Below, in pieces: positions 1 through 64,000 of a stretch of DNA of 64,000 nt. This DNA is from Acinetobacter pollinis (lineage in GTDB: Bacteria > Pseudomonadota > Gammaproteobacteria > Pseudomonadales > Moraxellaceae): the NCBI RefSeq assembly GCF_015627175.1, contig NZ_VTDQ01000004.1:1-64000 (forward strand). Reading direction: 5' to 3'. A program made the position numbers and the translations under genes. The notes under the pieces were generated by a model. It had not been told where the DNA came from. It searched no databases and saw nothing but the letters and a program-made list of their open reading frames with translations. How positions within the stretch are numbered: the stretch's first letter is position 1; each line of letters begins with the position of its first letter.

Positions 1-609
1 GTTGCAGGCTTACAGGCAATTGCTACTGCGAAACGTTTAGGTGCTGTGGTTGAAGCAACCGATTTACGTCCAACGGCGAAAGAGCAAGTGCAGTCTTTGG
101 GTGGTAAATGGTTAGACGTGCCTATGTCTGAGGAAGAACAGCAACGTGCAGCAGATGCTGCAAAAAATGGTTATGGTTGGATGCCAGGTGAGCAATATAT
201 TAAAGACCAAGCAGCTATTGTAGATAAGGCTGTGAGTCAGGCAGATATTGTAATTACTACAGCACTATTACCAGGGCGAAATGCACCAAGGCTAATTAAA
301 GCTGAAACTGTGAAAAAAATGAAACCTGGGTCTGTCATTTTAGATATGGCAGTAGAAACAGGAGGGAATGTTGAAGGTTCTGTAGAGAATGAAACAGTCG
401 TTACAGAAAATGGAGTACAAATTTTGGGTATTCCGAATATTCCATCTACTGTAGCAACAGAAGCTTCAGCACTGTACGCACGTAATGTTTATAACTTCGT
501 AAGTACATTATTTGATGAAAATAAGAAGTTAAATATTACTTTAGATGATGAAATTCAAAAAGCACTGCTCGTTACCCATGATGGTGAGCTGTTGTTAAAG
601 CGTAGCTAA
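1..609 (+). CDS. pntAA: NAD(P) transhydrogenase alpha subunit, soluble part (partial, 3' end)
   Basis: The frame is open from the first base of the window to the stop at 607-609, so this is the C-terminal 202 residues of a longer protein whose start lies upstream. It is the NAD(H)-binding domain I of the proton-translocating transhydrogenase, which transfers hydride between NADH and NADP+ using the proton gradient. Family features visible are the nucleotide-binding segment with VVEATDLRP, the stretch ADIVITTALLPGRNAP, and VILDMAVETGGN. The membrane part of alpha is a separate gene 12 bases downstream, the split arrangement known in Acinetobacter and Rhodospirillum. The GTG at 46 is an internal codon, not a start. 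Confidence 0.95.
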   Translation, partial: VAGLQAIATAKRLGAVVEATDLRPTAKEQVQSLGGKWLDVPMSEEEQQRAADAAKNGYGWMPGEQYIKDQAAIVDKAVSQADIVITTALLPGRNAPRLIKAETVKKMKPGSVILDMAVETGGNVEGSVENETVVTENGVQILGIPNIPSTVATEASALYARNVYNFVSTLFDENKKLNITLDDEIQKALLVTHDGELLLKRS

Positions 610-621
610 GGAGCGAAAAAA

Positions 622-948
622 ATGATTGAAACTATAACAATTTTTGTCTTGGCTGTATTTGTTGGTTATTACGTTGTATGGGGTGTAACACCAGCTTTGC
701 ATACACCTTTAATGGCAGTTACTAACGCGCTTTCTTCTATTGTCATTGTGGGTGCTATGTTGCAGACCGTAGGTTTGCCAATGTTGGGTATTGAAGGAAA
801 TGTTGCATTTCAGAGCATAAATATTGTGAGTGTACTGGGTGCAATAGCAGTCTTTTTAGCAAGTATTAATATTTTTGGTGGTTTCGCAGTAACAGCAAGA
901 ATGCTTGAAATGTTTAAACCAAAGCAGAAAAAGAAAGAAGAGGTATAA
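622..948 (+). CDS. pntAB: NAD(P) transhydrogenase alpha subunit, membrane part
   Basis: A 108-residue, almost wholly hydrophobic protein with about three membrane helices (near residues 4-22, 30-50 and 63-90) and a basic C-terminal tail. It corresponds to domain IIa of transhydrogenase, part of the proton channel in the inner membrane, which in enterobacteria is fused to the end of PntA. The start is supported by AAGGAG about 8 bases upstream. It lies between pntAA and pntB with gaps of 12 and 3 bases, so the three genes are one operon and probably translationally coupled. Confidence 0.93.
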
Positions 949-951
949 ACA

Positions 952-2400
952 ATGGAATTAATAAGAGAATATTCTGGTTGGTTATACCTTGTTGGGGCAA
1001 TTTTATTCATTTTGACACTACGTGGACTATCTAGCCCTAAAACAGCTATTCAAGGTAACCGCTATGGTATGGTGGCCATGGCAATTGCTGTTTTAACCAC
1101 ATTTTTTGTGGCAGATCATGTTGTTGTATGGCTTATTTTAGTACCAATGGCACTTGGTGCTGTTGTAGGTGTTGCACGTGCCCGTACTGTTCCTATGACG
1201 CAAATGCCTGAAACTGTTGCTTTAATGCACTCATTAGTTGGATTATCTGCTGTATTAATTGCAGTTGCTGCAATTTTACATAATAACCATTTGGTTGACC
1301 TATTTGCGCAAAATACAACTGCTTTACAAAGTTCAGGTGTAGAGCAACCACACATGAGCAAAGTACATTTCTTTGAACTATTTGTGGGTTGCTTTGTCGG
1401 TGCAATTACGTTTACTGCATCATTATTTGCTTATGGTAAATTGGCTGCGAAAAAATGGGCAAAAACTATTGCGGGTGGTTGGGTTAAACCATTACAAACT
1501 ATTTTATTTATTGTCATGATTATTTGTGGTGGTTATTTCTTCACTACAGGCAATATGGCTGCTTTTTGGCTTATGACAGCTTTTGCACTTGCATTCGGTT
1601 GGGTATGGATTGCACCTGTGGGTGGGGGCGACATGCCAGTTGTTGTTTCATTACTTAACTCTTTTTCAGGGTGGGCGGCTGCAGGAATTGGCTTTACACT
1701 TGAAAACAACATGCTCATTGTTGCGGGCTCATTGGTCGGTTCTTCTGGTGCAATTTTGTCTTACATTATGTGTAAAGCAATGAATCGTAGCATTCTCAAT
1801 GTGTTATTTGGCGGTTCAGCAACTACAGCGGCTGCGGTGGCTTCAGGTGAACAAGTAGAAAGAAACTATCGTTCTGGTTCGGCAGATGATGCAGGCTTTC
1901 TTATGTCAAATGCAGACAGTGTTGTAATTGTACCAGGTTATGGTATGGCACAAGGGCGTGCACAAAATGCAGTGAAAGAGCTTGCGATGTTACTTAAAGA
2001 AGAAGGCGTAAAAGTGCGTTTTGCAATTCATCCTGTTGCAGGTCGTATGCCGGGACATATGAACGTATTGCTTGCAGAAGCTGATGTACCTTATGAAGAT
2101 ATCTTAGAGATGGATGAAATTAACTCAGATTTTCCTGCTACAGATGTTGTTTTAGTGATTGGTGCGAATGACGTTGTAAACCCTGCTGCAAAAGATAATC
2201 CAGGCTCTCCAATCTATGGTATGCCAATTTTGGAAGCTTATAAAGCACGTACTATTATGGTGATTAAGCGCTCTATGGCAACAGGTTATGCTGGACTAGA
2301 TAATGATTTGTTTTATGATGAAAAAACAATGATGATTTTTGGTGATGCAAAAAAAGTTGTTGAAGATATGACAAAGTCAATTAATGGTTCTGGTCATTAA
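952..2400 (+). CDS. pntB: NAD(P) transhydrogenase beta subunit
   Basis: A 482-residue protein of full family length. The N-terminal two thirds are a bundle of membrane helices (domain IIb of the proton channel). The C-terminal third is the soluble NADP(H)-binding domain III, with the fingerprint VPGYGMAQGRAQ, the GANDVVNPAA segment and the KRSMATGYAGLDNDLF motif close to the end. With PntAA and PntAB it forms the complete enzyme, the main proton-driven source of NADPH. The start follows the pntAB stop by 3 bases. A good rho-independent terminator follows the stop, so pntB is the last gene of the operon. Confidence 0.95.
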   Translation: MELIREYSGWLYLVGAILFILTLRGLSSPKTAIQGNRYGMVAMAIAVLTTFFVADHVVVWLILVPMALGAVVGVARARTVPMTQMPETVALMHSLVGLSAVLIAVAAILHNNHLVDLFAQNTTALQSSGVEQPHMSKVHFFELFVGCFVGAITFTASLFAYGKLAAKKWAKTIAGGWVKPLQTILFIVMIICGGYFFTTGNMAAFWLMTAFALAFGWVWIAPVGGGDMPVVVSLLNSFSGWAAAGIGFTLENNMLIVAGSLVGSSGAILSYIMCKAMNRSILNVLFGGSATTAAAVASGEQVERNYRSGSADDAGFLMSNADSVVIVPGYGMAQGRAQNAVKELAMLLKEEGVKVRFAIHPVAGRMPGHMNVLLAEADVPYEDILEMDEINSDFPATDVVLVIGANDVVNPAAKDNPGSPIYGMPILEAYKARTIMVIKRSMATGYAGLDNDLFYDEKTMMIFGDAKKVVEDMTKSINGSGH

Positions 2401-2418
2401 GTCGTATTATACTGAAAT

Positions 2419-2450
2419 AGGGCACATTTTAGATGTGCCTTATTTTTTTA
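2419..2450 (+). terminator. Rho-independent terminator of pnt operon
   Basis: GGCACAT at 2421-2427 pairs with ATGTGCC at 2433-2439 around a 5-base loop, followed by a T-rich tail at 2440-2449. It lies 20 bases after the pntB stop. Confidence 0.85.
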
Positions 2451-2510
2451 TATAAAGATAACTATATGTTAAATAATATTTTATTAAAATAAAATGTAAT
2501 ATTTTTTATT

Positions 2511-2529
2511 GAGAAAAATTCTTATTATC
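2511..2529. promoter_or_regulatory. Candidate Fur box upstream of siderophore receptor
   Basis: The 19 bases match the classical Fur consensus GATAATGATAATCATTATC at 13 positions by my count, including both outer arms. The site is 44 bases before the receptor start. Iron repression is expected for this gene family, so the position makes sense, but in AT-rich DNA a 13/19 match is only suggestive. Confidence 0.45.
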
Positions 2530-2572
2530 GTTAATATCCACTCGCTTAGACTTCTGCTTAATTTCCATTTTT

Positions 2573-4660
2573 ATGAAAATATTGACTCATTTTGTAAGAA
2601 CTGCTTTATCTGTCTCTCTGTTCTCTATATTACAAACAACTTTTGCCAACGAGGCTGTATTACCTACTATTTTGGTTAACTCAAATGATGATCCTGATAT
2701 TGTAAAAACAACAGAAAGTTTTAAAACACATCAAACTTTATTTAAAACTGCAAGATCTGTCAGTGTGGTAAGTAAAAAACAGATTGAGCAGAAACAAGCC
2801 ATGAATTTAACAGATGCACTCAATGGCGTTTCAGGTGTGATCTCGGCACCTCTTGGACGACGAGGTGCAGATGACTTTATTATTCGTGGGCAACTTGCTT
2901 CAGATGCAATTTATATAGATGGACTTAGGCAAGCACAAGCAAGCGATTCTCCAGTAGATATTACAGGGTTAGAACGGGTAGAGGTAATTAAAGGACCAAG
3001 CTCAATGGATTTTGGTTTGAGTGCACCGGGTGGTTTAGTAAATCTTGTAACAAAACGAGCAATACAGGATAACTTTAATACAGTTGAATTACGCTATGGC
3101 TCTCAAGATCTACGCCAAATCATATTCGATACAAACCATACTTTAAATGAAAGTAGTAAAGCTGCATGGCGTTTGAATACTTCATATTCAGATCAAAATG
3201 ATTCTACAGATAATGTTTATTTTAAAAATTTTTATATCTCGCCAACTTACACCTTCGATTTGGGCGATCAAACCGATTTATCTGTAATAGCGAGTTATAG
3301 TCATAAAGAGTATATGAGGCAACAAGGCATACCTGTATACGGTAGTCTTTTAACAAACTCATATGGTCAGCTTAACCGTAGTTTATTCATTGGAGAGCCA
3401 GATCAAGACCCTTATATTTCAGATGTATATCGTGTTGGATATAATTTTGCACATCGTTTTAATGAAGGATGGGAGTTTAAACAAAATTTCGCACTTCAGA
3501 AAACACGCTTAGATGGACAAGTTATTTTTGCAAATAGTTCAAGTTTAAATAGTCAGACCATTAAACGTTCGGGCAGAGATCAACTATATAAAGATCTAAA
3601 TTTTAGTGTGGATAATAATTTATCTAAAACATTTGACATGGGGGCGACCCACCATCATGTGATGTTAGGTGTAGATGCAATTCATGATACACGTGATATA
3701 TGGAATTATACCTGTACCGTAGCAGGAAACTTTAATATTTATCGTCCTAACTACTTAGGAAATAGTTGGTGTTCTAAAAAAACTTTGCGTAGCGACAGTG
3801 TGAAAACTACATTAAAAACAGTCGGCACTTATTTAAAAGATCGTATAGATTTGACTGAAAATCTAAATTTAGATTTGGGAGTACGCCATGACTGGGCCAC
3901 AGTATCGGCTTTAAGTCATTATGATCAGTCAGATAACAGTAAAAATAGTCATGCATTTTCAGGAAACATAGGAGTTTTATATGATATTCATCATATTATT
4001 TCTCCTTACATGAGCTATTCAACATCATTTTTACCAGTTACTGATGTTGATGAAAATGGAAAAATTTTTGAACCAGAAAAGGCAAACCAGTATGAGGTTG
4101 GTTTTAAAATTCAATCACCATCTCAACGAATTCAGGCAAGTTTAGCATGGTTTGATCTTACTCGTTTTAATGTCGTTTCTTCCGATGCAGATGGTGTAAA
4201 TTATCAAACAGGGAAACAAAACTCAAAAGGCGTAGAAACCGAAATTGTAGCAAAAATCCGCCCAAATTGGCTTGTTTCGGCAAACTATACCTATACGCCT
4301 ACCGCTAAAATCGTAAATGATGAAATTACAAGCTATATTGGTAAGCGATTAAACAACGTCTCTAAACAAGCATTTAATTTCTCTACGCGTTACGAGTTTT
4401 TGGGTGAAATGCTGTCAGGTTGGTATATTGGTGCAGGTGTGCGTGCAGAGTCTGAAAAGACTAGCTATAAATATGCGTATACTGTTCCGGGGTATGCACT
4501 GTGGGATGCGGAAGTTGGATATAACACAACACGTTGGCAAGCAAGTTTAAATGCAAAGAACATTTTTAATAAAGAATATTATGCTGGGGGTGTAAACAGT
4601 AATATTGTGGCTTTAGGTGATGATCGGCAAGTTAATTTCAACTTCCGTTATAGATTTTAG
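2573..4660 (+). CDS. TonB-dependent siderophore receptor
   Basis: A 695-residue outer-membrane receptor for a ferric siderophore. Residues 1-25 form a signal peptide ending TTFA; a TonB-box-like LPTILV follows. The plug domain (about 50-160) has the family signatures SVSVVSKKQI, IYIDGLRQ, ERVEVIKGPSSMDFG and GGLVNLVTKR. The remaining 530 residues are alternating beta strands of the 22-strand barrel, ending in aromatic F (FRYRF). Two cysteines near residues 380 and 399 may form a disulfide in an extracellular loop, as in some ferrichrome/ferrioxamine receptors. No good ribosome-binding site precedes the ATG. The ligand cannot be told from sequence. It stands alone, between two terminators. Confidence 0.9.
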   Translation: MKILTHFVRTALSVSLFSILQTTFANEAVLPTILVNSNDDPDIVKTTESFKTHQTLFKTARSVSVVSKKQIEQKQAMNLTDALNGVSGVISAPLGRRGADDFIIRGQLASDAIYIDGLRQAQASDSPVDITGLERVEVIKGPSSMDFGLSAPGGLVNLVTKRAIQDNFNTVELRYGSQDLRQIIFDTNHTLNESSKAAWRLNTSYSDQNDSTDNVYFKNFYISPTYTFDLGDQTDLSVIASYSHKEYMRQQGIPVYGSLLTNSYGQLNRSLFIGEPDQDPYISDVYRVGYNFAHRFNEGWEFKQNFALQKTRLDGQVIFANSSSLNSQTIKRSGRDQLYKDLNFSVDNNLSKTFDMGATHHHVMLGVDAIHDTRDIWNYTCTVAGNFNIYRPNYLGNSWCSKKTLRSDSVKTTLKTVGTYLKDRIDLTENLNLDLGVRHDWATVSALSHYDQSDNSKNSHAFSGNIGVLYDIHHIISPYMSYSTSFLPVTDVDENGKIFEPEKANQYEVGFKIQSPSQRIQASLAWFDLTRFNVVSSDADGVNYQTGKQNSKGVETEIVAKIRPNWLVSANYTYTPTAKIVNDEITSYIGKRLNNVSKQAFNFSTRYEFLGEMLSGWYIGAGVRAESEKTSYKYAYTVPGYALWDAEVGYNTTRWQASLNAKNIFNKEYYAGGVNSNIVALGDDRQVNFNFRYRF

Positions 4661-4666
4661 AAAGAT

Positions 4667-4697
4667 AAAAAAAAGCGACATATTCTGTCGCTTTTTA
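4667..4697. terminator. Bidirectional terminator between receptor gene and rsfS
   Basis: AAAAGCGACA at 4671-4680 pairs with TGTCGCTTTT at 4686-4695, loop of 5. There is a T-run on the plus side and an A-run (T-run on the minus strand) on the other, so it can end both convergent transcripts. Confidence 0.9.
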
Positions 4698-4715
4698 TCA
4701 TTTACATAAAGGATT

Positions 4716-5120
4716 TTATGCAAGTGCTCTTTCAGGAGTGGCACGCCATAGACTTTCTAGATCGTAGAACTTACGTGCTGTTGGAAGCATCACATGTACC
4801 ACAACGTAGCCAAGGTCGATAAGAACCCATTCAGCATCGAGTTCACCCTCTACACCAATAGGTCTAAAGCCTGCTTGACGTGCTTCATCTGCAACGTTAT
4901 CTGCAAGTGCTTTGACATGACGTGTTGATGTACCGCTTGCAATGACAATTGCATCTGCAACATTACTAATTTCGCTAACGTCTAACTCGATGATATCTTT
5001 TGCTTTTACATCTTCGAGTGCTTCGTGAACGATGGCTAAACAGCGTGCTACATTTTCGTTTTGCGCATTCATCGCGCTTTCTTGAGAATTAGAAGCGCTG
5101 GGCGATGGTTCTAAATTCAT
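4716..5120 (-). CDS. rsfS: Ribosomal silencing factor RsfS
   Basis: RsfS binds ribosomal protein L14 on the 50S subunit and blocks joining with 30S when nutrients are poor. The family core is clear: ARCLAIVHEALEDVKAKDI, then ADAIVIASGTSTRHVKAL, GVEGELDAEWVLIDLGYVVVH and the end motif ARKFYDLESLW. I take the ATG at 5120 (134 aa). The ATG at 5072 would give 118 aa, nearer the usual length of about 105-120, and has an AAGAAAG just upstream; an even longer frame reaches 5177. The first 16 residues (rich in Ser, Pro and Asn) are not conserved family sequence, so the start is uncertain. Confidence 0.9.
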   Translation of the reverse strand: MNLEPSPSASNSQESAMNAQNENVARCLAIVHEALEDVKAKDIIELDVSEISNVADAIVIASGTSTRHVKALADNVADEARQAGFRPIGVEGELDAEWVLIDLGYVVVHVMLPTARKFYDLESLWRATPERALA

Positions 5121-5242
5121 AGAAGTCAATAATTCCTGACAATTACTCAGTATGTAATATAGCGTTTTTGCGCACACAATTCAAATATTGTATGAAAGTA
5201 TCCTGTAACTAACTGCTTTTTAATTAAATATAAATTATTTTC

Positions 5243-8062
5243 TTATGGGTTAAGGTACTGGCTCAATTTTTTCTGAGCAGCTTCACGTGTATGTTGAATG
5301 ACCTTTTTAAGCTCATTAAAGCGTAGAAGAGTTTCTTGAATGAAACTTTGATCTGCCCGCCGTTTCTCTTTACGCAAAGTTGAAATAAATTGCTCAAAAT
5401 CTCCAGTAATTTCTTGGAGTTTAGGTGTGCCGACATAGCGCGTAGCCCCATAGAGTCGGTGTAGTACATGCTCTAATTGAGGGAAGTCTTCGAGCTCAAT
5501 GAGTTGTTGCATTTCCTCAACTTCAGCGTCAAAACTTTCTGTAAGCATTTTAAGTAAATCTACAGCCAATTCCTCCTTATTTGCCGCAAGTTTAACACTT
5601 TGTGCCCAGTCCAGAATATTGCTATCCATTGTGGTAGAAAACTCATTGTGTAACGGAGTTTGGTTGTTTTCAAATCGGCTATTTGTCCATGTAGTGAGAA
5701 TTTGTACAAGCTGCTCTATCTGAATTGGCTTGGTTACATAGTCGTTCATACCGACAGTAAGTAAGTTTTGTTTTTCATCTGAAAGTGCATGTGCTGTAAG
5801 TGCAATAATTGGAAACTCTTTACTCTTATTCAAAGTAGATTCTAATGAACGAATTGCACGAGTTGTATCTACTCCAGACATTACAGGCATTTGAATATCC
5901 ATAAAGATTAAATCAAACGGTTGTTGTTTTTGTTCAATATTATTTTGAATCAGTCGGAGAGCTTCTTGTCCGCTCAGTGCTTTGGTGGTTTTTACTTTTA
6001 GCTCTGCCAGTAACGCTTCTAAAACAATAAGATTAGGTAAATGGTCATCTACTGCTAGGACGTGTAAACCTTCACCATTGAAGGTTTTGCTGACATGCTC
6101 CTCTTCTACTTGGATTTGGTTTTTAAGTAGCTGAAGTAGGGCGTGTCTACTCAGAGGTTGATAAAGTGGAGTTGCATGAAACTGACTTAATGTATTGGGT
6201 TCTAGAGCCATTTGATAGCCATAGACGGCTAAATGACCTTGATAACGCATACGAATTTCTTGAAGTAATGTGTGCGTATCACCTGCATGATCGACAATAA
6301 CCCAAGTGTCATCGTGATTGGTGAGTTGATTTAAGCGGTTAAACAAGTCTAACAGAGAGATACTCTCTGTATGTTGGACGTTGTAATTTTCTAAATAATG
6401 TCGAAGAATATTTGCTGTGGCTGCATGGGAAATAAAAGATACAACTTTTACATGACTTAAATTTTCTTTTTGAATGTGTTGCGTACGTTGGTCTAAATCG
6501 AATTGAATGTTAAACCAAAATGTGGAGCCTTTTTCCGTTGGTGTACGCTCCTGATTGTCTTCAAAACCAATATGACCATGCATCATTTGTACAAGCTGTT
6601 TTGAGATTGCAAGCCCTAAGCCTGTACCACCAAATTGACGAGTAATGGATGCATCCACCTGTGAAAAAGAATCAAATAATTTTTTTCGATCTTGTTCACT
6701 TACCCCAATACCACTGTCTTGTACGCTAAAGTAAATTTGACAATGCTGATGGTTTTTATTTTCCAGACGAGTACGGACAATAATTTCACCCTCAGGGGTA
6801 AATTTAATTGCATTTGAAATGAGATTCGTCAAAATTTGTTTAAAGCGTAATGTATCGCCAATGACGTACTGTGGTAGGTCGTGCGCGAAGTAAAATGCCA
6901 TATTAATATTTTTCTGAGCGGCCAAAGGAGACAACATATCCATGACATCAAAGATGGTCTCTTCAAGATTAAACTGTGCTGTTTCAAGCTCAAGTTTGCC
7001 CGCATCAATTTTTGAGAAATCTAAAACATCGTTAATCAATGCAAGTAAATGTGCAGATGACTTTCGTATAGTTTGTAAATATAGGTTCTGATCATTAGTA
7101 AGGTTGTCTTGTCTGAGCATGAGATGGATAAAGCCATCAATACTATTTAAAGGCGTTCTTAATTCATGGCTAATATTGGCAAGAAAAACAGATTTTGATT
7201 GATTGGCTGATATCGCTTGGTCACGTGCTTGTCTATAAGTAATATTTTGGACTTCAAGCGTATCTAACGTTCGACGTAAATCATCTTCAGTTTGTTCAGT
7301 ATGGTCTTTAAGCTCTAAAAAGCTATGGTGCAATCTTTGTAAGGTATTTTCGATATCGCGCTGTAATAATTTTAGTTCACCACTGCTATTGAGTGTAATA
7401 GGCTGATCTAAATTATCTGCACTTAATCGTTGTAATTGCATTCGAATTTCGTAGAGGGGTGCAATCCATCGTCTAGAATAAAAGTTTAAACACATCATGA
7501 GTAAAAGAAGTGTAATAAAACCTGTAATGGCCAATACAGTCAGAATACGATAATGTGCCAATGCTAAAGGTTGGTCATCTAATTCAATGAGCAACCATGT
7601 GCTAATCCCTTTACTATTGGTCATAATTTTACTGCCATAGACCGTATTGTGATTATACGATATAGGGCCAATAAATCGGGCAGAATCGTTCACTGTGGGC
7701 CATGGTAAATATCTACGCTGACCAATGTTGAGTTTAATATGGTTGTCGCTGTCTATAATGGCAACGCGCTGCACATATTGCTCGTTTAAAACGCTTTGTA
7801 AAATATTTTCTGCACGTGGTGTAATATTTGGTGAAGTATCAATTGCTGTTGAAAGTAGTTTGGCCGTATGTTGATAGCGTGATAAGGTCGCAATTGCTGC
7901 ATACTGCTGTTGGCTTTTTGCAGCAACACGGGTTTCGTTAACAACAAGGGTTGTTCCTACAAAAACAAGTACTGAAATTGGAATAAAAATAAATGCGACC
8001 AATTGCCCATAGGCATGGTTTAGCTGTAAGCGTTGTAATAGGTTTTTTCTTAATTGCGCCAT
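5243..8062 (-). CDS. gacS: Hybrid sensor histidine kinase GacS/BarA
   Basis: A 939-residue inner-membrane tripartite kinase. Order: membrane helix about 21-41, periplasmic sensor region 42-170, second helix about 172-195, HAMP 196-250, dimerisation/phosphoacceptor domain with H299 in NISHELRTPL, ATPase domain (N box SNAIKFT, G1 DSGIGV, G2 GGTGLGLAIS), receiver domain with phospho-acceptor D722 in FMDIQMPVMSG and K778, and a C-terminal Hpt domain with H868 in HRLYGATRYVG. Length and order match GacS/BarA, which phosphorylates GacA and controls virulence, motility and aromatic catabolism genes in Acinetobacter. The partner gacA is not in the window. It is divergent from cysM. Confidence 0.9.
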   Translation of the reverse strand: MAQLRKNLLQRLQLNHAYGQLVAFIFIPISVLVFVGTTLVVNETRVAAKSQQQYAAIATLSRYQHTAKLLSTAIDTSPNITPRAENILQSVLNEQYVQRVAIIDSDNHIKLNIGQRRYLPWPTVNDSARFIGPISYNHNTVYGSKIMTNSKGISTWLLIELDDQPLALAHYRILTVLAITGFITLLLLMMCLNFYSRRWIAPLYEIRMQLQRLSADNLDQPITLNSSGELKLLQRDIENTLQRLHHSFLELKDHTEQTEDDLRRTLDTLEVQNITYRQARDQAISANQSKSVFLANISHELRTPLNSIDGFIHLMLRQDNLTNDQNLYLQTIRKSSAHLLALINDVLDFSKIDAGKLELETAQFNLEETIFDVMDMLSPLAAQKNINMAFYFAHDLPQYVIGDTLRFKQILTNLISNAIKFTPEGEIIVRTRLENKNHQHCQIYFSVQDSGIGVSEQDRKKLFDSFSQVDASITRQFGGTGLGLAISKQLVQMMHGHIGFEDNQERTPTEKGSTFWFNIQFDLDQRTQHIQKENLSHVKVVSFISHAATANILRHYLENYNVQHTESISLLDLFNRLNQLTNHDDTWVIVDHAGDTHTLLQEIRMRYQGHLAVYGYQMALEPNTLSQFHATPLYQPLSRHALLQLLKNQIQVEEEHVSKTFNGEGLHVLAVDDHLPNLIVLEALLAELKVKTTKALSGQEALRLIQNNIEQKQQPFDLIFMDIQMPVMSGVDTTRAIRSLESTLNKSKEFPIIALTAHALSDEKQNLLTVGMNDYVTKPIQIEQLVQILTTWTNSRFENNQTPLHNEFSTTMDSNILDWAQSVKLAANKEELAVDLLKMLTESFDAEVEEMQQLIELEDFPQLEHVLHRLYGATRYVGTPKLQEITGDFEQFISTLRKEKRRADQSFIQETLLRFNELKKVIQHTREAAQKKLSQYLNP

Positions 8063-8211
8063 AATCGAAAATAAACGATTCTTCTTGATCAGAATCTTAC
8101 CATGCTTTTAATAGGCGGGTCGCGTGTATTCTTTGTAGAAAAAACAGTGAAATGAGTGCAGGATGATTATTTTTTTCATACAATAAGCACACCTAAAAAC
8201 AGGTACATACT

Positions 8212-9141
8212 ATGAGTGACAATATTCCAGACTTTTTTTCTGACGATTTTTTATTAGATCATTCTGTTGGAAAGACCCCTTTAGTTAGGCTACAACGACT
8301 TGGAAAAGATACCAAGGCAACTGTACTTGCTAAGCTTGAAGGGAATAATCCTGCAGGTTCTGTGAAAGATCGTCCTGCTTATAATATGATTATACAAGCA
8401 GAAAAACGAGGGGATATTCAGCCTGGGGATACATTAATAGAAGCCACCAGTGGAAATACAGGTATTGCTCTTGCAATGGTCGCTGCTATGCGTGGTTATC
8501 GCATTAAGCTTATTATGCCAGACAATATGAGCCAAGAGCGTAAAGATGCCATGCTAGCATATGGTGCTGAATTAATTGAAGTAACTCAGCAACAAGGAAT
8601 GGAAGGCGCACGCGATCTTGCTTTAAAAATGCAAGAAGAAGGACAGGGGTTTGTATTAAACCAATTTGGTAATCCAGACAATGTTCAAGCGCACTATCTC
8701 ACGACTGGGCCAGAAATTTGGCAACAAACAGGTGGTCAGGTGACACACTTTGTGAGCTCTATGGGGACAACGGGAACCATTATGGGCGTATCTAAGTATT
8801 TAAAAGAAAAAAATCCAGATATTCAAATTATTGGATTACAACCAGAAGAGGGTGCAAGTATTGCAGGTATTCGTCGCTGGCCAGAAGCATATTTACCTAC
8901 AATTTTTGAGCATGAGCGTGTAGATCGTGTTATAGACATTGCGCAAGACAATGCAGAAGTGACCATGCGTCAATTGGCCAAAACAGAAGGCATTTTTGCA
9001 GGTACATCGTCCGGTGGTTCGGTCTGGGCAGCATTACAAATTGCGAAAGAGAATCCAGATGCTGTGATTGTATGTATTGTATGTGATCGTGGAGATCGTT
9101 ATTTGTCGACTGGTTTATTTTCAGTTCAAGATAAGCAATAG
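8212..9141 (+). CDS. cysM: Cysteine synthase B (O-acetylserine sulfhydrylase)
   Basis: A 309-residue fold-type II PLP enzyme making cysteine from O-acetylserine and sulfide or thiosulfate. The PLP lysine is K52 in AGSVKDRPAYNM; the substrate loop is EATSGNTG, the phosphate-binding loop SSMGTTGTIMG, and the C-terminal PLP-ring contact GTSSGGS. The segment IAGIRRWPEAYLP is characteristic of CysM rather than CysK. It is the first gene of a likely operon cysM-exonuclease-rlmD-relA-mazG, with the next start 8 bases after its stop. The region upstream is shared with the divergent gacS. Confidence 0.94.
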   Translation: MSDNIPDFFSDDFLLDHSVGKTPLVRLQRLGKDTKATVLAKLEGNNPAGSVKDRPAYNMIIQAEKRGDIQPGDTLIEATSGNTGIALAMVAAMRGYRIKLIMPDNMSQERKDAMLAYGAELIEVTQQQGMEGARDLALKMQEEGQGFVLNQFGNPDNVQAHYLTTGPEIWQQTGGQVTHFVSSMGTTGTIMGVSKYLKEKNPDIQIIGLQPEEGASIAGIRRWPEAYLPTIFEHERVDRVIDIAQDNAEVTMRQLAKTEGIFAGTSSGGSVWAALQIAKENPDAVIVCIVCDRGDRYLSTGLFSVQDKQ

Positions 9142-9149
9142 GGAAAAAA

Positions 9150-9962
9150 ATGCGTTTACCCGTTCTTGTATTTGATATTGAAACAGTAACTGACTTAAAA
9201 GCAGGTGCACATCTTCATGGTTTAGAGGGTTTATCTGAAGAAGATGTTGGACACGCTTTAACAAAATTGCGTCGTCAGGAATCAGGTACAGATTTTCAAA
9301 GATTACCTTTGCATGAAATTGTCTGTATCTCTGGTTTATGGGTAGATGAAAAAGGTTTTCGACTCTTTTCTTTTAGTCAGAATGACAATACTGAAACAGA
9401 AATTTTACAGAAATTTTTATCTATTTTTCAAAAACGCCGTCCAGTCTTAGTAAGCTGGAATGGTCTACAGTTTGACTTACCCGTGATTTCTTATCGTGCT
9501 TTATATCATGGTTTGTCTGCACCAAATTTGTTTGATCAAGGTGAGTTGAATCAGCAACGTCGTTTTAGTAATTATCAGAATAGATACCATCATCAACATG
9601 TCGATTTAATGGATGTGATGGCTGTATTTAATGGTCGAAATTTTCAGAAATTAGATGATGTTGCTCAATTTTTAGGATTGCCTGGAAAGCGTGAAAAAAT
9701 AAGTGAGCATATTTCTTCATATATTCAAAAAAATGCTTGGGATCAGCTAGAGGCATACTGTGAAGGCGATGTTCTAAATACGTGGCTAATTTATTTACGA
9801 TGGAGCTTATTAAAAGGACAATTGTCATCAATTGACCATTTGAAAGCAGTGCAACAAACCATAGAATATCTGACCAATTTATCCAAACATCAGCAATTTT
9901 TAAAGGACTGGGAACATAGTGCACAAAGTACGACTTTCAGTTCAACATTTTTCCTTAAATAA
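9150..9962 (+). CDS. Predicted 3'-5' exonuclease of the PolB-exonuclease-like family
   Basis: A 270-residue protein of the DnaQ-like (RNase H fold) superfamily, DNA_pol_B_exo2 type. ExoI is VFDIETVTD with D9 and E11, ExoII is SWNGLQFDLPVISY, and ExoIII is AYCEGDVLNTWLIY, with Tyr four residues before the last Asp, so it is a DEDDy enzyme. These residues would bind the two metals for 3'-5' hydrolysis. The physiological substrate is unknown. AGGGAAAAAA before the ATG provides a ribosome-binding site. It lies between cysM and rlmD with gaps of 8 and 12 bases. Confidence 0.85.
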   Translation: MRLPVLVFDIETVTDLKAGAHLHGLEGLSEEDVGHALTKLRRQESGTDFQRLPLHEIVCISGLWVDEKGFRLFSFSQNDNTETEILQKFLSIFQKRRPVLVSWNGLQFDLPVISYRALYHGLSAPNLFDQGELNQQRRFSNYQNRYHHQHVDLMDVMAVFNGRNFQKLDDVAQFLGLPGKREKISEHISSYIQKNAWDQLEAYCEGDVLNTWLIYLRWSLLKGQLSSIDHLKAVQQTIEYLTNLSKHQQFLKDWEHSAQSTTFSSTFFLK

Positions 9963-9974
9963 TTAGGTTCAGTT

Positions 9975-11384
9975 TTGAAAAATATTGCCAAACCCCGTTT
10001 GAACAAGGTATTCGCATCTCAGTATACGTTTGATGTCGAATCATTGTCGCATGAAGGACGAGGAATAGCTCATTATACAAATCATGCTGAGCATCCAGCA
10101 GATAAACAAGGAAAAAAAGTCTTTATTCAATTTGCATTACCGAATGAAAGAGTGAGTGTTAATATTACTCGGCAAAGTAAGCGATTTGAAGAAGGCGATA
10201 CGATTGATGTGATTGGGGCACCCTCTAAGCATCGTGTCTTACCAATTTGTGATCACTTTAAAGTATGTGGTGGTTGTAGTTTGCAACATATGGAAGCAAA
10301 CGAGCAGATCCGTTTTAAACGAGATGTATTGCAATCTCATTTTCAACACTTTGCTGGTGTGGAGCCTGTGGAGTGGTTATCTTCTATTCGAGGTAGCCGA
10401 GAAGATTATCGTCGTCGCGCACGTGTCGGTATTCGCTATTTAGATAAACCGAAAAAGCTGATGATGGGTTTTCGAGAGCGACAAAGTAATCGTTTGGTTA
10501 ATATTAATCATTGTCCTGTTTTAAATATAGAATTGAATACAGCACTTCCTGAAATAAGAGCAGTATTGCAAGGGTTAGATGCAAAAAACCATATCGGACA
10601 TATTGAATTAAGTATGGGTGATAAACGCATTGCTTTGTTGGTTCGTCATACTGCCAATGTGTCTTCATCTGATCTCTCTAAATTAATAACGTTTACAGAG
10701 AAAAAGGGTTGGAAGCTTTATTTACAACCTCAGGGGCCTGAAACGGCTCATGAAGTTTATACAAATAAAAAAGATGAAACTGGGTTATTCTATACACTGC
10801 CCGAATTCAATTTGAAATTAGAATTTCTACCTACAGACTTTACGCAAGTAAATGCTGAGGTAAATCAGAAAATGATTTCATTGGCATGTAAATTGCTTGA
10901 CCTAAAGCAAGGTGAGCATGTGTTAGATTTATTTTGTGGTTTGGGGAACTTTTCTTTACCTTTGGCGCGATGTGTTGGTGATACAGGCAAAGTAGTGGCT
11001 GTTGAAGGAAGTGAAGACATGGTCAAGCGTGGTCAAAGAAATGCACAGTTAAATGAGATTACACATGCTCACTTTTACTCACAGGATTTAACCAAAGATT
11101 TCTCACAACAATCTTGGGCGAAAGAAGGCTTTGATGCATTATTAATAGATCCTCCTCGTGCGGGTGCCGAGCAAGTGATGCATTATATTGCAAATTTTTC
11201 TGCAAAAAGAATTGTATATATTTCATGTGACCCTGCAACTTTGGCAAGGGATACTGGCATTTTGGTACAACATGGTTACCAATTAAGAAAAGCAGGAGTA
11301 ATGGATATGTTTATGCATACCAGTCATGTTGAATCAATTACTCTTTTTGAAAAAATAGAACAGCGTTGCAACGAAAGTGAATAA
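9975..11384 (+). CDS. rlmD: 23S rRNA (uracil-1939-C5)-methyltransferase RlmD
   Basis: A 469-residue S-adenosylmethionine-dependent methylase of the RumA type. An N-terminal TRAM domain (about 12-75) binds RNA. Four cysteines C92, C98, C101 and C180 have the spacing of the [4Fe-4S] ligands in E. coli RlmD. The SAM site is VLDLFCGLGNFSLPLA, the base-flip region is LIDPPRAGA and the nucleophile is C418 in VYISCDPATLARD. The start is TTG at 9975 with AGG 8 bases before; no other in-frame start fits before the TRAM domain. It is followed after 20 bases by relA. Confidence 0.93.
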   Translation: MKNIAKPRLNKVFASQYTFDVESLSHEGRGIAHYTNHAEHPADKQGKKVFIQFALPNERVSVNITRQSKRFEEGDTIDVIGAPSKHRVLPICDHFKVCGGCSLQHMEANEQIRFKRDVLQSHFQHFAGVEPVEWLSSIRGSREDYRRRARVGIRYLDKPKKLMMGFRERQSNRLVNINHCPVLNIELNTALPEIRAVLQGLDAKNHIGHIELSMGDKRIALLVRHTANVSSSDLSKLITFTEKKGWKLYLQPQGPETAHEVYTNKKDETGLFYTLPEFNLKLEFLPTDFTQVNAEVNQKMISLACKLLDLKQGEHVLDLFCGLGNFSLPLARCVGDTGKVVAVEGSEDMVKRGQRNAQLNEITHAHFYSQDLTKDFSQQSWAKEGFDALLIDPPRAGAEQVMHYIANFSAKRIVYISCDPATLARDTGILVQHGYQLRKAGVMDMFMHTSHVESITLFEKIEQRCNESE

Positions 11385-11404
11385 CATAATTATAGGAGAT
11401 GGGT

Positions 11405-13705
11405 ATGGTCACGGTACGTGAGCAGTTACCTGAGAGACTCACTCAGTTGTCAGAAGAAACGGCTGTAGAGCATGCCTTACAACAGCAGGATTTAGCCGAG
11501 TGGTTAAATCGTGTGAGGCAACAAACAGATGCAGAGCTAATTCAACTCGAAGAAGTTGCACATCGCACGTTAGATAAAGGCTTAAAAATAGAGAAGCCGG
11601 GGAGAAATAATACTTTTACTACAGGTATTGGTATTGCAGATATCTTGGCGCATCTTTATGTAGATGAAGCAACACTCATTGCTGCGATGTTGTATCGAAG
11701 TGTACGTGAAGGCTTAACCTCTTTAGAGGAAGTCACCGAATACTATGGACAAGAAGTTTTAGAGCTTGTTCAGGGTACACTGGCGATGGGTAAATTGTCA
11801 GACCTGATTGAAAAAAATAAACGTTTAGAAGACCATTTTAATAACAATAAGCGAGAACATCTCACTGGCATTTATAAAATGCTTATTTCTGTGACCGAAG
11901 ATGTGCGTGTGGTATTGATTAAACTTGCAGAACGTACATTTGAGTTGCGTGAGCTTGCAAACTCTCCGAAAGAGCGCCAAGAACGTGTTGCTCGAGAAAT
12001 TTTGACTATTTATTCACCTCTCGCACATAGGTTGGGGATTGCTCAACTAAAATGGGAATTAGAGGATCTTGCATTCCGTTACCTTGCACCTGATCGGTAC
12101 AAAGAAATTGCAAAGCTACTTAATGAAAAACGTCTAGAGCGAGAACATTACATTGAATCTGTAGTTGAGCAACTTAAAGGTGAACTCGGAAAAATTAATA
12201 TAACTGCTGATATTAGTGGTCGTGTTAAACATATTTATTCGATTTATCGAAAAATGAAGAGTAAAAACCTTAGTTTCGACCAACTATATGATATTCGTGC
12301 ATTACGTGTGCTGGTAAATACGGTTCCAGAGTGCTATCACGTTTTAGGAATTGTTCATCAGATTTGGAGGCATATTCCACATCAATTCGATGATTATATT
12401 ACTAACCCTAAAGCAAATGGTTATCGCTCATTACATACTGCAGTTATTGCAGAAAATAAGTCTTTGGAAATACAAGTACGTACGCATGAGATGCATGAAG
12501 AAGCAGAGCTAGGTGTATGTTCTCACTTTAATTACAAAGAAGGTGGCAAAGCAACAGACTTCTCTTTTAACCATCGTTTACATTCATTACGTGCAGTACT
12601 TGAACATTACCAAGAGCGTAATGAAGCAAGTGCACATGCAAAAGATGAAGAAGATGATGACTTTGAGAAAATTCAAGATTTTGAAGACTTTGAAAAGATT
12701 TATGTGTTTAGTCGCGATGGTGATATTAAAGAGCTACCACGCGGCTCAACAGTACTAGATTTTGCATATCATGTTCATACTGAAGTTGGAAATCATTGCT
12801 ATGCAGCACGTGTGAATCAAAGGTATGTGCCGCTAACCTATACTTTGAAAACAGGTGAGCAAGTCGAGATCTTAACAAAAAAAGATCGTGATCCCAATCG
12901 AGATTGGTTGGTGAGCTCTCTTGGATATATTCGAACTTCACGTGCAAGAGATAAATTACGTCATTGGTTTAGACAACAGGATCGTAGCAAAAATCTGGAA
13001 GTGGGACGAGAATTACTCACGAAAGAATTACAGCGTCTTGCGATTCATCCGAAAAGTATTGATCTAAATGAATATTGCTCACACTTTAATGTCAAGTGCG
13101 GAGATGACATTCTTATTGGTTTAGTGAGTGGTGATATTAGTCTTCATGGCCTGATGAATCAGGTGAATAGACATATGAATCTAGACCAAGATGAGCCAGA
13201 GTTGATTTTAAAACCTGCACTTAATCCACGTGCGAGTCATACACTTTCGGCTCATGGTATTTTAATCGATGGTTTAGATAATGTAGAGCTACACGTCGCA
13301 CAGTGTTGCCAGCCTGTTCATGGTGAGATGATTTGTGGCTATATTACGTTGAACCGTGGTGTAAGTATTCATAAAAAGGGTTGCCCTGATTACAACCGTA
13401 TGATTACTCAAGAACCAGAACGTGCTGTAGATGCTGACTGGGAGTTACAGCCGACACGTGGTCAAAGTATTCAAATTGTCGTAGAAGCTTATGATCGAAG
13501 AGGATTACTCAGAGATCTGACGCAAGTTATTTTTGCTGACCAAATTAATATTCGCCAAGTAAATACTGTTTCAGAAAACGATGGTATTGCGAATATGAAG
13601 TTGCTTATTGAGGTAAAAGGTCTGGCTCAGTTGTCTCGACTTTTAGCGAGATTGGAACAGCAACCAGGTATTATTAGCGCGCGCCGTCTTGTACAAGGAA
13701 ATTAG
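11405..13705 (+). CDS. relA: GTP pyrophosphokinase RelA, (p)ppGpp synthetase
   Basis: A 766-residue ribosome-associated stringent-response enzyme that makes (p)ppGpp when uncharged tRNA is in the A site. I choose the ATG at 11405 over that at 11399 because AGGAG at 11394-11398 abuts the first but lies 6 bases before the second. The N-terminal hydrolase-like domain lacks the catalytic His-Asp pair (LYRSVREG where SpoT has HDxxED), so it should only synthesise. The synthetase domain shows YDIRALRVLV and NGYRSLHTAV. A TGS domain (VFSRDGDIKELPRGSTVLDF), a Cys/His region (AQCCQPVHGE) and a C-terminal ACT/RRM domain follow. Confidence 0.95.
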   Translation: MVTVREQLPERLTQLSEETAVEHALQQQDLAEWLNRVRQQTDAELIQLEEVAHRTLDKGLKIEKPGRNNTFTTGIGIADILAHLYVDEATLIAAMLYRSVREGLTSLEEVTEYYGQEVLELVQGTLAMGKLSDLIEKNKRLEDHFNNNKREHLTGIYKMLISVTEDVRVVLIKLAERTFELRELANSPKERQERVAREILTIYSPLAHRLGIAQLKWELEDLAFRYLAPDRYKEIAKLLNEKRLEREHYIESVVEQLKGELGKINITADISGRVKHIYSIYRKMKSKNLSFDQLYDIRALRVLVNTVPECYHVLGIVHQIWRHIPHQFDDYITNPKANGYRSLHTAVIAENKSLEIQVRTHEMHEEAELGVCSHFNYKEGGKATDFSFNHRLHSLRAVLEHYQERNEASAHAKDEEDDDFEKIQDFEDFEKIYVFSRDGDIKELPRGSTVLDFAYHVHTEVGNHCYAARVNQRYVPLTYTLKTGEQVEILTKKDRDPNRDWLVSSLGYIRTSRARDKLRHWFRQQDRSKNLEVGRELLTKELQRLAIHPKSIDLNEYCSHFNVKCGDDILIGLVSGDISLHGLMNQVNRHMNLDQDEPELILKPALNPRASHTLSAHGILIDGLDNVELHVAQCCQPVHGEMICGYITLNRGVSIHKKGCPDYNRMITQEPERAVDADWELQPTRGQSIQIVVEAYDRRGLLRDLTQVIFADQINIRQVNTVSENDGIANMKLLIEVKGLAQLSRLLARLEQQPGIISARRLVQGN

Positions 13706-13711
13706 TTAAAT

Positions 13712-13738
13712 GAGCCAGTCTTTTCTGGCTCTTTATTT
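13712..13738 (+). terminator. Terminator hairpin between relA and mazG
   Basis: GAGCCAG at 13712-13718 pairs perfectly with CTGGCTC at 13725-13731 around 6 bases and is followed by TTTATTT. mazG starts 9 bases later, so it either ends relA transcription or acts as partial attenuation within the operon. Confidence 0.75.
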
Positions 13739-13747
13739 GAGAGAGTT

Positions 13748-14524
13748 ATGCCTTTAAATCAGTTGCTTGAAGTGATGAGCGTATTGCGTCAAGAATGCCC
13801 ATGGGACAAAAAACAAACTCCAAAGAGTCTCACAAAATATGCAATTGAAGAAGCTTATGAGGTGGAAGATGCTGTTCGCTCAGGAAATATAGAGAATATT
13901 AAAAGTGAACTCGGCGATCTACTTCTACAAGTTGTTTTTCAATCGCAAATATATTCTGAGCAAGGCGAGTTTGATTTTAATGCTGTCGTAGATACGTTGA
14001 CACAAAAGTTAATTCGTCGGCATCCTCATGTCTTTCAAAAGGAAAAATTTGATCATCTTTCAGAGCAAGAGGTAAGGTTGTTATGGCAGACTATAAAAAA
14101 ACAAGAAAAGTCTGATAACAATATTTCTTCTTCAAAGCTTTCAGATGTAAAGCATGGCCCATCGCTACAGCAAGCACAAGAAATTCAAGAGAGAGCGGCT
14201 TCCGTGGGCTTTGATTTTGAGAATATAGATGATGCATTTTCAAAGGTCGATGAAGAGTTAAATGAGCTTAAAGAAGCAATACGTCGTCAACAACAAGCGG
14301 ATATTCAGGCTGAGTTTGGAGACTGTCTATTTGCACTTATTAATGTAGGAAGGAAGCTTAATCTTTCAAGTGAAATGTCTTTATTGTTGACAACATCTAA
14401 ATTTCGGAATCGATTTGCGTTTATTGAAGAACATGCAACTGCACAAAATAAAAGTATGGACGAGATGACTTTAAAAGAAATGGATGAGTTGTGGGAACAA
14501 GCAAAGGTCATAGAAAATAAATAA
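13748..14524 (+). CDS. mazG: Nucleoside triphosphate pyrophosphohydrolase MazG
   Basis: A 258-residue protein with two tandem MazG domains. The first has CPWDKKQT, EEAYEVEDAV and ELGDLLLQVVFQ; the second has VDEELNELKEAI and EFGDCLFALINVGRKL. The paired EExxE/ExxD motifs bind Mg2+ and hydrolyse (d)NTPs to monophosphate and pyrophosphate. In E. coli MazG lowers ppGpp after starvation and also sits downstream of relA, so the neighbourhood fits. The start ATG follows GAGAG by a few bases. Here the mazEF toxin-antitoxin genes found between relA and mazG in E. coli are absent. Confidence 0.93.
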   Translation: MPLNQLLEVMSVLRQECPWDKKQTPKSLTKYAIEEAYEVEDAVRSGNIENIKSELGDLLLQVVFQSQIYSEQGEFDFNAVVDTLTQKLIRRHPHVFQKEKFDHLSEQEVRLLWQTIKKQEKSDNNISSSKLSDVKHGPSLQQAQEIQERAASVGFDFENIDDAFSKVDEELNELKEAIRRQQQADIQAEFGDCLFALINVGRKLNLSSEMSLLLTTSKFRNRFAFIEEHATAQNKSMDEMTLKEMDELWEQAKVIENK

Positions 14525-14711
14525 AATCAATAATATGATTTTGAAAACAAATATTCATAGATAGGTTTTTTGTGAAAAATGTTATGTAAAAGTGTTTCAC
14601 AGTGTTTCTCGCTTAGTATAAGATACTGCAAATTGTCCTTGAAAAGGGCAATGCTCAATTATGGGCAACAGTTATTAAAATATTCATTACAGACGTAGGA
14701 GAGAGCGTCTT

Positions 14712-16190
14712 TTGCACACTTTACGCGCGTCAAAATATGGTTTATCCATTAAGAAATTACCCCCTTCAATCATTGAAGTGATTGATGCTCTCAGTAAGGC
14801 TGGTTACGAAGCATACATCGTTGGTGGTGGTGTTCGTGATTTAATGCTTGGATTAAATCCTAAAGACTTCGATGCGGTGACCAATGCAACACCAGCACAG
14901 GTGAAAGCAGTTTTTGGTCGTCGTTGTCGGATTATTGGTCGTCGATTTGAACTCGCACATGTTTATATTGGACGAGACCTTATTGAAGTAGCTACTTTTC
15001 GTGCACCTCCTAAAAAAGAGGTGACTAGTGCTCAGGGAATGATACTACGAGATAATAATTGGGGAACCATTGAGCAAGACTTTGCTCGAAGAGATTTTTC
15101 AATTAATGCCATGTATTATCAGCCAAGAAAAGGGATTGTTTTAGACTTTTGCAATGCCATTGCTGATATAAAAAGTAAAACATTGCGTTTACTTGGTGAT
15201 CCAGCAAAACGCTTTGAAGAAGACCCTGTTCGCATGTTGCGTACTTTACGTTTTGCAGCAAAACTTGACTTTAAGATTTCTGAAGAGATTTTAAATGTTT
15301 TTAATGCTGAAACGGCAATGTTACTTAGAGATGTTTCTCCACATCGACTTTATGATGAATCCCAAAAATTATTTACGATGGGGCAGTTACAACGTATTTT
15401 ACCGTTATTAATTGACTTTGGTGTGTGGAAACAACTTTTTGCAGACATTAAGCCGAATTTAACGCCATTTATTACGCTTGCAGCGAAGAATACAGACCAA
15501 AGAATACAGGTTGGAAAAACTATTAATCCAGCATTTTTCTATGCTGTATTGTTATGGGAAAACTTTTTAGAGCGTACACAGTTCTATTTAAACAAAAGTT
15601 TAGTACCTGCTGAAGCACGTGCTCAAGCTGGCCTCGATATTCTAAAAAGACAATGTACCCGCACTGTTATTCCACGATTCGCTGAAACTTTTATTCGTGA
15701 AGTTTGGGAAATGCAAACAAGATTATTGAATCCTAAACCTCAGCAGATTGAATCTTTGGCAAGTCATGCAAGATTCCGTGCCGGTTTCGATTTTCTATTG
15801 TTACGTGAGAAGTCTGGTGATGTGAATACTGAGGATATGGGTTACTGGTGGGATATATACCAGAACATGTCAACAGATGAGAAAGAGTCAGCAATAGCAA
15901 AGTATAATCGTCAACGTGTGAAGAAACGCCGTAAGGTATCTTCTGATGTTGCCGAAGAGGTTCCTGTATCTACTGAATCTTCTGTTATAGAGCCATTGGT
16001 TGTTGAGCAAGAGAATAATTCACGTCGTGCAAGACGTGCAAAAGCGAAAAGAGTGGCAACATCTTCTCAAGGTAATACAACTGCAGTAAATACGTCGTCT
16101 AATGTAGAAATTGATGAACGACACCCAATCTTAAAGCGTAAGCGTGTGCAACGTGACCTGAAGCATGTTGTGTTCGGGCCTACGCAATGA
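14712..16190 (+). CDS. pcnB: Polynucleotide adenylyltransferase (poly(A) polymerase I)
   Basis: A 492-residue class II nucleotidyltransferase that adds poly(A) tails to RNA 3' ends and so promotes decay. The signature VGGGVRDLMLGLNPKDFD holds the two catalytic aspartates in DFD. The RNA/nucleotide-binding region RRDFSINAMYY and the ERhxxE-like part PAKRFEEDPVRMLRTLRFA follow. The C-terminal 90 residues are basic and low in complexity (RARRAKAKR, KRKRVQRDLK), typical of PcnB. The start is TTG at 14712, with GTAGGAGAG about 10 bases upstream; no in-frame ATG fits. It overlaps folK by 4 bases. Confidence 0.93.
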   Translation: MHTLRASKYGLSIKKLPPSIIEVIDALSKAGYEAYIVGGGVRDLMLGLNPKDFDAVTNATPAQVKAVFGRRCRIIGRRFELAHVYIGRDLIEVATFRAPPKKEVTSAQGMILRDNNWGTIEQDFARRDFSINAMYYQPRKGIVLDFCNAIADIKSKTLRLLGDPAKRFEEDPVRMLRTLRFAAKLDFKISEEILNVFNAETAMLLRDVSPHRLYDESQKLFTMGQLQRILPLLIDFGVWKQLFADIKPNLTPFITLAAKNTDQRIQVGKTINPAFFYAVLLWENFLERTQFYLNKSLVPAEARAQAGLDILKRQCTRTVIPRFAETFIREVWEMQTRLLNPKPQQIESLASHARFRAGFDFLLLREKSGDVNTEDMGYWWDIYQNMSTDEKESAIAKYNRQRVKKRRKVSSDVAEEVPVSTESSVIEPLVVEQENNSRRARRAKAKRVATSSQGNTTAVNTSSNVEIDERHPILKRKRVQRDLKHVVFGPTQ

Positions 16191-16672
16191 TAACCACCTA
16201 TATTGGTTTAGGAAGTAACTTAGGCGATTCAAAAGAGATTTTAAGTGAAGCCGTTGCTAAGTTACATGCATATGGGGATATAAGAATATCGCAGTTATAT
16301 TCAACCCCTCCTATGGGACCTCAAGATCAGCCAGATTATCTTAATGCTGTACTTGAATTGATGACAGATCTAGAACCTTTGGCACTGTTAGATGTTCTAC
16401 AGCATATTGAAAATGAATCTGGAAGAGTCCGCTTACGTCGTTGGGGTGAAAGAACATTAGATTTAGATCTCTTGCTATACGATGATGTTCATTTTTCAGA
16501 TGAACGATTGACGATTCCACATATTGGTCTGTTAGAACGAGATTTTGTTCTTATACCGTTATTAGATTTAAATGAAAGTATAAAAGTGCACAATCAGCGT
16601 ATATCAGAATTAGATGTCGTGAAAAATACTACACTTAAACCTATTGCTCCCTCATCTTGGTGGGTAAAGTAA
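16187..16672 (+). CDS. folK: 6-hydroxymethyl-7,8-dihydropterin pyrophosphokinase
   Basis: A 161-residue enzyme of folate synthesis that transfers pyrophosphate from ATP to the pterin alcohol. The family motifs are YIGLGSNLGD at the N-terminus, TPPMGPQDQPDYLNAV, the catalytic RWGERTLDLDLLLYDD and the IPHIGLLERDFVLIPL segment. The ATG overlaps the pcnB stop (ATGA), so translation is probably coupled. Pairing of pcnB, folK and the pantothenate genes is a common gammaproteobacterial order. Confidence 0.94.
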   Translation: MITTYIGLGSNLGDSKEILSEAVAKLHAYGDIRISQLYSTPPMGPQDQPDYLNAVLELMTDLEPLALLDVLQHIENESGRVRLRRWGERTLDLDLLLYDDVHFSDERLTIPHIGLLERDFVLIPLLDLNESIKVHNQRISELDVVKNTTLKPIAPSSWWVK

Positions 16673-16721
16673 ACAACGATATCTTTTATAAAGTATATGC
16701 TGTTCGTTGTGAGGAGATAGA

Positions 16722-17531
16722 ATGATTAGCTTAAGCGATTTACGCCGTTTTAAAAAAGAAGGCCGTAAGTTTTCTTGCTTAACTTGTTATGATGCAAGTA
16801 TGGCAAAAGCAATGGAAATTGCAGAGATTGATACGATATTAATTGGTGACTCGTTAGGCATGACAATGCAAGGTCACGATTCTACAATTCCTGTTGAAAC
16901 TGATGATATTGCTTACCATACAGCTTGTGTCCGTCGTACGAATCAGCATGCTTTTATTATGGCTGACCTTCCTTTTATGGCATATGCCACAAAAGAAGAT
17001 GCTTTAAAAAATGCAAAGAAAGTCATGCAAACTGGTGCCCAAATGATAAAAATTGAGGGTGGTGCTTGGCTAGCAGATACAGTACAGTCATTAACACGTA
17101 ATGGTGTACCTGTATGTATGCATTTAGGGCTTACACCGCAGTCGGTTCATGTGCTTGGTGGGTATAAAGTACAAGCGAAAACGCGTGAAGCTGCAGATCG
17201 TTTAATTGAAGAATGTCAAATTTTAGTTGATGCAGGTACTGCGATTATTTTATTAGAGTGTGTACCTGCTCAAGTTGGTAAAGAAGTTTCAGAAAAATTT
17301 CCGCATATTCCTGTCATTGGTATAGGTGCGGGTGCAGATACAGATGGACAGGTTTTAGTTGTACAAGATATGCTTGGACTAACGTTCGGACACGTGGCTA
17401 AATTTGTACGTAATTTTATGGTAGAGCAATCGGGTAGCCAAGCGATTTTAAATGCGCTTCAGGCCTATCATCAAGCGGTAAGAGAACAGGAATTTCCAGC
17501 TGCTGAACATACATTTCGAGTAGAGTTGTAA
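16722..17531 (+). CDS. panB: 3-methyl-2-oxobutanoate hydroxymethyltransferase
   Basis: A 269-residue TIM-barrel enzyme for the first step of pantothenate synthesis, adding a hydroxymethyl group from methylene-tetrahydrofolate to ketoisovalerate. Visible motifs are [29 protein letters not shown] (metal-binding Asp), [28 protein letters not shown] and [26 protein letters not shown] gives a strong ribosome-binding site. A 7-base inverted repeat (ACAACGA at 16673-16679 with TCGTTGT at 16704-16710) lies just upstream. The stop is 2 bases before panC. Confidence 0.95.
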
Positions 17532-17533
17532 AC

Positions 17534-18379
17534 ATGAAAACGGAAACCACGATACATGGTCTTACTGCGTCATTAAGCCCAGCAAAACATGCAAAAAAAC
17601 TCATTGGTTTTGTACCAACCATGGGTAATTTGCACGAAGGGCATTTAAACCTTGTTCGTGAGGCAAAGAAAATTTGCGACCTTGTGGTCGTTAGTATTTT
17701 TGTGAATCCAACTCAATTTGGTCCAAATGAAGATTTTGATAGCTATCCAAGAACGCTTGAGCAGGATAGTCATCTTTTAGCAGATGTTGGTTGCGATATT
17801 ATCTTTGCTCCTGCAGTTGAGCAAATGTTTGCAAAAGCACCAAGAAAAACTAATATTCAAGTTACAGATATTACGGATGGTTTATGTGGCCATGCACGTC
17901 CTGGTCATTTTGATGGCGTTGCTTTAATCGTAACGAAGCTATTTAATATTGTTCAGCCCAATTATGCTTTTTTTGGGCAAAAAGATTTTCAACAATTGGT
18001 TGTCGTGCAACAATTGGTACGTGATCTGAATATGCCACTTGAAGTGATTGGCGTACCTACGACACGTGCTGAAGATGGTTTGGCGCTAAGCTCTAGAAAT
18101 GGTTATTTGACTTCCGAAGAACGTAATAAAGCACCTCAAATTTATGCAAGTTTACAGCATGCAAAAGGTGCTTTAGAACAAGGCGAATTGTTAACTAGCG
18201 TGCTTGAAGATATGCGAAGTCATTTACAAGCTTATGGCTTCGAAATAGATTATGTAGAGGCACGTACACCTGAATTACAGACAATAACTGATTTTAATCA
18301 AGATATTGTGTTATTTGTAGCAGCAAAGCTTGGTAAAACACGCTTAATAGATAATTTAATCGTTCATTTCGCGACTTAG
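17534..18379 (+). CDS. panC: Pantothenate synthetase
   Basis: A 281-residue member of the nucleotidyltransferase superfamily that joins pantoate and beta-alanine with ATP. It shows the HIGH-like motif in [15 protein letters not shown], the pantoate-binding [43 protein letters not shown] and the KMSKS-like loop ALSSRNGYL. The 2-base gap to panB indicates a single transcript and coupling with the preceding step of the same pathway. rapZ starts 22 bases downstream. Confidence 0.95.
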
Positions 18380-18401
18380 ATACGATATCAAGGATATAGT
18401 G

Positions 18402-19253
18402 ATGAAGCGTATTTTGATTGTTACAGGCCAATCTGGATCGGGAAAATCTTCTGCACTACAGGTATTGGAAGATTTAGGCTACTATTGTATAGATAACTTA
18501 CCTTTAGCACTATTGCCTGAAATTGTGTCTAAACTTGACCATGAAAATAATCTTGAGCAATTGGCCTTAGGTGTCGATGTTCGAAGTACACAAGCAGACC
18601 TAGAAGAGTTTGATACGGTCTTTGAACAGCTGAAAAAACATGGCTCAGTTGATGTTATTTATTTGAGTACTAGCGATGGTCAGCTGATTGCTAGATTTAG
18701 TGCTTCAAGACGTCCACATCCACTAAGTGGTCGTTGTAAAAGCTTAAATGAATGCATTCAGGAAGAAAAAAGTTTATTATTGCCTATCCAGCTAAGATCG
18801 ACTGTAAATATTGATACAACTGATAAGAGTGTGCATGATTTAAAACATACACTTTTATCTAAACTTGGACAGTCAGATAAACTCATCTTAATTTTGCAAT
18901 CTTTTGGTTATAAGCATGGTATTCCTTTAGATGCAGATTATGTATTTGATGTACGCCATTTGCCTAATCCACATTGGGATTTAAAATTGCGTAAATTATC
19001 TGGTTTGGATGAGCCTGTTCAAAAGTTCCTTGTGGAAAGCGACCAAGTCAATGAAATGTATGACGACATTCATACATTTTTAAATAAATGGTTGCCAGCT
19101 TTTGCAGAGGGACACCGTCACTATTTAACCGTATCTATTGGATGTACTGGTGGTCAGCACCGTTCAGTTTATATCGTTGATAGACTCAAGAAGGCTTTAG
19201 AAGCCAACTGGTCTATCCAAATTTTACACAGAGAAATGAAGCACTGGTCATGA
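18402..19253 (+). CDS. rapZ: RNase adapter protein RapZ
   Basis: A 283-residue P-loop protein. The Walker A is [13 protein letters not shown], followed by [19 protein letters not shown] and the [13 protein letters not shown] motif. The C-terminal RNA-binding domain has [10 protein letters not shown] and the signature [18 protein letters not shown]. RapZ binds small RNA and RNase E in E. coli to control GlmS, sensing glucosamine-6-phosphate. I use the ATG at 18402 (AAGG 8 bases upstream), not the GTG at 18399. It overlaps the HPr-like gene by 4 bases. Confidence 0.92.
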
Positions 19254-19519
19254 TTGACACAACGGTAGATGTAATTAACAAACTTGGCTTGCATGCGCGT
19301 GCATCTGGTAAGCTTATTGAAGTCACTACAAAGTTCCGTTCTAATATACAGATCGGAAAAGGTGAAAAGCTAATTGATGCTAAAAATATTATGGCATTAT
19401 TGATGCTTGGTGCAGGTAAGGGAACAACATTACGTTTAGTTGTAGATGGACCAGATGAAGAACAGGCTGTATCGGAAGTACAGGCTCTGTTTGCAGCAAA
19501 ATTTTACGAGGCAGATTAA
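19250..19519 (+). CDS. HPr-family phosphocarrier protein (NPr type)
   Basis: An 89-residue HPr-fold protein. The active-site His is in [13 protein letters not shown] and the second motif is [24 protein letters not shown]. The gene overlaps rapZ (ATGA), the usual place of the nitrogen-PTS protein NPr (ptsO), so it probably carries phosphate between EI-Ntr and EIIA-Ntr rather than sugar. It may be the only HPr used in this region; other PTS genes are not in the window. Confidence 0.88.
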
Positions 19520-19521
19520 TC

Positions 19522-20073
19522 GTGGCACGTCGACCGCAAAAAAGTTATACAAGTGAAGATTTTGAATCATTAGAGGGGCGTGCAAGTAAAAGCGAGCAAA
19601 AACGTGCAGTACAGCGAATGGCTGCACTGGGTGAACAACTTGCTGAACTCTCTGAAAAACAGATTCGACAATTGCCTGTAGAAGATCGATTAATAGACGC
19701 TTTACTTGATGTGCGTGAAATTACTTCTTTTGAAGCACGTCGTCGTCAATTTCAGCGTATTGGAAAATTGTTACGTAATGAAGATGAGGCTGTTATTTTA
19801 TCTTATCTTACGCCAAAACAAGGACTCAAGCAGCAGGCTTTATTAACACGTTGGGTAGATCGTTTAATCGAGCAAGGTGATGCGGCAGTGCATGAGTTTA
19901 GCAAAAAATATAATGCCACTGAGAAGCATACATTGCGTCAGCATGTGCTTCGTTACCATCGCGATAAAAATTTACAAGCAACACCAGATGAATTAGAGCA
20001 AGCGCGTCAAAAAATTGTAAATTATGTTCAACAAGTTGCATTACTTTCAGATCAAGGAAAAGCCAAAGGCTAA
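19522..20073 (+). CDS. darP: Ribosome biogenesis factor DarP (YjgA, DUF615)
   Basis: A 183-residue, highly charged alpha-helical protein of the YjgA family, which associates with precursor 50S subunits and helps peptidyl-transferase centre maturation. The family features are the N-terminal KSEQKRAVQRMAALGEQL, the RQLPVEDRLIDALLDVREI core and RRRQFQRIGKLLRN. The GTG at 19522 is the start, with GAGG about 10 bases before and 2 bases after the preceding stop. It is the last gene of the pcnB-to-darP cluster. Confidence 0.85.
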   Translation: MARRPQKSYTSEDFESLEGRASKSEQKRAVQRMAALGEQLAELSEKQIRQLPVEDRLIDALLDVREITSFEARRRQFQRIGKLLRNEDEAVILSYLTPKQGLKQQALLTRWVDRLIEQGDAAVHEFSKKYNATEKHTLRQHVLRYHRDKNLQATPDELEQARQKIVNYVQQVALLSDQGKAKG

Positions 20074-20091
20074 GTACAAATTTCTGAAGCA

Positions 20092-20120
20092 TTGACTGGT
20101 AATAAGTTCATATCAATACT
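20092..20120 (+). promoter_or_regulatory. Candidate thrS promoter
   Basis: TTGACT at 20092-20097 and AATACT at 20115-20120 are spaced by 17 bases, matching sigma-70 boxes at 5 and 4 of 6 positions. Initiation near 20127 would give a leader of about 130 bases, long enough for the structures described below. Confidence 0.4.
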
Positions 20121-20170
20121 TTCGAAAAAGTCTTTATAGATGTAAACTTATTGCCTTAATTTTATACAAC

Positions 20171-20253
20171 CACCGTTTTTATATTTTGAGGTTTCCCTCG
20201 ATCATAATCTCGCGGTGACATGCTCCTTTGTATGGGGCATCACTCCTTAAGGA
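20171..20253 (+). promoter_or_regulatory. Structured thrS leader with a tRNA-Thr anticodon-arm mimic
   Basis: Upstream, CACCG (20171-20175) can pair with CGGTG (20213-20217), enclosing a GAGG/CCTC hairpin at 20188-20199. Downstream, ATGCTCC (20220-20226) pairs over 7 positions (one G-U) with GGGGCAT (20234-20240). Its loop is exactly seven bases, TTTGTAT, which places U at position 33, UGU at 34-36 and A at 37, the anticodon loop pattern of tRNA-Thr(UGU). The Shine-Dalgarno AAGGA is at 20249-20253. E. coli ThrRS represses its own mRNA by binding such a mimic next to the ribosome site. That this leader works the same way is inference. Confidence 0.6.
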
Positions 20254-20259
20254 TTTCTT

Positions 20260-22182
20260 ATGCCAATTATTACATTGCCAAATGGCGATAAAAAAGAGTT
20301 TGATCATGCAGTTTCTGTCATGGACGTTGCTCAGAGTATTGGGCCGGGTCTTGCAAAGAATACTGTTGCAGGTCGTGTAAATGACCGTTTAGTAGATGCA
20401 AGTGATTTAATCTCTGAAGATTCAACCCTTCAAATTATTACACCAAAAGATGAAGAAGGCGTTGAAATTATCCGCCACTCATGTGCGCATCTTGTTGGGC
20501 ATGCTGTAAAACAGCTATTCCCTGAAGCCAAGATGGTCATTGGCCCTGTGATTGAAGAAGGCTTTTACTACGACGTATATATGCCACGCCCTTTCACATT
20601 AGATGATATGGCTGCAATTGAAGAGCGTATGAAGTCTTTGATTGCGCAAGATTATGACGTTATAAAAAAAATGACACCACGTGCTGAAGTCATTGAGTTA
20701 TTTAAATCTCGTGGTGAAGATTATAAATTGCGTCTAGTCGATGATATGCCTGAAGAAAAAGCAATGGGGCTATATTATCATCAAGAATATGTAGACATGT
20801 GCCGTGGTCCTCATGTTCCAAATACTAAATTTTTAAAATCTTTTAAGTTAACAAAACTTTCTGGTGCATATTGGCGTGGTGATGCTAAGAATGAGCAATT
20901 ACAACGAATTTATGGCACAGCTTGGGCAGACAAAAAGCAACTTGCTGCATATATTAAACGTATAGAAGAAGCAGAAAAGCGTGACCACCGTAAAATTGGT
21001 AAAGCATTAGACTTATTTCATATGCAAGAAGAAGCACCTGGTATGGTGTTCTGGCATCCAAATGGTTGGACAATTTACCAAGCGCTTGAGCAATATATGC
21101 GTAAGGTGCAAAAAGATCATGGTTATCAAGAAGTGCGTACGCCTCAGATTGTCGATTTTGTACTTTGGGAAAAGTCAGGTCATGCAGCAAACTATGCTGA
21201 GAATATGTTTACAACACATTCAGAAAGCAGAAATTATGCAGTAAAACCGATGAACTGCCCGTGTCATGTTCAAATTTTCAATCAAGGCTTGAAGTCTTAT
21301 CGTGAATTACCAATTCGTATGGCAGAGTTTGGCTCATGTCATCGCAATGAACCGTCTGGTTCACTTCATGGTATTATGCGTGTACGTGGCTTTACTCAAG
21401 ATGATGGTCATATTTTCTGTACAAAAGACCAAATTGGTAAAGAAGTTGCAGACTTTATTAAACTGACTTTAGATGTATATAAAGATTTTGGTTTTGAAGA
21501 AGTTCAAATGAAACTTTCTACACGTCCAGAAAAGCGTGTAGGTGATGATGCACTTTGGGATTTGGCAGAGAAGTCACTTGCTGATGCCTTAGATGAAGCA
21601 GGTTTGGCATGGGATCTTCAACCAGGTGAAGGCGCATTCTATGGTCCAAAAATTGAATTTTCTTTAAAAGACTGTTTAGGCCGAATTTGGCAATGTGGTA
21701 CAATTCAGTGTGACTTTAATTTACCTGAACGTTTAGATGCTTCATTTGTGACAGAAGACAATGAACGTGACCAACCAGTCATGTTGCATCGTGCAATTCT
21801 TGGTAGTTTTGAACGATTTATTGGTATACTTATTGAACACTATGCTGGTTTTATGCCACCATGGTTATCTCCAACACAAGTATGTGTAATGAATATTACA
21901 GGTACGCAAGCTGAAGCTTGTGAAGGTGTTGTGAAAAAACTTAAAGAGCGTGGTCTTCGCGCTATTTCCGACTTGAGAAATGAAAAGATCGGATTTAAGA
22001 TTCGTGAACGTACGCTAGAGCGCATTCCATATTTACTCGTGCTCGGTGACCGTGAGGTCGAAGAGGGCACTGTCAATGTTCGTACGCGCTCAGGAAAAAA
22101 TTTGGGTACTATGTCAATCGATGCTTTCGTTGACTTAGTGGAAACAGCCGTTGCCGAACGTGGCCGGTACATTGTGGAGTAA
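20260..22182 (+). CDS. thrS: Threonyl-tRNA synthetase
   Basis: A 640-residue class II aminoacyl-tRNA synthetase of full length. Order: TGS domain (1-62), editing domain with [19 protein letters not shown] (the HxxxH zinc/editing signature), catalytic core with motif 1 near [17 protein letters not shown], zinc ligand Cys in [10 protein letters not shown], motif 2 [19 protein letters not shown], motif 3 [18 protein letters not shown], and the anticodon-binding domain with [10 protein letters not shown] and the end segment [20 protein letters not shown] is 6 bases before ATG. infC starts 5 bases after the stop, as in E. coli. Confidence 0.97.
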
Positions 22183-22187
22183 GAAAG

Positions 22188-22736
22188 ATTAAACAGTCTG
22201 ATCGTAACCAACAAGGTGGTAAAACTAATCGCCCTGCGATTAATGATGAAATTCGTGCAAAAGAAGTTCGTTTAATTGGGGCCGATGGCGAGCAAAAAGG
22301 CATTGTTGCTTTGACTGAAGCAATTCGTGTTGCAGAGCAAGATGATCTTGATCTGGTTGAAATTGTTGCCAATGCTGAACCACCTGTTTGTAAAGTCATG
22401 GATTACAACAAGCACTTGTTTGACCTGAAACAAAAGCAAAAAGATGCGAAGAAAAAACAGCATCAAGTGCAAGTAAAAGAAATTAAATTACGCCCAGGTA
22501 CGGATGTCGGTGATTACAACGTAAAATTACGTGCGATTATCCGATTCCTTGAGGATGGCAACAAAGTAAAAATTACGTTGCGTTTCCGTGGGCGTGAAAT
22601 GGCTCATCAACAACTCGGTTTAGTACAGCTTCAAAAAATTGAGGCAGATGTTGCTGAAATCGGTGTTGTTGAGCAAGCACCAAAAATGGAAGGTCGTCAG
22701 ATGGGTATGTTACTTGGACCGAAAAAGAAAAAGTAA
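22188..22736 (+). CDS. infC: Translation initiation factor IF-3 (AUU start)
   Basis: A 182-residue factor that binds the 30S subunit and checks start codons. I start it at ATT 22188-22190: the frame is open from there, GGAG lies 8 bases upstream, and the protein then begins with the known IF-3 N-terminal domain ([17 protein letters not shown]). The first ATG, at 22386, would remove this domain. AUU is the conserved infC start through which IF-3 represses its own translation. The C-terminal domain ends [13 protein letters not shown] strong terminator follows, so rpmI and rplT are not in this transcript. Confidence 0.95.
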
Positions 22737-22755
22737 TATTGATCTGCTAGACGAT

Positions 22756-22784
22756 AAAAAGCCAGCTTCTAAAGCTGGCTTTTT
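22756..22784 (+). terminator. Terminator of thrS-infC
   Basis: GCCAGCTT (22761-22768) pairs with AAGCTGGC (22772-22779), loop of 3, flanked by A5 and T5 runs, 20 bases after the infC stop. Confidence 0.9.
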
Positions 22785-23210
22785 ATTGAGTATTTAAAAG
22801 ATTAAGATTGAGTTAAGATATTGGTTTACTTGTGCTTATCAGACAGGTTTATATTATTTTATGTATATCTTGTGATTTCTCTTATTTTTTAAGAACAAAG
22901 TTTATTCTGATAGTGAATCACGCATAAAAGTATTTATATGGTTTAAGTTGTTGTTTTATATGTATTTAATTTAATTCTTAAACTTTTTTATTCATTTTTT
23001 TGAATTAATAAGTTTTTTTATATGATCTATTTTAAAAATAAATTCAATAATTTCAATGACTAGAGTGTTTATTACAAATTACATCTCTCATGTATCAGTT
23101 TGGTGAAAATGATCTTGTTTACAATGTAAACATGTGTATATTGCTCATTATGAAATAGCGTATCTGATTGAATATCGGTGCCTAAATATAGAAATGAGAA
23201 GGGGGCTAAC
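22785..23210 (+). other. AT-rich region upstream of bfmR with TTACA repeats and a palindrome
   Basis: There is no gene here. Near bfmR there is a perfect 8-1-8 palindrome, TGTTTACA-A-TGTAAACA, at 23116-23132, and two TTACA copies at 23072-23076 and 23079-23083, in phase by 7 bases. A third TTACA is inside the palindrome. OmpR-class regulators bind short repeats and BfmR is known to regulate its own operon, so these are candidate operator sites. I cannot fix the promoter. Confidence 0.45.
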
Positions 23211-23927
23211 ATGAGCCAAGAAGAAAAGTTACCAAAGATTTTAATTGTAGAAGATGATGAGCGACTAGCACGTTTAACTCAAGAATATTTAATTCGTAAT
23301 GGATTGGAAGTCGGTGTTGAGCCTGATGGTAATCGTGCTATTCGTCGAATTATTGCAGAACAACCAGACATGGTTGTGTTAGATGTGATGCTTCCTGGAG
23401 CAGATGGTCTAACAGTATGTCGTGAAATTCGTCCTCATTACCATCAACCGATTCTAATGTTGACTGCACGTACAGAAGATATGGATCAGGTACTTGGTCT
23501 AGAAATGGGTGCAGATGATTATGTCGCTAAACCTGTACAACCTCGTGTGCTACTTGCACGTATTCGTGCATTACTGCGTCGTACAGACAAAACAACAGAA
23601 GACGAAGTTTCTCAACGTATTGAATTTGACGATCTAGTCATCGACAATGGTGGCCGTTCAGTCACTCTAAATGGCGAGCTTGTCGATTTTACAAGTGCAG
23701 AATATGATTTACTTTGGTTACTTGCTTCCAATGCAGGTCGTATCTTGTCTCGTGAGGATATTTTTGAGCGTCTACGTGGTATTGAATATGACGGTCAAGA
23801 TCGTTCAATTGATGTGCGTATTTCAAGAATTCGTCCGAAGATTGGTGATGATCCTGAAAACCCTAAACGTATTAAAACTGTTCGTAGTAAAGGTTACTTA
23901 TTCGTTAAAGAAACGAATGGAATGTAA
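23211..23927 (+). CDS. bfmR: Response regulator BfmR (OmpR family, RstA-like)
   Basis: A 238-residue regulator almost identical in the parts I recall to A. baumannii BfmR, master regulator of biofilm, capsule and envelope stress genes. The receiver domain has the acidic pair in ILIVEDDERLARL, phospho-acceptor D58 in VVLDVMLPGADG, LTART and K in DDYVAKPVQP. The C-terminal winged helix shows LDFTSAEYD-like VDFTSAEYDLLWLL, RSIDVRISRIRPKIGDD and IKTVRSKGYLF. I choose the ATG at 23211 with AGGGGG just before; a GTG at 23178 would add 11 unsupported residues. bfmS follows after 47 bases. Confidence 0.95.
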   Translation: MSQEEKLPKILIVEDDERLARLTQEYLIRNGLEVGVEPDGNRAIRRIIAEQPDMVVLDVMLPGADGLTVCREIRPHYHQPILMLTARTEDMDQVLGLEMGADDYVAKPVQPRVLLARIRALLRRTDKTTEDEVSQRIEFDDLVIDNGGRSVTLNGELVDFTSAEYDLLWLLASNAGRILSREDIFERLRGIEYDGQDRSIDVRISRIRPKIGDDPENPKRIKTVRSKGYLFVKETNGM

Positions 23928-23974
23928 ACCATTGATGTTTGTTGCTGTTGCTTTTCCTAAAGGATAGATAGTTC

Positions 23975-25624
23975 GTGTTTAAACACAGTATATTCTTACG
24001 TATCTATGCTGGCGTTGTTATTCTCGTTGCGTTGGTTGCTGTCTTTGGTTACTTGTTGGTACAGGTAATTAACTATCAGCGCGCCCAAGAATACCGTGAG
24101 TCATTAACAGATGGTATTTCTTATGTCATTGCACAAGGAATAGAACGCCAGCCAACAGCACAGCAAAAGAAAGATTGGATTTCCGATGCATCTGATCTTT
24201 TAGAGTTACCTATTTATTTAGTAGATAGTAGCAAAGTTGAATTATCTCGTTCTGAAAAGAAGCGAATGGATAATCAACAAGCTGTTGTACGTTATGATGC
24301 ACAAACGTCAGTTGCAGATATTTATCTTGGATTGCCTAGTGATCCAAAGCATTATTTATTTATTAATGCGAACAAAATAGGCGAGCGCCAAATTAAGGCA
24401 CTTCCTATTTTTATTTTAGACTATCTGATTTACTATCCCGGACAAGAAAAAGAGTATTTAGACAAAATACATCGTCACTTTTCTTATCCAATTGAAATTC
24501 AGCCTATTTTGAGCCTAGGCTTAGACTCAGAGCAAGTGGGTCGACTGCGCCAAGATCAGAGTATTTTATTGTACCGTGATAACGCAACAATGCGTGGTAC
24601 AACGATATCTATCGTATCTCCAATACCAAATAATCCATCTGAAGTCTTAGTCATAGGTCCTGTACCTATGTTTAATTGGATGCCATTTCAAATTGCCGCT
24701 GGTATTACTTTATTAAGTCTATTCTTATTAAGTTTGGGCGTATATGTGCTTATTTTTCCATTACAAAGAAAAATTAAACAGGCAATTCTTGCACTTAATA
24801 AAATTAAAACTGGTGATATGTCTACACGGTTACCTGTAGAGGGTACAGATGAAATGGCAAGCCTATCTTCAAGTTATAACGATATGGCAACACATATCCA
24901 ACGTTTGATTGAAGCACAGCGTGAGCTTATGCGCGCGGTATCACATGAACTAAGAACACCTGTTGCACGTATTCGATTTGGTATGGAAATGCTTGCAGAG
25001 GAAGAAGAATATGAATATCGCTTAAGTCAGGTGGAGATGATCGATAAAGATATTGAAGCATTAAATACTTTAATTGATGAAATTATGACTTATGCAAAAC
25101 TTGAACAAGGTATGCCATCATTAGATATTCAAAGCATAGATATTGCTGGTGTACTTGAGCAAGTAGAGCGAGAAACACAGGCCTTAAAAACACAAAAAGA
25201 TATTCAATTAATTGCCCCAGATATTGATGTGGTTGCAGATGCAGAGAGAAGATATTTGCATCGGGTGGTGCAAAACTTAGTGGGTAATGCAGTACGTCAT
25301 TGTGATCAGCGTATTCGTATTAGCGGTGGTGTTGAAGAGGATGGACAAGCTTATGTTTGCGTCGAAGATGACGGGCCTGGTATTCCAGAAGAAGATCGTG
25401 AACGAGTTTTTGAAGCATTCGCAAGATTGGATGACAGTAGAACGCGTGCATCGGGTGGATATGGTTTAGGCCTATCTATCGTGAGCCGTATTGCATTTTG
25501 GTTTGGTGGAAGTATTAAAGTAGACAGTAGTCCAGACCTCGGCGGTGCAAGATTTATAATGAGATGGCCTGCTCAAAGAAGTACGGTACAACAATTAAGT
25601 AAAACAAATAAAAGCGACCTATAA
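23975..25624 (+). CDS. bfmS: Sensor histidine kinase BfmS (RstB-like)
   Basis: A 549-residue inner-membrane kinase, partner of BfmR. A membrane helix lies at about 8-32, a periplasmic domain at 33-235, and the second helix at about 238-262. HAMP follows, then the phospho-accepting H324 in RAVSHELRTPVARI, and the ATPase domain with NLVGNAVRHC (N box), EDDGPGIP (G1), FEAFARLDDSRTRASGG (F box) and YGLGLSIV (G2). The start is GTG at 23975 with AAAGGA about 10 bases upstream. In A. baumannii BfmS mainly restrains BfmR. The transcript ends at a strong bidirectional terminator. Confidence 0.94.
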   Translation: MFKHSIFLRIYAGVVILVALVAVFGYLLVQVINYQRAQEYRESLTDGISYVIAQGIERQPTAQQKKDWISDASDLLELPIYLVDSSKVELSRSEKKRMDNQQAVVRYDAQTSVADIYLGLPSDPKHYLFINANKIGERQIKALPIFILDYLIYYPGQEKEYLDKIHRHFSYPIEIQPILSLGLDSEQVGRLRQDQSILLYRDNATMRGTTISIVSPIPNNPSEVLVIGPVPMFNWMPFQIAAGITLLSLFLLSLGVYVLIFPLQRKIKQAILALNKIKTGDMSTRLPVEGTDEMASLSSSYNDMATHIQRLIEAQRELMRAVSHELRTPVARIRFGMEMLAEEEEYEYRLSQVEMIDKDIEALNTLIDEIMTYAKLEQGMPSLDIQSIDIAGVLEQVERETQALKTQKDIQLIAPDIDVVADAERRYLHRVVQNLVGNAVRHCDQRIRISGGVEEDGQAYVCVEDDGPGIPEEDRERVFEAFARLDDSRTRASGGYGLGLSIVSRIAFWFGGSIKVDSSPDLGGARFIMRWPAQRSTVQQLSKTNKSDL

Positions 25625-25636
25625 GGTCGCTTTTTT
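25611..25636. terminator. Bidirectional terminator between bfmS and a convergent gene
   Basis: AGCGACC (25613-25619) pairs with GGTCGCT (25625-25631), with A-rich and T6 flanks. It overlaps the bfmS stop codon. Confidence 0.9.
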
Positions 25637-25638
25637 AA

Positions 25639-25998
25639 TTAATCATAGTCCATTGAATTTGGAAATAAAATAGGCTTTTTTTCATCAATCCATGATTGGA
25701 TTACGCTTTCAGGGATATTTAGAATTAACTCTTTATCTTCAACATCAATCGCATATTTTTGAATAATACGCTCATCACCCGAAAGTGTTTCAATTTTATA
25801 TTCACTGGCGATATGTAGAATACTATCTAGATTTGTACTTGTTGCAGCAGTATCCTCTTGAAAAATATGTTTGAGTTTTTCAAAAGAAATTCTAATTTGA
25901 TGTAAGGTTTTGTCCTTATTTAATTGATCTTCAATATGTCGAATCAATAGTTGTGCATACAAAAAATAGTTTGGTTTATGTGTAAATTCTAGGTTCAT
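25639..25998 (-). CDS. Conserved-looking hypothetical protein, 119 aa
   Basis: I do not recognise this protein. It is a soluble, mostly helical N-terminal half (LLIRHIEDQLNKDKTLHQIR) followed by a strand-rich C-terminal part (YAIDVEDKELILNIPESVIQSW). There is no signal peptide or membrane segment and no metal motif. GGAAAG is a few bases before the ATG. It is convergent with bfmS, shares its terminator, and stands alone in front of a 540-base AT-rich gap. Its codon use is like that of its neighbours, so it is likely a real gene limited to Acinetobacter and relatives. Confidence 0.7.
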   Translation of the reverse strand: MNLEFTHKPNYFLYAQLLIRHIEDQLNKDKTLHQIRISFEKLKHIFQEDTAATSTNLDSILHIASEYKIETLSGDERIIQKYAIDVEDKELILNIPESVIQSWIDEKKPILFPNSMDYD

Positions 25999-26352
25999 TT
26001 TTTCTTTCCATTTTTACCTTTTTTATGTCGTCACATTAACAAATTTCGTAGAAATGATTTGTAATAGATTTGCTAAAAATAAGTATATTTTTCAAAGATA
26101 AATATTTATATGAGAAATGATTTAATACAAAATTATTTTAAATATAAATAATGCTGTATTTCACATAAATTAATTTTTATGTGCTTATATAAGAAGTATT
26201 CTCATTATAAGATATAATAAGGCTTTATTCCGACTATTTTGATTGGTTTTTTATTATTTTATGATTTTGGTAGAAATAAAGAAAAATATAAGATTTATTG
26301 AAAAAAAAGTGAATACTTTTTATTTTAATAGTATTCATCAATAAGTATATAT

Positions 26353-26376
26353 ACCTAAGTCTTAGGTCGGTTTTTT
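26353..26376 (+). terminator. Orphan terminator-like hairpin upstream of nuo operon
   Basis: ACCTAA (26353-26358) and TTAGGT (26362-26367) with loop GTC, then CGG and TTTTTT. No gene on the plus strand lies before it for 700 bases, so it would end a short untranslated RNA or attenuate nuo. Confidence 0.5.
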
Positions 26377-26413
26377 AAATGAAAGTGTTTAATTTCTAGT
26401 CTTTTTGACCTGA

Positions 26414-26422
26414 TGGTATAAC
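26414..26422 (+). promoter_or_regulatory. Candidate extended -10 promoter for nuo operon
   Basis: TGGTATAAC fits the TGnTATAAT extended -10. The matching -35 position, TTCTAG at 26394-26399, is weak. It lies downstream of the orphan terminator and 120 bases before nuoA. Confidence 0.35.
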
Positions 26423-26541
26423 CTAGTAAGCAAAATAATAAATGAGTACAATAAATCTGTTTAAAGTTAATTTGTAAGCTATTTTTGAACAGTTATACAA
26501 ATTTTTTTTTTTAAAACAGGCCAGCCAGGAGTTATCCCCGC

Positions 26542-27075
26542 ATGAGTGCCATTACCTCAGACGATTGGGCAATTATTGCCTTCGTAATCGGTGTTACATT
26601 CCTTTGCGTCTTCATGCTTACTGTTCCACAGCTTCTTGGTGGAAAGTCGTGGGGACTTGCCAAACAAGAGCAGTTTGAGTCTGGTGTTGTTGGTGCAGGT
26701 GGCGCACGTATGCGTTTGTCTGCAAAATTCTATCTCGTTGCTATTTTCTTCGTTATTTTCGATATTGAAGCGCTTTATTTATATGCATGGGCAACCTCTG
26801 TTCGTGATGTTGGGTGGTTTGGTTATACAACCGTTGCAATTTTTGTGATTGATCTTTTAATTGGTCTTGCTTATGCGCTTTCGACAGGTGCATTAAACTG
26901 GTCACCATCAGATCGTTTTAAAGCTGCAAATAAACAATCCCTCGTTAGTTCTGCGCATATGGATATTGCACAGATCACACGTTTCGATTCTGTTGATGAA
27001 TTAGTAAGAGATCCAACAGGAAATATACCAGCCCAATCACGTGTAAAAAAGAAAGTCATTACTGACAAGGAGTAA
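26542..27075 (+). CDS. nuoA: NADH-quinone oxidoreductase subunit A
   Basis: A 177-residue membrane subunit of complex I with three helices (about 10-32, 63-85, 93-115). The conserved part is FESGVVGAGGARMRLSAKFYLVAIFFVIFDIE (split in two: ESG loop and FDIE helix). It belongs to the membrane-arm/peripheral-arm junction that forms the quinone channel. It is longer than E. coli NuoA (147) because of a hydrophilic C-terminal tail. First of 13 nuo genes in one direction; nuoB starts 6 bases downstream. Confidence 0.95.
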   Translation: MSAITSDDWAIIAFVIGVTFLCVFMLTVPQLLGGKSWGLAKQEQFESGVVGAGGARMRLSAKFYLVAIFFVIFDIEALYLYAWATSVRDVGWFGYTTVAIFVIDLLIGLAYALSTGALNWSPSDRFKAANKQSLVSSAHMDIAQITRFDSVDELVRDPTGNIPAQSRVKKKVITDKE

Positions 27076-27081
27076 TACGGG

Positions 27082-27759
27082 ATGAAGTACACATTAACCC
27101 GTGCTAATCCGCAAGCGGATGAATATCCGTTACAAGAAAGACAAATTGTGGATGATCCACTTCAGGATGAAGTGAATAAAAATGTATTCATGACCCGCCT
27201 AGAAGATGTTGCCCATAGTGTTGTGAACTGGGGAAGAAAAAACTCAGTTTGGCCATTTAACTTTGGTACTTCTTGTTGTTATGTGGAATATGCAACCACA
27301 TTGACGGGTGTTCATGACATGTCACGTTTCGGTGCTGAAGTGATTCGTGCATCACCTCGACAAGCAGATTTAATGATTGTTGCAGGGACATGTTTTATGA
27401 AAATGGCACCAGTCATTCAACGTTTATATGAACAGATGTTAGAGCCTAAATGGGTTATTTCGATGGGTGCCTGTGCAAATTCAGGTGGCATGTATGACAT
27501 TTATTCAGTAGTTCAAGGTGTAGATAAAATTATACCTGTAGATGTGTATGTACCAGGATGTCCACCACGTCCAGAAGCACTCATTCAAGCTTTATTATTA
27601 TTACAAGACCAGATTCAGTTAGAGCGCCGTCCGCTCTCTGCTGTGATTGGTGATGATCTTCAGCCAGTTTATAAGCCAAAGATGATGCCAGAACGTGATC
27701 GTAAAAATGCACAGCGCATTGCGGTAAAAAATCTTCGCTCTATGGATGAGATTAAATAA
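27082..27759 (+). CDS. nuoB: NADH-quinone oxidoreductase subunit B
   Basis: A 225-residue peripheral subunit that carries iron-sulfur cluster N2, the last electron carrier before quinone. The ligands are the paired cysteines in [11 protein letters not shown], the Cys in VAGTCFMKM, and the Cys in [11 protein letters not shown]. All four are present. The 87-base gap to nuoCD is the largest in the operon and can fold into a stem-loop. Confidence 0.96.
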
Positions 27760-27762
27760 TTC

Positions 27763-27806
27763 TAACGATAAAAAAATAAAGACTCTGGATGAGTCATTTG
27801 TCGTTA
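27763..27806 (+). promoter_or_regulatory. Stem-loop between nuoB and nuoCD
   Basis: TAACGA (27763-27768) pairs with TCGTTA (27801-27806), and inside it GACTC (27781-27785) pairs with GAGTC (27791-27795). No T-run follows, so it is not a terminator. It may be an RNA processing or stability element in this unusually long gap. Confidence 0.45.
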
Positions 27807-27846
27807 AGGATCATTAATAATAATTTGTAATAAGGAAGCCAAAACA

Positions 27847-29637
27847 ATGGCTGAAACGGAAATTGCTATGCCAGACGAATCAAGCAAAGTTGATTCACGC
27901 CCAGCATTTGCCATCATAGAAGAATTAAAATCCAAATTTGGAGAGAACTTCTATGTGCAACCGACGTTTGAAGATTTTCCAACGATTTGGGTTGAGCGTG
28001 CTCAAGTGCAAGACGTTCTTATGTTCTTGCGTACTATTTCACGTCCCTATGTCATGCTGTTCGATTTGTCGGCAGTAGACGAGCGTATGCGTCAACATCG
28101 TGAGGGACTCCCTGCCTCAGATTTTACAGTTTTTTATCATTTACTTTCGTTAGAGCGCAATGCAGATATTCGTATTAAAGTTGCTTTAAACGAAACCGAT
28201 TTGAAATTGCCTACAGCAACAAATATTTGGCCAAATGCCAACTGGTATGAGCGTGAAGCTTATGACATGTTCGGTATACATTTTGATGGTCATCCAATGT
28301 TACGTCGTATTTTGTTACCAACTTATTGGGAAGGGCATCCGTTACGTAAAGAATATTCTGCACGTGCAACGGAATACACGCCATATATGCAGAATCAGGC
28401 GAAGCAAGATTTTGAACAAGAGCATTTACGTTTTGTCCCAGAAGATTGGGGACTGAAACGTGGCAATGATGATGAAGACTTCATGTTCTTAAACTTGGGG
28501 CCAAACCATCCATCTGCGCATGGTGCATTTCGTATTATTTTGCAACTTGACGGTGAAGAAGTAAAAGATTGTGTACCTGACATTGGCTACCATCATCGTG
28601 GTGTGGAAAAAATGGCAGAGCGTCAAACATGGCACTCATTTATTCCATATACAGACCGTGTGGACTATTTGGGCGGTTGTGCACAAAATATGCCGTATGT
28701 GATGGGTGTGGAGAAACTTGCAGGTATTACTGTGCCTGATCGTGCGCAATGTATTCGTGTCATGATGTCTGAGCTATTTCGCATTAATAACCATCTATTG
28801 TTTATTGGTACAGCGATTCAAGATGCAGGGGGAATGACACCTGTATTTTATATGTTTGCCGATCGTCAAAAAATTTATGATGCAATCGAAGCAATTACAG
28901 GCTTTCGTATGCATCCTGCATGGTTCCGAATTGGCGGTACAGCACATGACTTGCCAAATAATTGGCAAAAGCTCATTCGTGACATCTTAGATTGGATGCC
29001 TAAACGTTTAGATGAGTATTACAAAGCAGCATTACGTAACTCGGTATTTATTGGACGTACCCGCAACGTCGCGCAATATAATGCAAAATCTGCCCTTGCA
29101 TGGGGTGTAACAGGGACAGGGTTACGCGCAACTGGCATTGACTTTGATGTACGTAAGTACCGTCCATATAGTGGTTATGAGAACTATGACTTCGATGTGC
29201 CTGTAGAGTATGAAGGCGATGCTTATGCACGTGTCATGGTGCATTTTCACGAAATCAGAGAGTCATTAAAAATTGTACAACAGTGCTTAGACAATATGCC
29301 ATCTGGTGCATATAAAGCGGATCATGCACTGGCAGTTCCTCCACCGAAAGATAAAACCTTACAAGATATTGAAACTCTAATTACCCACTTCTTAAGTGTG
29401 TCCTGGGGCCCTGTTATGCCTGCGGGCGAGTCTTCTGTGATGGCCGAAGTTGTGAAAGGAGCGAGTAATTATTATCTCACTTCAGATAAAGCAACCATGA
29501 GTTATCGCACACGTATTCGTACGCCAACATTCACGCATCTACAGCAAATTCCATCTGTCATTAATGGCAGTCTTGTTTCGGATTTAATCATTTACTTGGC
29601 AACCATTGATGTGGTTATGGCTGATGTGGATCGCTAG
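27847..29637 (+). CDS. nuoCD: NADH-quinone oxidoreductase fused subunit C/D
   Basis: A 596-residue fusion of NuoC (about 1-190) and NuoD (about 200-596), as in E. coli. The NuoC part has the signature [24 protein letters not shown] and HPLRKEY. The NuoD part begins with [19 protein letters not shown] and includes [14 protein letters not shown], which carries the quinone-contacting His, and ends at DVDR. Together with NuoB it forms the quinone-reducing site. AAGGAAG precedes the ATG. Confidence 0.96.
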
Positions 29638-29649
29638 GGGATAATACAG

Positions 29650-30159
29650 ATGATGATTTTAACTGATCGAAAACCACGTGTGAATGTTGAGGGAATTTTA
29701 ACGCAAGAAGAAATTCATGAGATTCAACATCATGTTGGGCATTACCCTTATCCACGTGCAGCATCTTTAGATGCACTTAAATGTGTACAACGTCGAAATG
29801 GGTGGGTAGATGATGCGCAGCTTAACGCGATTGCACAACTGCTGACTATCAGTACTGCTGACTTAGAAGGTGTAGCAACATTTTATAATCGTATTTACCG
29901 CCAACCTGTAGGTAAGCACGTTATTTTACTGTGTGACTCGATTGCTTGCTTTTTAATGGGTGCAGAAACTTTAGCTGAAGCATTTCAGCGTGAACTGGGT
30001 ATTCAGTTTGGACAAACTACAGCAGACAATCGTTTTACTTTATTGCCAATTTGCTGTTTAGGAAACTGTGACAAAGGGCCAACACTCATGATTGATGAAG
30101 ACACACATGGGTTAGTAGATGTTGCCTCAGTCAAACAATTGTTGGAGAAGTATGTATGA
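29650..30159 (+). CDS. nuoE: NADH-quinone oxidoreductase subunit E
   Basis: A 169-residue thioredoxin-like subunit holding the [2Fe-2S] cluster N1a. The ligands are in [11 protein letters not shown] (C-x4-C) and [15 protein letters not shown] (C-x3-C). The N-terminal helix part with [14 protein letters not shown] is typical. Two ATGs in a row open the gene. It overlaps nuoF by 4 bases (ATGA), so the two dehydrogenase subunits are probably translated in step. Confidence 0.95.
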
Positions 30160-31490
30160 ATACGACACCAAAACCAATTTACGGCGATGGCAATCCTGAA
30201 ACACATCCTTTAACTTGGCGTTTAAGCCAGCAAGAATATGTTCATTTGCTTGACGACTATGAGCGTCTAGAGGGTTATGCAGGGTTTAAAAAAGCAATTA
30301 CTATGCAACCTGCAGAAGTATTAGATGTGATTAAAGCTGCGACAGTAAAAGGTCGTGGTGGTGCAGGTTTCCCAGCAGGCATTAAGTGGTCGTTAATGGC
30401 ACCCAATGATCAGAGTGGGCCACGTTATTTAATTTGCAATGCCGATGAGATGGAACCGGGGACGTTTAAAGACCGTTTGCTCATGGAAAAGCTACCGCAT
30501 CAACTTATTGAGGGGATGCTTATAGCAGGTTATACGCTTGAAGCAACGCATGGTTATATCTTTATTCGTGGTGAATATATTGAGGCTGCGCAATATCTAA
30601 ATCATGCACTTGATCAAATTCGTGCCAAGGGGTATTTGGGTGAAAATATCTTAGACACCGGTTGGAATTTTGAGCTTCATGTGCATACAGGCGCAGGGCG
30701 TTATATCTGCGGTGAAGAAACTGCGCTTATTAATTCGTTAGAAGGTCGCCGAGCGAACCCACGTACAAAACCACCGTTTCCACAAGTTGCAGGTGCATGG
30801 GGTCGTCCAACAATTGTGAATAATGTTGAAACATACAACAACTTGCCTGCAATTTTGCTACGTGGTGCGGAGTGGTATGTTGGCTTATCGGCAGGAAAGT
30901 CTAAAGATCCCGGTACAAAAATTTATGGTGCTTCTGGAAAAGTAAATTTTCCGGGACTTTGGGAACTTCCTTTTGGTACAACGGCGCGCGAAGTCATTGA
31001 AGAGCATGCAGGTGGTATGCGTGAAGGCTTAACCTTAAAAGCATGGTTGCCGGGTGGTGCTTCAACCGACTTTTTAACGCCTGACCATTTAGATATCCCA
31101 ATGGATTCAGACAGCATTATGAAAGCAGGCTCGCGTTTAGGCACATGCTTACTCATGGTGTTTGATGAGCAACAATGTATGGTTGCTGCAACACGTAATT
31201 TAGAAGAGTTTTTTGCAAGAGAGTCTTGCGGTTGGTGTACGCCTTGTCGTGATGGTTTGCCTTGGAGTGTAAAAGCATTACGTGCAATTGAAGCAGGTGA
31301 TGGGAAGATGATGGATATTCAGCATCTCCAAGAGCTCACGAAAAAACTATGGATTGGTAAAACGTTCTGTGCCCATGCACCGGGTGCAATGGAACCGTTA
31401 CAAAGCGCATTAAAATATTGGCGTGGTGAGTTTGAAGCAAAAGTGACGGATCGTCCTGTTGTTCAAACCACACATGCTGAACAAGCTTAA
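30156..31490 (+). CDS. nuoF: NADH-quinone oxidoreductase subunit F (NADH-binding)
   Basis: A 444-residue subunit that binds NADH and FMN and cluster N3. The glycine-rich NADH/FMN region is [15 protein letters not shown], followed by [13 protein letters not shown] and [12 protein letters not shown]-like [17 protein letters not shown]. The [4Fe-4S] ligands are [12 protein letters not shown] and the later Cys in [10 protein letters not shown]. This is the entry point of electrons into complex I. Confidence 0.96.
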
Positions 31491-31501
31491 GGAATTCGAC
31501 T

Positions 31502-34192
31502 ATGGCTACAATACATGTCGATGGAAAACAGTATGAGGTCAATGGGTCAGAGAACCTATTGCAAGCATGTTTATCTTTAGGAATAGACATCCCGTATTTT
31601 TGTTGGCATCCATCTTTAGGTTCCGTGGGTTCTTGTCGTCAATGTGCTGTGAAGCAATATGCAAACCCAGAGGATACACGCGGGCGTTTGGTCATGTCAT
31701 GTATGACACCTGCGTCTGACAATACATTTATTTCAATTGAAGATAAAGAAGCTACCGACTTTCGTGAGTCTGTGGTTGAGTTTTTAATGACAAACCATCC
31801 ACATGACTGTCCTGTCTGTGAAGAAGGTGGTCACTGTCATTTACAAGATATGACAGTGATGACGGGGCATGATCGCCGTCGTTATCGTTTTACTAAACGT
31901 ACTCATTACAACCAAGAGTTGGGTTCATTTATTGCACATGAGATGAACCGTTGTATCGCATGTTATCGTTGTGTGCGTTATTACAAAGACTATGCAGGTG
32001 GTACAGATTTTGGTGTGTATGCCAATGCATCTCGTGTGTATTTTGGACGTCCTGAGTCAGGTGCGCTTGAAAGTGAGTTTTCAGGTAATTTAACTGAAGT
32101 ATGTCCAACGGGTGTATTTACCGATAAAACACATTCTGCACGTTATAACCGTAAGTGGGACATGCAGTATGCACCAAGTGTTTGTCATGGTTGCTCATCG
32201 GGTTGTAATATTTCTCCGGGCGAACGTTATGGTGAATTACGCCGTATAGAAAATCGTTTCAATGGTGAAGTCAATCAATATTTCCTCTGTGATAAAGGTC
32301 GTTTTGGTGCAGGCTATGTCAATTTAGACAGTCGTCCTCGTCAGCCACAATTTAGAAATAAACATGAAGTTTCTAGCATTTCAGTAGATGAAGCGCTTGA
32401 TGCAGTGATTGCAACGTTGAAAGGTAAAAAAGTACTCGGCATTGGTTCACCGCGTGCGAGCTTAGAGTCTAACTTTACACTGCGTGAATTGGTGGGTACA
32501 TCATCTTACTCGACAGGAATGAGCCAAAAAGAGCAATCTCTTGTAGAGTTGGCTGTTTCTATTTTACAAAGTGAAGGAATTCATAACCCGAACTTACGTG
32601 AAATTGAAAGCTATGATGCAGTTGTCATTTTGGGTGAAGACCTAACACAAACTGCACCACGTATGGCACTTTCGGTACGTCAAGCGGCAAAAAATAAAGC
32701 CAAAGAAATGGCTGCAAAAACACGTACACCTGCATGGCTTGCAGAACCTGTTTTGCGTATTGGTCAAGATGAGAAATCTCCAATTTATATTTTGGCAGCA
32801 ACACAAACACGCCTTGCCGATGTAGCAACGGCTGAAGTTGTCGCATCGCCAAATGATATCGCGCGTTTAGGTTTTGGTATTGCATCTGTGCTAAAAGGTG
32901 AGCATGTTGTTGGTCTAGATGATGATGCTAAAGCGTTTGCTGAAAGTATTGCTGATACGCTAAAAATAGCAAAAAAACCGCTTATTATTGCAGGGACAAG
33001 TTTACAAGATGCCTCAATTATGGAAGCAGCGGCTGAGCTTGTACAAGCCTTAGGTGATAATGCAGGTTTGAGTTTGGTTGTACCTGAAGTGAACTCGATG
33101 GGTGTGGCACTGTTAGATGGTTTAAGTCTCGAACAAGCGCTTAGTCAGTCCTACGATGCATTGGTTATTGTTGAAAATGACTTATATAGACATTTACCAA
33201 ATGCACAAGTTCAAGCGGCTTTTGAGAAAGCTGAACAAATTATTGTGCTCGATCATAGTGAAACGGCAACACTTCAACAGGCCAATATTGTGCTTTCTGC
33301 AGCGAGCTTTGCAGAGGGTGATGGTACGGTTGTTAGTCAAGAAGGGCGTGCACAACGTTTTTATCAAGTCTATGATCCGAGTTACTACAAACCTGAATAT
33401 GCGATTAAAGAATCTTGGCGTTGGTTGCATGCAATTCAAACGGGATTGCGTGGTCAGTCAGTATCATGGACTGTATTGGATGATGTAATTGAACATATTG
33501 TGAAACAAGTGCCAACGCTTGAAGCAATTCAAGATGTTGCACCAAATGCAGGTTATCGTGTTCATGGTTTAAAAGTAGCACGTGAACCAAGACGTTACTC
33601 AGGTCGTACTGCTATGCGTGCACCAATTTCGGTACATGAGCCAAAACAGCCTGTAGATTTAGACTCTGCACTTACATTCTCTATGGAAGGTTATGTAGGG
33701 CCACAAGATGCATCATCACTTGTGCCATTTGCATGGGCACCGGGTTGGAACTCTCCGCAATCTTGGAATAAATATCAGGATGAAGTGGGTGGCCATCTTA
33801 AAGGGGGCGATTCAGGTATTCGACTTTTCGATCTTTTGCCAAAACGTCCTGCACGCCACTATGTAACACCAGTCGCGACCAGTCAACGTACAGACAGCTT
33901 CCATCTTATTCCAATGCATCATATTTTTGCATCAGGCGAATTCAGTATTAAAACACCTGCCATGCAGTCACGTATTCCAGAGGCAACGTTTGCCTTGGGT
34001 GAGCACGATGCAAAACGGTTAAATATTCAAGATGGACAGCAAGTTACGATTCAAGTCGGTGAAAGCCGTATTTGTTTGCCTGTGCATGTCATTGACTATT
34101 TGCCTGAAGGATATATTGGTTATCCAATTGGTCAAGCACCGGCAGTTTCTTGGGCAGAGCCTGTGGCACTTTCGTTGGGAGCACACGCATGA
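31502..34192 (+). CDS. nuoG: NADH-quinone oxidoreductase subunit G
   Basis: An 896-residue subunit with an N-terminal ferredoxin-like [2Fe-2S] domain ([19 protein letters not shown]), the His-ligated cluster region ([17 protein letters not shown]), a [4Fe-4S] site ([13 protein letters not shown]), and the distal N7 site (CHGCSSGCN). The rest is a molybdopterin-oxidoreductase fold without cofactor residues. N7 is found in E. coli and relatives but not in mitochondria. It overlaps nuoH by 4 bases. Confidence 0.95.
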
Positions 34193-35205
34193 ACGAAACT
34201 TTACGTGTACTTCCGCAGTGGGCAACAGACTGGCCTGTTGCATACAGTGTCATTCAAGCGATTATTATTTTATTGGTTGTGGTGGTTTGTGCGGCTTTAA
34301 TGTCGTTTATTGAGCGCCGTTTGCTTGCGTTGTGGCAAGACCGTTATGGGCCAAACCGTGTTGGGCCTTTTGGTTCTCTACAAATTGTGGCAGACATGCT
34401 CAAGATTATGTTCAAGGAAGATTGGACACCCAAATTTGTAGATAAATTGACGTTTCGACTCGCACCTGCGGTGGCAATGGCAACAGCTGTTTTATCATTT
34501 ATGATTATTCCAATCAGTCCTTATTTAGGGGCGGCCGATATGAATATTGGTTTGCTCTTTTTTATGGGCATGGCAGGAATAGCAGTCTATGCAGTACTGT
34601 TTGGTGGTTGGTCATCAAACAATAAATATGCACTATTAGGTGCACTGCGCTCATCGGCGCAAACCATCTCTTACGAAGTGTTTTTAGGTATTTCTTTAAT
34701 GGGTGTGGTTGCGATTGCAGGCTCATTTAATTTAAGAGATATCGTCGAGTCACAGCGCGATATGTGGAACATTATTCCACAGTTCATTGGTTTTATGGTG
34801 TTTGTGGTGGCAGGTGTGGCAGTAACGCACCGTCATCCATTTGACCAACCTGAAGCAGAACAAGAGCTTTCCGAAGGCTACCATGTTGAATATGGTGGCA
34901 TGAAGTGGGGCATGTTCTTCGTTGCCGAATACGTCAATATTATTGTGATATCAGCATTAATTGTGACGCTGTTTTTTGGTGGTTGGTTAGCGCCATTTAA
35001 TCTTGATATACCGTTTATTCCAGCAGCGTTTTGGTTCATTCTCAAAACAGCATTTTTTGTCATGATGTTTATTCTTGCGCGCGGTTCATTGATGCGCCCA
35101 CGCTATGACCAAGTCATGAATTTTGGCTGGAAAGTCTGTTTGCCACTTGCACTCGTTAACCTTTTGGTGACAGGTGCTGTCATTCTACTTAGACATTCAG
35201 CCTAA
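34189..35205 (+). CDS. nuoH: NADH-quinone oxidoreductase subunit H
   Basis: A 338-residue membrane subunit that lines the quinone chamber and links both arms of complex I. The motif [21 protein letters not shown] and the acidic loop [20 protein letters not shown] are diagnostic, with eight or so membrane helices. I start it at the ATG overlapping the nuoG stop (34189); a longer frame from 34150 would only add nuoG-overlapping residues. Confidence 0.95.
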
Positions 35206-35225
35206 AACAGCAGGGAGAGCATTTA

Positions 35226-35768
35226 ATGATTAAAATTCTAGCTGGTGTTGGCTCAATCGTGCGTTCGTTGTGGATGGTGTTTAGCCATGCAACCCGTAAG
35301 CGTGACACCATTTTATACCCAGACGTACCTGCAGAAGACATTGTTCCTCCGCGTTATCGTGGTCGTATTGTTTTGACTCGTGACCCCGATGGAGAGGAGC
35401 GCTGTGTAGCATGTAACCTCTGTGCGGTGGCATGTCCTGTCGGATGTATTTCATTACAAAAAGCAGAGAAAGAAGATGGACGTTGGTATCCTGAATTTTT
35501 CCGAATAAATTTTTCACGTTGTATTTTTTGTGGGATGTGTGAAGAAGCATGTCCAACCACGGCAATTCAGCTCACACCCGATTTCGAATTGGGTGAGTAT
35601 GTACGCCAAGACTTGGTTTATGAAAAAGAAAATTTACTGATTTCAGGGCCGGGCAAATACCCAGATTATAATTTTTATCGTGTAACAGGAATGGCGGTTG
35701 CAGGTAAAGATAAGGGTGAAGCACAAAAAGAATCGAAACCTGTAGATGTACGGAGTTTATTACCATGA
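35226..35768 (+). CDS. nuoI: NADH-quinone oxidoreductase subunit I
   Basis: A 180-residue ferredoxin-like subunit with two [4Fe-4S] clusters, N6a and N6b. Ligand sets are [15 protein letters not shown] and [17 protein letters not shown], both complete. They pass electrons from NuoG to NuoB. GGGAGAGC precedes the ATG. The stop overlaps the nuoJ start by 4 bases. Confidence 0.96.
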
Positions 35769-36292
35769 TTTGGCCATTTTATTTGATGGCTATCGTGGCC
35801 ATTGTTTCAACCATTCGGGTTGTTACGAATACGAACCCTGTACATGCTTTGCTTTGTCTGATTGTTTCTCTGCTTGCCGTTGCAGGTATTTTCATGACAG
35901 TCGGTGCGCCGTTTGCAGGTGCTCTTGAAGTGATCGTGTATGCAGGCGCAATTATGGTGCTTTTTGTCTTTGTGGTGATGATGCTGAATCTTGGACAGCA
36001 TACCATGGAGCAAGAAAGAAAATGGTTGAGCTCCGATACATGGGCCATTCCTGCGTTAATGAGTTTTTTACTCGGTTTAACATTGGTGTGGATGCTTGGC
36101 AGTGATTACAACACAAAAAATGCTGTACTGGGTACAAGTTTAATCAGTGCTCAAGATGTAGGAAAAACACTGTTTACACAATATGTCTTACTGGTAGAAA
36201 TTGCTGCAATGTTGCTATTGGCTGCATTGGTTGCTGCGTTTCATCTAGGTAAACGTGAACCAACTGAAGAACAGGAGCAAAGTAATGGGTAA
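35765..36292 (+). CDS. nuoJ: NADH-quinone oxidoreductase subunit J
   Basis: A 175-residue membrane subunit with five predicted helices; the conserved [20 protein letters not shown] helix (third) contains the pi-bulge glycine used in proton coupling. It overlaps nuoI by 4 and nuoK by 8 bases. Confidence 0.94.
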
Positions 36293-36593
36293 TATTCCTT
36301 TAGAACATGGCCTGATCGTTGCGACTATTCTTTTTGCATTAGGCTTTTATGGCGTGATGGTTCGCCGTAACTTCTTATTCATTTTGATGAGCTTAGAAAT
36401 CATGATGAATGCTGCTGCTTTGGCCTTTGTTTTGGCAGGCAGTGTGTGGGGACAAGCAGATGGACAAGTCATGTTCATTTTTATACTGACGCTTGCTGCG
36501 GCAGAGGCATGTATTGGATTGGCACTTGTGCTTCAGTTCTATCACAGATTCCATCATTTAGATGTGGATGCAGCCAGTGAGATGCGCGGATGA
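36285..36593 (+). CDS. nuoK: NADH-quinone oxidoreductase subunit K
   Basis: A 102-residue, three-helix membrane subunit of the antiporter-like arm. It holds the two buried glutamates of the family: [11 protein letters not shown] and [13 protein letters not shown] use the ATG at 36285 with AGGAG about 8 bases upstream, giving the standard family length; a GTG at 36255 would add ten hydrophilic residues from nuoJ overlap. It overlaps nuoL by 4 bases. Confidence 0.95.
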
Positions 36594-38485
36594 ATTTTCT
36601 ATTTTTAACAGTACTATTTCCGCTCATTGGTTTTATTTTATTGTCCATTGGGCGTGACAAGCTCTCAGAAAATATAGCTGCAATTATTGGTGTAGGTTCA
36701 GTTGGTTTATCCGCTTTATTTGCTGCGATTGCGGGCATCAGTTTTGTAGGTAGTGGTCAACCTGTTTTTGTTCAGCATTTATGGACATGGTTCGATGTCA
36801 ATGGATTTGCACCGGGCATTAACTTGCAGCTTGATGGCTTATCGTTACTTATGATGGGAATGATTACAGGTGTAGGTTTTCTCATTCATATCTTTGCATC
36901 ATGGTATATGAGAGGCGATGAAGGCTACGCCCGTTTCTTCTCATATTTTAACCTGTTTGTTGCAAGCATGTTGGTATTGGTACTTGCAGATAATTTAGCG
37001 CTTTTATTCCTTGGTTGGGAGGGCGTGGGGTTATGCTCGTATCTACTTATTGGTTTTTACTATGCTAACCCTTCTAATGGGTGGGCTGCCATTAAAGCAT
37101 TTACCGTAACACGTGTCGGTGATGTGTTTTTATTAATCGCACTCTTTTTGTTGTATCAACAATTTGGCACATTGCATATTCAAACGATTGTAACGCATGC
37201 GTATGAAGTGTTTGCAGGTCAGCATAATTTAGCTTTTTGGACAGCACTCATGTTGTTCTTAGGTGCTGCAGGTAAATCTGCACAAATTCCACTGCAAACA
37301 TGGCTTGCAGATGCAATGGCAGGGCCAACGCCAGTTTCGGCGTTAATTCACGCTGCAACAATGGTAACAGCAGGGGTTTATCTCACTTGCCGTACACATA
37401 CAGTATTTGAAATGGCACCTGAAGTGTTGCAGTTTATTTCTGTGACAGGTGCAGTCACTTTATTGGTTGCGGGCTTTGCTGCACTGGTACAAACAGACAT
37501 TAAACGTATTTTGGCCTATTCGACCATGAGTCAGTTGGGCTATATGTTTATGGCTGTGGGTGCAGAAGCATATCAAGCAGGTTTATTTCATATGCTTGCC
37601 CATGCGTTCTTTAAAGCATTGTTATTCTTATCTTCAGGTGCGGTCATTTTAGCTTGTCACCACGAGCAAAACATTTTTAAAATGGGTGGTTTGTGGAAGA
37701 AGATTCCATTTGTATTTGCATGTTTTGTAATTGGTGGCGGTGCACTTGCTGCAATTCCATTTATTACGGTTGGTTTCTTCTCTAAAGATGCCATTTTAGG
37801 TGCAGTGTATGCACATGGTATGTTAAGCAATTTGCCTTTATACAATACATTGTATTGGGTAGGTGTTGCAGGTGCATTCTTAACCTCCATTTATACGTTC
37901 CGTCTAATTTGGATTGTATTTTTTGGCAAAGAAAAAACCCATGCACATGCAATCCAAGGTGTGACATATTGGGCGCCGTTATCTATTTTATTTGTACTGT
38001 CTACGTTTGTTGGTGGCTTTTTAAAAACACCTGTTGCAAATCTATTAACGTCTGCAAGTATTCCTCAATTTTTAATGCCAGAACAGGTTGAAAGCGCTGT
38101 TCAGTCTGCTGAGCACACCGCTGTGATTATTGCCTTAATTGGCTTGGCAGTGGGTGTCGGTTTATTTGTATTTGCGTATGGTGCTGTCAAATCATTTGCT
38201 AAAACTTGGTTCGGTGCAGGTCTTGTACATATCTTAGAAAATGCATTTGGTTTCGATGCGTTATACAACATTGTATTTGTGAAGCCATATTTGTTATTCG
38301 CCAAACTATTTGGACATGACCCAATTGATCGTTTATGGCTCGTGTTGCCTGCAATTGTAAAAGCAGGGAGTGGTTTTACAAGTTCACGTCAAACAGGATC
38401 GTTGCGTGAATATGCATCTAGTATGTCATTCGGTGTGGTCGTTTTATTAATGATCTTAATTGCCGTACAGATTGTGGGGAAATAA
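36590..38485 (+). CDS. nuoL: NADH-quinone oxidoreductase subunit L
   Basis: A 631-residue antiporter-like proton-pumping subunit at the distal end of complex I. Conserved sites are the helix with [16 protein letters not shown] (proton-channel Glu), [23 protein letters not shown] (channel Lys and helix break) and [13 protein letters not shown]. The C-terminal amphipathic lateral helix is present. The stop is immediately followed by nuoM. Confidence 0.95.
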
Positions 38486-38486
38486 A

Positions 38487-40088
38487 ATGGAAAACAATTT
38501 AATTTTACCCGCACTAATTCTTGTACCTTTTGTAGCAGGTTTTTTGTGTTGGTGTGTCGATAAGGTCGATCAGCATCTACCACGTTGGATTGCTATGATT
38601 GGGATGGTACTTACTTTTGTATTGACGTTATTGTTATGGAGTCAAGGCAATTACCATTTTCAATTGGGTTCAGTACAGCCTACCTTTGCTTCTGAATTTC
38701 AACTTCCATGGATTACCAGTCTAGGTATTAGTATTCATTTGGCTGTCGATGGCTTATCTTTAATGATGGTTGGATTGACTGCACTGTTAGGTATTTTGGC
38801 TGTCGGATGTTCTTGGGGGGAAATTCAAAAGAATGTAGGATTCTTTCACTTAAATCTGTTATGGAGTTTAGGTGGGGTAATAGGTGTATTTCTTGCCATC
38901 GACCTATTCTTATTTTTCTTCTTTTGGGAAATGATGCTTGTTCCAATTTATTTCCTCATTGCATTATGGGGACATAAAGGAGAGAAAGGGAAGTCACGTG
39001 TATATGCTGCAACAAAGTTCTTTATTTATACCCAAGTTTGCGGACTCATTATGCTTATTGGGATTTTAGGGCTTGTTGTTTGGGGTTATATCTTAACCAA
39101 TGGCATGGTGAGTTTCGATTATAGTTTCCTCATGCAAGTTGCACATAACATACCACCAGAGTTCGCTTTTGGTTTTATGTTGTGTCTATTTATTGGCTTT
39201 GCTGTGAAACTACCAGTATTTCCTTTACATGGTTGGTTGCCTGATGCTCATGCTCAAGCACCAACGGCAGGTTCTGTAGATTTGGCCGGTATTCTCATTA
39301 AAACCGCAGCGTATGGTCTTTTACGCTTCGTTATTCCATTTTTTCCAACAGCATCGGCACAATTTGCCGATACCGCAATTGTATTTGGTTTAATTGGTGT
39401 TTTTTACGGTGCATGGTGTGCTTACCAACAAACCGATATGAAACGTTTGTTGGCATACACCTCAATCTCACACATGGGCTTTGTTATTCTTGCAGTCTAT
39501 GCAGGAAGTGTTTTAAGTTATCAAGGTCTTATGATCATGATGTTGGCACATGGTTTATCGTCTGCGGCACTATTTATTATGTGTGGTCAAATTTACGAAC
39601 GTCTACACACACGTGATTTACGTTTGATGGGCGGTATGCGCGGTCAATTCCGTTATTTACCATTCTTCCTCATGTTCTTTGTGGCTGCATTGGTTGGTAT
39701 TCCAGGATTAGGTAACTTTATTGGTGAGTTCCTTATTCTCATGGGTGCTTATGCAAAGTTTCCAAAGTTTACGATTATTGCAGCAGTCAGCCTTGTCTTT
39801 GCGGGCTTATATGGTCTGATTCTTATTCATAAAACTTTATTCGGTAAACCGAATGAAGCACAGCAAAAACATTATCCTCATCCACTGAAAGATTTAAGTG
39901 TACGCGAGATAAGCTTACTCATGATTTGTGTGGTTGGATTAGTATGGTTGGGATTATTTCCACAAACATTCTTAGATATTTCAAACTCTACAATGCATTG
40001 GTTAGCCAATAGTTATATTCCTGTGCACAACAGCGTTGAAGTCATGCAACAGGCAGCGACCCAACTTGACCATGTGGAGGTCCAATAA
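38487..40088 (+). CDS. nuoM: NADH-quinone oxidoreductase subunit M
   Basis: A 533-residue antiporter-like subunit. The channel Glu is in FFFWEMMLVPIYFLIALWG and the Lys in KLPVFPLHGWLPDAHAQAP. I take the ATG at 38487 one base after the nuoL stop, with GGGG upstream; a frame starting at 38460 would overlap nuoL and extend the N-terminus by nine residues. It overlaps nuoN by one base. Confidence 0.95.
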   Translation: MENNLILPALILVPFVAGFLCWCVDKVDQHLPRWIAMIGMVLTFVLTLLLWSQGNYHFQLGSVQPTFASEFQLPWITSLGISIHLAVDGLSLMMVGLTALLGILAVGCSWGEIQKNVGFFHLNLLWSLGGVIGVFLAIDLFLFFFFWEMMLVPIYFLIALWGHKGEKGKSRVYAATKFFIYTQVCGLIMLIGILGLVVWGYILTNGMVSFDYSFLMQVAHNIPPEFAFGFMLCLFIGFAVKLPVFPLHGWLPDAHAQAPTAGSVDLAGILIKTAAYGLLRFVIPFFPTASAQFADTAIVFGLIGVFYGAWCAYQQTDMKRLLAYTSISHMGFVILAVYAGSVLSYQGLMIMMLAHGLSSAALFIMCGQIYERLHTRDLRLMGGMRGQFRYLPFFLMFFVAALVGIPGLGNFIGEFLILMGAYAKFPKFTIIAAVSLVFAGLYGLILIHKTLFGKPNEAQQKHYPHPLKDLSVREISLLMICVVGLVWLGLFPQTFLDISNSTMHWLANSYIPVHNSVEVMQQAATQLDHVEVQ

Positions 40089-41572
40089 TGAATTACTCTG
40101 CATTTATGCCACTTGTGCCTGTATTTATTGTTGCAATAACTTCTGGGATTGTCATGGTCATTACGGCCATTAAACGTAACCATCACTTAATTGCAACAGT
40201 GTCGGTCATTGGTTTGAATTTGGCTGGACTCTCTATCTTAATGACGATGTTTGGTGGTGGTTTTAAACCAGCAGACATTATGGGTATGTTTGTTGTCGAT
40301 CCATTTACGATGCTGTATCAATTACTTATTCTAATTGCAGCATTGGCATGTTGTACGCTATCTCACGCATACATTGAAGGTTATAACAATAATAAAGAAG
40401 AGCTTTATATGCTCATGTTGTTATCTGTGATTGGTGCAATGCTTATGGTTGCCAGCAGTCACTATGCATCATTCTTTATTAGTCTAGAGCTGATGTCTGT
40501 GCCTATTTATGGGTTGGTTGCATATACACATGAGCGTGAAAAATCACTTGAATCTGGAATTAAGTATTTAATTTTATCTGCAACTGCATCTGCAATGTTA
40601 CTTATGGGTATGGCATATATTTATGCCTATACAGGAACATTATCTTTCTATAATGGGTTTCAGCAGTTACTACATTTAATTCAGGCAGGTAATCCAATGG
40701 TCATTCTTGGCATTGGCCTGATTATTTTTGCTGTTTCATTTAAGTTGTCTTTAGCGCCGTTTCATAAATGGACGCCTGATGTGTATCAAGGTGCACCTGC
40801 ACCACTTGCTACATTTTTGGCAACCGTGGCTAAAGTAGGTACGATTGGTTTATTAATTAGATATTTATTGGCATCGGGTGCAATGATTGCATCAATTACC
40901 TTTATTTTATCAATTATTGCTGTACTTTCAATTTTAGCAGGGAATTTGCTTGCAGTACGTCAGTCTAATTTAAAGCGAATTTTGGCGTATTCATCGATTG
41001 CTCACTTTGGTTATTTATTGGTGGCATTTGTCAGCAAGAATTACTTTAGTTTAGACAGTCTAAATATGTATATGATTACTTATATACTGACCACCATTGG
41101 TGCTTTTGGTGTGGTCACACTTATGTCTAGTCCATATAGAGAAATGGGTGAGGCTGAAGGGTTATCTGCATATACAGGCCTCTTTTGGCGTCGACCAATT
41201 CTGACAGCAACACTTACAGTGATGATGTTGTCGTTGGCAGGTATTCCATTAACTGCGGGCTTTATTGGTAAGTTTATGCTTATTAAAGCGACCGTAGATG
41301 CAGGGCACTGGTTCTTAGCTGCCATGATTATTTTAGGTAGTGGTATCGGGTTATATTATTATTTACGTGTAACCGTTGTTATGTATATGACACCACCGAA
41401 ACTGGTCAAAATTGATGCAGCACAACATTGGGGGCAAAAAGCAGGTGGGATTATGGTATTACTTTGTGCAATTTTAGTTCTGCTCATTGGTGTGTATCCA
41501 GATCCTGTTTTGAAAATCTCAACAGCATCTCAAATTTTAGCACCTATTCAAACGGTATTATTTAATCATTAA
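40088..41572 (+). CDS. nuoN: NADH-quinone oxidoreductase subunit N
   Basis: A 494-residue antiporter-like subunit and last nuo gene. It carries FISLELMSVPIYGLVAY (channel Glu) and SFKLSLAPFHKWTPDVYQGAP (channel Lys). The start is ATG at 40088 sharing a base with the nuoM stop. A terminator follows within 20 bases, closing the operon of nuoABCDEFGHIJKLMN. Confidence 0.95.
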   Translation: MNYSAFMPLVPVFIVAITSGIVMVITAIKRNHHLIATVSVIGLNLAGLSILMTMFGGGFKPADIMGMFVVDPFTMLYQLLILIAALACCTLSHAYIEGYNNNKEELYMLMLLSVIGAMLMVASSHYASFFISLELMSVPIYGLVAYTHEREKSLESGIKYLILSATASAMLLMGMAYIYAYTGTLSFYNGFQQLLHLIQAGNPMVILGIGLIIFAVSFKLSLAPFHKWTPDVYQGAPAPLATFLATVAKVGTIGLLIRYLLASGAMIASITFILSIIAVLSILAGNLLAVRQSNLKRILAYSSIAHFGYLLVAFVSKNYFSLDSLNMYMITYILTTIGAFGVVTLMSSPYREMGEAEGLSAYTGLFWRRPILTATLTVMMLSLAGIPLTAGFIGKFMLIKATVDAGHWFLAAMIILGSGIGLYYYLRVTVVMYMTPPKLVKIDAAQHWGQKAGGIMVLLCAILVLLIGVYPDPVLKISTASQILAPIQTVLFNH

Positions 41573-41591
41573 TACGATTATTTAATCACTT

Positions 41592-41619
41592 AAAAGCTCT
41601 CAGTGATGAGGGCTTTTTT
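41592..41619 (+). terminator. Terminator of nuo operon
   Basis: AAAAGCTCTCA (41592-41602) pairs with TGAGGGCTTTT (41607-41617), one G-U pair, loop GTGA, ending in a T6 run. Confidence 0.88.
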
Positions 41620-41638
41620 ATTTCTACTGAAAACTCGT

Positions 41639-41644
41639 TATACT
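41639..41644 (+). promoter_or_regulatory. Candidate -10 box of upp
   Basis: TATACT matches TATAAT at 5 of 6 positions, 35 bases before the upp start and after the nuo terminator. No convincing -35 is seen. Confidence 0.35.
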
Positions 41645-41678
41645 ATGTCTAATTTGAGCTATTTTTAGGGTGTTCCTC

Positions 41679-42314
41679 GTGCCAATCCAAGAAATTCGTC
41701 ATCCACTGATTCGACATAAAATTGGCTTGTTACGCCGTGCAAATATCAGTACGAAAAACTTTCGTGAACTTTCACAAGAAGTCACCATGTTGCTGACATA
41801 TGAAGCAACACAAGATTTACTTGTGGTTGATCAGGAAATTGATGGTTGGGCAGGAAAAGTAACGACTCAGCGTATTGCAGGCAAAAAAATCACCGTTGTT
41901 CCAATTCTACGTGCAGGCATTGGTATGTTGGACGGTTTCTTAAACCTTATTCCGAGTGCAAAAGTGAGTGTACTTGGTTTAGAGCGTGATGAAGAAACAC
42001 TAGAAGTACGTACTTACTATAAAAAGCTCGTACCAGATGTGGCAAGTCGTATTGCTATGATTATTGATCCAATGCTAGCAACAGGAAACTCACTAATTGC
42101 TGCCATTGATGTCTTAAAAGAAAGTGGTTGTAAAGATATTCGAGTGATGGTGCTTGTTGCTGCACCTGAAGGTATTGCAAAAGTTGAAGCACATCACCCA
42201 GATGTACGTATTTTTACTGCTTCTGTAGATCAAGGTTTAAATGAGCAAGGTTATATTGTTCCGGGTCTTGGCGATGCAGGCGATAAGATTTTTGGTAGTG
42301 TTCAAAAAGACTAG
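41679..42314 (+). CDS. upp: Uracil phosphoribosyltransferase
   Basis: A 211-residue salvage enzyme that makes UMP from uracil and PRPP. The PRPP loop is [18 protein letters not shown] and the uracil-binding end is [17 protein letters not shown] choose the GTG at 41679, giving [16 protein letters not shown], because AGGG lies 8 bases upstream; another GTG at 41670 would add three residues. It is a single-gene unit between two terminators. Confidence 0.94.
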
Positions 42315-42333
42315 GTATACGCGTTGAGCAAAT

Positions 42334-42359
42334 AAAAAAGGCACTTATTGTGCCTTTTT
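42334..42359. terminator. Bidirectional terminator of upp and the LysR gene
   Basis: AAAAAAGGCAC (42334-42344) pairs with GTGCCTTTTT (42350-42359), loop TTATT. The symmetrical A/T flanks serve both convergent genes. Confidence 0.9.
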
Positions 42360-42361
42360 AT

Positions 42362-43258
42362 TTACATTTCCAAAAAGCTTTGCGCCTCACAAAACTTCTT
42401 AAATGCTTTGAGTCCTGGACCCTGATATTTATGATGGTGAATGAGCATATATAGAGGACGCTTCAGCTCCCAAAATGGGGTGCTTAGTTCGACCAATTGT
42501 CCAGTTTTTAACATGGGTTTGAGGGCAAGCTTAGAAATACAAGATAAACCTAAGCCACCTGCAATAATTTTTAAAATGGCTTCATTGTGTCCAAGCGTTA
42601 AACGAATATTTGCACTGTTTAAATCTTTTAAAATAGCTGTATTAAAAACATCGCGCGTTCCTGAACCTTCTTCACGCAAAATCCACTCAATATTTTCAAA
42701 ATCTTTAATGGTCAGTGGACGATCTAATTGTGCAAGTGGATGGTCAGGAGAACAGCATACAGACAATTCATCATCACGCCAATGAATGGTATGTAGTTGT
42801 GGAAGATGGCATGCGCCTTCAATAAGTGCAAGATCGAGTTGAAACTGACTGACTGCTTCAATCATTTGTCGGGTATTACCAACTTGAAGTTGTAAGTGAG
42901 CTTGAGGATGCTGACCTAGGAAACCTGCCATGAGATCTGGCATAAGATAGTCGCTAATGGTGAGTGTTGCACCTAAACGAAGATCTATACTTTGTAGCTC
43001 ACCTTTTGCAATCTGTTCAAAAGATTCACAACGGCCAAGAATTTCTAAGGCTTGAGGGAGTAAAAATCTTCCCAAATCATTGAGTTGTAGTCTTTTTCCA
43101 AGACGGTCGAATAGTGGTGCGCCTAGACCGTCTTCTAGGTCAGCTAATGCCATACTTGCCGCACTTTGTGTCAATTTCACCGCATCACTTGCTTTAGTGA
43201 CAGTTCCTTCTTGAGCTACGGCTACAAATACAGCCAATTGGCGTAAGGTCATGCGCAT
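42362..43258 (-). CDS. LysR-family regulator, FinR-like
   Basis: A 298-residue LysR protein. The N-terminal helix-turn-helix is MTLRQLAVFVAVAQEGTVTK and LTQSAASMALADLEDGLG; the effector-binding domain spans about 90-298. It is divergent from fpr, the arrangement of FinR and fpr in Pseudomonas, where FinR activates fpr under oxidative stress; the N-terminal sequence is also FinR-like. I start it at the ATG at 43258 with AAGG 9 bases upstream. ATG 43252 is possible, and a longer frame to 43303 is unlikely. Confidence 0.85.
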   Translation of the reverse strand: MRMTLRQLAVFVAVAQEGTVTKASDAVKLTQSAASMALADLEDGLGAPLFDRLGKRLQLNDLGRFLLPQALEILGRCESFEQIAKGELQSIDLRLGATLTISDYLMPDLMAGFLGQHPQAHLQLQVGNTRQMIEAVSQFQLDLALIEGACHLPQLHTIHWRDDELSVCCSPDHPLAQLDRPLTIKDFENIEWILREEGSGTRDVFNTAILKDLNSANIRLTLGHNEAILKIIAGGLGLSCISKLALKPMLKTGQLVELSTPFWELKRPLYMLIHHHKYQGPGLKAFKKFCEAQSFLEM

Positions 43259-43343
43259 GGGTTGAAGCCTTAATTGTAAAAATATCAAAATTTCTAGGGT
43301 CATGCTAACATGGAGCTACATTTTCATGCACCTTGAAAACATG

Positions 43344-44102
43344 ACTTCTGAAAAATTTAGTATCGAAAAAGTTTTATCTGTACATCGCTGGGCAACCAAT
43401 TTGTTTAGTTTTACCATGACGCGACCTGCTCATTTTAAATTTACAGCTGGGCAATTTGCACGTATTGGTATTGAAGTTGATGGCGACTTGGTTGTTCGAG
43501 CTTACTCAATTGTATCATCTCCTTACGATGAAACTTTGGAGTTTTTTTCAATAGTTGTTCCAGATGGCGCCTTCACTTTGCATTTGAAAGATTTGCAAGT
43601 GAATGATGATTTATATTTAGAAAAAATTCCGTATGGTTTTCTAACTTTGGCACGTTATCAAACGCCTGCACCGCAGGACTTATGGTTACTCGGTACAGGT
43701 ACAGGACTTGCACCATTTTTATCGATGTTACAAGAGTTTGAAACTTGGCAAAATTACACAAATATTTATCTCGTTTATAGTGTACGTACACAAGATGAAT
43801 TGGCATATGTAGAAAAAATTAAAGCAACGGCTGAAACCTTTGGCGAAGGGCATCAAGGCTTTAAATTCATTCCAATTATTACGCGAGATGAGTCGGCAGA
43901 GTTGCACCACCGATTGCCTATTCTTATTGAAAATGGTCAATTAGAAAAAGTAGCAGGACGTAGTTTTGATGCATCATCAAGCCATATTATGCTATGTGGT
44001 AATCCTCAAATGGTAGAGGACACCAAGGAGGCACTAAAATCGCGTGGTTTAACCATGAATCGCCGTGGTGTGGGGAATATTGCTGTTGAAAATTATTGGT
44101 AA
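43344..44102 (+). CDS. fpr: Ferredoxin/flavodoxin-NADP+ reductase
   Basis: A 252-residue FAD enzyme that exchanges electrons between NADPH and ferredoxin or flavodoxin. The FAD site is VRAYSIVSSPYDETLEFF, the NADP site GTGTGLAPFLSML, and LCGNPQMVEDTKEAL; the C-terminus ENYW is typical of the bacterial class. The start is unsure: ATG at 43344 fits the family alignment, whereas ATG at 43326 has the better-placed GGAG 11 bases upstream. It is divergent from the FinR-like gene. Confidence 0.92.
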   Translation, partial: TSEKFSIEKVLSVHRWATNLFSFTMTRPAHFKFTAGQFARIGIEVDGDLVVRAYSIVSSPYDETLEFFSIVVPDGAFTLHLKDLQVNDDLYLEKIPYGFLTLARYQTPAPQDLWLLGTGTGLAPFLSMLQEFETWQNYTNIYLVYSVRTQDELAYVEKIKATAETFGEGHQGFKFIPIITRDESAELHHRLPILIENGQLEKVAGRSFDASSSHIMLCGNPQMVEDTKEALKSRGLTMNRRGVGNIAVENYW

Positions 44103-44108
44103 ATAATA

Positions 44109-44489
44109 ATGACGCATCCATCTTTAGGGCCACATGAAGGCAACGAACTAGAATTAATGCTACAAAATAAAAAAGAGCTCGCATTTTTTTATACAGGTAG
44201 TGAAATACCTGATGCGTTTAATCCATACCTTAAGACTGGGCGATTGCATTGTAAAACGATTAAGTACGATCGGTTTTTGCAAGGTTTAGATGGAGAGATG
44301 TATCAGGTGATTCATTACATTATTTCACAACAACCTGAGTCTAAAAGTGGACTGAGGTTGGCAGCAGTTTTAGCCGAAATTATGCAAAAGGGATTTTGTC
44401 CTGATTTAGAGCGAGAAATCGGTCGTTTACTTGGATATGATCATGAAGATATTGAATACTACATTCAACATTGTCAGAGCAGGAGATAA
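44109..44489 (+). CDS. Hypothetical protein downstream of fpr, 126 aa
   Basis: I do not recognise this family. It is a soluble acidic protein, with a C-terminal helical part (LAAVLAEIMQKGFCPDLEREIGRLLGYDHEDIEYYI) that reads like a small helical bundle. There are three cysteines, none in a cluster motif. It starts 6 bases after fpr, so it is very probably co-transcribed and may be a small partner of the reductase, but that is only inferred from position. Confidence 0.7.
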   Translation: MTHPSLGPHEGNELELMLQNKKELAFFYTGSEIPDAFNPYLKTGRLHCKTIKYDRFLQGLDGEMYQVIHYIISQQPESKSGLRLAAVLAEIMQKGFCPDLEREIGRLLGYDHEDIEYYIQHCQSRR

Positions 44490-44502
44490 AGTCTCCCTTG
44501 TT
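44482..44502. terminator. Weak terminator-like hairpin between convergent hypothetical genes
   Basis: GGAGA (44482-44486) pairs with TCTCC (44492-44496) around TAAAG, followed by CTTGTTTT. The stem is only five pairs and overlaps the stop codon. Confidence 0.35.
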
Positions 44503-44925
44503 TTAATGAACGAACATATCCATAAATGTACGAATTTCTAACAGCGCTGTATCTACGCTTGAGGTCAGCCAAGTCGGTTCAAAAAAGCCACTATAAAATT
44601 CGAGCCGATCTTGTGGAACAACGATGCGTATAGGACATTCTTCATCTACCAGTTTCCAAGGAATAATTGGTACATCCTGATCTATAAATGGTGCAACATC
44701 ACGAATATCTACAATCATAGCTACAATGCAGTCCGGATAAGGCATCACAGAAAATTCTTCTGTACGACGTCGAATGTACTCTAAATCTTGCCATTTTAGC
44801 TGATAAGTTTCCTTATGAAATTTAATCACACCAATTAAATGTTGATCACGTGTGTAATGCAGATAACACTCATGAGTGACATCAGTCGTTAAATCAAGGG
44901 AAACAGCTTGTAGCTTGTATGACAT
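44503..44925 (-). CDS. Hypothetical protein, 140 aa
   Basis: Unrecognised. It alternates strands and helices (QLKWQDLEYIRRRTEEF, PYPDCIVAMIVDIRDVAPF, ECPIRIVVPQDRLEF), ending in helix ALLEIRTFMDMFVH. This is the pattern of a small alpha/beta sandwich and resembles STAS-like domains in general layout, but I see no diagnostic residue. No signal peptide. Convergent with the fpr-linked gene. Confidence 0.65.
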   Translation of the reverse strand: MSYKLQAVSLDLTTDVTHECYLHYTRDQHLIGVIKFHKETYQLKWQDLEYIRRRTEEFSVMPYPDCIVAMIVDIRDVAPFIDQDVPIIPWKLVDEECPIRIVVPQDRLEFYSGFFEPTWLTSSVDTALLEIRTFMDMFVH

Positions 44926-45213
44926 ATAAAATGATCAGATAAAAGTGAGCGCGTAATTATAACGTATTTCGTCCGAATGCTAAAACATTATGGAATCATC
45001 TTTGATCCCAAAGAAGCATTAATATAGTTATATGTTTAATGTCATCAAATGCTAATTTTAATTATTCCGATAGAATAAAAAATTACTCTCCAACTAAGTG
45101 ATATGTAATATTCATTTAATATTTTTGAAAAAAATCACATTTTATATTAAATTTGTGTCTTAATTTTGATTATTTATTGTATAATTTACTTTTTATTTAA
45201 ATAACTTTTTCTA
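44926..45213. other. AT-rich gap before the VgrG fragment
   Basis: No gene is visible. A perfect TATAAT lies at 45180-45185, about 30 bases before the fragment ORF, without a good -35 at 17 bases. The gap is strongly AT-rich. Confidence 0.4.
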
Positions 45214-45465
45214 ATGATCAGTGATGTTTTTTCTCTTTTAGAAAGTTTGGGGTTTGGATATCAAACACGAGCGATTCACGCTCAATTCTCAAGTCTGCTA
45301 CTTAATCCACAACTTTTTATACAACGCATCGATGGCCACCATGAAGTGAATAAAGGCCTGAGTTGTGAACTCATTTTAATTGATTTGACTCTAGATAAAA
45401 AACCTAATCGAGAAACTGCAGACCATCAGATTCAAGAACAATATATGTTACGTTGGTCATTCTAA
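45214..45465 (+). pseudogene. N-terminal remnant of a type VI secretion tip protein VgrG
   Basis: The 83-residue ORF starts like an Acinetobacter VgrG: LESLGFGYQTRAIHAQFSS, then QLFIQRIDGHHEVNKGLSCE. After about residue 57 the match stops and the remaining sequence (ETADHQIQEQYMLRWSF) is not VgrG that I recognise. VgrG proteins are usually 600-1000 residues, so this is a broken copy, probably cut by deletion near 45390. No other T6SS gene is present. I recall the family from memory; no alignment was run. Confidence 0.7.
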
Positions 45466-45500
45466 ACCATCCGTTATGATGAAAGAATACTATTTCTAAC

Positions 45501-45743
45501 TCAGATAAAATGACCCTTGATGAATTGGAACAAGCATTTAAGAAAAATCGTATAGCCACCTTTCACAAAAATGAGGTTCTTTTTTGTCTTCTCAATGAGT
45601 TGTTGTAATTGTTGTTTTTGTTCAGTAGAGAGACTGGTCTTTGTGGTAGATACTCCCGCTGTATCTCTAGTCGTTCCAGATTGTACACAACCACTTAAGG
45701 CTATGCTCGAGAGTAAGAGAAGAGCGAGTTTTTTTTGAATCAT
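45501..45743 (-). pseudogene. Truncated lipoprotein, N-terminal remnant of a SUMF1/EgtB-type protein
   Basis: It opens with a lipoprotein signal: MIQKK, hydrophobic LALLLLSSIA and lipobox LSGC (Cys 19). A Ser/Thr/Gln linker follows, then LIEKTKKNLIFVKGG, which resembles the start of formylglycine-generating-enzyme (SUMF1/EgtB/PvdO) domains where FVKGG is followed by a MGD-like motif. Here that is replaced by YTIFLKCLFQFIKGHFI and a stop, so the catalytic domain is missing. Such lipoproteins are often encoded beside vgrG in Acinetobacter. It may still be made as an 80-residue lipoprotein. Confidence 0.6.
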
Positions 45744-46456
45744 GGTCTAAAAAGTCGATGCACTAAAAGAGTCATGTATTAAATTTTAATTCAAATAAGA
45801 TAATTTTTTCACTTAATTTTAAATAATTAATATTTAGTTTGAACATAATATGAAGCCTATATATAGCATCGGAAGTAGGGATATCTCTCACTAGATTTTT
45901 TCAGAGTAGATATTTCTATAATAAGCCAATATTTAATAAGATAATTTTTTTAATACATATCGAAAATCGTTAGAATCGTACCTATAACTTGAATCTCGTT
46001 ATGTTAAAAGCCTATCTAAAAATAAGGGTAATTTTCTATAAAAAAGAGAAATTTGATATCTAAATTGGTTTTTTGGTATGTGTGACCTAAATGTTATAAA
46101 ACAAATATAGTCTAGCTCTATCTATTTAAAAAGTTTTTTTATACTTATTGTTATCAGTTTTTTGATTATGATTAGATATCTGTATACTTATAAGCAAGTC
46201 ATAACGTTAAGGCAGGTTATATCTATAATAAAGTACGGATGATATGACCTTATAATACGTATAAAAGCAAAATAGTTGGATAGACACATATTTTTATTGT
46301 GACTCATATCTCAATTTATTAAAGAAATGATATTGTTTTTATAGTGTTACGGTTATAAGCTAATACGAAGAACGAATGCTAAAGAAATAATGCACTTTAT
46401 TATTGATGTAAAGATGCTTATCTAAATGTGTAATAAAAACAAGAGGGTATAATAAG
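45744..46456. other. 713-base AT-rich region with a 16-base direct repeat
   Basis: No gene, tRNA or good terminator is visible. AATAAGATAATTTTTT occurs twice, at 45794-45809 and 45935-45950. Two short copies of TCTATAATAA lie near 45915 and 46222. The sequence is very AT-rich, so such repeats may be chance. The CmpX-like gene at its end has AGAGGG as a ribosome-binding site. Confidence 0.4.
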
Positions 46457-48019
46457 ATGGATAACTATCTAAAGGGCATGCAAGGAGGATTTGACTTCCA
46501 TTACTATTGGAGTCAGTTCCAACCAATATTAGGCGCAATCATAATTTTTATTATTGGTTGGATATTGGCACTTGTTATTGCTGCTGGCGTAAAAAAAGCA
46601 CTAAACGCAATTGATACAAATAAACGTTTGTCTACTGCAACGGGTCAAACACCTGAGTCAGATTATGAAGGGCTCATTTCAAAATTTGTTTTTTGGTTTG
46701 TCCTAATTATTGCAGTTGTTGCCTCATTTAATGTTCTAAATATCAATAGTGTAAGTGGTCCGTTTAGTGCCATGGTTACACAAGTATTGGTGTTTATTCC
46801 AAATCTCATTTCAGCAGCCGTTATTGGCGTGATCGGTTGGGTTGTTGCGCGTTTAGCAAGAGCAGGGTTAACAAACTTACTGGCAAGAACTGAACTTGAT
46901 GAAAAATTGAGTGGAGATGTTGGTGTACAGCCAGTTAGCCAAAATATTGCAGATATTGTTTATTGGTTAATTTTATTACTATTTTTGCCAATTATTTTAT
47001 CTATTTTAGGCTTAACAGGTTTACTTGTACCTGTACAAAACATGGTAAATGAGGCAGTTGGTTTCTTACCAAATATCTTCATTGCTGGTGTAATTATCTT
47101 TGTTGGTTACATTCTTGCAAAAATCGTACGTGGCATTATTGAAGGTTTAATTAATAGCTTTGGCTTACAAGCACAAGTTGAAAAATTTGGCCTATTTAAA
47201 AATACGGGTATTGCAAAAGTTTTAGGTTCTTTTGTTTCAGCACTAATTATGATCACATCATTAATTATTGCATTCGAAGCTCTAGGAATTCAGGCAATTT
47301 CTGAACCTGCAACAGCAATGCTTAACCAAATCATGTCTGCGATTCCAAATATTATTGCAGCAGGTTTAATTCTTGTTATTGCTTATATTGTATCGCGTTT
47401 TGTTGCGAACCTTGTAAAAGACGTTATTTCTGGTACAGGTGTAGACGATATTCCTGCGAAAGTTGATGTTCAACGTTTCATGGGAACAACAAAAGTTTCA
47501 GGTATTGTTGCATCTTTAATTGTATTTTTCACAATGTTGTTTGCGGTTTCTGAAGCAGCAAACCGTCTAGGATTTGATCAAGTAAGCCACTTAATTTCAA
47601 TGTTTATTGAATTTGGTGCGAATATTTTACTTGGTGCCGTTATTCTGGTTATTGGTTTCTGGCTTGCAAATGTTGTTGCAAACATTGTTCAACGTGGTGA
47701 ATATAAGAGTTCACGTTGGTTAGGCTGCTTAGTTCGTGTGTTAATCATGGGCTTAGTGCTTGCAATGGGCTTACGTGCAATGGGTATTGCAGATTCAATC
47801 GTAAACCTTGCATTTGGTCTAACACTCGGTGCTGTTGCTGTTGCATTTGCACTAGCGTTTGGCTTAGGTGGCCGTCAGCCTGCAGAGCGTCTTCTTACAG
47901 ATCTTATGGATAAAGCAAAATCTGAAGGTTGTGCTTTAGACAAAAAATCTGAAGATACTTCTTCTACACCAAAGTTGAATGAGACAAACCCAACTAACGA
48001 ACGTCCAAATGGCGAATAA
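46457..48019 (+). CDS. CmpX-like membrane protein of the mechanosensitive-channel superfamily
   Basis: A 520-residue inner-membrane protein built of repeated conserved TM-helix units: QPILGAIIIFIIGWILAL, PNLISAAVIGVIGWVVARLA, PNIFIAGVIIFVGYILAKIV, PNIIAAGLILVIAYIVSRFV and NILLGAVILVIGFWLANVV, each about 90 residues apart. The end GLTLGAVAVAFALAFGLGGR is like the pore-helix/Gly-rich end of MscS-type proteins. This pattern is that of Pseudomonas CmpX, linked to membrane stress and cell-envelope signalling. The C-terminal 40 residues are hydrophilic and Ser/Thr/Asn-rich. Confidence 0.85.
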   Translation: MDNYLKGMQGGFDFHYYWSQFQPILGAIIIFIIGWILALVIAAGVKKALNAIDTNKRLSTATGQTPESDYEGLISKFVFWFVLIIAVVASFNVLNINSVSGPFSAMVTQVLVFIPNLISAAVIGVIGWVVARLARAGLTNLLARTELDEKLSGDVGVQPVSQNIADIVYWLILLLFLPIILSILGLTGLLVPVQNMVNEAVGFLPNIFIAGVIIFVGYILAKIVRGIIEGLINSFGLQAQVEKFGLFKNTGIAKVLGSFVSALIMITSLIIAFEALGIQAISEPATAMLNQIMSAIPNIIAAGLILVIAYIVSRFVANLVKDVISGTGVDDIPAKVDVQRFMGTTKVSGIVASLIVFFTMLFAVSEAANRLGFDQVSHLISMFIEFGANILLGAVILVIGFWLANVVANIVQRGEYKSSRWLGCLVRVLIMGLVLAMGLRAMGIADSIVNLAFGLTLGAVAVAFALAFGLGGRQPAERLLTDLMDKAKSEGCALDKKSEDTSSTPKLNETNPTNERPNGE

Positions 48020-48042
48020 GCAATAATGGATAAGTAGTTCTT

Positions 48043-48077
48043 AAAAGTTCGATCATCTTATGGTGATCGAACTTTTT
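48043..48077 (+). terminator. Terminator after the CmpX-like gene
   Basis: AAAGTTCGATCA (48044-48055) pairs with TGATCGAACTTT (48064-48075), loop of 8, ending in a T5 run. It lies 16 bases before the next start, so it separates or attenuates that gene. Confidence 0.85.
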
Positions 48078-48092
48078 AATCACTAGGAGAAA

Positions 48093-48380
48093 ATGATGAG
48101 CCGTGAAAATAAAAAACCTGGTCGTTTTTTTGGACCTTTAGTTATTACTGGCATTACTGCTGGTGTGTTGTATTCGGCATATAAAGCGATTTTTAAAAAG
48201 CCCGAATATGAAACAACATATACAGAAAATGATGACTTTACGACGACAGAGCCGAAAAGTGTTTTACATCATAAAGATGATGAAAAAACCAAAAATGTGT
48301 CTGAAGAAGAGGAAAAAACTGAATCAGAAGATACACATGAGCCTAAAAAAGATCAAAATAATGAACCAAAGAATGGTTAA
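48093..48380 (+). CDS. Small membrane-anchored acidic protein, 95 aa
   Basis: Unrecognised. A single hydrophobic segment (about residues 14-33, PLVITGITAGVLYSAYKAIF) follows a short basic N-terminus, then a long charged tail rich in Glu, Asp and Lys (DDEKTKNVSEEEEKTESEDT). It is likely an inner-membrane protein with a disordered cytoplasmic tail. AGGAGA is just before the ATG; a second ATG follows at once. Its stop abuts the convergent flavoprotein gene with no spacer. Confidence 0.7.
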   Translation: MMSRENKKPGRFFGPLVITGITAGVLYSAYKAIFKKPEYETTYTENDDFTTTEPKSVLHHKDDEKTKNVSEEEEKTESEDTHEPKKDQNNEPKNG

Positions 48381-49580
48381 TTATACATATTCTGCAGCGG
48401 CAGCTGCAGATGCCCATGCCCATTGAAAGTTAAAACCACCTAAATGGCCTGTCACATCTAAAATTTCCCCAATAAAAAATAAACCTTTAACTTTATTACT
48501 TTCCATTGTTTTAGATGACACTTCTTTGGTATCTACACCTCCCAAAGTGACTTCCGCAGTTCGATATCCCTCCGTACCCGATGGTTTCACAGAAAATGCA
48601 TGAAGCTGTTTTGCAATTTCATTTAACCTTTGGTCGCTTATTTGACCAATCGCAGTTTCTGACTCTTGTGCCCAAAAAAGTTGTTGGAACTCTTGAATAA
48701 TACTTTTTGTGGTATATGAACTTAATATAGTCCTTAATAACACTTTAGGTTGTTCTCTTTTTTTCTCTTGAAATAGCTGCAATACATCAAGTGTTGGAAA
48801 GAAATTAATCGTAAGTGGTTCACCATGTTTCCAGTAATTAGAAATTTGTAATGCGCTTGGTCCACTTAAACCACGATGGGTAAATAGTAATGCTTCGGTA
48901 AATGATCTCAGAGAGTGAGATAACGTGACATCTAATGCATTTCCACTTAAACGAATGGCAACATCTTTGATGTAGTCTGAAAAAGTAAATGGAACAAGGC
49001 CTGCGCCCGTTGGGTAAATATGGTGTCCAAATTGTTTTGCAATTTCATAACCAATACCTGAACCGCCTAGAGTTGGAATAGATAAGCCTCCACTTGCAAC
49101 GACGAAAGATTCACAGAAGAAATGTCCATGATTAGATGTGATCTCAAATGAAAGATCATCACGCTGATGAACCTCTGTGACTTCATGATCTGTTTTAATC
49201 GCGACATGCTGGGTTTTAGCGCACTCATCTAGTAGTAAGTTGAGAATGTGCTTAGAGCCTTTTGTTGTGAAAAGTTGACCATGTTTTCTTTCCTCATATT
49301 CAACTTGATAGTCAGATACAAGTCCAATGAAATCCCATTGTGTGTAACGAGAAAGGGCAGACTTTACAAAATGAGGATTATGGCTGATATAGTTATCTGG
49401 TTCGATATAGAGGTTGGTAAAATTACATTTTCCACCCCCAGACATTAATATTTTTTTACCTACTTTGTTGGCTTTTTCTAATACAAGTACAGAACGACCA
49501 CGACGACCCGCATGTGCTGCAAGCATGAGTCCTGCTGCTCCTGCACCTAAAACAATTACATCAAATGTTTGTTGTGTCAT
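48381..49580 (-). CDS. FAD-dependent oxidoreductase of the HI0933/YhiN family
   Basis: A 399-residue flavoprotein. The N-terminal Rossmann motif is VIVLGAGAAGLMLAAHAGRRG and the family signature KILMSGGGKCNFTN follows. The ending GFNFQWAWASAAAAAEY is a typical HI0933 C-terminal FAD-contact segment. Substrate unknown; family members are called aminoacetone-oxidase-like from homology only. Start at 49580. It is separated from the upstream pump operon by 57 bases. Confidence 0.9.
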   Translation of the reverse strand: MTQQTFDVIVLGAGAAGLMLAAHAGRRGRSVLVLEKANKVGKKILMSGGGKCNFTNLYIEPDNYISHNPHFVKSALSRYTQWDFIGLVSDYQVEYEERKHGQLFTTKGSKHILNLLLDECAKTQHVAIKTDHEVTEVHQRDDLSFEITSNHGHFFCESFVVASGGLSIPTLGGSGIGYEIAKQFGHHIYPTGAGLVPFTFSDYIKDVAIRLSGNALDVTLSHSLRSFTEALLFTHRGLSGPSALQISNYWKHGEPLTINFFPTLDVLQLFQEKKREQPKVLLRTILSSYTTKSIIQEFQQLFWAQESETAIGQISDQRLNEIAKQLHAFSVKPSGTEGYRTAEVTLGGVDTKEVSSKTMESNKVKGLFFIGEILDVTGHLGGFNFQWAWASAAAAAEYV

Positions 49581-49637
49581 GACCTTCTGCCGTTAATGAA
49601 AAGCGCTGAATTATACGTGATTTCGAATAAACTGTCG

Positions 49638-50513
49638 TTACATCAAACTCGATTTTCCTTGCAAGCCACCTGTATGAATGAGTAAGATTTTTGTACCTTG
49701 TGGGAAAATGGATTGATTAATTAAGTCAAAAATTCCATAACACATTTTTCCTGTATATATCGGTTCTAAAGGCATACCGTATGCTGTTTCAAACCATTTT
49801 ATAAAACTGATTAGTTCAGGTGAGGTTTTTGCATAACCACCGAAACAATACTCATCTGTAATATGCCAATGTGTTTTGGTTGTCAATTTTTTGAGGTCTT
49901 TTGCAAGGAAGTCTCCTTTCAATGCTGAAAAACCCAATATTTTACATGAGGGAGGCGTTGACTGAATTAAACCTAATAATGTTCCACCTGTACCTACAGC
50001 GCAACAAATGATATCGTATTGACTCGTTTCAGATGGTTTAAGAATTTCTTTACATCCTTCAATAGCGAAAGCATTGGTTCCACCTTCAGGAATAATATAA
50101 ATATTGGGATATTGTGCTTTTAATTGTTCTAAGTAATTGTATTGATCACGCATCTTATATTCGCTTCGAGACACAAATGAAAGTTGCATCTGACATGCAT
50201 CATGCGCAAAGCTGAGAGTATGGTTTAAAGGTTGGTTAGCAAGTTCTTCGCCACGAATAATACCAATACTCTTAAAATTATAATATTTTGCTGCATATGC
50301 AGTAGCAGCAATATGATTAGAATATGCGCCCCCAAAAGTAAGAATCTGTGAATATCCTTGTTGTTTTGCTTCTATTAAATTGTATTTGAGTTTATAAAAT
50401 TTATTGCCTGAAATATAAGGATGAATTTGATCAAGGCGTTTTATATCAACATGTACACCATTTTTAATGGTGACATGTTCAATAGGTGTATTATTTTTAA
50501 TATCTTGGAACAT
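49638..50513 (-). CDS. PLP-dependent D-cysteine desulfhydrase/ACC deaminase family enzyme
   Basis: A 291-residue fold-type II PLP enzyme. The PLP lysine is in HPYISGNKFYKLKYNL, followed by TFGGAYSNHIAATAYA, the GIIRGEE segment and the glycine-rich CAVGTGGTLLGLI loop; the end is LLIHTGGLQGK. Members act on D-cysteine or 1-aminocyclopropane-1-carboxylate; sequence alone does not decide, though KxxY-like residues argue for desulfhydrase. It is about 30-40 residues shorter than E. coli DcyD. It starts 6 bases after hlyD, so it is cotranscribed with the pump. Confidence 0.85.
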   Translation of the reverse strand: MFQDIKNNTPIEHVTIKNGVHVDIKRLDQIHPYISGNKFYKLKYNLIEAKQQGYSQILTFGGAYSNHIAATAYAAKYYNFKSIGIIRGEELANQPLNHTLSFAHDACQMQLSFVSRSEYKMRDQYNYLEQLKAQYPNIYIIPEGGTNAFAIEGCKEILKPSETSQYDIICCAVGTGGTLLGLIQSTPPSCKILGFSALKGDFLAKDLKKLTTKTHWHITDEYCFGGYAKTSPELISFIKWFETAYGMPLEPIYTGKMCYGIFDLINQSIFPQGTKILLIHTGGLQGKSSLM

Positions 50514-50519
50514 AGGGCA

Positions 50520-51650
50520 TTATTTGGCTGAATTTGTATCTACTGAAGTTTCGACAGACATTCCTGGACTTAAACGAGAAAGATCTTGTTGATTGTCATC
50601 AATACTAATACGTACAGGAATACGTTGCACGACTTTTGTAAAATTGCCTGTCGCATTATCTGCTTTGAGTACACTAAATTCTGAGCCAGCAGCAGGTGAA
50701 ATCTGTTCAACGTGGCCTGTGAATTTCTGGTGGTTAAGTGCATCTACAGTAAAAGATGCTTTTTGTCCGATTTTAATACCATCCATTTGTGTTTCTTTAA
50801 AGTTTGCAATAATCCAACGTTTAGGAGGAATTAGAAAAAGTAGTTGTGTGCCAGCAGCGACATATTGTCCAAGACGTGGGGTCACTTCACCAAGTTGACC
50901 ATCCATAGGCGCTGTAATAATAGCGTAATTTTTAGTGATTTGTGCCTGATCTAATGCTGCTTGGCTATTTTTAATTTGTGCATCTAAACCAATTTGTGCA
51001 ACTTGAGCCGTTTTCAGTGCTTCGTTAGAAACATCTAAATTGGCTTGGGCTTGTTGCAATAAAGCCAAATTATTTTTCACTGATGCATTTGTAGAGTCGA
51101 ACTCTGTTTTAGAGATTGCGCCTGTATTTTGTAGCTCTCGATAACGACGTAATTGCTGTAAAGAAAGTTGGTATTGTGCATCTGCTTGCGCAATTTTTGC
51201 TTTTGCTGCAAGAATATCTGCTTTGCGTTGCTCAATGGTTTGATTCTGATTTCTAGATGAATTTTTGGCTTGATCAACGGTTGCTTGAGCTTGAATAACT
51301 TGTTGGTCGTAACGATCAGGATTAATTTTAATAAGTGGCTGTCCTTTTTTTACGTGATCGAAATCATTAACAAGTACTTCTTGAATATATCCATTAATTT
51401 GCGACGACAGTACTGTTGTTTTACCTTTAATATAACTATTGTCTGTTTGCTGAATTGGACTGTTAAAAGGCCCAAGTCGCCATGCCCATAAAATTGCAGC
51501 AATACCAATTAATAAAACAAAAAACATTAATATGAGCGTCGATTTCTTCGTTTTAATGAGCTTTCCAACACGAGGAATAGATTTAATTTGTATGTTGGCA
51601 TCATCCATTTTTTTTGTATTTTTTGATTCAGTATCGTTGGTATTACTCAT
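50520..51650 (-). CDS. HlyD/EmrA-family membrane fusion protein
   Basis: A 376-residue periplasmic adaptor. A basic cytoplasmic tail (1-32) is followed by one membrane helix (about 36-58, STLILMFFVLLIGIAAILWA). The lipoyl-like half-motif TTVLSSQINGYIQEVLVND is next, then a long coiled coil rich in Gln and Ala (about 100-210), the second half-motif ITAPMDGQLGEVTPRLGQYV, and beta-barrel domains. It links the MFS pump to an outer-membrane channel. No tolC-like gene is in the window. It follows the MFS gene by 17 bases. Confidence 0.9.
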   Translation of the reverse strand: MSNTNDTESKNTKKMDDANIQIKSIPRVGKLIKTKKSTLILMFFVLLIGIAAILWAWRLGPFNSPIQQTDNSYIKGKTTVLSSQINGYIQEVLVNDFDHVKKGQPLIKINPDRYDQQVIQAQATVDQAKNSSRNQNQTIEQRKADILAAKAKIAQADAQYQLSLQQLRRYRELQNTGAISKTEFDSTNASVKNNLALLQQAQANLDVSNEALKTAQVAQIGLDAQIKNSQAALDQAQITKNYAIITAPMDGQLGEVTPRLGQYVAAGTQLLFLIPPKRWIIANFKETQMDGIKIGQKASFTVDALNHQKFTGHVEQISPAAGSEFSVLKADNATGNFTKVVQRIPVRISIDDNQQDLSRLSPGMSVETSVDTNSAK

Positions 51651-51667
51651 GTTTTTTACTCAAAATG

Positions 51668-53311
51668 TTAGGCATTCTTTTTACGGGATGCATAAAACTT
51701 ATCCCACAAAATATTAAAGCTTGTCCAAAGAAATAGAATAATTGCAATCCAGCTATTTAAGTTGATGACATCATTATAAGCACGTACCTGAGCTTCTCGT
51801 GTCGCAATTTGTGCCAGTGATTTGACGGCTTGACCTTGATCTTGTGAAGTATCTGTAAGATTAGAACTATATTTTGCTTTATACTGATTAATTCGATTGG
51901 TGACATTTGGATCTGTCGCATCCATAGTTCGGTTAATATCTAACTGATAGACCTGTGTTTGATGTTTTTGATACGTATTATAAAATGATGAGCCTACTAA
52001 ACTACCAAAGTTTTGGGTGGCAGAAAATAGCACAATAAAGGTGACTACATAGCTTGCACCTTGTTGTAATGTCTTTCCCATACCTGTTAAAAGTAATGGG
52101 CCAATAAACACACCATTTGCAAATGCAATGAGGAACTGACTATAAAAAAAGTTTTCTGGACGTACATCACTGGTTAGGTGTGCATCTAATCGACTTGCAA
52201 TAAGAATGAGGAATGTTGCGAGTAGAAGGTGTAAGACTGTTCTTTCACGAGAAAAAGTAAGTGCGCTAAAAACAACACCACATATCGTTGCAATAAAAAT
52301 AACACTATATAGTCCTACAAATTGGTCTGGGCCCATACCTACGGTTTTTAAAAAATTGACAGCGGCATAACTCTGTTCTGAAAGTAAGAAGCGTAGAAAA
52401 AATGCACCAAAAATAAACCGAATCATGGGGATAGTACCCAACCATCGTGTCATTAAAAGAGGGTTAGTTCTTTGATGCTCGTAGAAAAAACCAAATACAA
52501 TAAGTGTAAAGCCTATAATGAGGATATACGCTAACCATGGGCTATCAAACCACCATAGAATAGGGCCTTGTGTTAAAACAATACATAAACATGCAAAACC
52601 TGGTGCAAGAAGTGCAAATGTAAATATATCTCCTTTTTCAAATACAGCAATACGAATACTGCGTGGTAATTTTAATGAAACCACCATGGCATAACAACAA
52701 ATTGCAAGCCCAAGCTCAAATGTATATAAGTCTTCCCAGTTATTTACATTCACCAGATAAGGGGAAATAATCCACGCAAGTGGTATGCCAAGCTGGCCAA
52801 ATCCAAAGCCCAAATATAGCCCTTTGAGGCGATGTACCTTACCAAAAGCTTGCATAATGTAATACATGCCTAAAGAGCTAAGAGGAGCTACCACAAAACC
52901 ACTAATGCAACGTGCAAAAACAGCCATGTGATAATTCTGTACCAACAGGTGAAGTACCATTACAGCAATAAACCCCAGTAAACCAATCTCTGTAAATGCC
53001 CGTAAACCGTACTGTTGCCTTGCTTTAAATAAGATAAGGTTTGAACTGACATTCGCCATTACATAAGCTGCAGGTAACCATGCACCTTCAGAGGGGGTAA
53101 TGCCATACTGACCTTGTAGTTGTGGTAGATTCGCCGTGATAAAACCGTTGCTTAAACCAGAAGTAATGGCAATAAATGTACCAATAATAAAGTATAGATA
53201 GCGCTTTGATTTGGGATGATCTAAAGCTGGTGGAGAACCAGGGATGACTGGTTTTTCATCATCCTCCCATGCAGGGGGTGTTTCTAAATATCTGGGTTTA
53301 TCATTGGACAT
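51668..53311 (-). CDS. MFS transporter, DHA2 (EmrB-like) drug-efflux family
   Basis: A 547-residue transporter with about 14 helices from residue 45 to near the C-terminus. It lacks a signal peptide; the N-terminal 40 residues are hydrophilic with Pro-rich PAWEDDEKPVIPGSPP. Motif C-like region and repeated short basic loops (ISGFVVAPLSSLG) fit the DHA2 family. A large periplasmic loop lies before the last helix. I use ATG at 53311 with TTAGG 8 bases upstream; a longer frame reaches 53332. With the downstream HlyD it forms a two-part pump. The promoter should lie in the gap with the methyltransferase. Confidence 0.88.
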   Translation of the reverse strand: MSNDKPRYLETPPAWEDDEKPVIPGSPPALDHPKSKRYLYFIIGTFIAITSGLSNGFITANLPQLQGQYGITPSEGAWLPAAYVMANVSSNLILFKARQQYGLRAFTEIGLLGFIAVMVLHLLVQNYHMAVFARCISGFVVAPLSSLGMYYIMQAFGKVHRLKGLYLGFGFGQLGIPLAWIISPYLVNVNNWEDLYTFELGLAICCYAMVVSLKLPRSIRIAVFEKGDIFTFALLAPGFACLCIVLTQGPILWWFDSPWLAYILIIGFTLIVFGFFYEHQRTNPLLMTRWLGTIPMIRFIFGAFFLRFLLSEQSYAAVNFLKTVGMGPDQFVGLYSVIFIATICGVVFSALTFSRERTVLHLLLATFLILIASRLDAHLTSDVRPENFFYSQFLIAFANGVFIGPLLLTGMGKTLQQGASYVVTFIVLFSATQNFGSLVGSSFYNTYQKHQTQVYQLDINRTMDATDPNVTNRINQYKAKYSSNLTDTSQDQGQAVKSLAQIATREAQVRAYNDVINLNSWIAIILFLWTSFNILWDKFYASRKKNA

Positions 53312-53612
53312 GAAATACCTAATCTTTGACAATTATGTGGCGAGATTCGTTCTTAGATTTTTCTTATTCTAAGATGTATTACTTAATATATATTGGTATA
53401 GGTAACTTCGATTTATAATAAAAATATTATAAATCAAAGCATATAAAAATATTGGAAATTAAATTTTTTATTATGTAAGTCATACTTATTCACTAGTTAT
53501 ATAGTGAATAAATTATAAAAAAAAATTATGATTCAAATTAAAATAATTGAATTTTTATTATTAAATAAATCCTTTAAGTTTATTAAATGTCCTGTAACTA
53601 AGAAAGTGAATA
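53312..53612. other. Gap between divergent MFS and methyltransferase genes, with two perfect inverted repeats
   Basis: GATTTATAATA (53410-53420) and TATTATAAATC (53425-53435) form an 11-pair stem with loop AAAA. TTATTCACTA (53486-53495) and TAGTGAATAA (53502-53511) form a 10-pair stem with loop GTTATA. Neither is followed by a T-run and no regulator gene is next to them, so both may be operators for a repressor encoded elsewhere. Confidence 0.55.
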
Positions 53613-54368
53613 ATGAAAACACAACACGATATTAATCAAAAACAATATGCAGATAAATCGATCAGTTATTTAAATAGCCAAGTTCATGCACAAGGTATTG
53701 AGTTCAAAAAAATCATAAACTTAATTTCAAATCAGCAGAAAAGTTGTGTTTTAGATTTAGGGTGCGGTGGTGGTCATGTCTCTTATCAAATAGCACCTTT
53801 TGTGAAAGAGGTTGTAGCATATGATTTATCTGCCGAAATGTTGGAAACTGTTAAAGATGCGGCAAATCAAAAACACTTAAATAATATTAGAGTTCAGCAA
53901 GGCCCTGCGGAAAGGCTTCCTTTTTCAGATCAAACATTTGATTTTGTGGTTAGTCGCTTTTCAGCACATCATTGGCAAAATATTAGTCAAGCAATGCAAG
54001 AAATAAGACGGGTGCTTACCAAGGGTGGCGTATTTATTCTGATTGATATCGTAGGTTCAAATAATCCAGCATTTGATACATTTTTGCAAAGTATTGAAGT
54101 AATCCGAGATCCAAGTCATGTAAGAGATTATAGTTTAGCGGAATGGATTAATTTGGCTGAGAAAGCTGAGTTTGAGGTCGATATTATTGAGAAGCAAAAA
54201 TTACAGCTTGATTTTCAGCAGTGGGTTGAACGTATGAAAACGCCGTCAGAAGCCATTCATACAATTCGATATTTGCAAGAAAGTGTATCTGATCATGTAA
54301 GGAGTTATTTTAATATTCAATCAGATGGAAGTTTTGAAACAGAAGTGGGTTATTTTGTCTTTCGCTAA
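53613..54368 (+). CDS. Class I SAM-dependent methyltransferase
   Basis: A 251-residue Rossmann-fold methylase. Motif I is VLDLGCGGGHVSYQIA, motif II VVAYDLSAEML, motif III GPAERLPFSDQTFDFVVSRF and the post-II motif VLTKGGVFILIDIVGSN. It resembles the UbiE/YcgJ type, and HHWQN is common in the small-molecule branch. Substrate unknown. No metal ligands or DNA-binding parts. It is divergent from the MFS gene and convergent with a DUF2062 gene 7 bases away. Confidence 0.87.
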   Translation: MKTQHDINQKQYADKSISYLNSQVHAQGIEFKKIINLISNQQKSCVLDLGCGGGHVSYQIAPFVKEVVAYDLSAEMLETVKDAANQKHLNNIRVQQGPAERLPFSDQTFDFVVSRFSAHHWQNISQAMQEIRRVLTKGGVFILIDIVGSNNPAFDTFLQSIEVIRDPSHVRDYSLAEWINLAEKAEFEVDIIEKQKLQLDFQQWVERMKTPSEAIHTIRYLQESVSDHVRSYFNIQSDGSFETEVGYFVFR

Positions 54369-54375
54369 TATCTTA

Positions 54376-54912
54376 TTAAATATGACGTTTATGCCACTGG
54401 TGAATGGTGCTCCATCGCCAACTGATTAGAGTCACTACATATAAAATAAGAGAGAAAGATAATGCCTCGATAAGTAGTCCTGAAAACAATACTTTGGTTA
54501 TGGTTGTATCAATATACCCATGACCAAAATGCGTTAACCAAGTTGAAATCTGATGGAATGTCGTAAGTAAAACTTCTTTATCAATCATTTGTACATGATA
54601 AATTTTACTACCAATCCAAAATGCGATGTAGAGAATAGGTGCAATAGTTAAAGGATTGGTTAACCAAGCAAGACTTAAACCAATGGGTAAATTAACTTCA
54701 AGTAATAAAATTGCAATAACAATTAGTATACTATGGAATGGGATAGGCAAGAGTCCAAAAAAAGCGCCAATAAATACCGCTTTGGAAATAGATCTGCGAT
54801 TAACATACCAAAGTAATGGATCTCGCGTACGACTTCCAAAAAGCTTCATCATCTTTGAAGATGCAACTTTTTCAGAGGTCGGTAGCCAAGATTGAAGCGT
54901 TTGTTTTAGCAT
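54376..54912 (-). CDS. DUF2062 family membrane protein
   Basis: A 178-residue protein of the DUF2062 family. It has an N-terminal soluble part (SWLPTSEKVASSKMM) and the family core with SKAVFIGAFFGLLPIPFHSIL, NLPIGLSLAWLTNPLTIAPI and a hydrophobic region in the C-terminal half; about four membrane helices. The family function is unknown, though in some genomes it sits near competence or exopolysaccharide genes. It converges with the methyltransferase with no terminator between. Confidence 0.85.
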   Translation of the reverse strand: MLKQTLQSWLPTSEKVASSKMMKLFGSRTRDPLLWYVNRRSISKAVFIGAFFGLLPIPFHSILIVIAILLLEVNLPIGLSLAWLTNPLTIAPILYIAFWIGSKIYHVQMIDKEVLLTTFHQISTWLTHFGHGYIDTTITKVLFSGLLIEALSFSLILYVVTLISWRWSTIHQWHKRHI

Positions 54913-55019
54913 AATTATCGCGTTATCTATTTCATATTTAGTATAACGTAGATTTAACTGATATTAATTTAATTAATCTTAAATGGAAATTATCTATATG
55001 ATTTGTATAAATAAATATT

Positions 55020-56186
55020 TTATTTTAAACGTAAGAATTTATAAATAATTATTCCAAAGACCAACCCCCAAAAAGCAGAGCCAATACCAAGAATTTGTAT
55101 ACCAGATGCGCTTAATAGAAATGTAAATAATGATGCATCACGACTGTCACTGTCTTCGAAAGCAACGCTGATGTTGTGACTAATTGTGCCAAGTAGGGCA
55201 ATACCTGCAACGGTAATAATAAATAACTGGGGTAGGTTAATGAGTAGGTGGGTAAGATATGTTGCAAATATTCCCATTAAGATATAGCAGATGCCACAAC
55301 ATATTCCTGCAACATAACGTTTTTTGGGATCTGGATGAACTTGATGATCTAAACTAACTGCGGCACTAATAGCAGCTAGACAGACAGAAAAAGCACCAAA
55401 CGGAGCAAAGCAAGTTTGAGTAACACCAATCCATCCTACAATTTGATTGGTATTTGGTTGATAACCGTAACTTTTGATCATGCCAATTCCTGGTAAAAAT
55501 TGAGATGAGATATTTACAATAAATAGTGGAATTGCGAGGCCGATAATACTTTGCAGAGAAAAAGTGGGACTTATCCATAAAGGTGTTGTGAGCTCAAGAG
55601 ATAAGCTAGGAATAGAGACATCGCAAAAAATTGTACTGAGTATAAAAGCAATACATACCATAATAACAATACTATAACGTGGTACATAGCGTTTAAGTAT
55701 GAAATAGCTAGACAAGGTTCCTAATGTAAAAAACCACTGATCTGGCAAATGAATAAATAGATTTAAACCAAATTTAAGTAAAATTCCTGCAAGCATGGCA
55801 CAACTTAGACTAAGTGGAATTTTAGACATAATTTTTTGAAATATTCCAGAAAAACCAGTGATGGCAACCAATATACCGCACACAATAAAAGCACCAATTG
55901 CTTCAGCAAGTGAGTAGTGTTGACTTGATGCAATGATGAGAGCAATTCCTGGTGTTGACCATGCTGTTGAAACGGGGTATTTATATTTCCAAGAGAGTAA
56001 TGCTCCGATTAGCCCAATAGATATACCTAATGCAAAAAACCATGAAGAAATTTGAGCAGGTGTTGCACCAAGACGTTGAGCTCCCTCTATGACTAAAACA
56101 GCTGAAACACTTATTCCAATAATAAAAGTAATTATGCCTGCAAATGCTGCGCTGAGAGAGAAATCGTTTATAAGCTGTTTTAGCAT
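55020..56186 (-). CDS. BenE-family (benzoate/H+ symporter-like) membrane transporter
   Basis: A 388-residue integral membrane protein with about 11-12 helices. It matches the BenE/YdcO family: ATPAQISSWFFALGIS, the helix-break part YPVSTAWSTPGIALI, and the later GAFSVCLAAISAAV and ISVAFEDSDSRDASLFTFL. Members are proton-coupled carriers of benzoate or other aromatic acids, but no aromatic catabolism gene is nearby, so the substrate is open. It is divergent from an Lrp-type regulator, which is likely to control it. Confidence 0.88.
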   Translation of the reverse strand: MLKQLINDFSLSAAFAGIITFIIGISVSAVLVIEGAQRLGATPAQISSWFFALGISIGLIGALLSWKYKYPVSTAWSTPGIALIIASSQHYSLAEAIGAFIVCGILVAITGFSGIFQKIMSKIPLSLSCAMLAGILLKFGLNLFIHLPDQWFFTLGTLSSYFILKRYVPRYSIVIMVCIAFILSTIFCDVSIPSLSLELTTPLWISPTFSLQSIIGLAIPLFIVNISSQFLPGIGMIKSYGYQPNTNQIVGWIGVTQTCFAPFGAFSVCLAAISAAVSLDHQVHPDPKKRYVAGICCGICYILMGIFATYLTHLLINLPQLFIITVAGIALLGTISHNISVAFEDSDSRDASLFTFLLSASGIQILGIGSAFWGLVFGIIIYKFLRLK

Positions 56187-56342
56187 TAATCAGGCCATTT
56201 TTAAGAGTTTATGCCTGTAATTTAGCAACTTAATAGAAGAATGTGCTTTCTAATTTGATTAAAAATTAATAAAATTATTTCAATAATGTGTGTTTTTGGG
56301 TAATAATATTTAAAAATTATACTTAATAAGGGGATATTATTT

Positions 56343-56819
56343 ATGTCAGACGTTGGCTTGAATCAGCTATCGAATTTAGATTTAAAAATTATGCGTGCTT
56401 TGCAAGAAAATGGTCGTTTGACCAATGCTGAGTTGGCAAAAATAGTAGGTATTAGTAGTTCTTCATGTTGGAAACATACTCAACACTTATTTGCAATTGG
56501 TGCAATTGTAGATATCCGAGCGATTATTAATCCAATGATGGTGCAAAAAGAAACGGTTGTACTGGTGGGGGTGGTTCTAGATCGTTCTACACCTGATAGT
56601 TTTGAAGAGTTTGAAGCTCATGTAAAGAAACTACCAAATGTTTTGGAATGTTATTTAGTTGCAGGGGAGGTTGATTATTTCTTAAAGCTACGTGTTAAAG
56701 ATTTAGCTGAATTTAATCGATTTCATAGTGAAAAAGTCATTGCATTACCAGGGGTAAGGCAAGTTAGGACATTCTTTGTCTTAAATGAAGTTATTACAGA
56801 TGGGCTTTTATCTTTTTGA
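56343..56819 (+). CDS. Lrp/AsnC-family transcriptional regulator
   Basis: A 158-residue protein with an N-terminal helix-turn-helix (LDLKIMRALQENGRLTNAE, LAKIVGISSSSCWKHTQHL) and a C-terminal RAM (Asp-chorismate-mutase-like) domain with CYLVAGEVDYFLKLRVKDL and LPGVRQVRTFFVLNEV. Such regulators respond to amino acids. The divergent BenE-family transporter and the 156-base shared gap suggest local regulation. The gene ends at a bidirectional terminator. Confidence 0.9.
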   Translation: MSDVGLNQLSNLDLKIMRALQENGRLTNAELAKIVGISSSSCWKHTQHLFAIGAIVDIRAIINPMMVQKETVVLVGVVLDRSTPDSFEEFEAHVKKLPNVLECYLVAGEVDYFLKLRVKDLAEFNRFHSEKVIALPGVRQVRTFFVLNEVITDGLLSF

Positions 56820-56825
56820 TGAAGA

Positions 56826-56857
56826 AGTAAAACCTCAGTTAAAACTGAGGTTTTACT
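56826..56857. terminator. Bidirectional terminator of the Lrp gene and hemJ
   Basis: AGTAAAACCTCAGTT (56826-56840) and AACTGAGGTTTTACT (56843-56857) are a perfect 15-base inverted repeat around AA. The stem includes the last codons and stop of hemJ. Confidence 0.88.
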
Positions 56858-57291
56858 ACAACTAAAATAACGACGGCAAATAAGATAACTGTAGGCAACT
56901 CATTAAACATTCGCCAAAATTTATGCGTTTTATAGTGAGCATTATCCATAAGTTTTTTTCGATAATAGCCACAAATAAAATGATAAATGACAAGCAGACC
57001 AACCAATCCAACTTTGAAATAAAACCAAAGTGCTTCATGATAATGTCGAGTTGCATCCCCCCAGTCTACTAAAAAGTGTGCCGTAATGAGTGTCGCGATC
57101 ATTGCTGGCCACATAATTCCACGATAAAGCTTACGCTCCATAATTTGGAATCTTTCATGACTGACTTGATCATTACTCATTGCGTGATAAACATATAATC
57201 GTGGCAAATAAAACAATGCCGCGAACCAGCATACCACCGCGATAATATGTAGTGCTTTTACCCACAAAAATGCACTAGAGGGAGCATCCAT
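56839..57291 (-). CDS. hemJ: Protoporphyrinogen oxidase HemJ
   Basis: A 150-residue inner-membrane protein with four or five helices. It oxidises protoporphyrinogen IX to protoporphyrin IX in heme synthesis; HemJ was established as the oxidase in Acinetobacter and cyanobacteria, which lack HemG/HemY. Conserved features: KALHIIAVVCWFAALFYLPRLYVYH (split by the helix), KLYRGIMWPAMIATL, WFYFKVGLVGLLVIYHF and RMFNELPTVIL. AAGGAAGG precedes the ATG. fabB ends 15 bases upstream, so it may be cotranscribed with fabB. Confidence 0.92.
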   Translation of the reverse strand: MDAPSSAFLWVKALHIIAVVCWFAALFYLPRLYVYHAMSNDQVSHERFQIMERKLYRGIMWPAMIATLITAHFLVDWGDATRHYHEALWFYFKVGLVGLLVIYHFICGYYRKKLMDNAHYKTHKFWRMFNELPTVILFAVVILVVVKPQF

Positions 57292-57305
57292 AAGCCTTCC
57301 TTACA

Positions 57306-58535
57306 TTAGCTTTCCCACTTTTTGAAAATGAGACAAGCATTTACACCACCAAAACCAAAACTGTTACTCATTACAGTATTTAATTTTGCATCACGTTTTT
57401 CAAGTACAATATCGAAACCTTCAGTACCTTCATCAAGTTCAGTCACGTTAATGTTTGGTGCAATGAAGTCATTTTGCATCATCAAAATAGAATAGATTGC
57501 TTCTTGTACACCCGCAGCACCTAGGCTGTGGCCTGTCATCGATTTTGTTGAGCTGACTGGTGGAACATTACCTGTACCAAAAGCATTTTCCATTGCTTTT
57601 AATTCTGTAATGTCTCCAGCAGGTGTAGAAGTACCATGTGAATTCACATAGTCTACTTTCTCAACACCATGCTGTTTTGCTTCGTCAAGTGCCATCAGTA
57701 CACAACGTGTTGCACCTTCACCACTTGGAGCAACCATATCTGCACCATCACTATTTGCAGCGTAAGCAACAATTTCTGCAATAATATTTGCACCACGTGC
57801 TTGAGCATGTTCAAGTGATTCAAGAACAAGGAAGCCACCGCCACCTGCAATGACGAAACCTGCACGGTCTTTAGAGTATGGGCGAGAAGCAGACTCTGGT
57901 GTGTCATTAAATTTATTACTTAATGCACCCATTGCATCGAACAGTAAGCTTTGTGACCAGTGGTCTTCTTCCCCACCACCTGCAAGCATAAGATCTTGTT
58001 TGCCAAGTGCAATAAGGTTATAAGCGTAGCCAATCGCATCTGCAGAAGTTGCACAAGCACTTGCTACAGAATGAGCGACACCTTGCAATTTAAATGCAGT
58101 GCCAAGGTTCGCTGTGATTGTGTTTGTCATGTTTCTTGGTACAAAGAATGGACCAACTTTACGAGCACCTTTGGTCTCTAGTATTTCATTCATTTCAACA
58201 ACTGAAGCTGTTGAACCACCACCTGAACCACCTGCGATACCGTAACGAGGGTTGCCACCCAAGTCAGAAACCTCTAATCCTGCTTGTTTTAATGCATCTA
58301 ATGCAGAGTTGTATGCATACATTGCACATACACCCATAAAGCGCTTTGTTTTACGATCAATATGGTCAAACTCTTGCTCAGCAGGTGCACTCACATGGCT
58401 CTTAAAGTTTAGATCTACATGTACTTGATTAAGGCGAGTACCTGAGATCCCTTTTTTTAAAGATTCAGTGACTTGTTCTAATGAGTTACCAATGCATGAG
58501 TTAATTCCCATGCCTGTAATGACGACACGTTTCAT
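57306..58535 (-). CDS. fabB: 3-oxoacyl-[acyl-carrier-protein] synthase I (FabB)
   Basis: A 409-residue condensing enzyme of fatty acid elongation, needed for unsaturated fatty acid synthesis. The active Cys is in SVASACATSADAIG, the two His in YVNSHGTSTPAGD and STKSMTGHSLGAAG, and the catalytic Lys in the same second motif. The ending NSFGFGGVNACLIF is typical. KAS I type rather than FabF by the N-terminal MKRVVITGMGINSCIG. AAGGGA is 10 bases before the ATG. A nested palindrome sits 24 bases upstream. Its usual partner fabA is not adjacent here. Confidence 0.92.
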   Translation of the reverse strand: MKRVVITGMGINSCIGNSLEQVTESLKKGISGTRLNQVHVDLNFKSHVSAPAEQEFDHIDRKTKRFMGVCAMYAYNSALDALKQAGLEVSDLGGNPRYGIAGGSGGGSTASVVEMNEILETKGARKVGPFFVPRNMTNTITANLGTAFKLQGVAHSVASACATSADAIGYAYNLIALGKQDLMLAGGGEEDHWSQSLLFDAMGALSNKFNDTPESASRPYSKDRAGFVIAGGGGFLVLESLEHAQARGANIIAEIVAYAANSDGADMVAPSGEGATRCVLMALDEAKQHGVEKVDYVNSHGTSTPAGDITELKAMENAFGTGNVPPVSSTKSMTGHSLGAAGVQEAIYSILMMQNDFIAPNINVTELDEGTEGFDIVLEKRDAKLNTVMSNSFGFGGVNACLIFKKWES

Positions 58536-58558
58536 CGACAGATCCCTTTAATATGGTG

Positions 58559-58595
58559 ATGAGTAAGTATTATCATTATGATATCAATTACTCAT
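58559..58595. promoter_or_regulatory. Nested palindrome upstream of fabB
   Basis: ATGAGTAA (58559-58566) and TTACTCAT (58588-58595) enclose a perfect inner palindrome TATCAT-T-ATGATA (58571-58583). It is 24 bases before the fabB start. FabR or DesT-type repressors act near fabA/fabB in other bacteria, but the sequence is not a known site, so operator function is inference. Confidence 0.5.
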
Positions 58596-58789
58596 ATATT
58601 GATGTTTAATGCATAATAACAGAAAGCTTTTTTAAATCTTATGGCAAATGGTATATGTATTTTTAGGATTCATATAAAAAATGAGCATGTTGTCGTATTT
58701 AATGAAAAGATACATATTAAAGTTGAGATAAATGGTGTGTAATTCTAATATTTATTAAGTATCTAAAGAAAAATAATTGGGAGATGGAT

Positions 58790-59803
58790 ATGCCAAAAAC
58801 AGGTAATAACCCTTCATTAAAGCCAGTCCATCATATTTTTGGAGTGGCTAAAAAGCTCAGTAGCGAAGCGTTTCAAAAACTCAATGACCATACAATGAAA
58901 ACAGATCCCATGAAAATGCAAACGAATAATACAACAAAACTAAATAACCAAACTTTAGATAAATCACAATTAGTCATGCGCCAGTACGTGCCAGATATGT
59001 CGCAAAAAATATTTGGCAGACATTATGGTTCTGTTTCTAAAATTGCGAGTTTTTTATCTCCAATTGGAGGAGATCAGGTTGCAGATTATTTGTATAATAA
59101 GATAAATCAAACAGCTGAAAAAATGAGTGCAACAGATCTTATTTTATCGCAAGCTGGTGTAAAATCGTTGCAGGACTTAGAGCACGATATTTTACGTGCA
59201 GGACGTTTAAGTCAGGCACTCATTGAACAAAATAAATGGCTTGTAAGTATACAAGCAGGCATTTGTGCGCCATTAGGTATTGTAGGATTGGCCATAGATG
59301 TACCTTTATCTTTAATTTTTGTATTAAAAACAGTTTACCAGACAGGTCGTGCTTATGGTTTTGAGTTGACCGATAAAGATCAAGATGTAATTCAATTTAT
59401 TTTTCAAAATATTCCAATTGAAAAGATCGTAGAAAAGCAAAGTCTACTTTTGTTAATTCGATCAATTTCAGGTGCTTTAGAAACACATGATATTCAGAAA
59501 TTACAAAGTTTTATGGGATCACAAAGTGACTTTGAATGGTTCTCTAATTTATTGAAAGATCAGTCGATTCAGCCTGAATGGCTTGAAAAAATATCTAAGA
59601 TTTCTTTAGCAAATAAGCTCACGCCAGTTATTTTATCTGGTTTGGGGGCAGTATACAGTTGGAAGCTTATTGATGAAGCGGGGCAACAATCACAGCATAT
59701 CTTTTCTATTGCACGTGATTATCTTTTAAACCACCCCAATGAGCCACTTTCAATTCTTGATGCTTATCAGGCTTCGGTAAAGTCGATAGGAAACAGAAAT
59801 TAG
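58790..59803 (+). CDS. EcsC family protein
   Basis: A 337-residue protein of the EcsC family, named for a Bacillus protein of unknown biochemistry. A hydrophilic N-terminal region of about 100 residues is followed by the EcsC region with QAGVKSLQDLEHDILRAGRL, IQAGICAPLGIVGLAIDVPLSL (a short hydrophobic stretch) and TVYQTGRAYGFEL. I start at 58790, with GGGAG six bases upstream, not at 58784 where the spacing is zero. It stands alone between fabB and the str operon. Confidence 0.82.
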   Translation: MPKTGNNPSLKPVHHIFGVAKKLSSEAFQKLNDHTMKTDPMKMQTNNTTKLNNQTLDKSQLVMRQYVPDMSQKIFGRHYGSVSKIASFLSPIGGDQVADYLYNKINQTAEKMSATDLILSQAGVKSLQDLEHDILRAGRLSQALIEQNKWLVSIQAGICAPLGIVGLAIDVPLSLIFVLKTVYQTGRAYGFELTDKDQDVIQFIFQNIPIEKIVEKQSLLLLIRSISGALETHDIQKLQSFMGSQSDFEWFSNLLKDQSIQPEWLEKISKISLANKLTPVILSGLGAVYSWKLIDEAGQQSQHIFSIARDYLLNHPNEPLSILDAYQASVKSIGNRN

Positions 59804-59991
59804 ATATTTTTGTCTAGTTTCATGCTGTATTAAAAGATAGCCTGATCAAGGTGTGTTTATATCAATTTTTTTGTCAATAAATATATTCTTTCATACTTAA
59901 TTATGCCGATGAAATAGTTAATATTTGTTTTATATAAATTTTTATTAAGTAATCGATTGGATTGACTCTAAAAAGGCTTTTTCATCTTATA

Positions 59992-60020
59992 TTGACCAAG
60001 ATACAGTTTTTGAATACAAT
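59992..60020 (+). promoter_or_regulatory. Probable str operon promoter
   Basis: TTGACC at 59992-59997 and TACAAT at 60015-60020 are separated by 17 bases, each matching 5 of 6 consensus positions. Initiation near 60027 would give a leader of about 59 bases before rpsL, containing a T6 run after GGGG at 60056-60066. Another TTGACT lies 30 bases upstream. Confidence 0.6.
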
Positions 60021-60085
60021 TATGTGCCCTCAAAAAGAGTTAAATTTCCTTTTGTGGGGTTTTTTATTAACGGGAGAATTGCCAT

Positions 60086-60460
60086 ATGGCAACAACAAAT
60101 CAATTGATCCGTAAGGGTCGTTCAACTTTGGTTGAAAAATCCAAAGTTCCTGCGTTGAAGGCTTGTCCACAACGTCGTGGTGTATGTACTCGTGTTTATA
60201 CAACTACACCTAAAAAACCAAACTCAGCAATGCGTAAAGTTTGCCGTGTACGTTTAACTTCAGGTTTTGAAGTTTCAAGCTACATCGGTGGTGAAGGGCA
60301 TAACCTACAAGAGCACAGTGTTGTGCTTATCCGTGGTGGTCGTGTTAAAGACTTACCAGGTGTACGTTACCATACCGTTCGTGGTTCATTAGACTGTGCT
60401 GGTGTAAAAGATCGTAACCAAGCACGTTCTAAATACGGTACTAAGCGTCCTAAGAAATAA
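60086..60460 (+). CDS. rpsL: 30S ribosomal protein S12
   Basis: A 124-residue decoding-centre protein, full length. Conserved [18 protein letters not shown] contains Lys 43 and [13 protein letters not shown] contains Lys 88; both are lysine, the streptomycin-sensitive form. GGGAG lies about 10 bases before the ATG. First of rpsL-rpsG-fusA-tuf in the usual str order. Confidence 0.97.
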
Positions 60461-60548
60461 TTAGGCCTTAAAACCAAAAAAACCTTTAGCGTTTCGCTTG
60501 TTTGATCATTTAGATTTTTAAATCAAGCGACGTATAGTAAGGCCAGCG

Positions 60549-60598
60549 TCATGTGCATGACACTTTGCACAAACTGCTGGATCATCCTGAAGTGTCAT
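60549..60598 (+). promoter_or_regulatory. Structured rpsL-rpsG gap, possible S7 autoregulation site
   Basis: ATGACACTT (60557-60565) pairs perfectly with AAGTGTCAT (60590-60598) over nine bases with a 24-base loop. A competing hairpin GTCATG/CATGAC lies at 60549-60562. In E. coli, S7 binds this intercistronic region to control S7 synthesis. The position matches; sequence mimicry of 16S rRNA was not tested. Confidence 0.5.
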
Positions 60599-60616
60599 AT
60601 TATTAGGTGTATTAAA

Positions 60617-61087
60617 ATGCCAAGACGTCGCGTAGTCGCTGCCCGTGAAATCCTTCCGGATCCTAAGTTCGGTAGCCAAACAATCGCTAAATTCATGAAC
60701 CACGTTATGCAAGACGGTAAAAAATCGATTGCAGAAAGCATTGTTTATGGTGCTTTAGACCGCGTTCAAGAAAAAAATAAAGTAGACCCAGTTGAATTCT
60801 TCGAGACTACTCTTGAAAAAGTTCGTCCTATGGTCGAAGTAAAAGCTCGCCGTGTTGGTGGTGCTACATACCAAGTACCTATGGAAGTGCGCCCATCCCG
60901 TCGTACTGCTCTAGCTATGCGTTGGTTAGTAGACGCTGCTGCAAAGCGTTCTGAAAAAACTATGGCTTTACGTCTTGCTGGCGAGTTGCTTGATGCGGCT
61001 GAAGGCAAAGGTGCTGCAATTAAAAAACGTGAAGACGTGCACCGTATGGCTGAAGCTAACAAAGCCTTCTCTCATTACCGTTTCTAA
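60617..61087 (+). CDS. rpsG: 30S ribosomal protein S7
   Basis: A 156-residue head-domain protein that nucleates 30S assembly at the 16S 3' domain. Start is ATG at 60617 ([19 protein letters not shown]); an ORF from 60551 adds unrelated residues. Motifs: [38 protein letters not shown] and [20 protein letters not shown]. Ribosomal protein S7 family length. Confidence 0.97.
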
Positions 61088-61119
61088 GCGGATAAAACAG
61101 GCCTTCAAAAAAATAATAT

Positions 61120-61176
61120 TAAAAATACTTGTATTTTTAATATTTGAACGCATTAAGTCATTTAGACTTAATGCGT
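61120..61176 (+). promoter_or_regulatory. Two hairpins in the rpsG-fusA gap
   Basis: A perfect 12-base stem ACGCATTAAGTC (61148-61159) / GACTTAATGCGT (61165-61176), loop ATTTA, and just upstream the AT-rich hairpin AAAAATAC/GTATTTTT near 61121-61138. No T-run follows the long stem, so it is not a clear terminator. The 125-base gap is larger than in E. coli. Confidence 0.5.
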
Positions 61177-61212
61177 CCTGTTTTATAAATAACATTAGGA
61201 ATGTAAAACATC

Positions 61213-63345
61213 ATGGCTCGTCAAACTCCTATTTCTCAATACCGTAACATCGGTATTTCTGCACATATTGACGCAGGTAAAACGACCACTACAGAACGTA
61301 TCTTGTATTACACTGGTGTATCTCACAAAATTGGTGAAGTGCATGACGGTGCTGCAACGATGGACTGGATGGCGCAAGAACAAGAGCGTGGTATTACAAT
61401 TACCTCAGCTGCAACAACTTGCTTCTGGTCTGGTATGGCTAACCAATTTAAACAACACCGTATTAACGTAATTGATACTCCAGGACACGTTGACTTCACA
61501 ATTGAAGTAGAACGTTCTATGCGTGTTCTTGACGGTGCTTGCATGGTTTACTGTGCAGTTGGTGGTGTTCAGCCTCAGTCTGAAACTGTATGGCGTCAAG
61601 CAAACAAATATAAAGTACCTCGTTTAGCATTCGTGAATAAGATGGACCGTACAGGTGCAAACTTCTTCCGTGTTGTTGAACAGATGAAAACACGCCTTGG
61701 TGGTAACCCTGTACCTATCGTAATTCCAATTGGTGCAGAAGATACATTTACTGGTGTTGTTGACCTTCTCGAAATGAAAGCAATTATTTGGGATGAAGAA
61801 TCTCAAGGCATGAAATTCGATCTAGGTGAAATCCCAGCTGATCTTGTTGACACTGCAGAAGAATGGCGTGTGAACATGGTTGAAGCAGCAGCAGAAGCTT
61901 CTGAAGAGCTCATGGACAAATACCTTGAAGAGGGTGATCTTTCTAAAGAAGACATCATGAAAGGTTTACGTGCGCGTACATTAGCATCTGAAATTCAAGT
62001 GATGCTTTGTGGTTCAGCATTCAAAAACAAAGGTGTTCAACGTATGTTGGATGCTGTGATTGAATACTTACCATCGCCAACTGAAGTACAAGCGATTCGC
62101 GGTATTTTAGATGACAAAGCTGAAACTGAAGCAACTCGTGAAGCATCTGATGATGTTCCGTTCTCTGCACTTGCATTCAAAATTATGAATGACAAATTCG
62201 TAGGTAACTTAACGTTTATTCGTGTGTATTCAGGTGTTCTTAAGCAAGGCGATCCTGTATTTAACCCAGTTAAGTCTAAGCGTGAACGTGTTGGCCGTAT
62301 CGTGCAAATGCACGCAGACCAACGTCAAGACTTAGATGAAATTCGTGCGGGCGATATCGCTGCATGTGTAGGTCTAAAAGACGTAACAACTGGTGATACG
62401 CTATGTGATGAGAAAAACATCATTACACTTGAGCGTATGGAATTCCCTGAGCCAGTAATTGCACTGGCAGTTGAACCAAAAACAAAAGCTGACCAAGAAA
62501 AAATGTCAGTGGCGTTAGGTCGTTTAGCAAAAGAAGATCCTTCATTCCGTGTACGTACAGATGAAGAATCTGGTCAAACAATTATTGCTGGTATGGGTGA
62601 ACTTCACCTTGACATCATTGTTGACCGTATGAAGCGTGAATTCGGTGTTGAAGCAAATATTGGTAAACCAATGGTTGCTTACCGTGAAACAATTCGTAAA
62701 ACAATTGAACAAGAAGGTAAATTTGTTCGTCAAACAGGTGGTAAAGGTAAATTCGGTCATGTATATGTTCGTTTAGAGCCAATGGATCCTGAAGGCGATA
62801 AAGAATACGAATTTGCTGAAGAAGTTGTTGGTGGTGTAGTACCTAAAGAATTCTTTGGCGCTGTGGATAAAGGTATCCAAGAGCGTATGAAGAATGGTGT
62901 CCTTGCTGGTTACCCAGTTGTAGGCATTAAAGCGACATTGTTTGATGGTTCTTACCACGATGTCGACTCTGATGAATTGTCGTTCAAAATGGCAGGTTCT
63001 TACGCATTCCGTGACGGTTTCATGAAAGCAGATCCTGTTCTTCTTGAACCAGTTATGAAAGTTGAAGTAGAAACTCCAGAAGACTACATGGGCGATATCA
63101 TGGGTGACTTAAACCGTCGTCGTGGTATGGTTCAAGGTATGGATGACCTACCTGGTGGTACTAAAGCAATTCGTGCTGAAGTTCCACTTGCTGAGATGTT
63201 TGGTTACGCGACACACATGCGTTCTATGTCTCAAGGTCGTGCAACTTACTCTATGGAATTTGCAAAATATGCTGAAACTCCGCGTAACGTGGCTGAAGGC
63301 ATCATTACTAAATTCCAAACAGGTAAATCAGGTGACGACGAGTAA
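61213..63345 (+). CDS. fusA: Elongation factor G
   Basis: A 710-residue translocase GTPase, full length. GTP-binding motifs: [15 protein letters not shown] (P loop), DTPGHVDF (G3), NKMDR (G4) and [10 protein letters not shown] (G5). Domains II-V follow, with [20 protein letters not shown] in domain IV. AGGA precedes the start at a short distance. Followed by tuf after a 92-base gap. Confidence 0.97.
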
Positions 63346-63392
63346 TCTTTCGATTACTATATTACCTAACCCAATTTGAGTTAAAAACCTAT

Positions 63393-63417
63393 TGCTCATA
63401 AGTGACCCTTATGAGCA
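63393..63417 (+). promoter_or_regulatory. Hairpin in the fusA-tuf gap
   Basis: TGCTCATAAG (63393-63402) and CTTATGAGCA (63408-63417) form a perfect 10-pair stem with loop TGACC. No T-run follows. It lies about 20 bases before the tuf start and might be a processing or attenuation site. Confidence 0.5.
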
Positions 63418-63437
63418 GTTAATAAAGGAAGATCATC

Positions 63438-64000
63438 ATGGCTAAAGCCAAGTTTGAACGTAATAAACCACACGTAAACGTGGGAACAATTGGTCACGTT
63501 GACCATGGTAAAACAACTTTAACAGCTGCTATCGCAACGATCTGTGCGAAAACTTATGGCGGTGAAGCTAAAGATTACGCAGCAATCGACTCTGCGCCTG
63601 AAGAAAAAGCTCGTGGTATTACAATTAATACATCTCACGTAGAATATGATTCTCCAACTCGTCACTACGCTCACGTAGACTGCCCAGGACACGCCGATTA
63701 TGTTAAAAACATGATCACTGGTGCTGCTCAGATGGACGGTGCGATCCTTGTATGTGCTGCGACTGATGGTCCTATGCCACAAACTCGTGAACACATCCTT
63801 CTTTCTCGTCAGGTAGGTGTACCTTTCATCATCGTATTCTTAAACAAGTGTGACCTTGTTGATGATGAAGAGTTACTTGAATTAGTAGAAATGGAAGTTC
63901 GTGAACTTCTTTCTTCTTACGACTTCCCTGGTGATGACACTCCTGTAATCCGTGGTTCAGCATTAGCTGCACTTAACGGTGACCAAGGTGAGTATGGCGA
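63438..64000 (+). CDS. tuf: Elongation factor Tu (partial, cut by window end)
   Basis: The first 187 residues of EF-Tu. It begins [20 protein letters not shown] and carries the P loop [10 protein letters not shown], switch-1 segment [14 protein letters not shown]3 [20 protein letters not shown] and G4 NKCDLVDD. The frame runs open to the window end. AAAGGAAG precedes the ATG. The C-terminal domains are outside the window. Confidence 0.97.

Follow-up and report, generated by a model that had tools for sequence, protein, structure and literature searches.

A putative remnant of a type VI secretion gene cluster in Acinetobacter pollinis, composed of pieces from three genes

Three gene pieces and their junctions

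The window analysed here is a stretch of 64,000 nucleotides from Acinetobacter pollinis (contig NZ_VTDQ01000004.1, positions 1 to 64,000). It contains two short open reading frames facing each other, one of 83 residues on the plus strand (45214-45465) and one of 80 residues on the minus strand (45501-45743), at the positions given in a first-pass annotation. When 45000-45860 was compared by blastn with other parts of its own genome and with stretches from relatives, we observed that the region fell into three adjacent pieces, each with its match in a different gene from the vgrG loci of Acinetobacter (Table 1). Judged from these matches, 45102-45743 appears to be a remnant of a type VI secretion (T6SS) gene cluster in which pieces from three genes have been joined. 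The first-pass annotation had described two N-terminal fragments; this was right for the vgrG and minus-strand pieces, but the real count is three and the middle piece is not N-terminal. The E-values of the ORF matches are so low that chance matches can be ruled out. Each ORF matched its proposed parent, and in the genomes searched neither turned up elsewhere as a small intact gene.

Table 1. Features of the locus, in positions of the window
Feature	Position	Strand	Basis
Lineage-specific insert, approximate edges	44970..46129		44400-46600 versus the A. nectaris region, blastn
vgrG upstream region, most like the C89 copy	45102..45213	+	blastn
5' fragment of vgrG, codons 1-54	45214..45376	+	E 6.4e-31 to C66 VgrG; 151/155 bases against each of C89, C48 and C66
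Junction 1, vgrG/lipo29, ATTT common to both	45373..45376		side-by-side sequences
lipo29 fragment, about codons 198-257 of 292, contains TLDELEQAFKKN	45373..45553	+	blastn and codon positions
Junction 2, lipo29/antisense of FGE lipoprotein gene, TAT of about 3 bp, uncertain	45551..45555		side-by-side sequences
5' fragment of FGE/SUMF1-type lipoprotein gene, codons 1-63 (signal peptide, lipobox, linker)	45555..45743	-	homology to relatives

The first piece (45102-45376) was 93-94% identical at the nucleotide level to vgrG copies of the same genome, over 271 bp on contig C89 (94%), 234 bp on C48 (94%) and 221 bp on C66, and the C89 and C48 alignments continue into vgrG. At the protein level, residues 1-58 of the 83-aa ORF were homologous to the N terminus of VgrG, with 90% identity to the intact VgrG on C66, while residues 54-83 matched lipo29 instead (C29, 83%, E 4.7e-10; C49, 73%, E 6.4e-9). 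The VgrG identity proposed at first was correct; the VgrG part stops at about residue 54 (45375), where the first-pass annotation gave ~57 residues. Only 54 codons are left in the window, as against the 944 aa of the C66 protein; the fragment gave no Pfam match, Phage_GPD (PF05954) included, and lacks the full spike length of ~900 residues. The 60 bp before the vgrG start were identical to C89 (60/60) and matched C48 at 55/60 and C66 at 49 of 62 aligned positions; in this same stretch the copies of C66 and of the ESL0695 plasmid each have 79% identity to the window.

Further vgrG copies of the genome lie on C66, C53, C29 and C7, those on C29 and C7 ending at contig ends, and a T6SS sheath gene (VipA) is also present. 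For vgrG pieces in the genome, the search with the 83-aa ORF gives the better list, as nine of nine candidates were scored in it (the DNA search scored 8/60). In other Acinetobacter, VgrG-type matches for the 83-aa ORF were found in seven plasmid-collection records, three of them annotated as VgrG under the match. On C7 (4356-6682) a vgrG seems to fall into two ORFs of 447 and 296 aa, followed by an intact LysM/M23 peptidase gene, and this vgrG is possibly a pseudogene. A weak VgrG N-terminal match with two stops on C60 (1501-1650; residues 11-58, 38%, E 0.016) is perhaps another vgrG remnant of the same genome. The C66-like vgrG on the plasmid of Acinetobacter sp. ESL0695 (NZ_CP113936.1, 5962-8420) reads as three ORFs (115, 266 and 419 aa), and may also be broken.

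The middle piece derives from a gene that we have named lipo29, after the 292-aa lipoprotein gene on C29. It aligned with C29:3939-4118 at 89% nucleotide identity over 180 bp, and with C49 at 86% over 171 bp. The suspicion of a third fragment at TLDELEQAFKKN was well placed, as this stretch lies within the lipo29 homology. Relative to both the C29 and C49 copies, the piece carries a premature stop (45463-45465) and a one-base frameshift, and it is because of this frameshift that TLDELEQAFKKN had appeared as a separate open stretch. The gene order on C29 is vgrG, a DUF2515 protein gene (E 2e-41) and lipo29. We found lipo29 matches in 19/149 Acinetobacter genomes at E<=1e-8, the window's own genome among them. 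A DUF2515 match lay upstream of lipo29 at three of six loci and was absent at the other three (tblastn, flanks up to 1.5 kb); the three were the genome's own copy, one other full-length match and one match over the last 35 residues only. Since a DUF2515 match precedes just half of these loci, lipo29 is not tied to DUF2515 alone.

The minus-strand piece carries the motif LSGC, which we take to be the lipobox. Residues 1-64 of the 80-aa ORF matched seven genes in the genomes G020, G021 and G016 (58-64% identity, E 3e-20 to 7e-17), all open frames of 325-349 codons; two additional matches were weak. Against four tandem copies in G020, the fragment showed 63-64% amino acid identity; in blastn its nucleotide identity to relatives reached 84% over 93 bp. 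The FGE-sulfatase domain (PF03781) was present in 3/3 relatives scanned (one protein per genome), starting at residue 56, 56 and 67, and was unmatched in the 80-aa ORF. The ORF thus has a lipoprotein signal and linker homologous to those of FGE lipoproteins and is cut at the start of the FGE domain, which bears out the first reading of a SUMF1-type lipoprotein truncated at that point. Past the fragment, the ORF continues to 45501 through lipo29 antisense. No second copy of the FGE lipoprotein was found in the genome (fragment query, E<=0.01; full-protein query, E<=1e-30), and the 80-aa ORF had zero matches in the plasmid collection.

A Pfam scan at E<=10 found neither a VgrG nor an FGE model in the two ORFs. 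The 83-aa ORF had zero matches and the 80-aa ORF had just an irrelevant weak one to EIF3E_C (E 0.019). This silence is explained by their shortness, and Pfam by itself would miss the parentage of both.

Microhomology had been suggested as something to look for at the breakpoints. At junction 1, identity between the two parents is limited to the four bases of ATTT, with none further on either side; vgrG and lipo29 are both in phase 0 there, and the join is in frame. At junction 2, the C49 lipo29 and the FGE genes have TAT at most in common, and one codon of the FGE relatives is seemingly missing from the window. Because of this small overlap and the apparently absent codon, the exact position of junction 2 is uncertain. 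The breakpoints predicted near 45390 and 45555 were close to those measured, the first lying ~15 bases further left than predicted. The fragment identities and the junctions together support the earlier idea of a T6SS vgrG locus broken by deletion at two points.

The insertion site and intact loci in other genomes

The closest named genome that we found was that of Acinetobacter nectaris CIP 110549, with 93-94% identity at both proteins flanking the insert. Homology to this genome stops near 44969 and restarts near 46130, and ~123 unrelated bp stand there instead. The flanking genes, for a 140-aa protein and a 520-aa membrane-channel-like protein, are both conserved; the distance between them is ~1,530 bp in the window versus ~500 bp in A. 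nectaris. The insert edges had no 9-bp word in direct or inverted repeat. The 380 bp that separate the FGE fragment from the flank also present in A. nectaris (45750-46129) are AT-rich (23% GC), and a comparison of 45740-46140 with seven genomes gave nothing convincing, the best other match being 45 bases at E 1.4e-4.

We also evaluated the site in other genomes. With the channel-like protein, 67 named loci were collected (63 Acinetobacter or other Moraxellaceae, 4 not), and both flanking genes were detected in 58 of them, with gaps of up to 1 kb in 51, of 1-2 kb in two and larger ones in five. Genes for VgrG, the FGE lipoprotein, lipo29 and the DUF2515 protein were found at the site in 0/58 named loci (tblastn, E<=1e-5), and the same protein families in 0/14 regions of further genomes (E<=1e-4; the species overlap with the named set). 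The hope of aligning a strain that keeps a full vgrG here was not borne out, as no compared genome has one, nor does the closest relative that we found carry any vgrG at the site. We considered that the long gaps of some relatives (~3.4-5.6 kb) might hide a vgrG, and rejected this, since none was present in the 14 regions or in the five named loci with gaps >2 kb. The genes in the five long gaps with inspected ORFs look by eye like genes of ethanolamine utilisation, which we presume them to be.

As the module genes are absent from all these comparison sites, the simplest history is one of gain on this lineage and later decay, and the module was probably gained here and subsequently deleted. 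An ancestral module lost from the site across the rest of the genus is very unlikely: a survey of A. baumannii does put truncated vgrG and lost effector genes on record (PMC6833914), but this history would need many independent complete losses, with no protein-level match left in any of the 58 named loci and 14 regions, two sets that overlap in species.

When the full FGE lipoprotein was used as query, 20/149 Acinetobacter genomes matched at E<=1e-30, and the window's genome did not. Nineteen of these 20 genomes supplied the 20 regions that we examined (two came from G061; G104, with two pieces on different contigs, was omitted). VgrG was present in 15 of the 20 regions, and one of the other five is a contig of only 4.3 kb. 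In all 15 regions having both, the FGE gene was on the strand opposite to vgrG, and sat past a vgrG-linked protein related (25-100% identity) to the 969-aa one of G020. Neither this 969-aa protein nor its 997-aa relative had a Pfam match at E<=0.01, and their position suggests that they are effectors. The window keeps the opposite orientation; the large protein gene is absent, and the type of vgrG differs, as the protein of the window's piece is ~90% identical to the C66 VgrG, in comparison to 43-65% for the VgrGs adjoining FGE genes. The lipo29 and FGE lipoprotein families occurred together in 6/149 genomes, and within a few kb of each other in G061 only, with weak identity (25-37%) and a different arrangement. 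An intact locus with lipo29 adjoining the FGE lipoprotein as in the window was found in none of the 149 genomes.

Other arrangements were seen among the FGE genes. In G020 (contig C3, 10763-15324), four tandem FGE lipoprotein genes follow a single vgrG and a single gene for a 969-aa protein, the other three being 80-85% identical to the query copy. The FGE genes of G016 (L096) and G048 (L086) had no VgrG match within 16 kb, and broken FGE copies were seen in G119 (L095, truncated, 5656-5963) and G106; this suggests that the FGE genes of G016, G048 and G119 are orphan or decaying immunity genes.

Decay and residual function

A decayed T6SS effector-immunity locus is, with high confidence, the best explanation of 45102-45743. 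A vgrG-led module would have arrived on this lineage between the 140-aa protein gene and the membrane-channel-like gene. Its lipo29-type lipoprotein gene would have shared the vgrG strand, and its FGE-type lipoprotein gene would have faced vgrG from the other strand. Illegitimate deletion or rearrangement would later have made two joins, one in frame between codon 54 of vgrG and about codon 198 of lipo29, the other between about codon 257 of lipo29 and the antisense of codon 63 of the FGE gene. Lost in this way would be most of the spike gene, any effector, and the mature domain of each lipoprotein. What we observed directly are the identities, junctions and orientation of the pieces, the premature stop and the frameshift, and the absence of these genes at the site in A. 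nectaris CIP 110549; we infer the order of events, the gain, the loss of function and the immunity roles of the two lipoproteins.

Both lipoprotein genes are truncated, and the locus does not retain an intact immunity ORF without its cognate effector, as an orphan immunity gene would be. A working protein is probably not to be expected from any of the three pieces. The most that the reading frames could yield is a chimera of 83 aa and a lipoprotein stub of 80 aa, and most likely no T6SS function remains in 45102-45743.

We further estimated the substitution pattern of the fragments. The vgrG piece showed 2.5 nonsynonymous and 1.5 synonymous changes against C66, and the same against C89, which are tiny counts. 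Over 51 codons, C66 and C89 themselves differ by three synonymous changes and no nonsynonymous one, a contrast that leans towards decay of the window's piece. The ESL0695 plasmid copy had 0 nonsynonymous changes relative to C66 over 54 codons, a weak control, as this gene seems split further on. For the FGE fragment, dN/dS was 0.15-0.21 in nine of ten comparisons with five genomes and the tenth was saturated, dS being >1.2 in all ten; eleven chosen pairs of intact FGE genes gave 0.15-0.36. No excess of nonsynonymous change was therefore seen in the fragment, at this dS >1.2 throughout. The low dN/dS indicates that the fragment was constrained for most of its past, and that its truncation is either recent or not measurable.

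The low dN/dS of the signal and linker (with dS near saturation) would also agree with both short ORFs being functional, the VgrG-lipo29 chimera and the small lipoprotein having been recruited to another task, for instance regulation or decoy immunity. The in-frame fusion and the intact 60 bp of the vgrG upstream region fit this as well. However, one join in three would be in frame by expectation, the middle piece has its premature stop and frameshift, neither ORF is matched by the VgrG and FGE Pfam models, and none of the 58 named loci with both flanking genes carries module genes. We consider such a function highly improbable. That the composite is an assembly chimera of unrelated pieces, vgrG being repeated in the genome and having troubled the assembler (C48 and C89 both end within vgrG at the identical base), is just as improbable, since the window pieces differ from all other copies found in the genome (93-94% and 86-89% identity; the FGE piece unmatched) and the joins are internal to a 163-kb contig, away from its ends.

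Relation to known systems and a possible prophage source

The decayed locus is a further case of known processes, as FGE-like immunity proteins, truncated vgrG and orphan immunity genes have already been published. Formylglycine-generating-enzyme (FGE)-like T6SS immunity proteins are reportedly an established family. Like them, the parent of the window fragment is a lipoprotein with an FGE domain, and its gene faces vgrG and that of a large vgrG-linked protein; unlike them, the window keeps the signal peptide and linker only, the FGE domain being gone. Our literature search found scant work on SUMF1 and type VI immunity, with one match that merely tabulates such an enzyme, and no work linking either DUF2515 or A. 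nectaris with type VI secretion.

In the A. baumannii survey of 2019, truncation is predicted for 25/272 vgrG genes, and in a number of these cases the locus is rearranged and the effector downstream has been lost; effector loci are placed at seven positions only, and orphan non-cognate immunity genes are noted occasionally beside them (PMC6833914). The window resembles the truncated loci of that survey in its vgrG truncation and, presumably, in effector loss (PMC6833914). Unlike those cases, it has three genes cut, none of the compared genomes showed an intact locus at the site, and it belongs to a relative of A. nectaris. For Vibrio cholerae, one study models the sequential displacement of T6SS effector modules with retention of orphan immunity genes, and the two unrelated lipoprotein genes beside one vgrG in the window would fit a displaced module of the kind outlined there (PMC5361080). 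In contrast to the V. cholerae orphans, both lipoprotein genes are broken here, and displacement in the window would be a matter of reconstruction.

The locus opens no new kind of system. It provides one clean example, with its junctions mapped, of the loss of an interbacterial weapon locus, and it extends the known cases of module turnover in A. nectaris-related Acinetobacter by a chromosomal site that is T6SS-free in all compared genomes. It also cautions that the 83- and 80-residue ORFs should not be annotated as genes.

As to the donor, the vgrG piece belongs to the C66/C89 kind, unlike the VgrGs beside FGE genes, and the vgrG and FGE pieces may come from separate modules. If so, junction 2 may be a rearrangement and not a simple deletion. 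On C89, the vgrG start adjoins the prophage genes phrog_14432 and phrog_807 (major tail protein; L047, 1-948), and the lipo29 copy of C49 is ~140 bp from a tape-measure gene (phrog_12706; L044, 1345-6139). Taken together, these neighbourhoods, cut by contig ends, suggest that a vgrG-DUF2515-lipo29 module may sit in a prophage tail operon. The 200-aa phage protein present there matched in 43/149 genomes; among 29 other loci of it that we examined, a tape-measure match lay within the 1.5-kb flank in 13 and a VgrG match in none.

It is conceivable, though we regard it as doubtful, that the remnant records a module displacement. In this reading, a module of this kind, with a vgrG start most like that of the copy apparently in the prophage tail operon, would have landed before an FGE-type immunity gene at a chromosomal site free of T6SS loci in all compared genomes, and the whole would then have been dismantled. 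If true, this would mean that phage-carried T6SS modules seed and fail at new chromosomal sites. A scan of viral contigs (viral_contigs) with lipo29 gave zero confirmed matches. Relatives of lipo29 in two records labelled as phage were rejected as phage evidence, as the neighbouring genes look chromosomal in the one inspected. That record, CAKLQH020000013.1 ('Acinetobacter phage MD-2021a'), has chromosomal-looking genes together with the lipo29 relative, and is probably a mislabelled bacterial contig.
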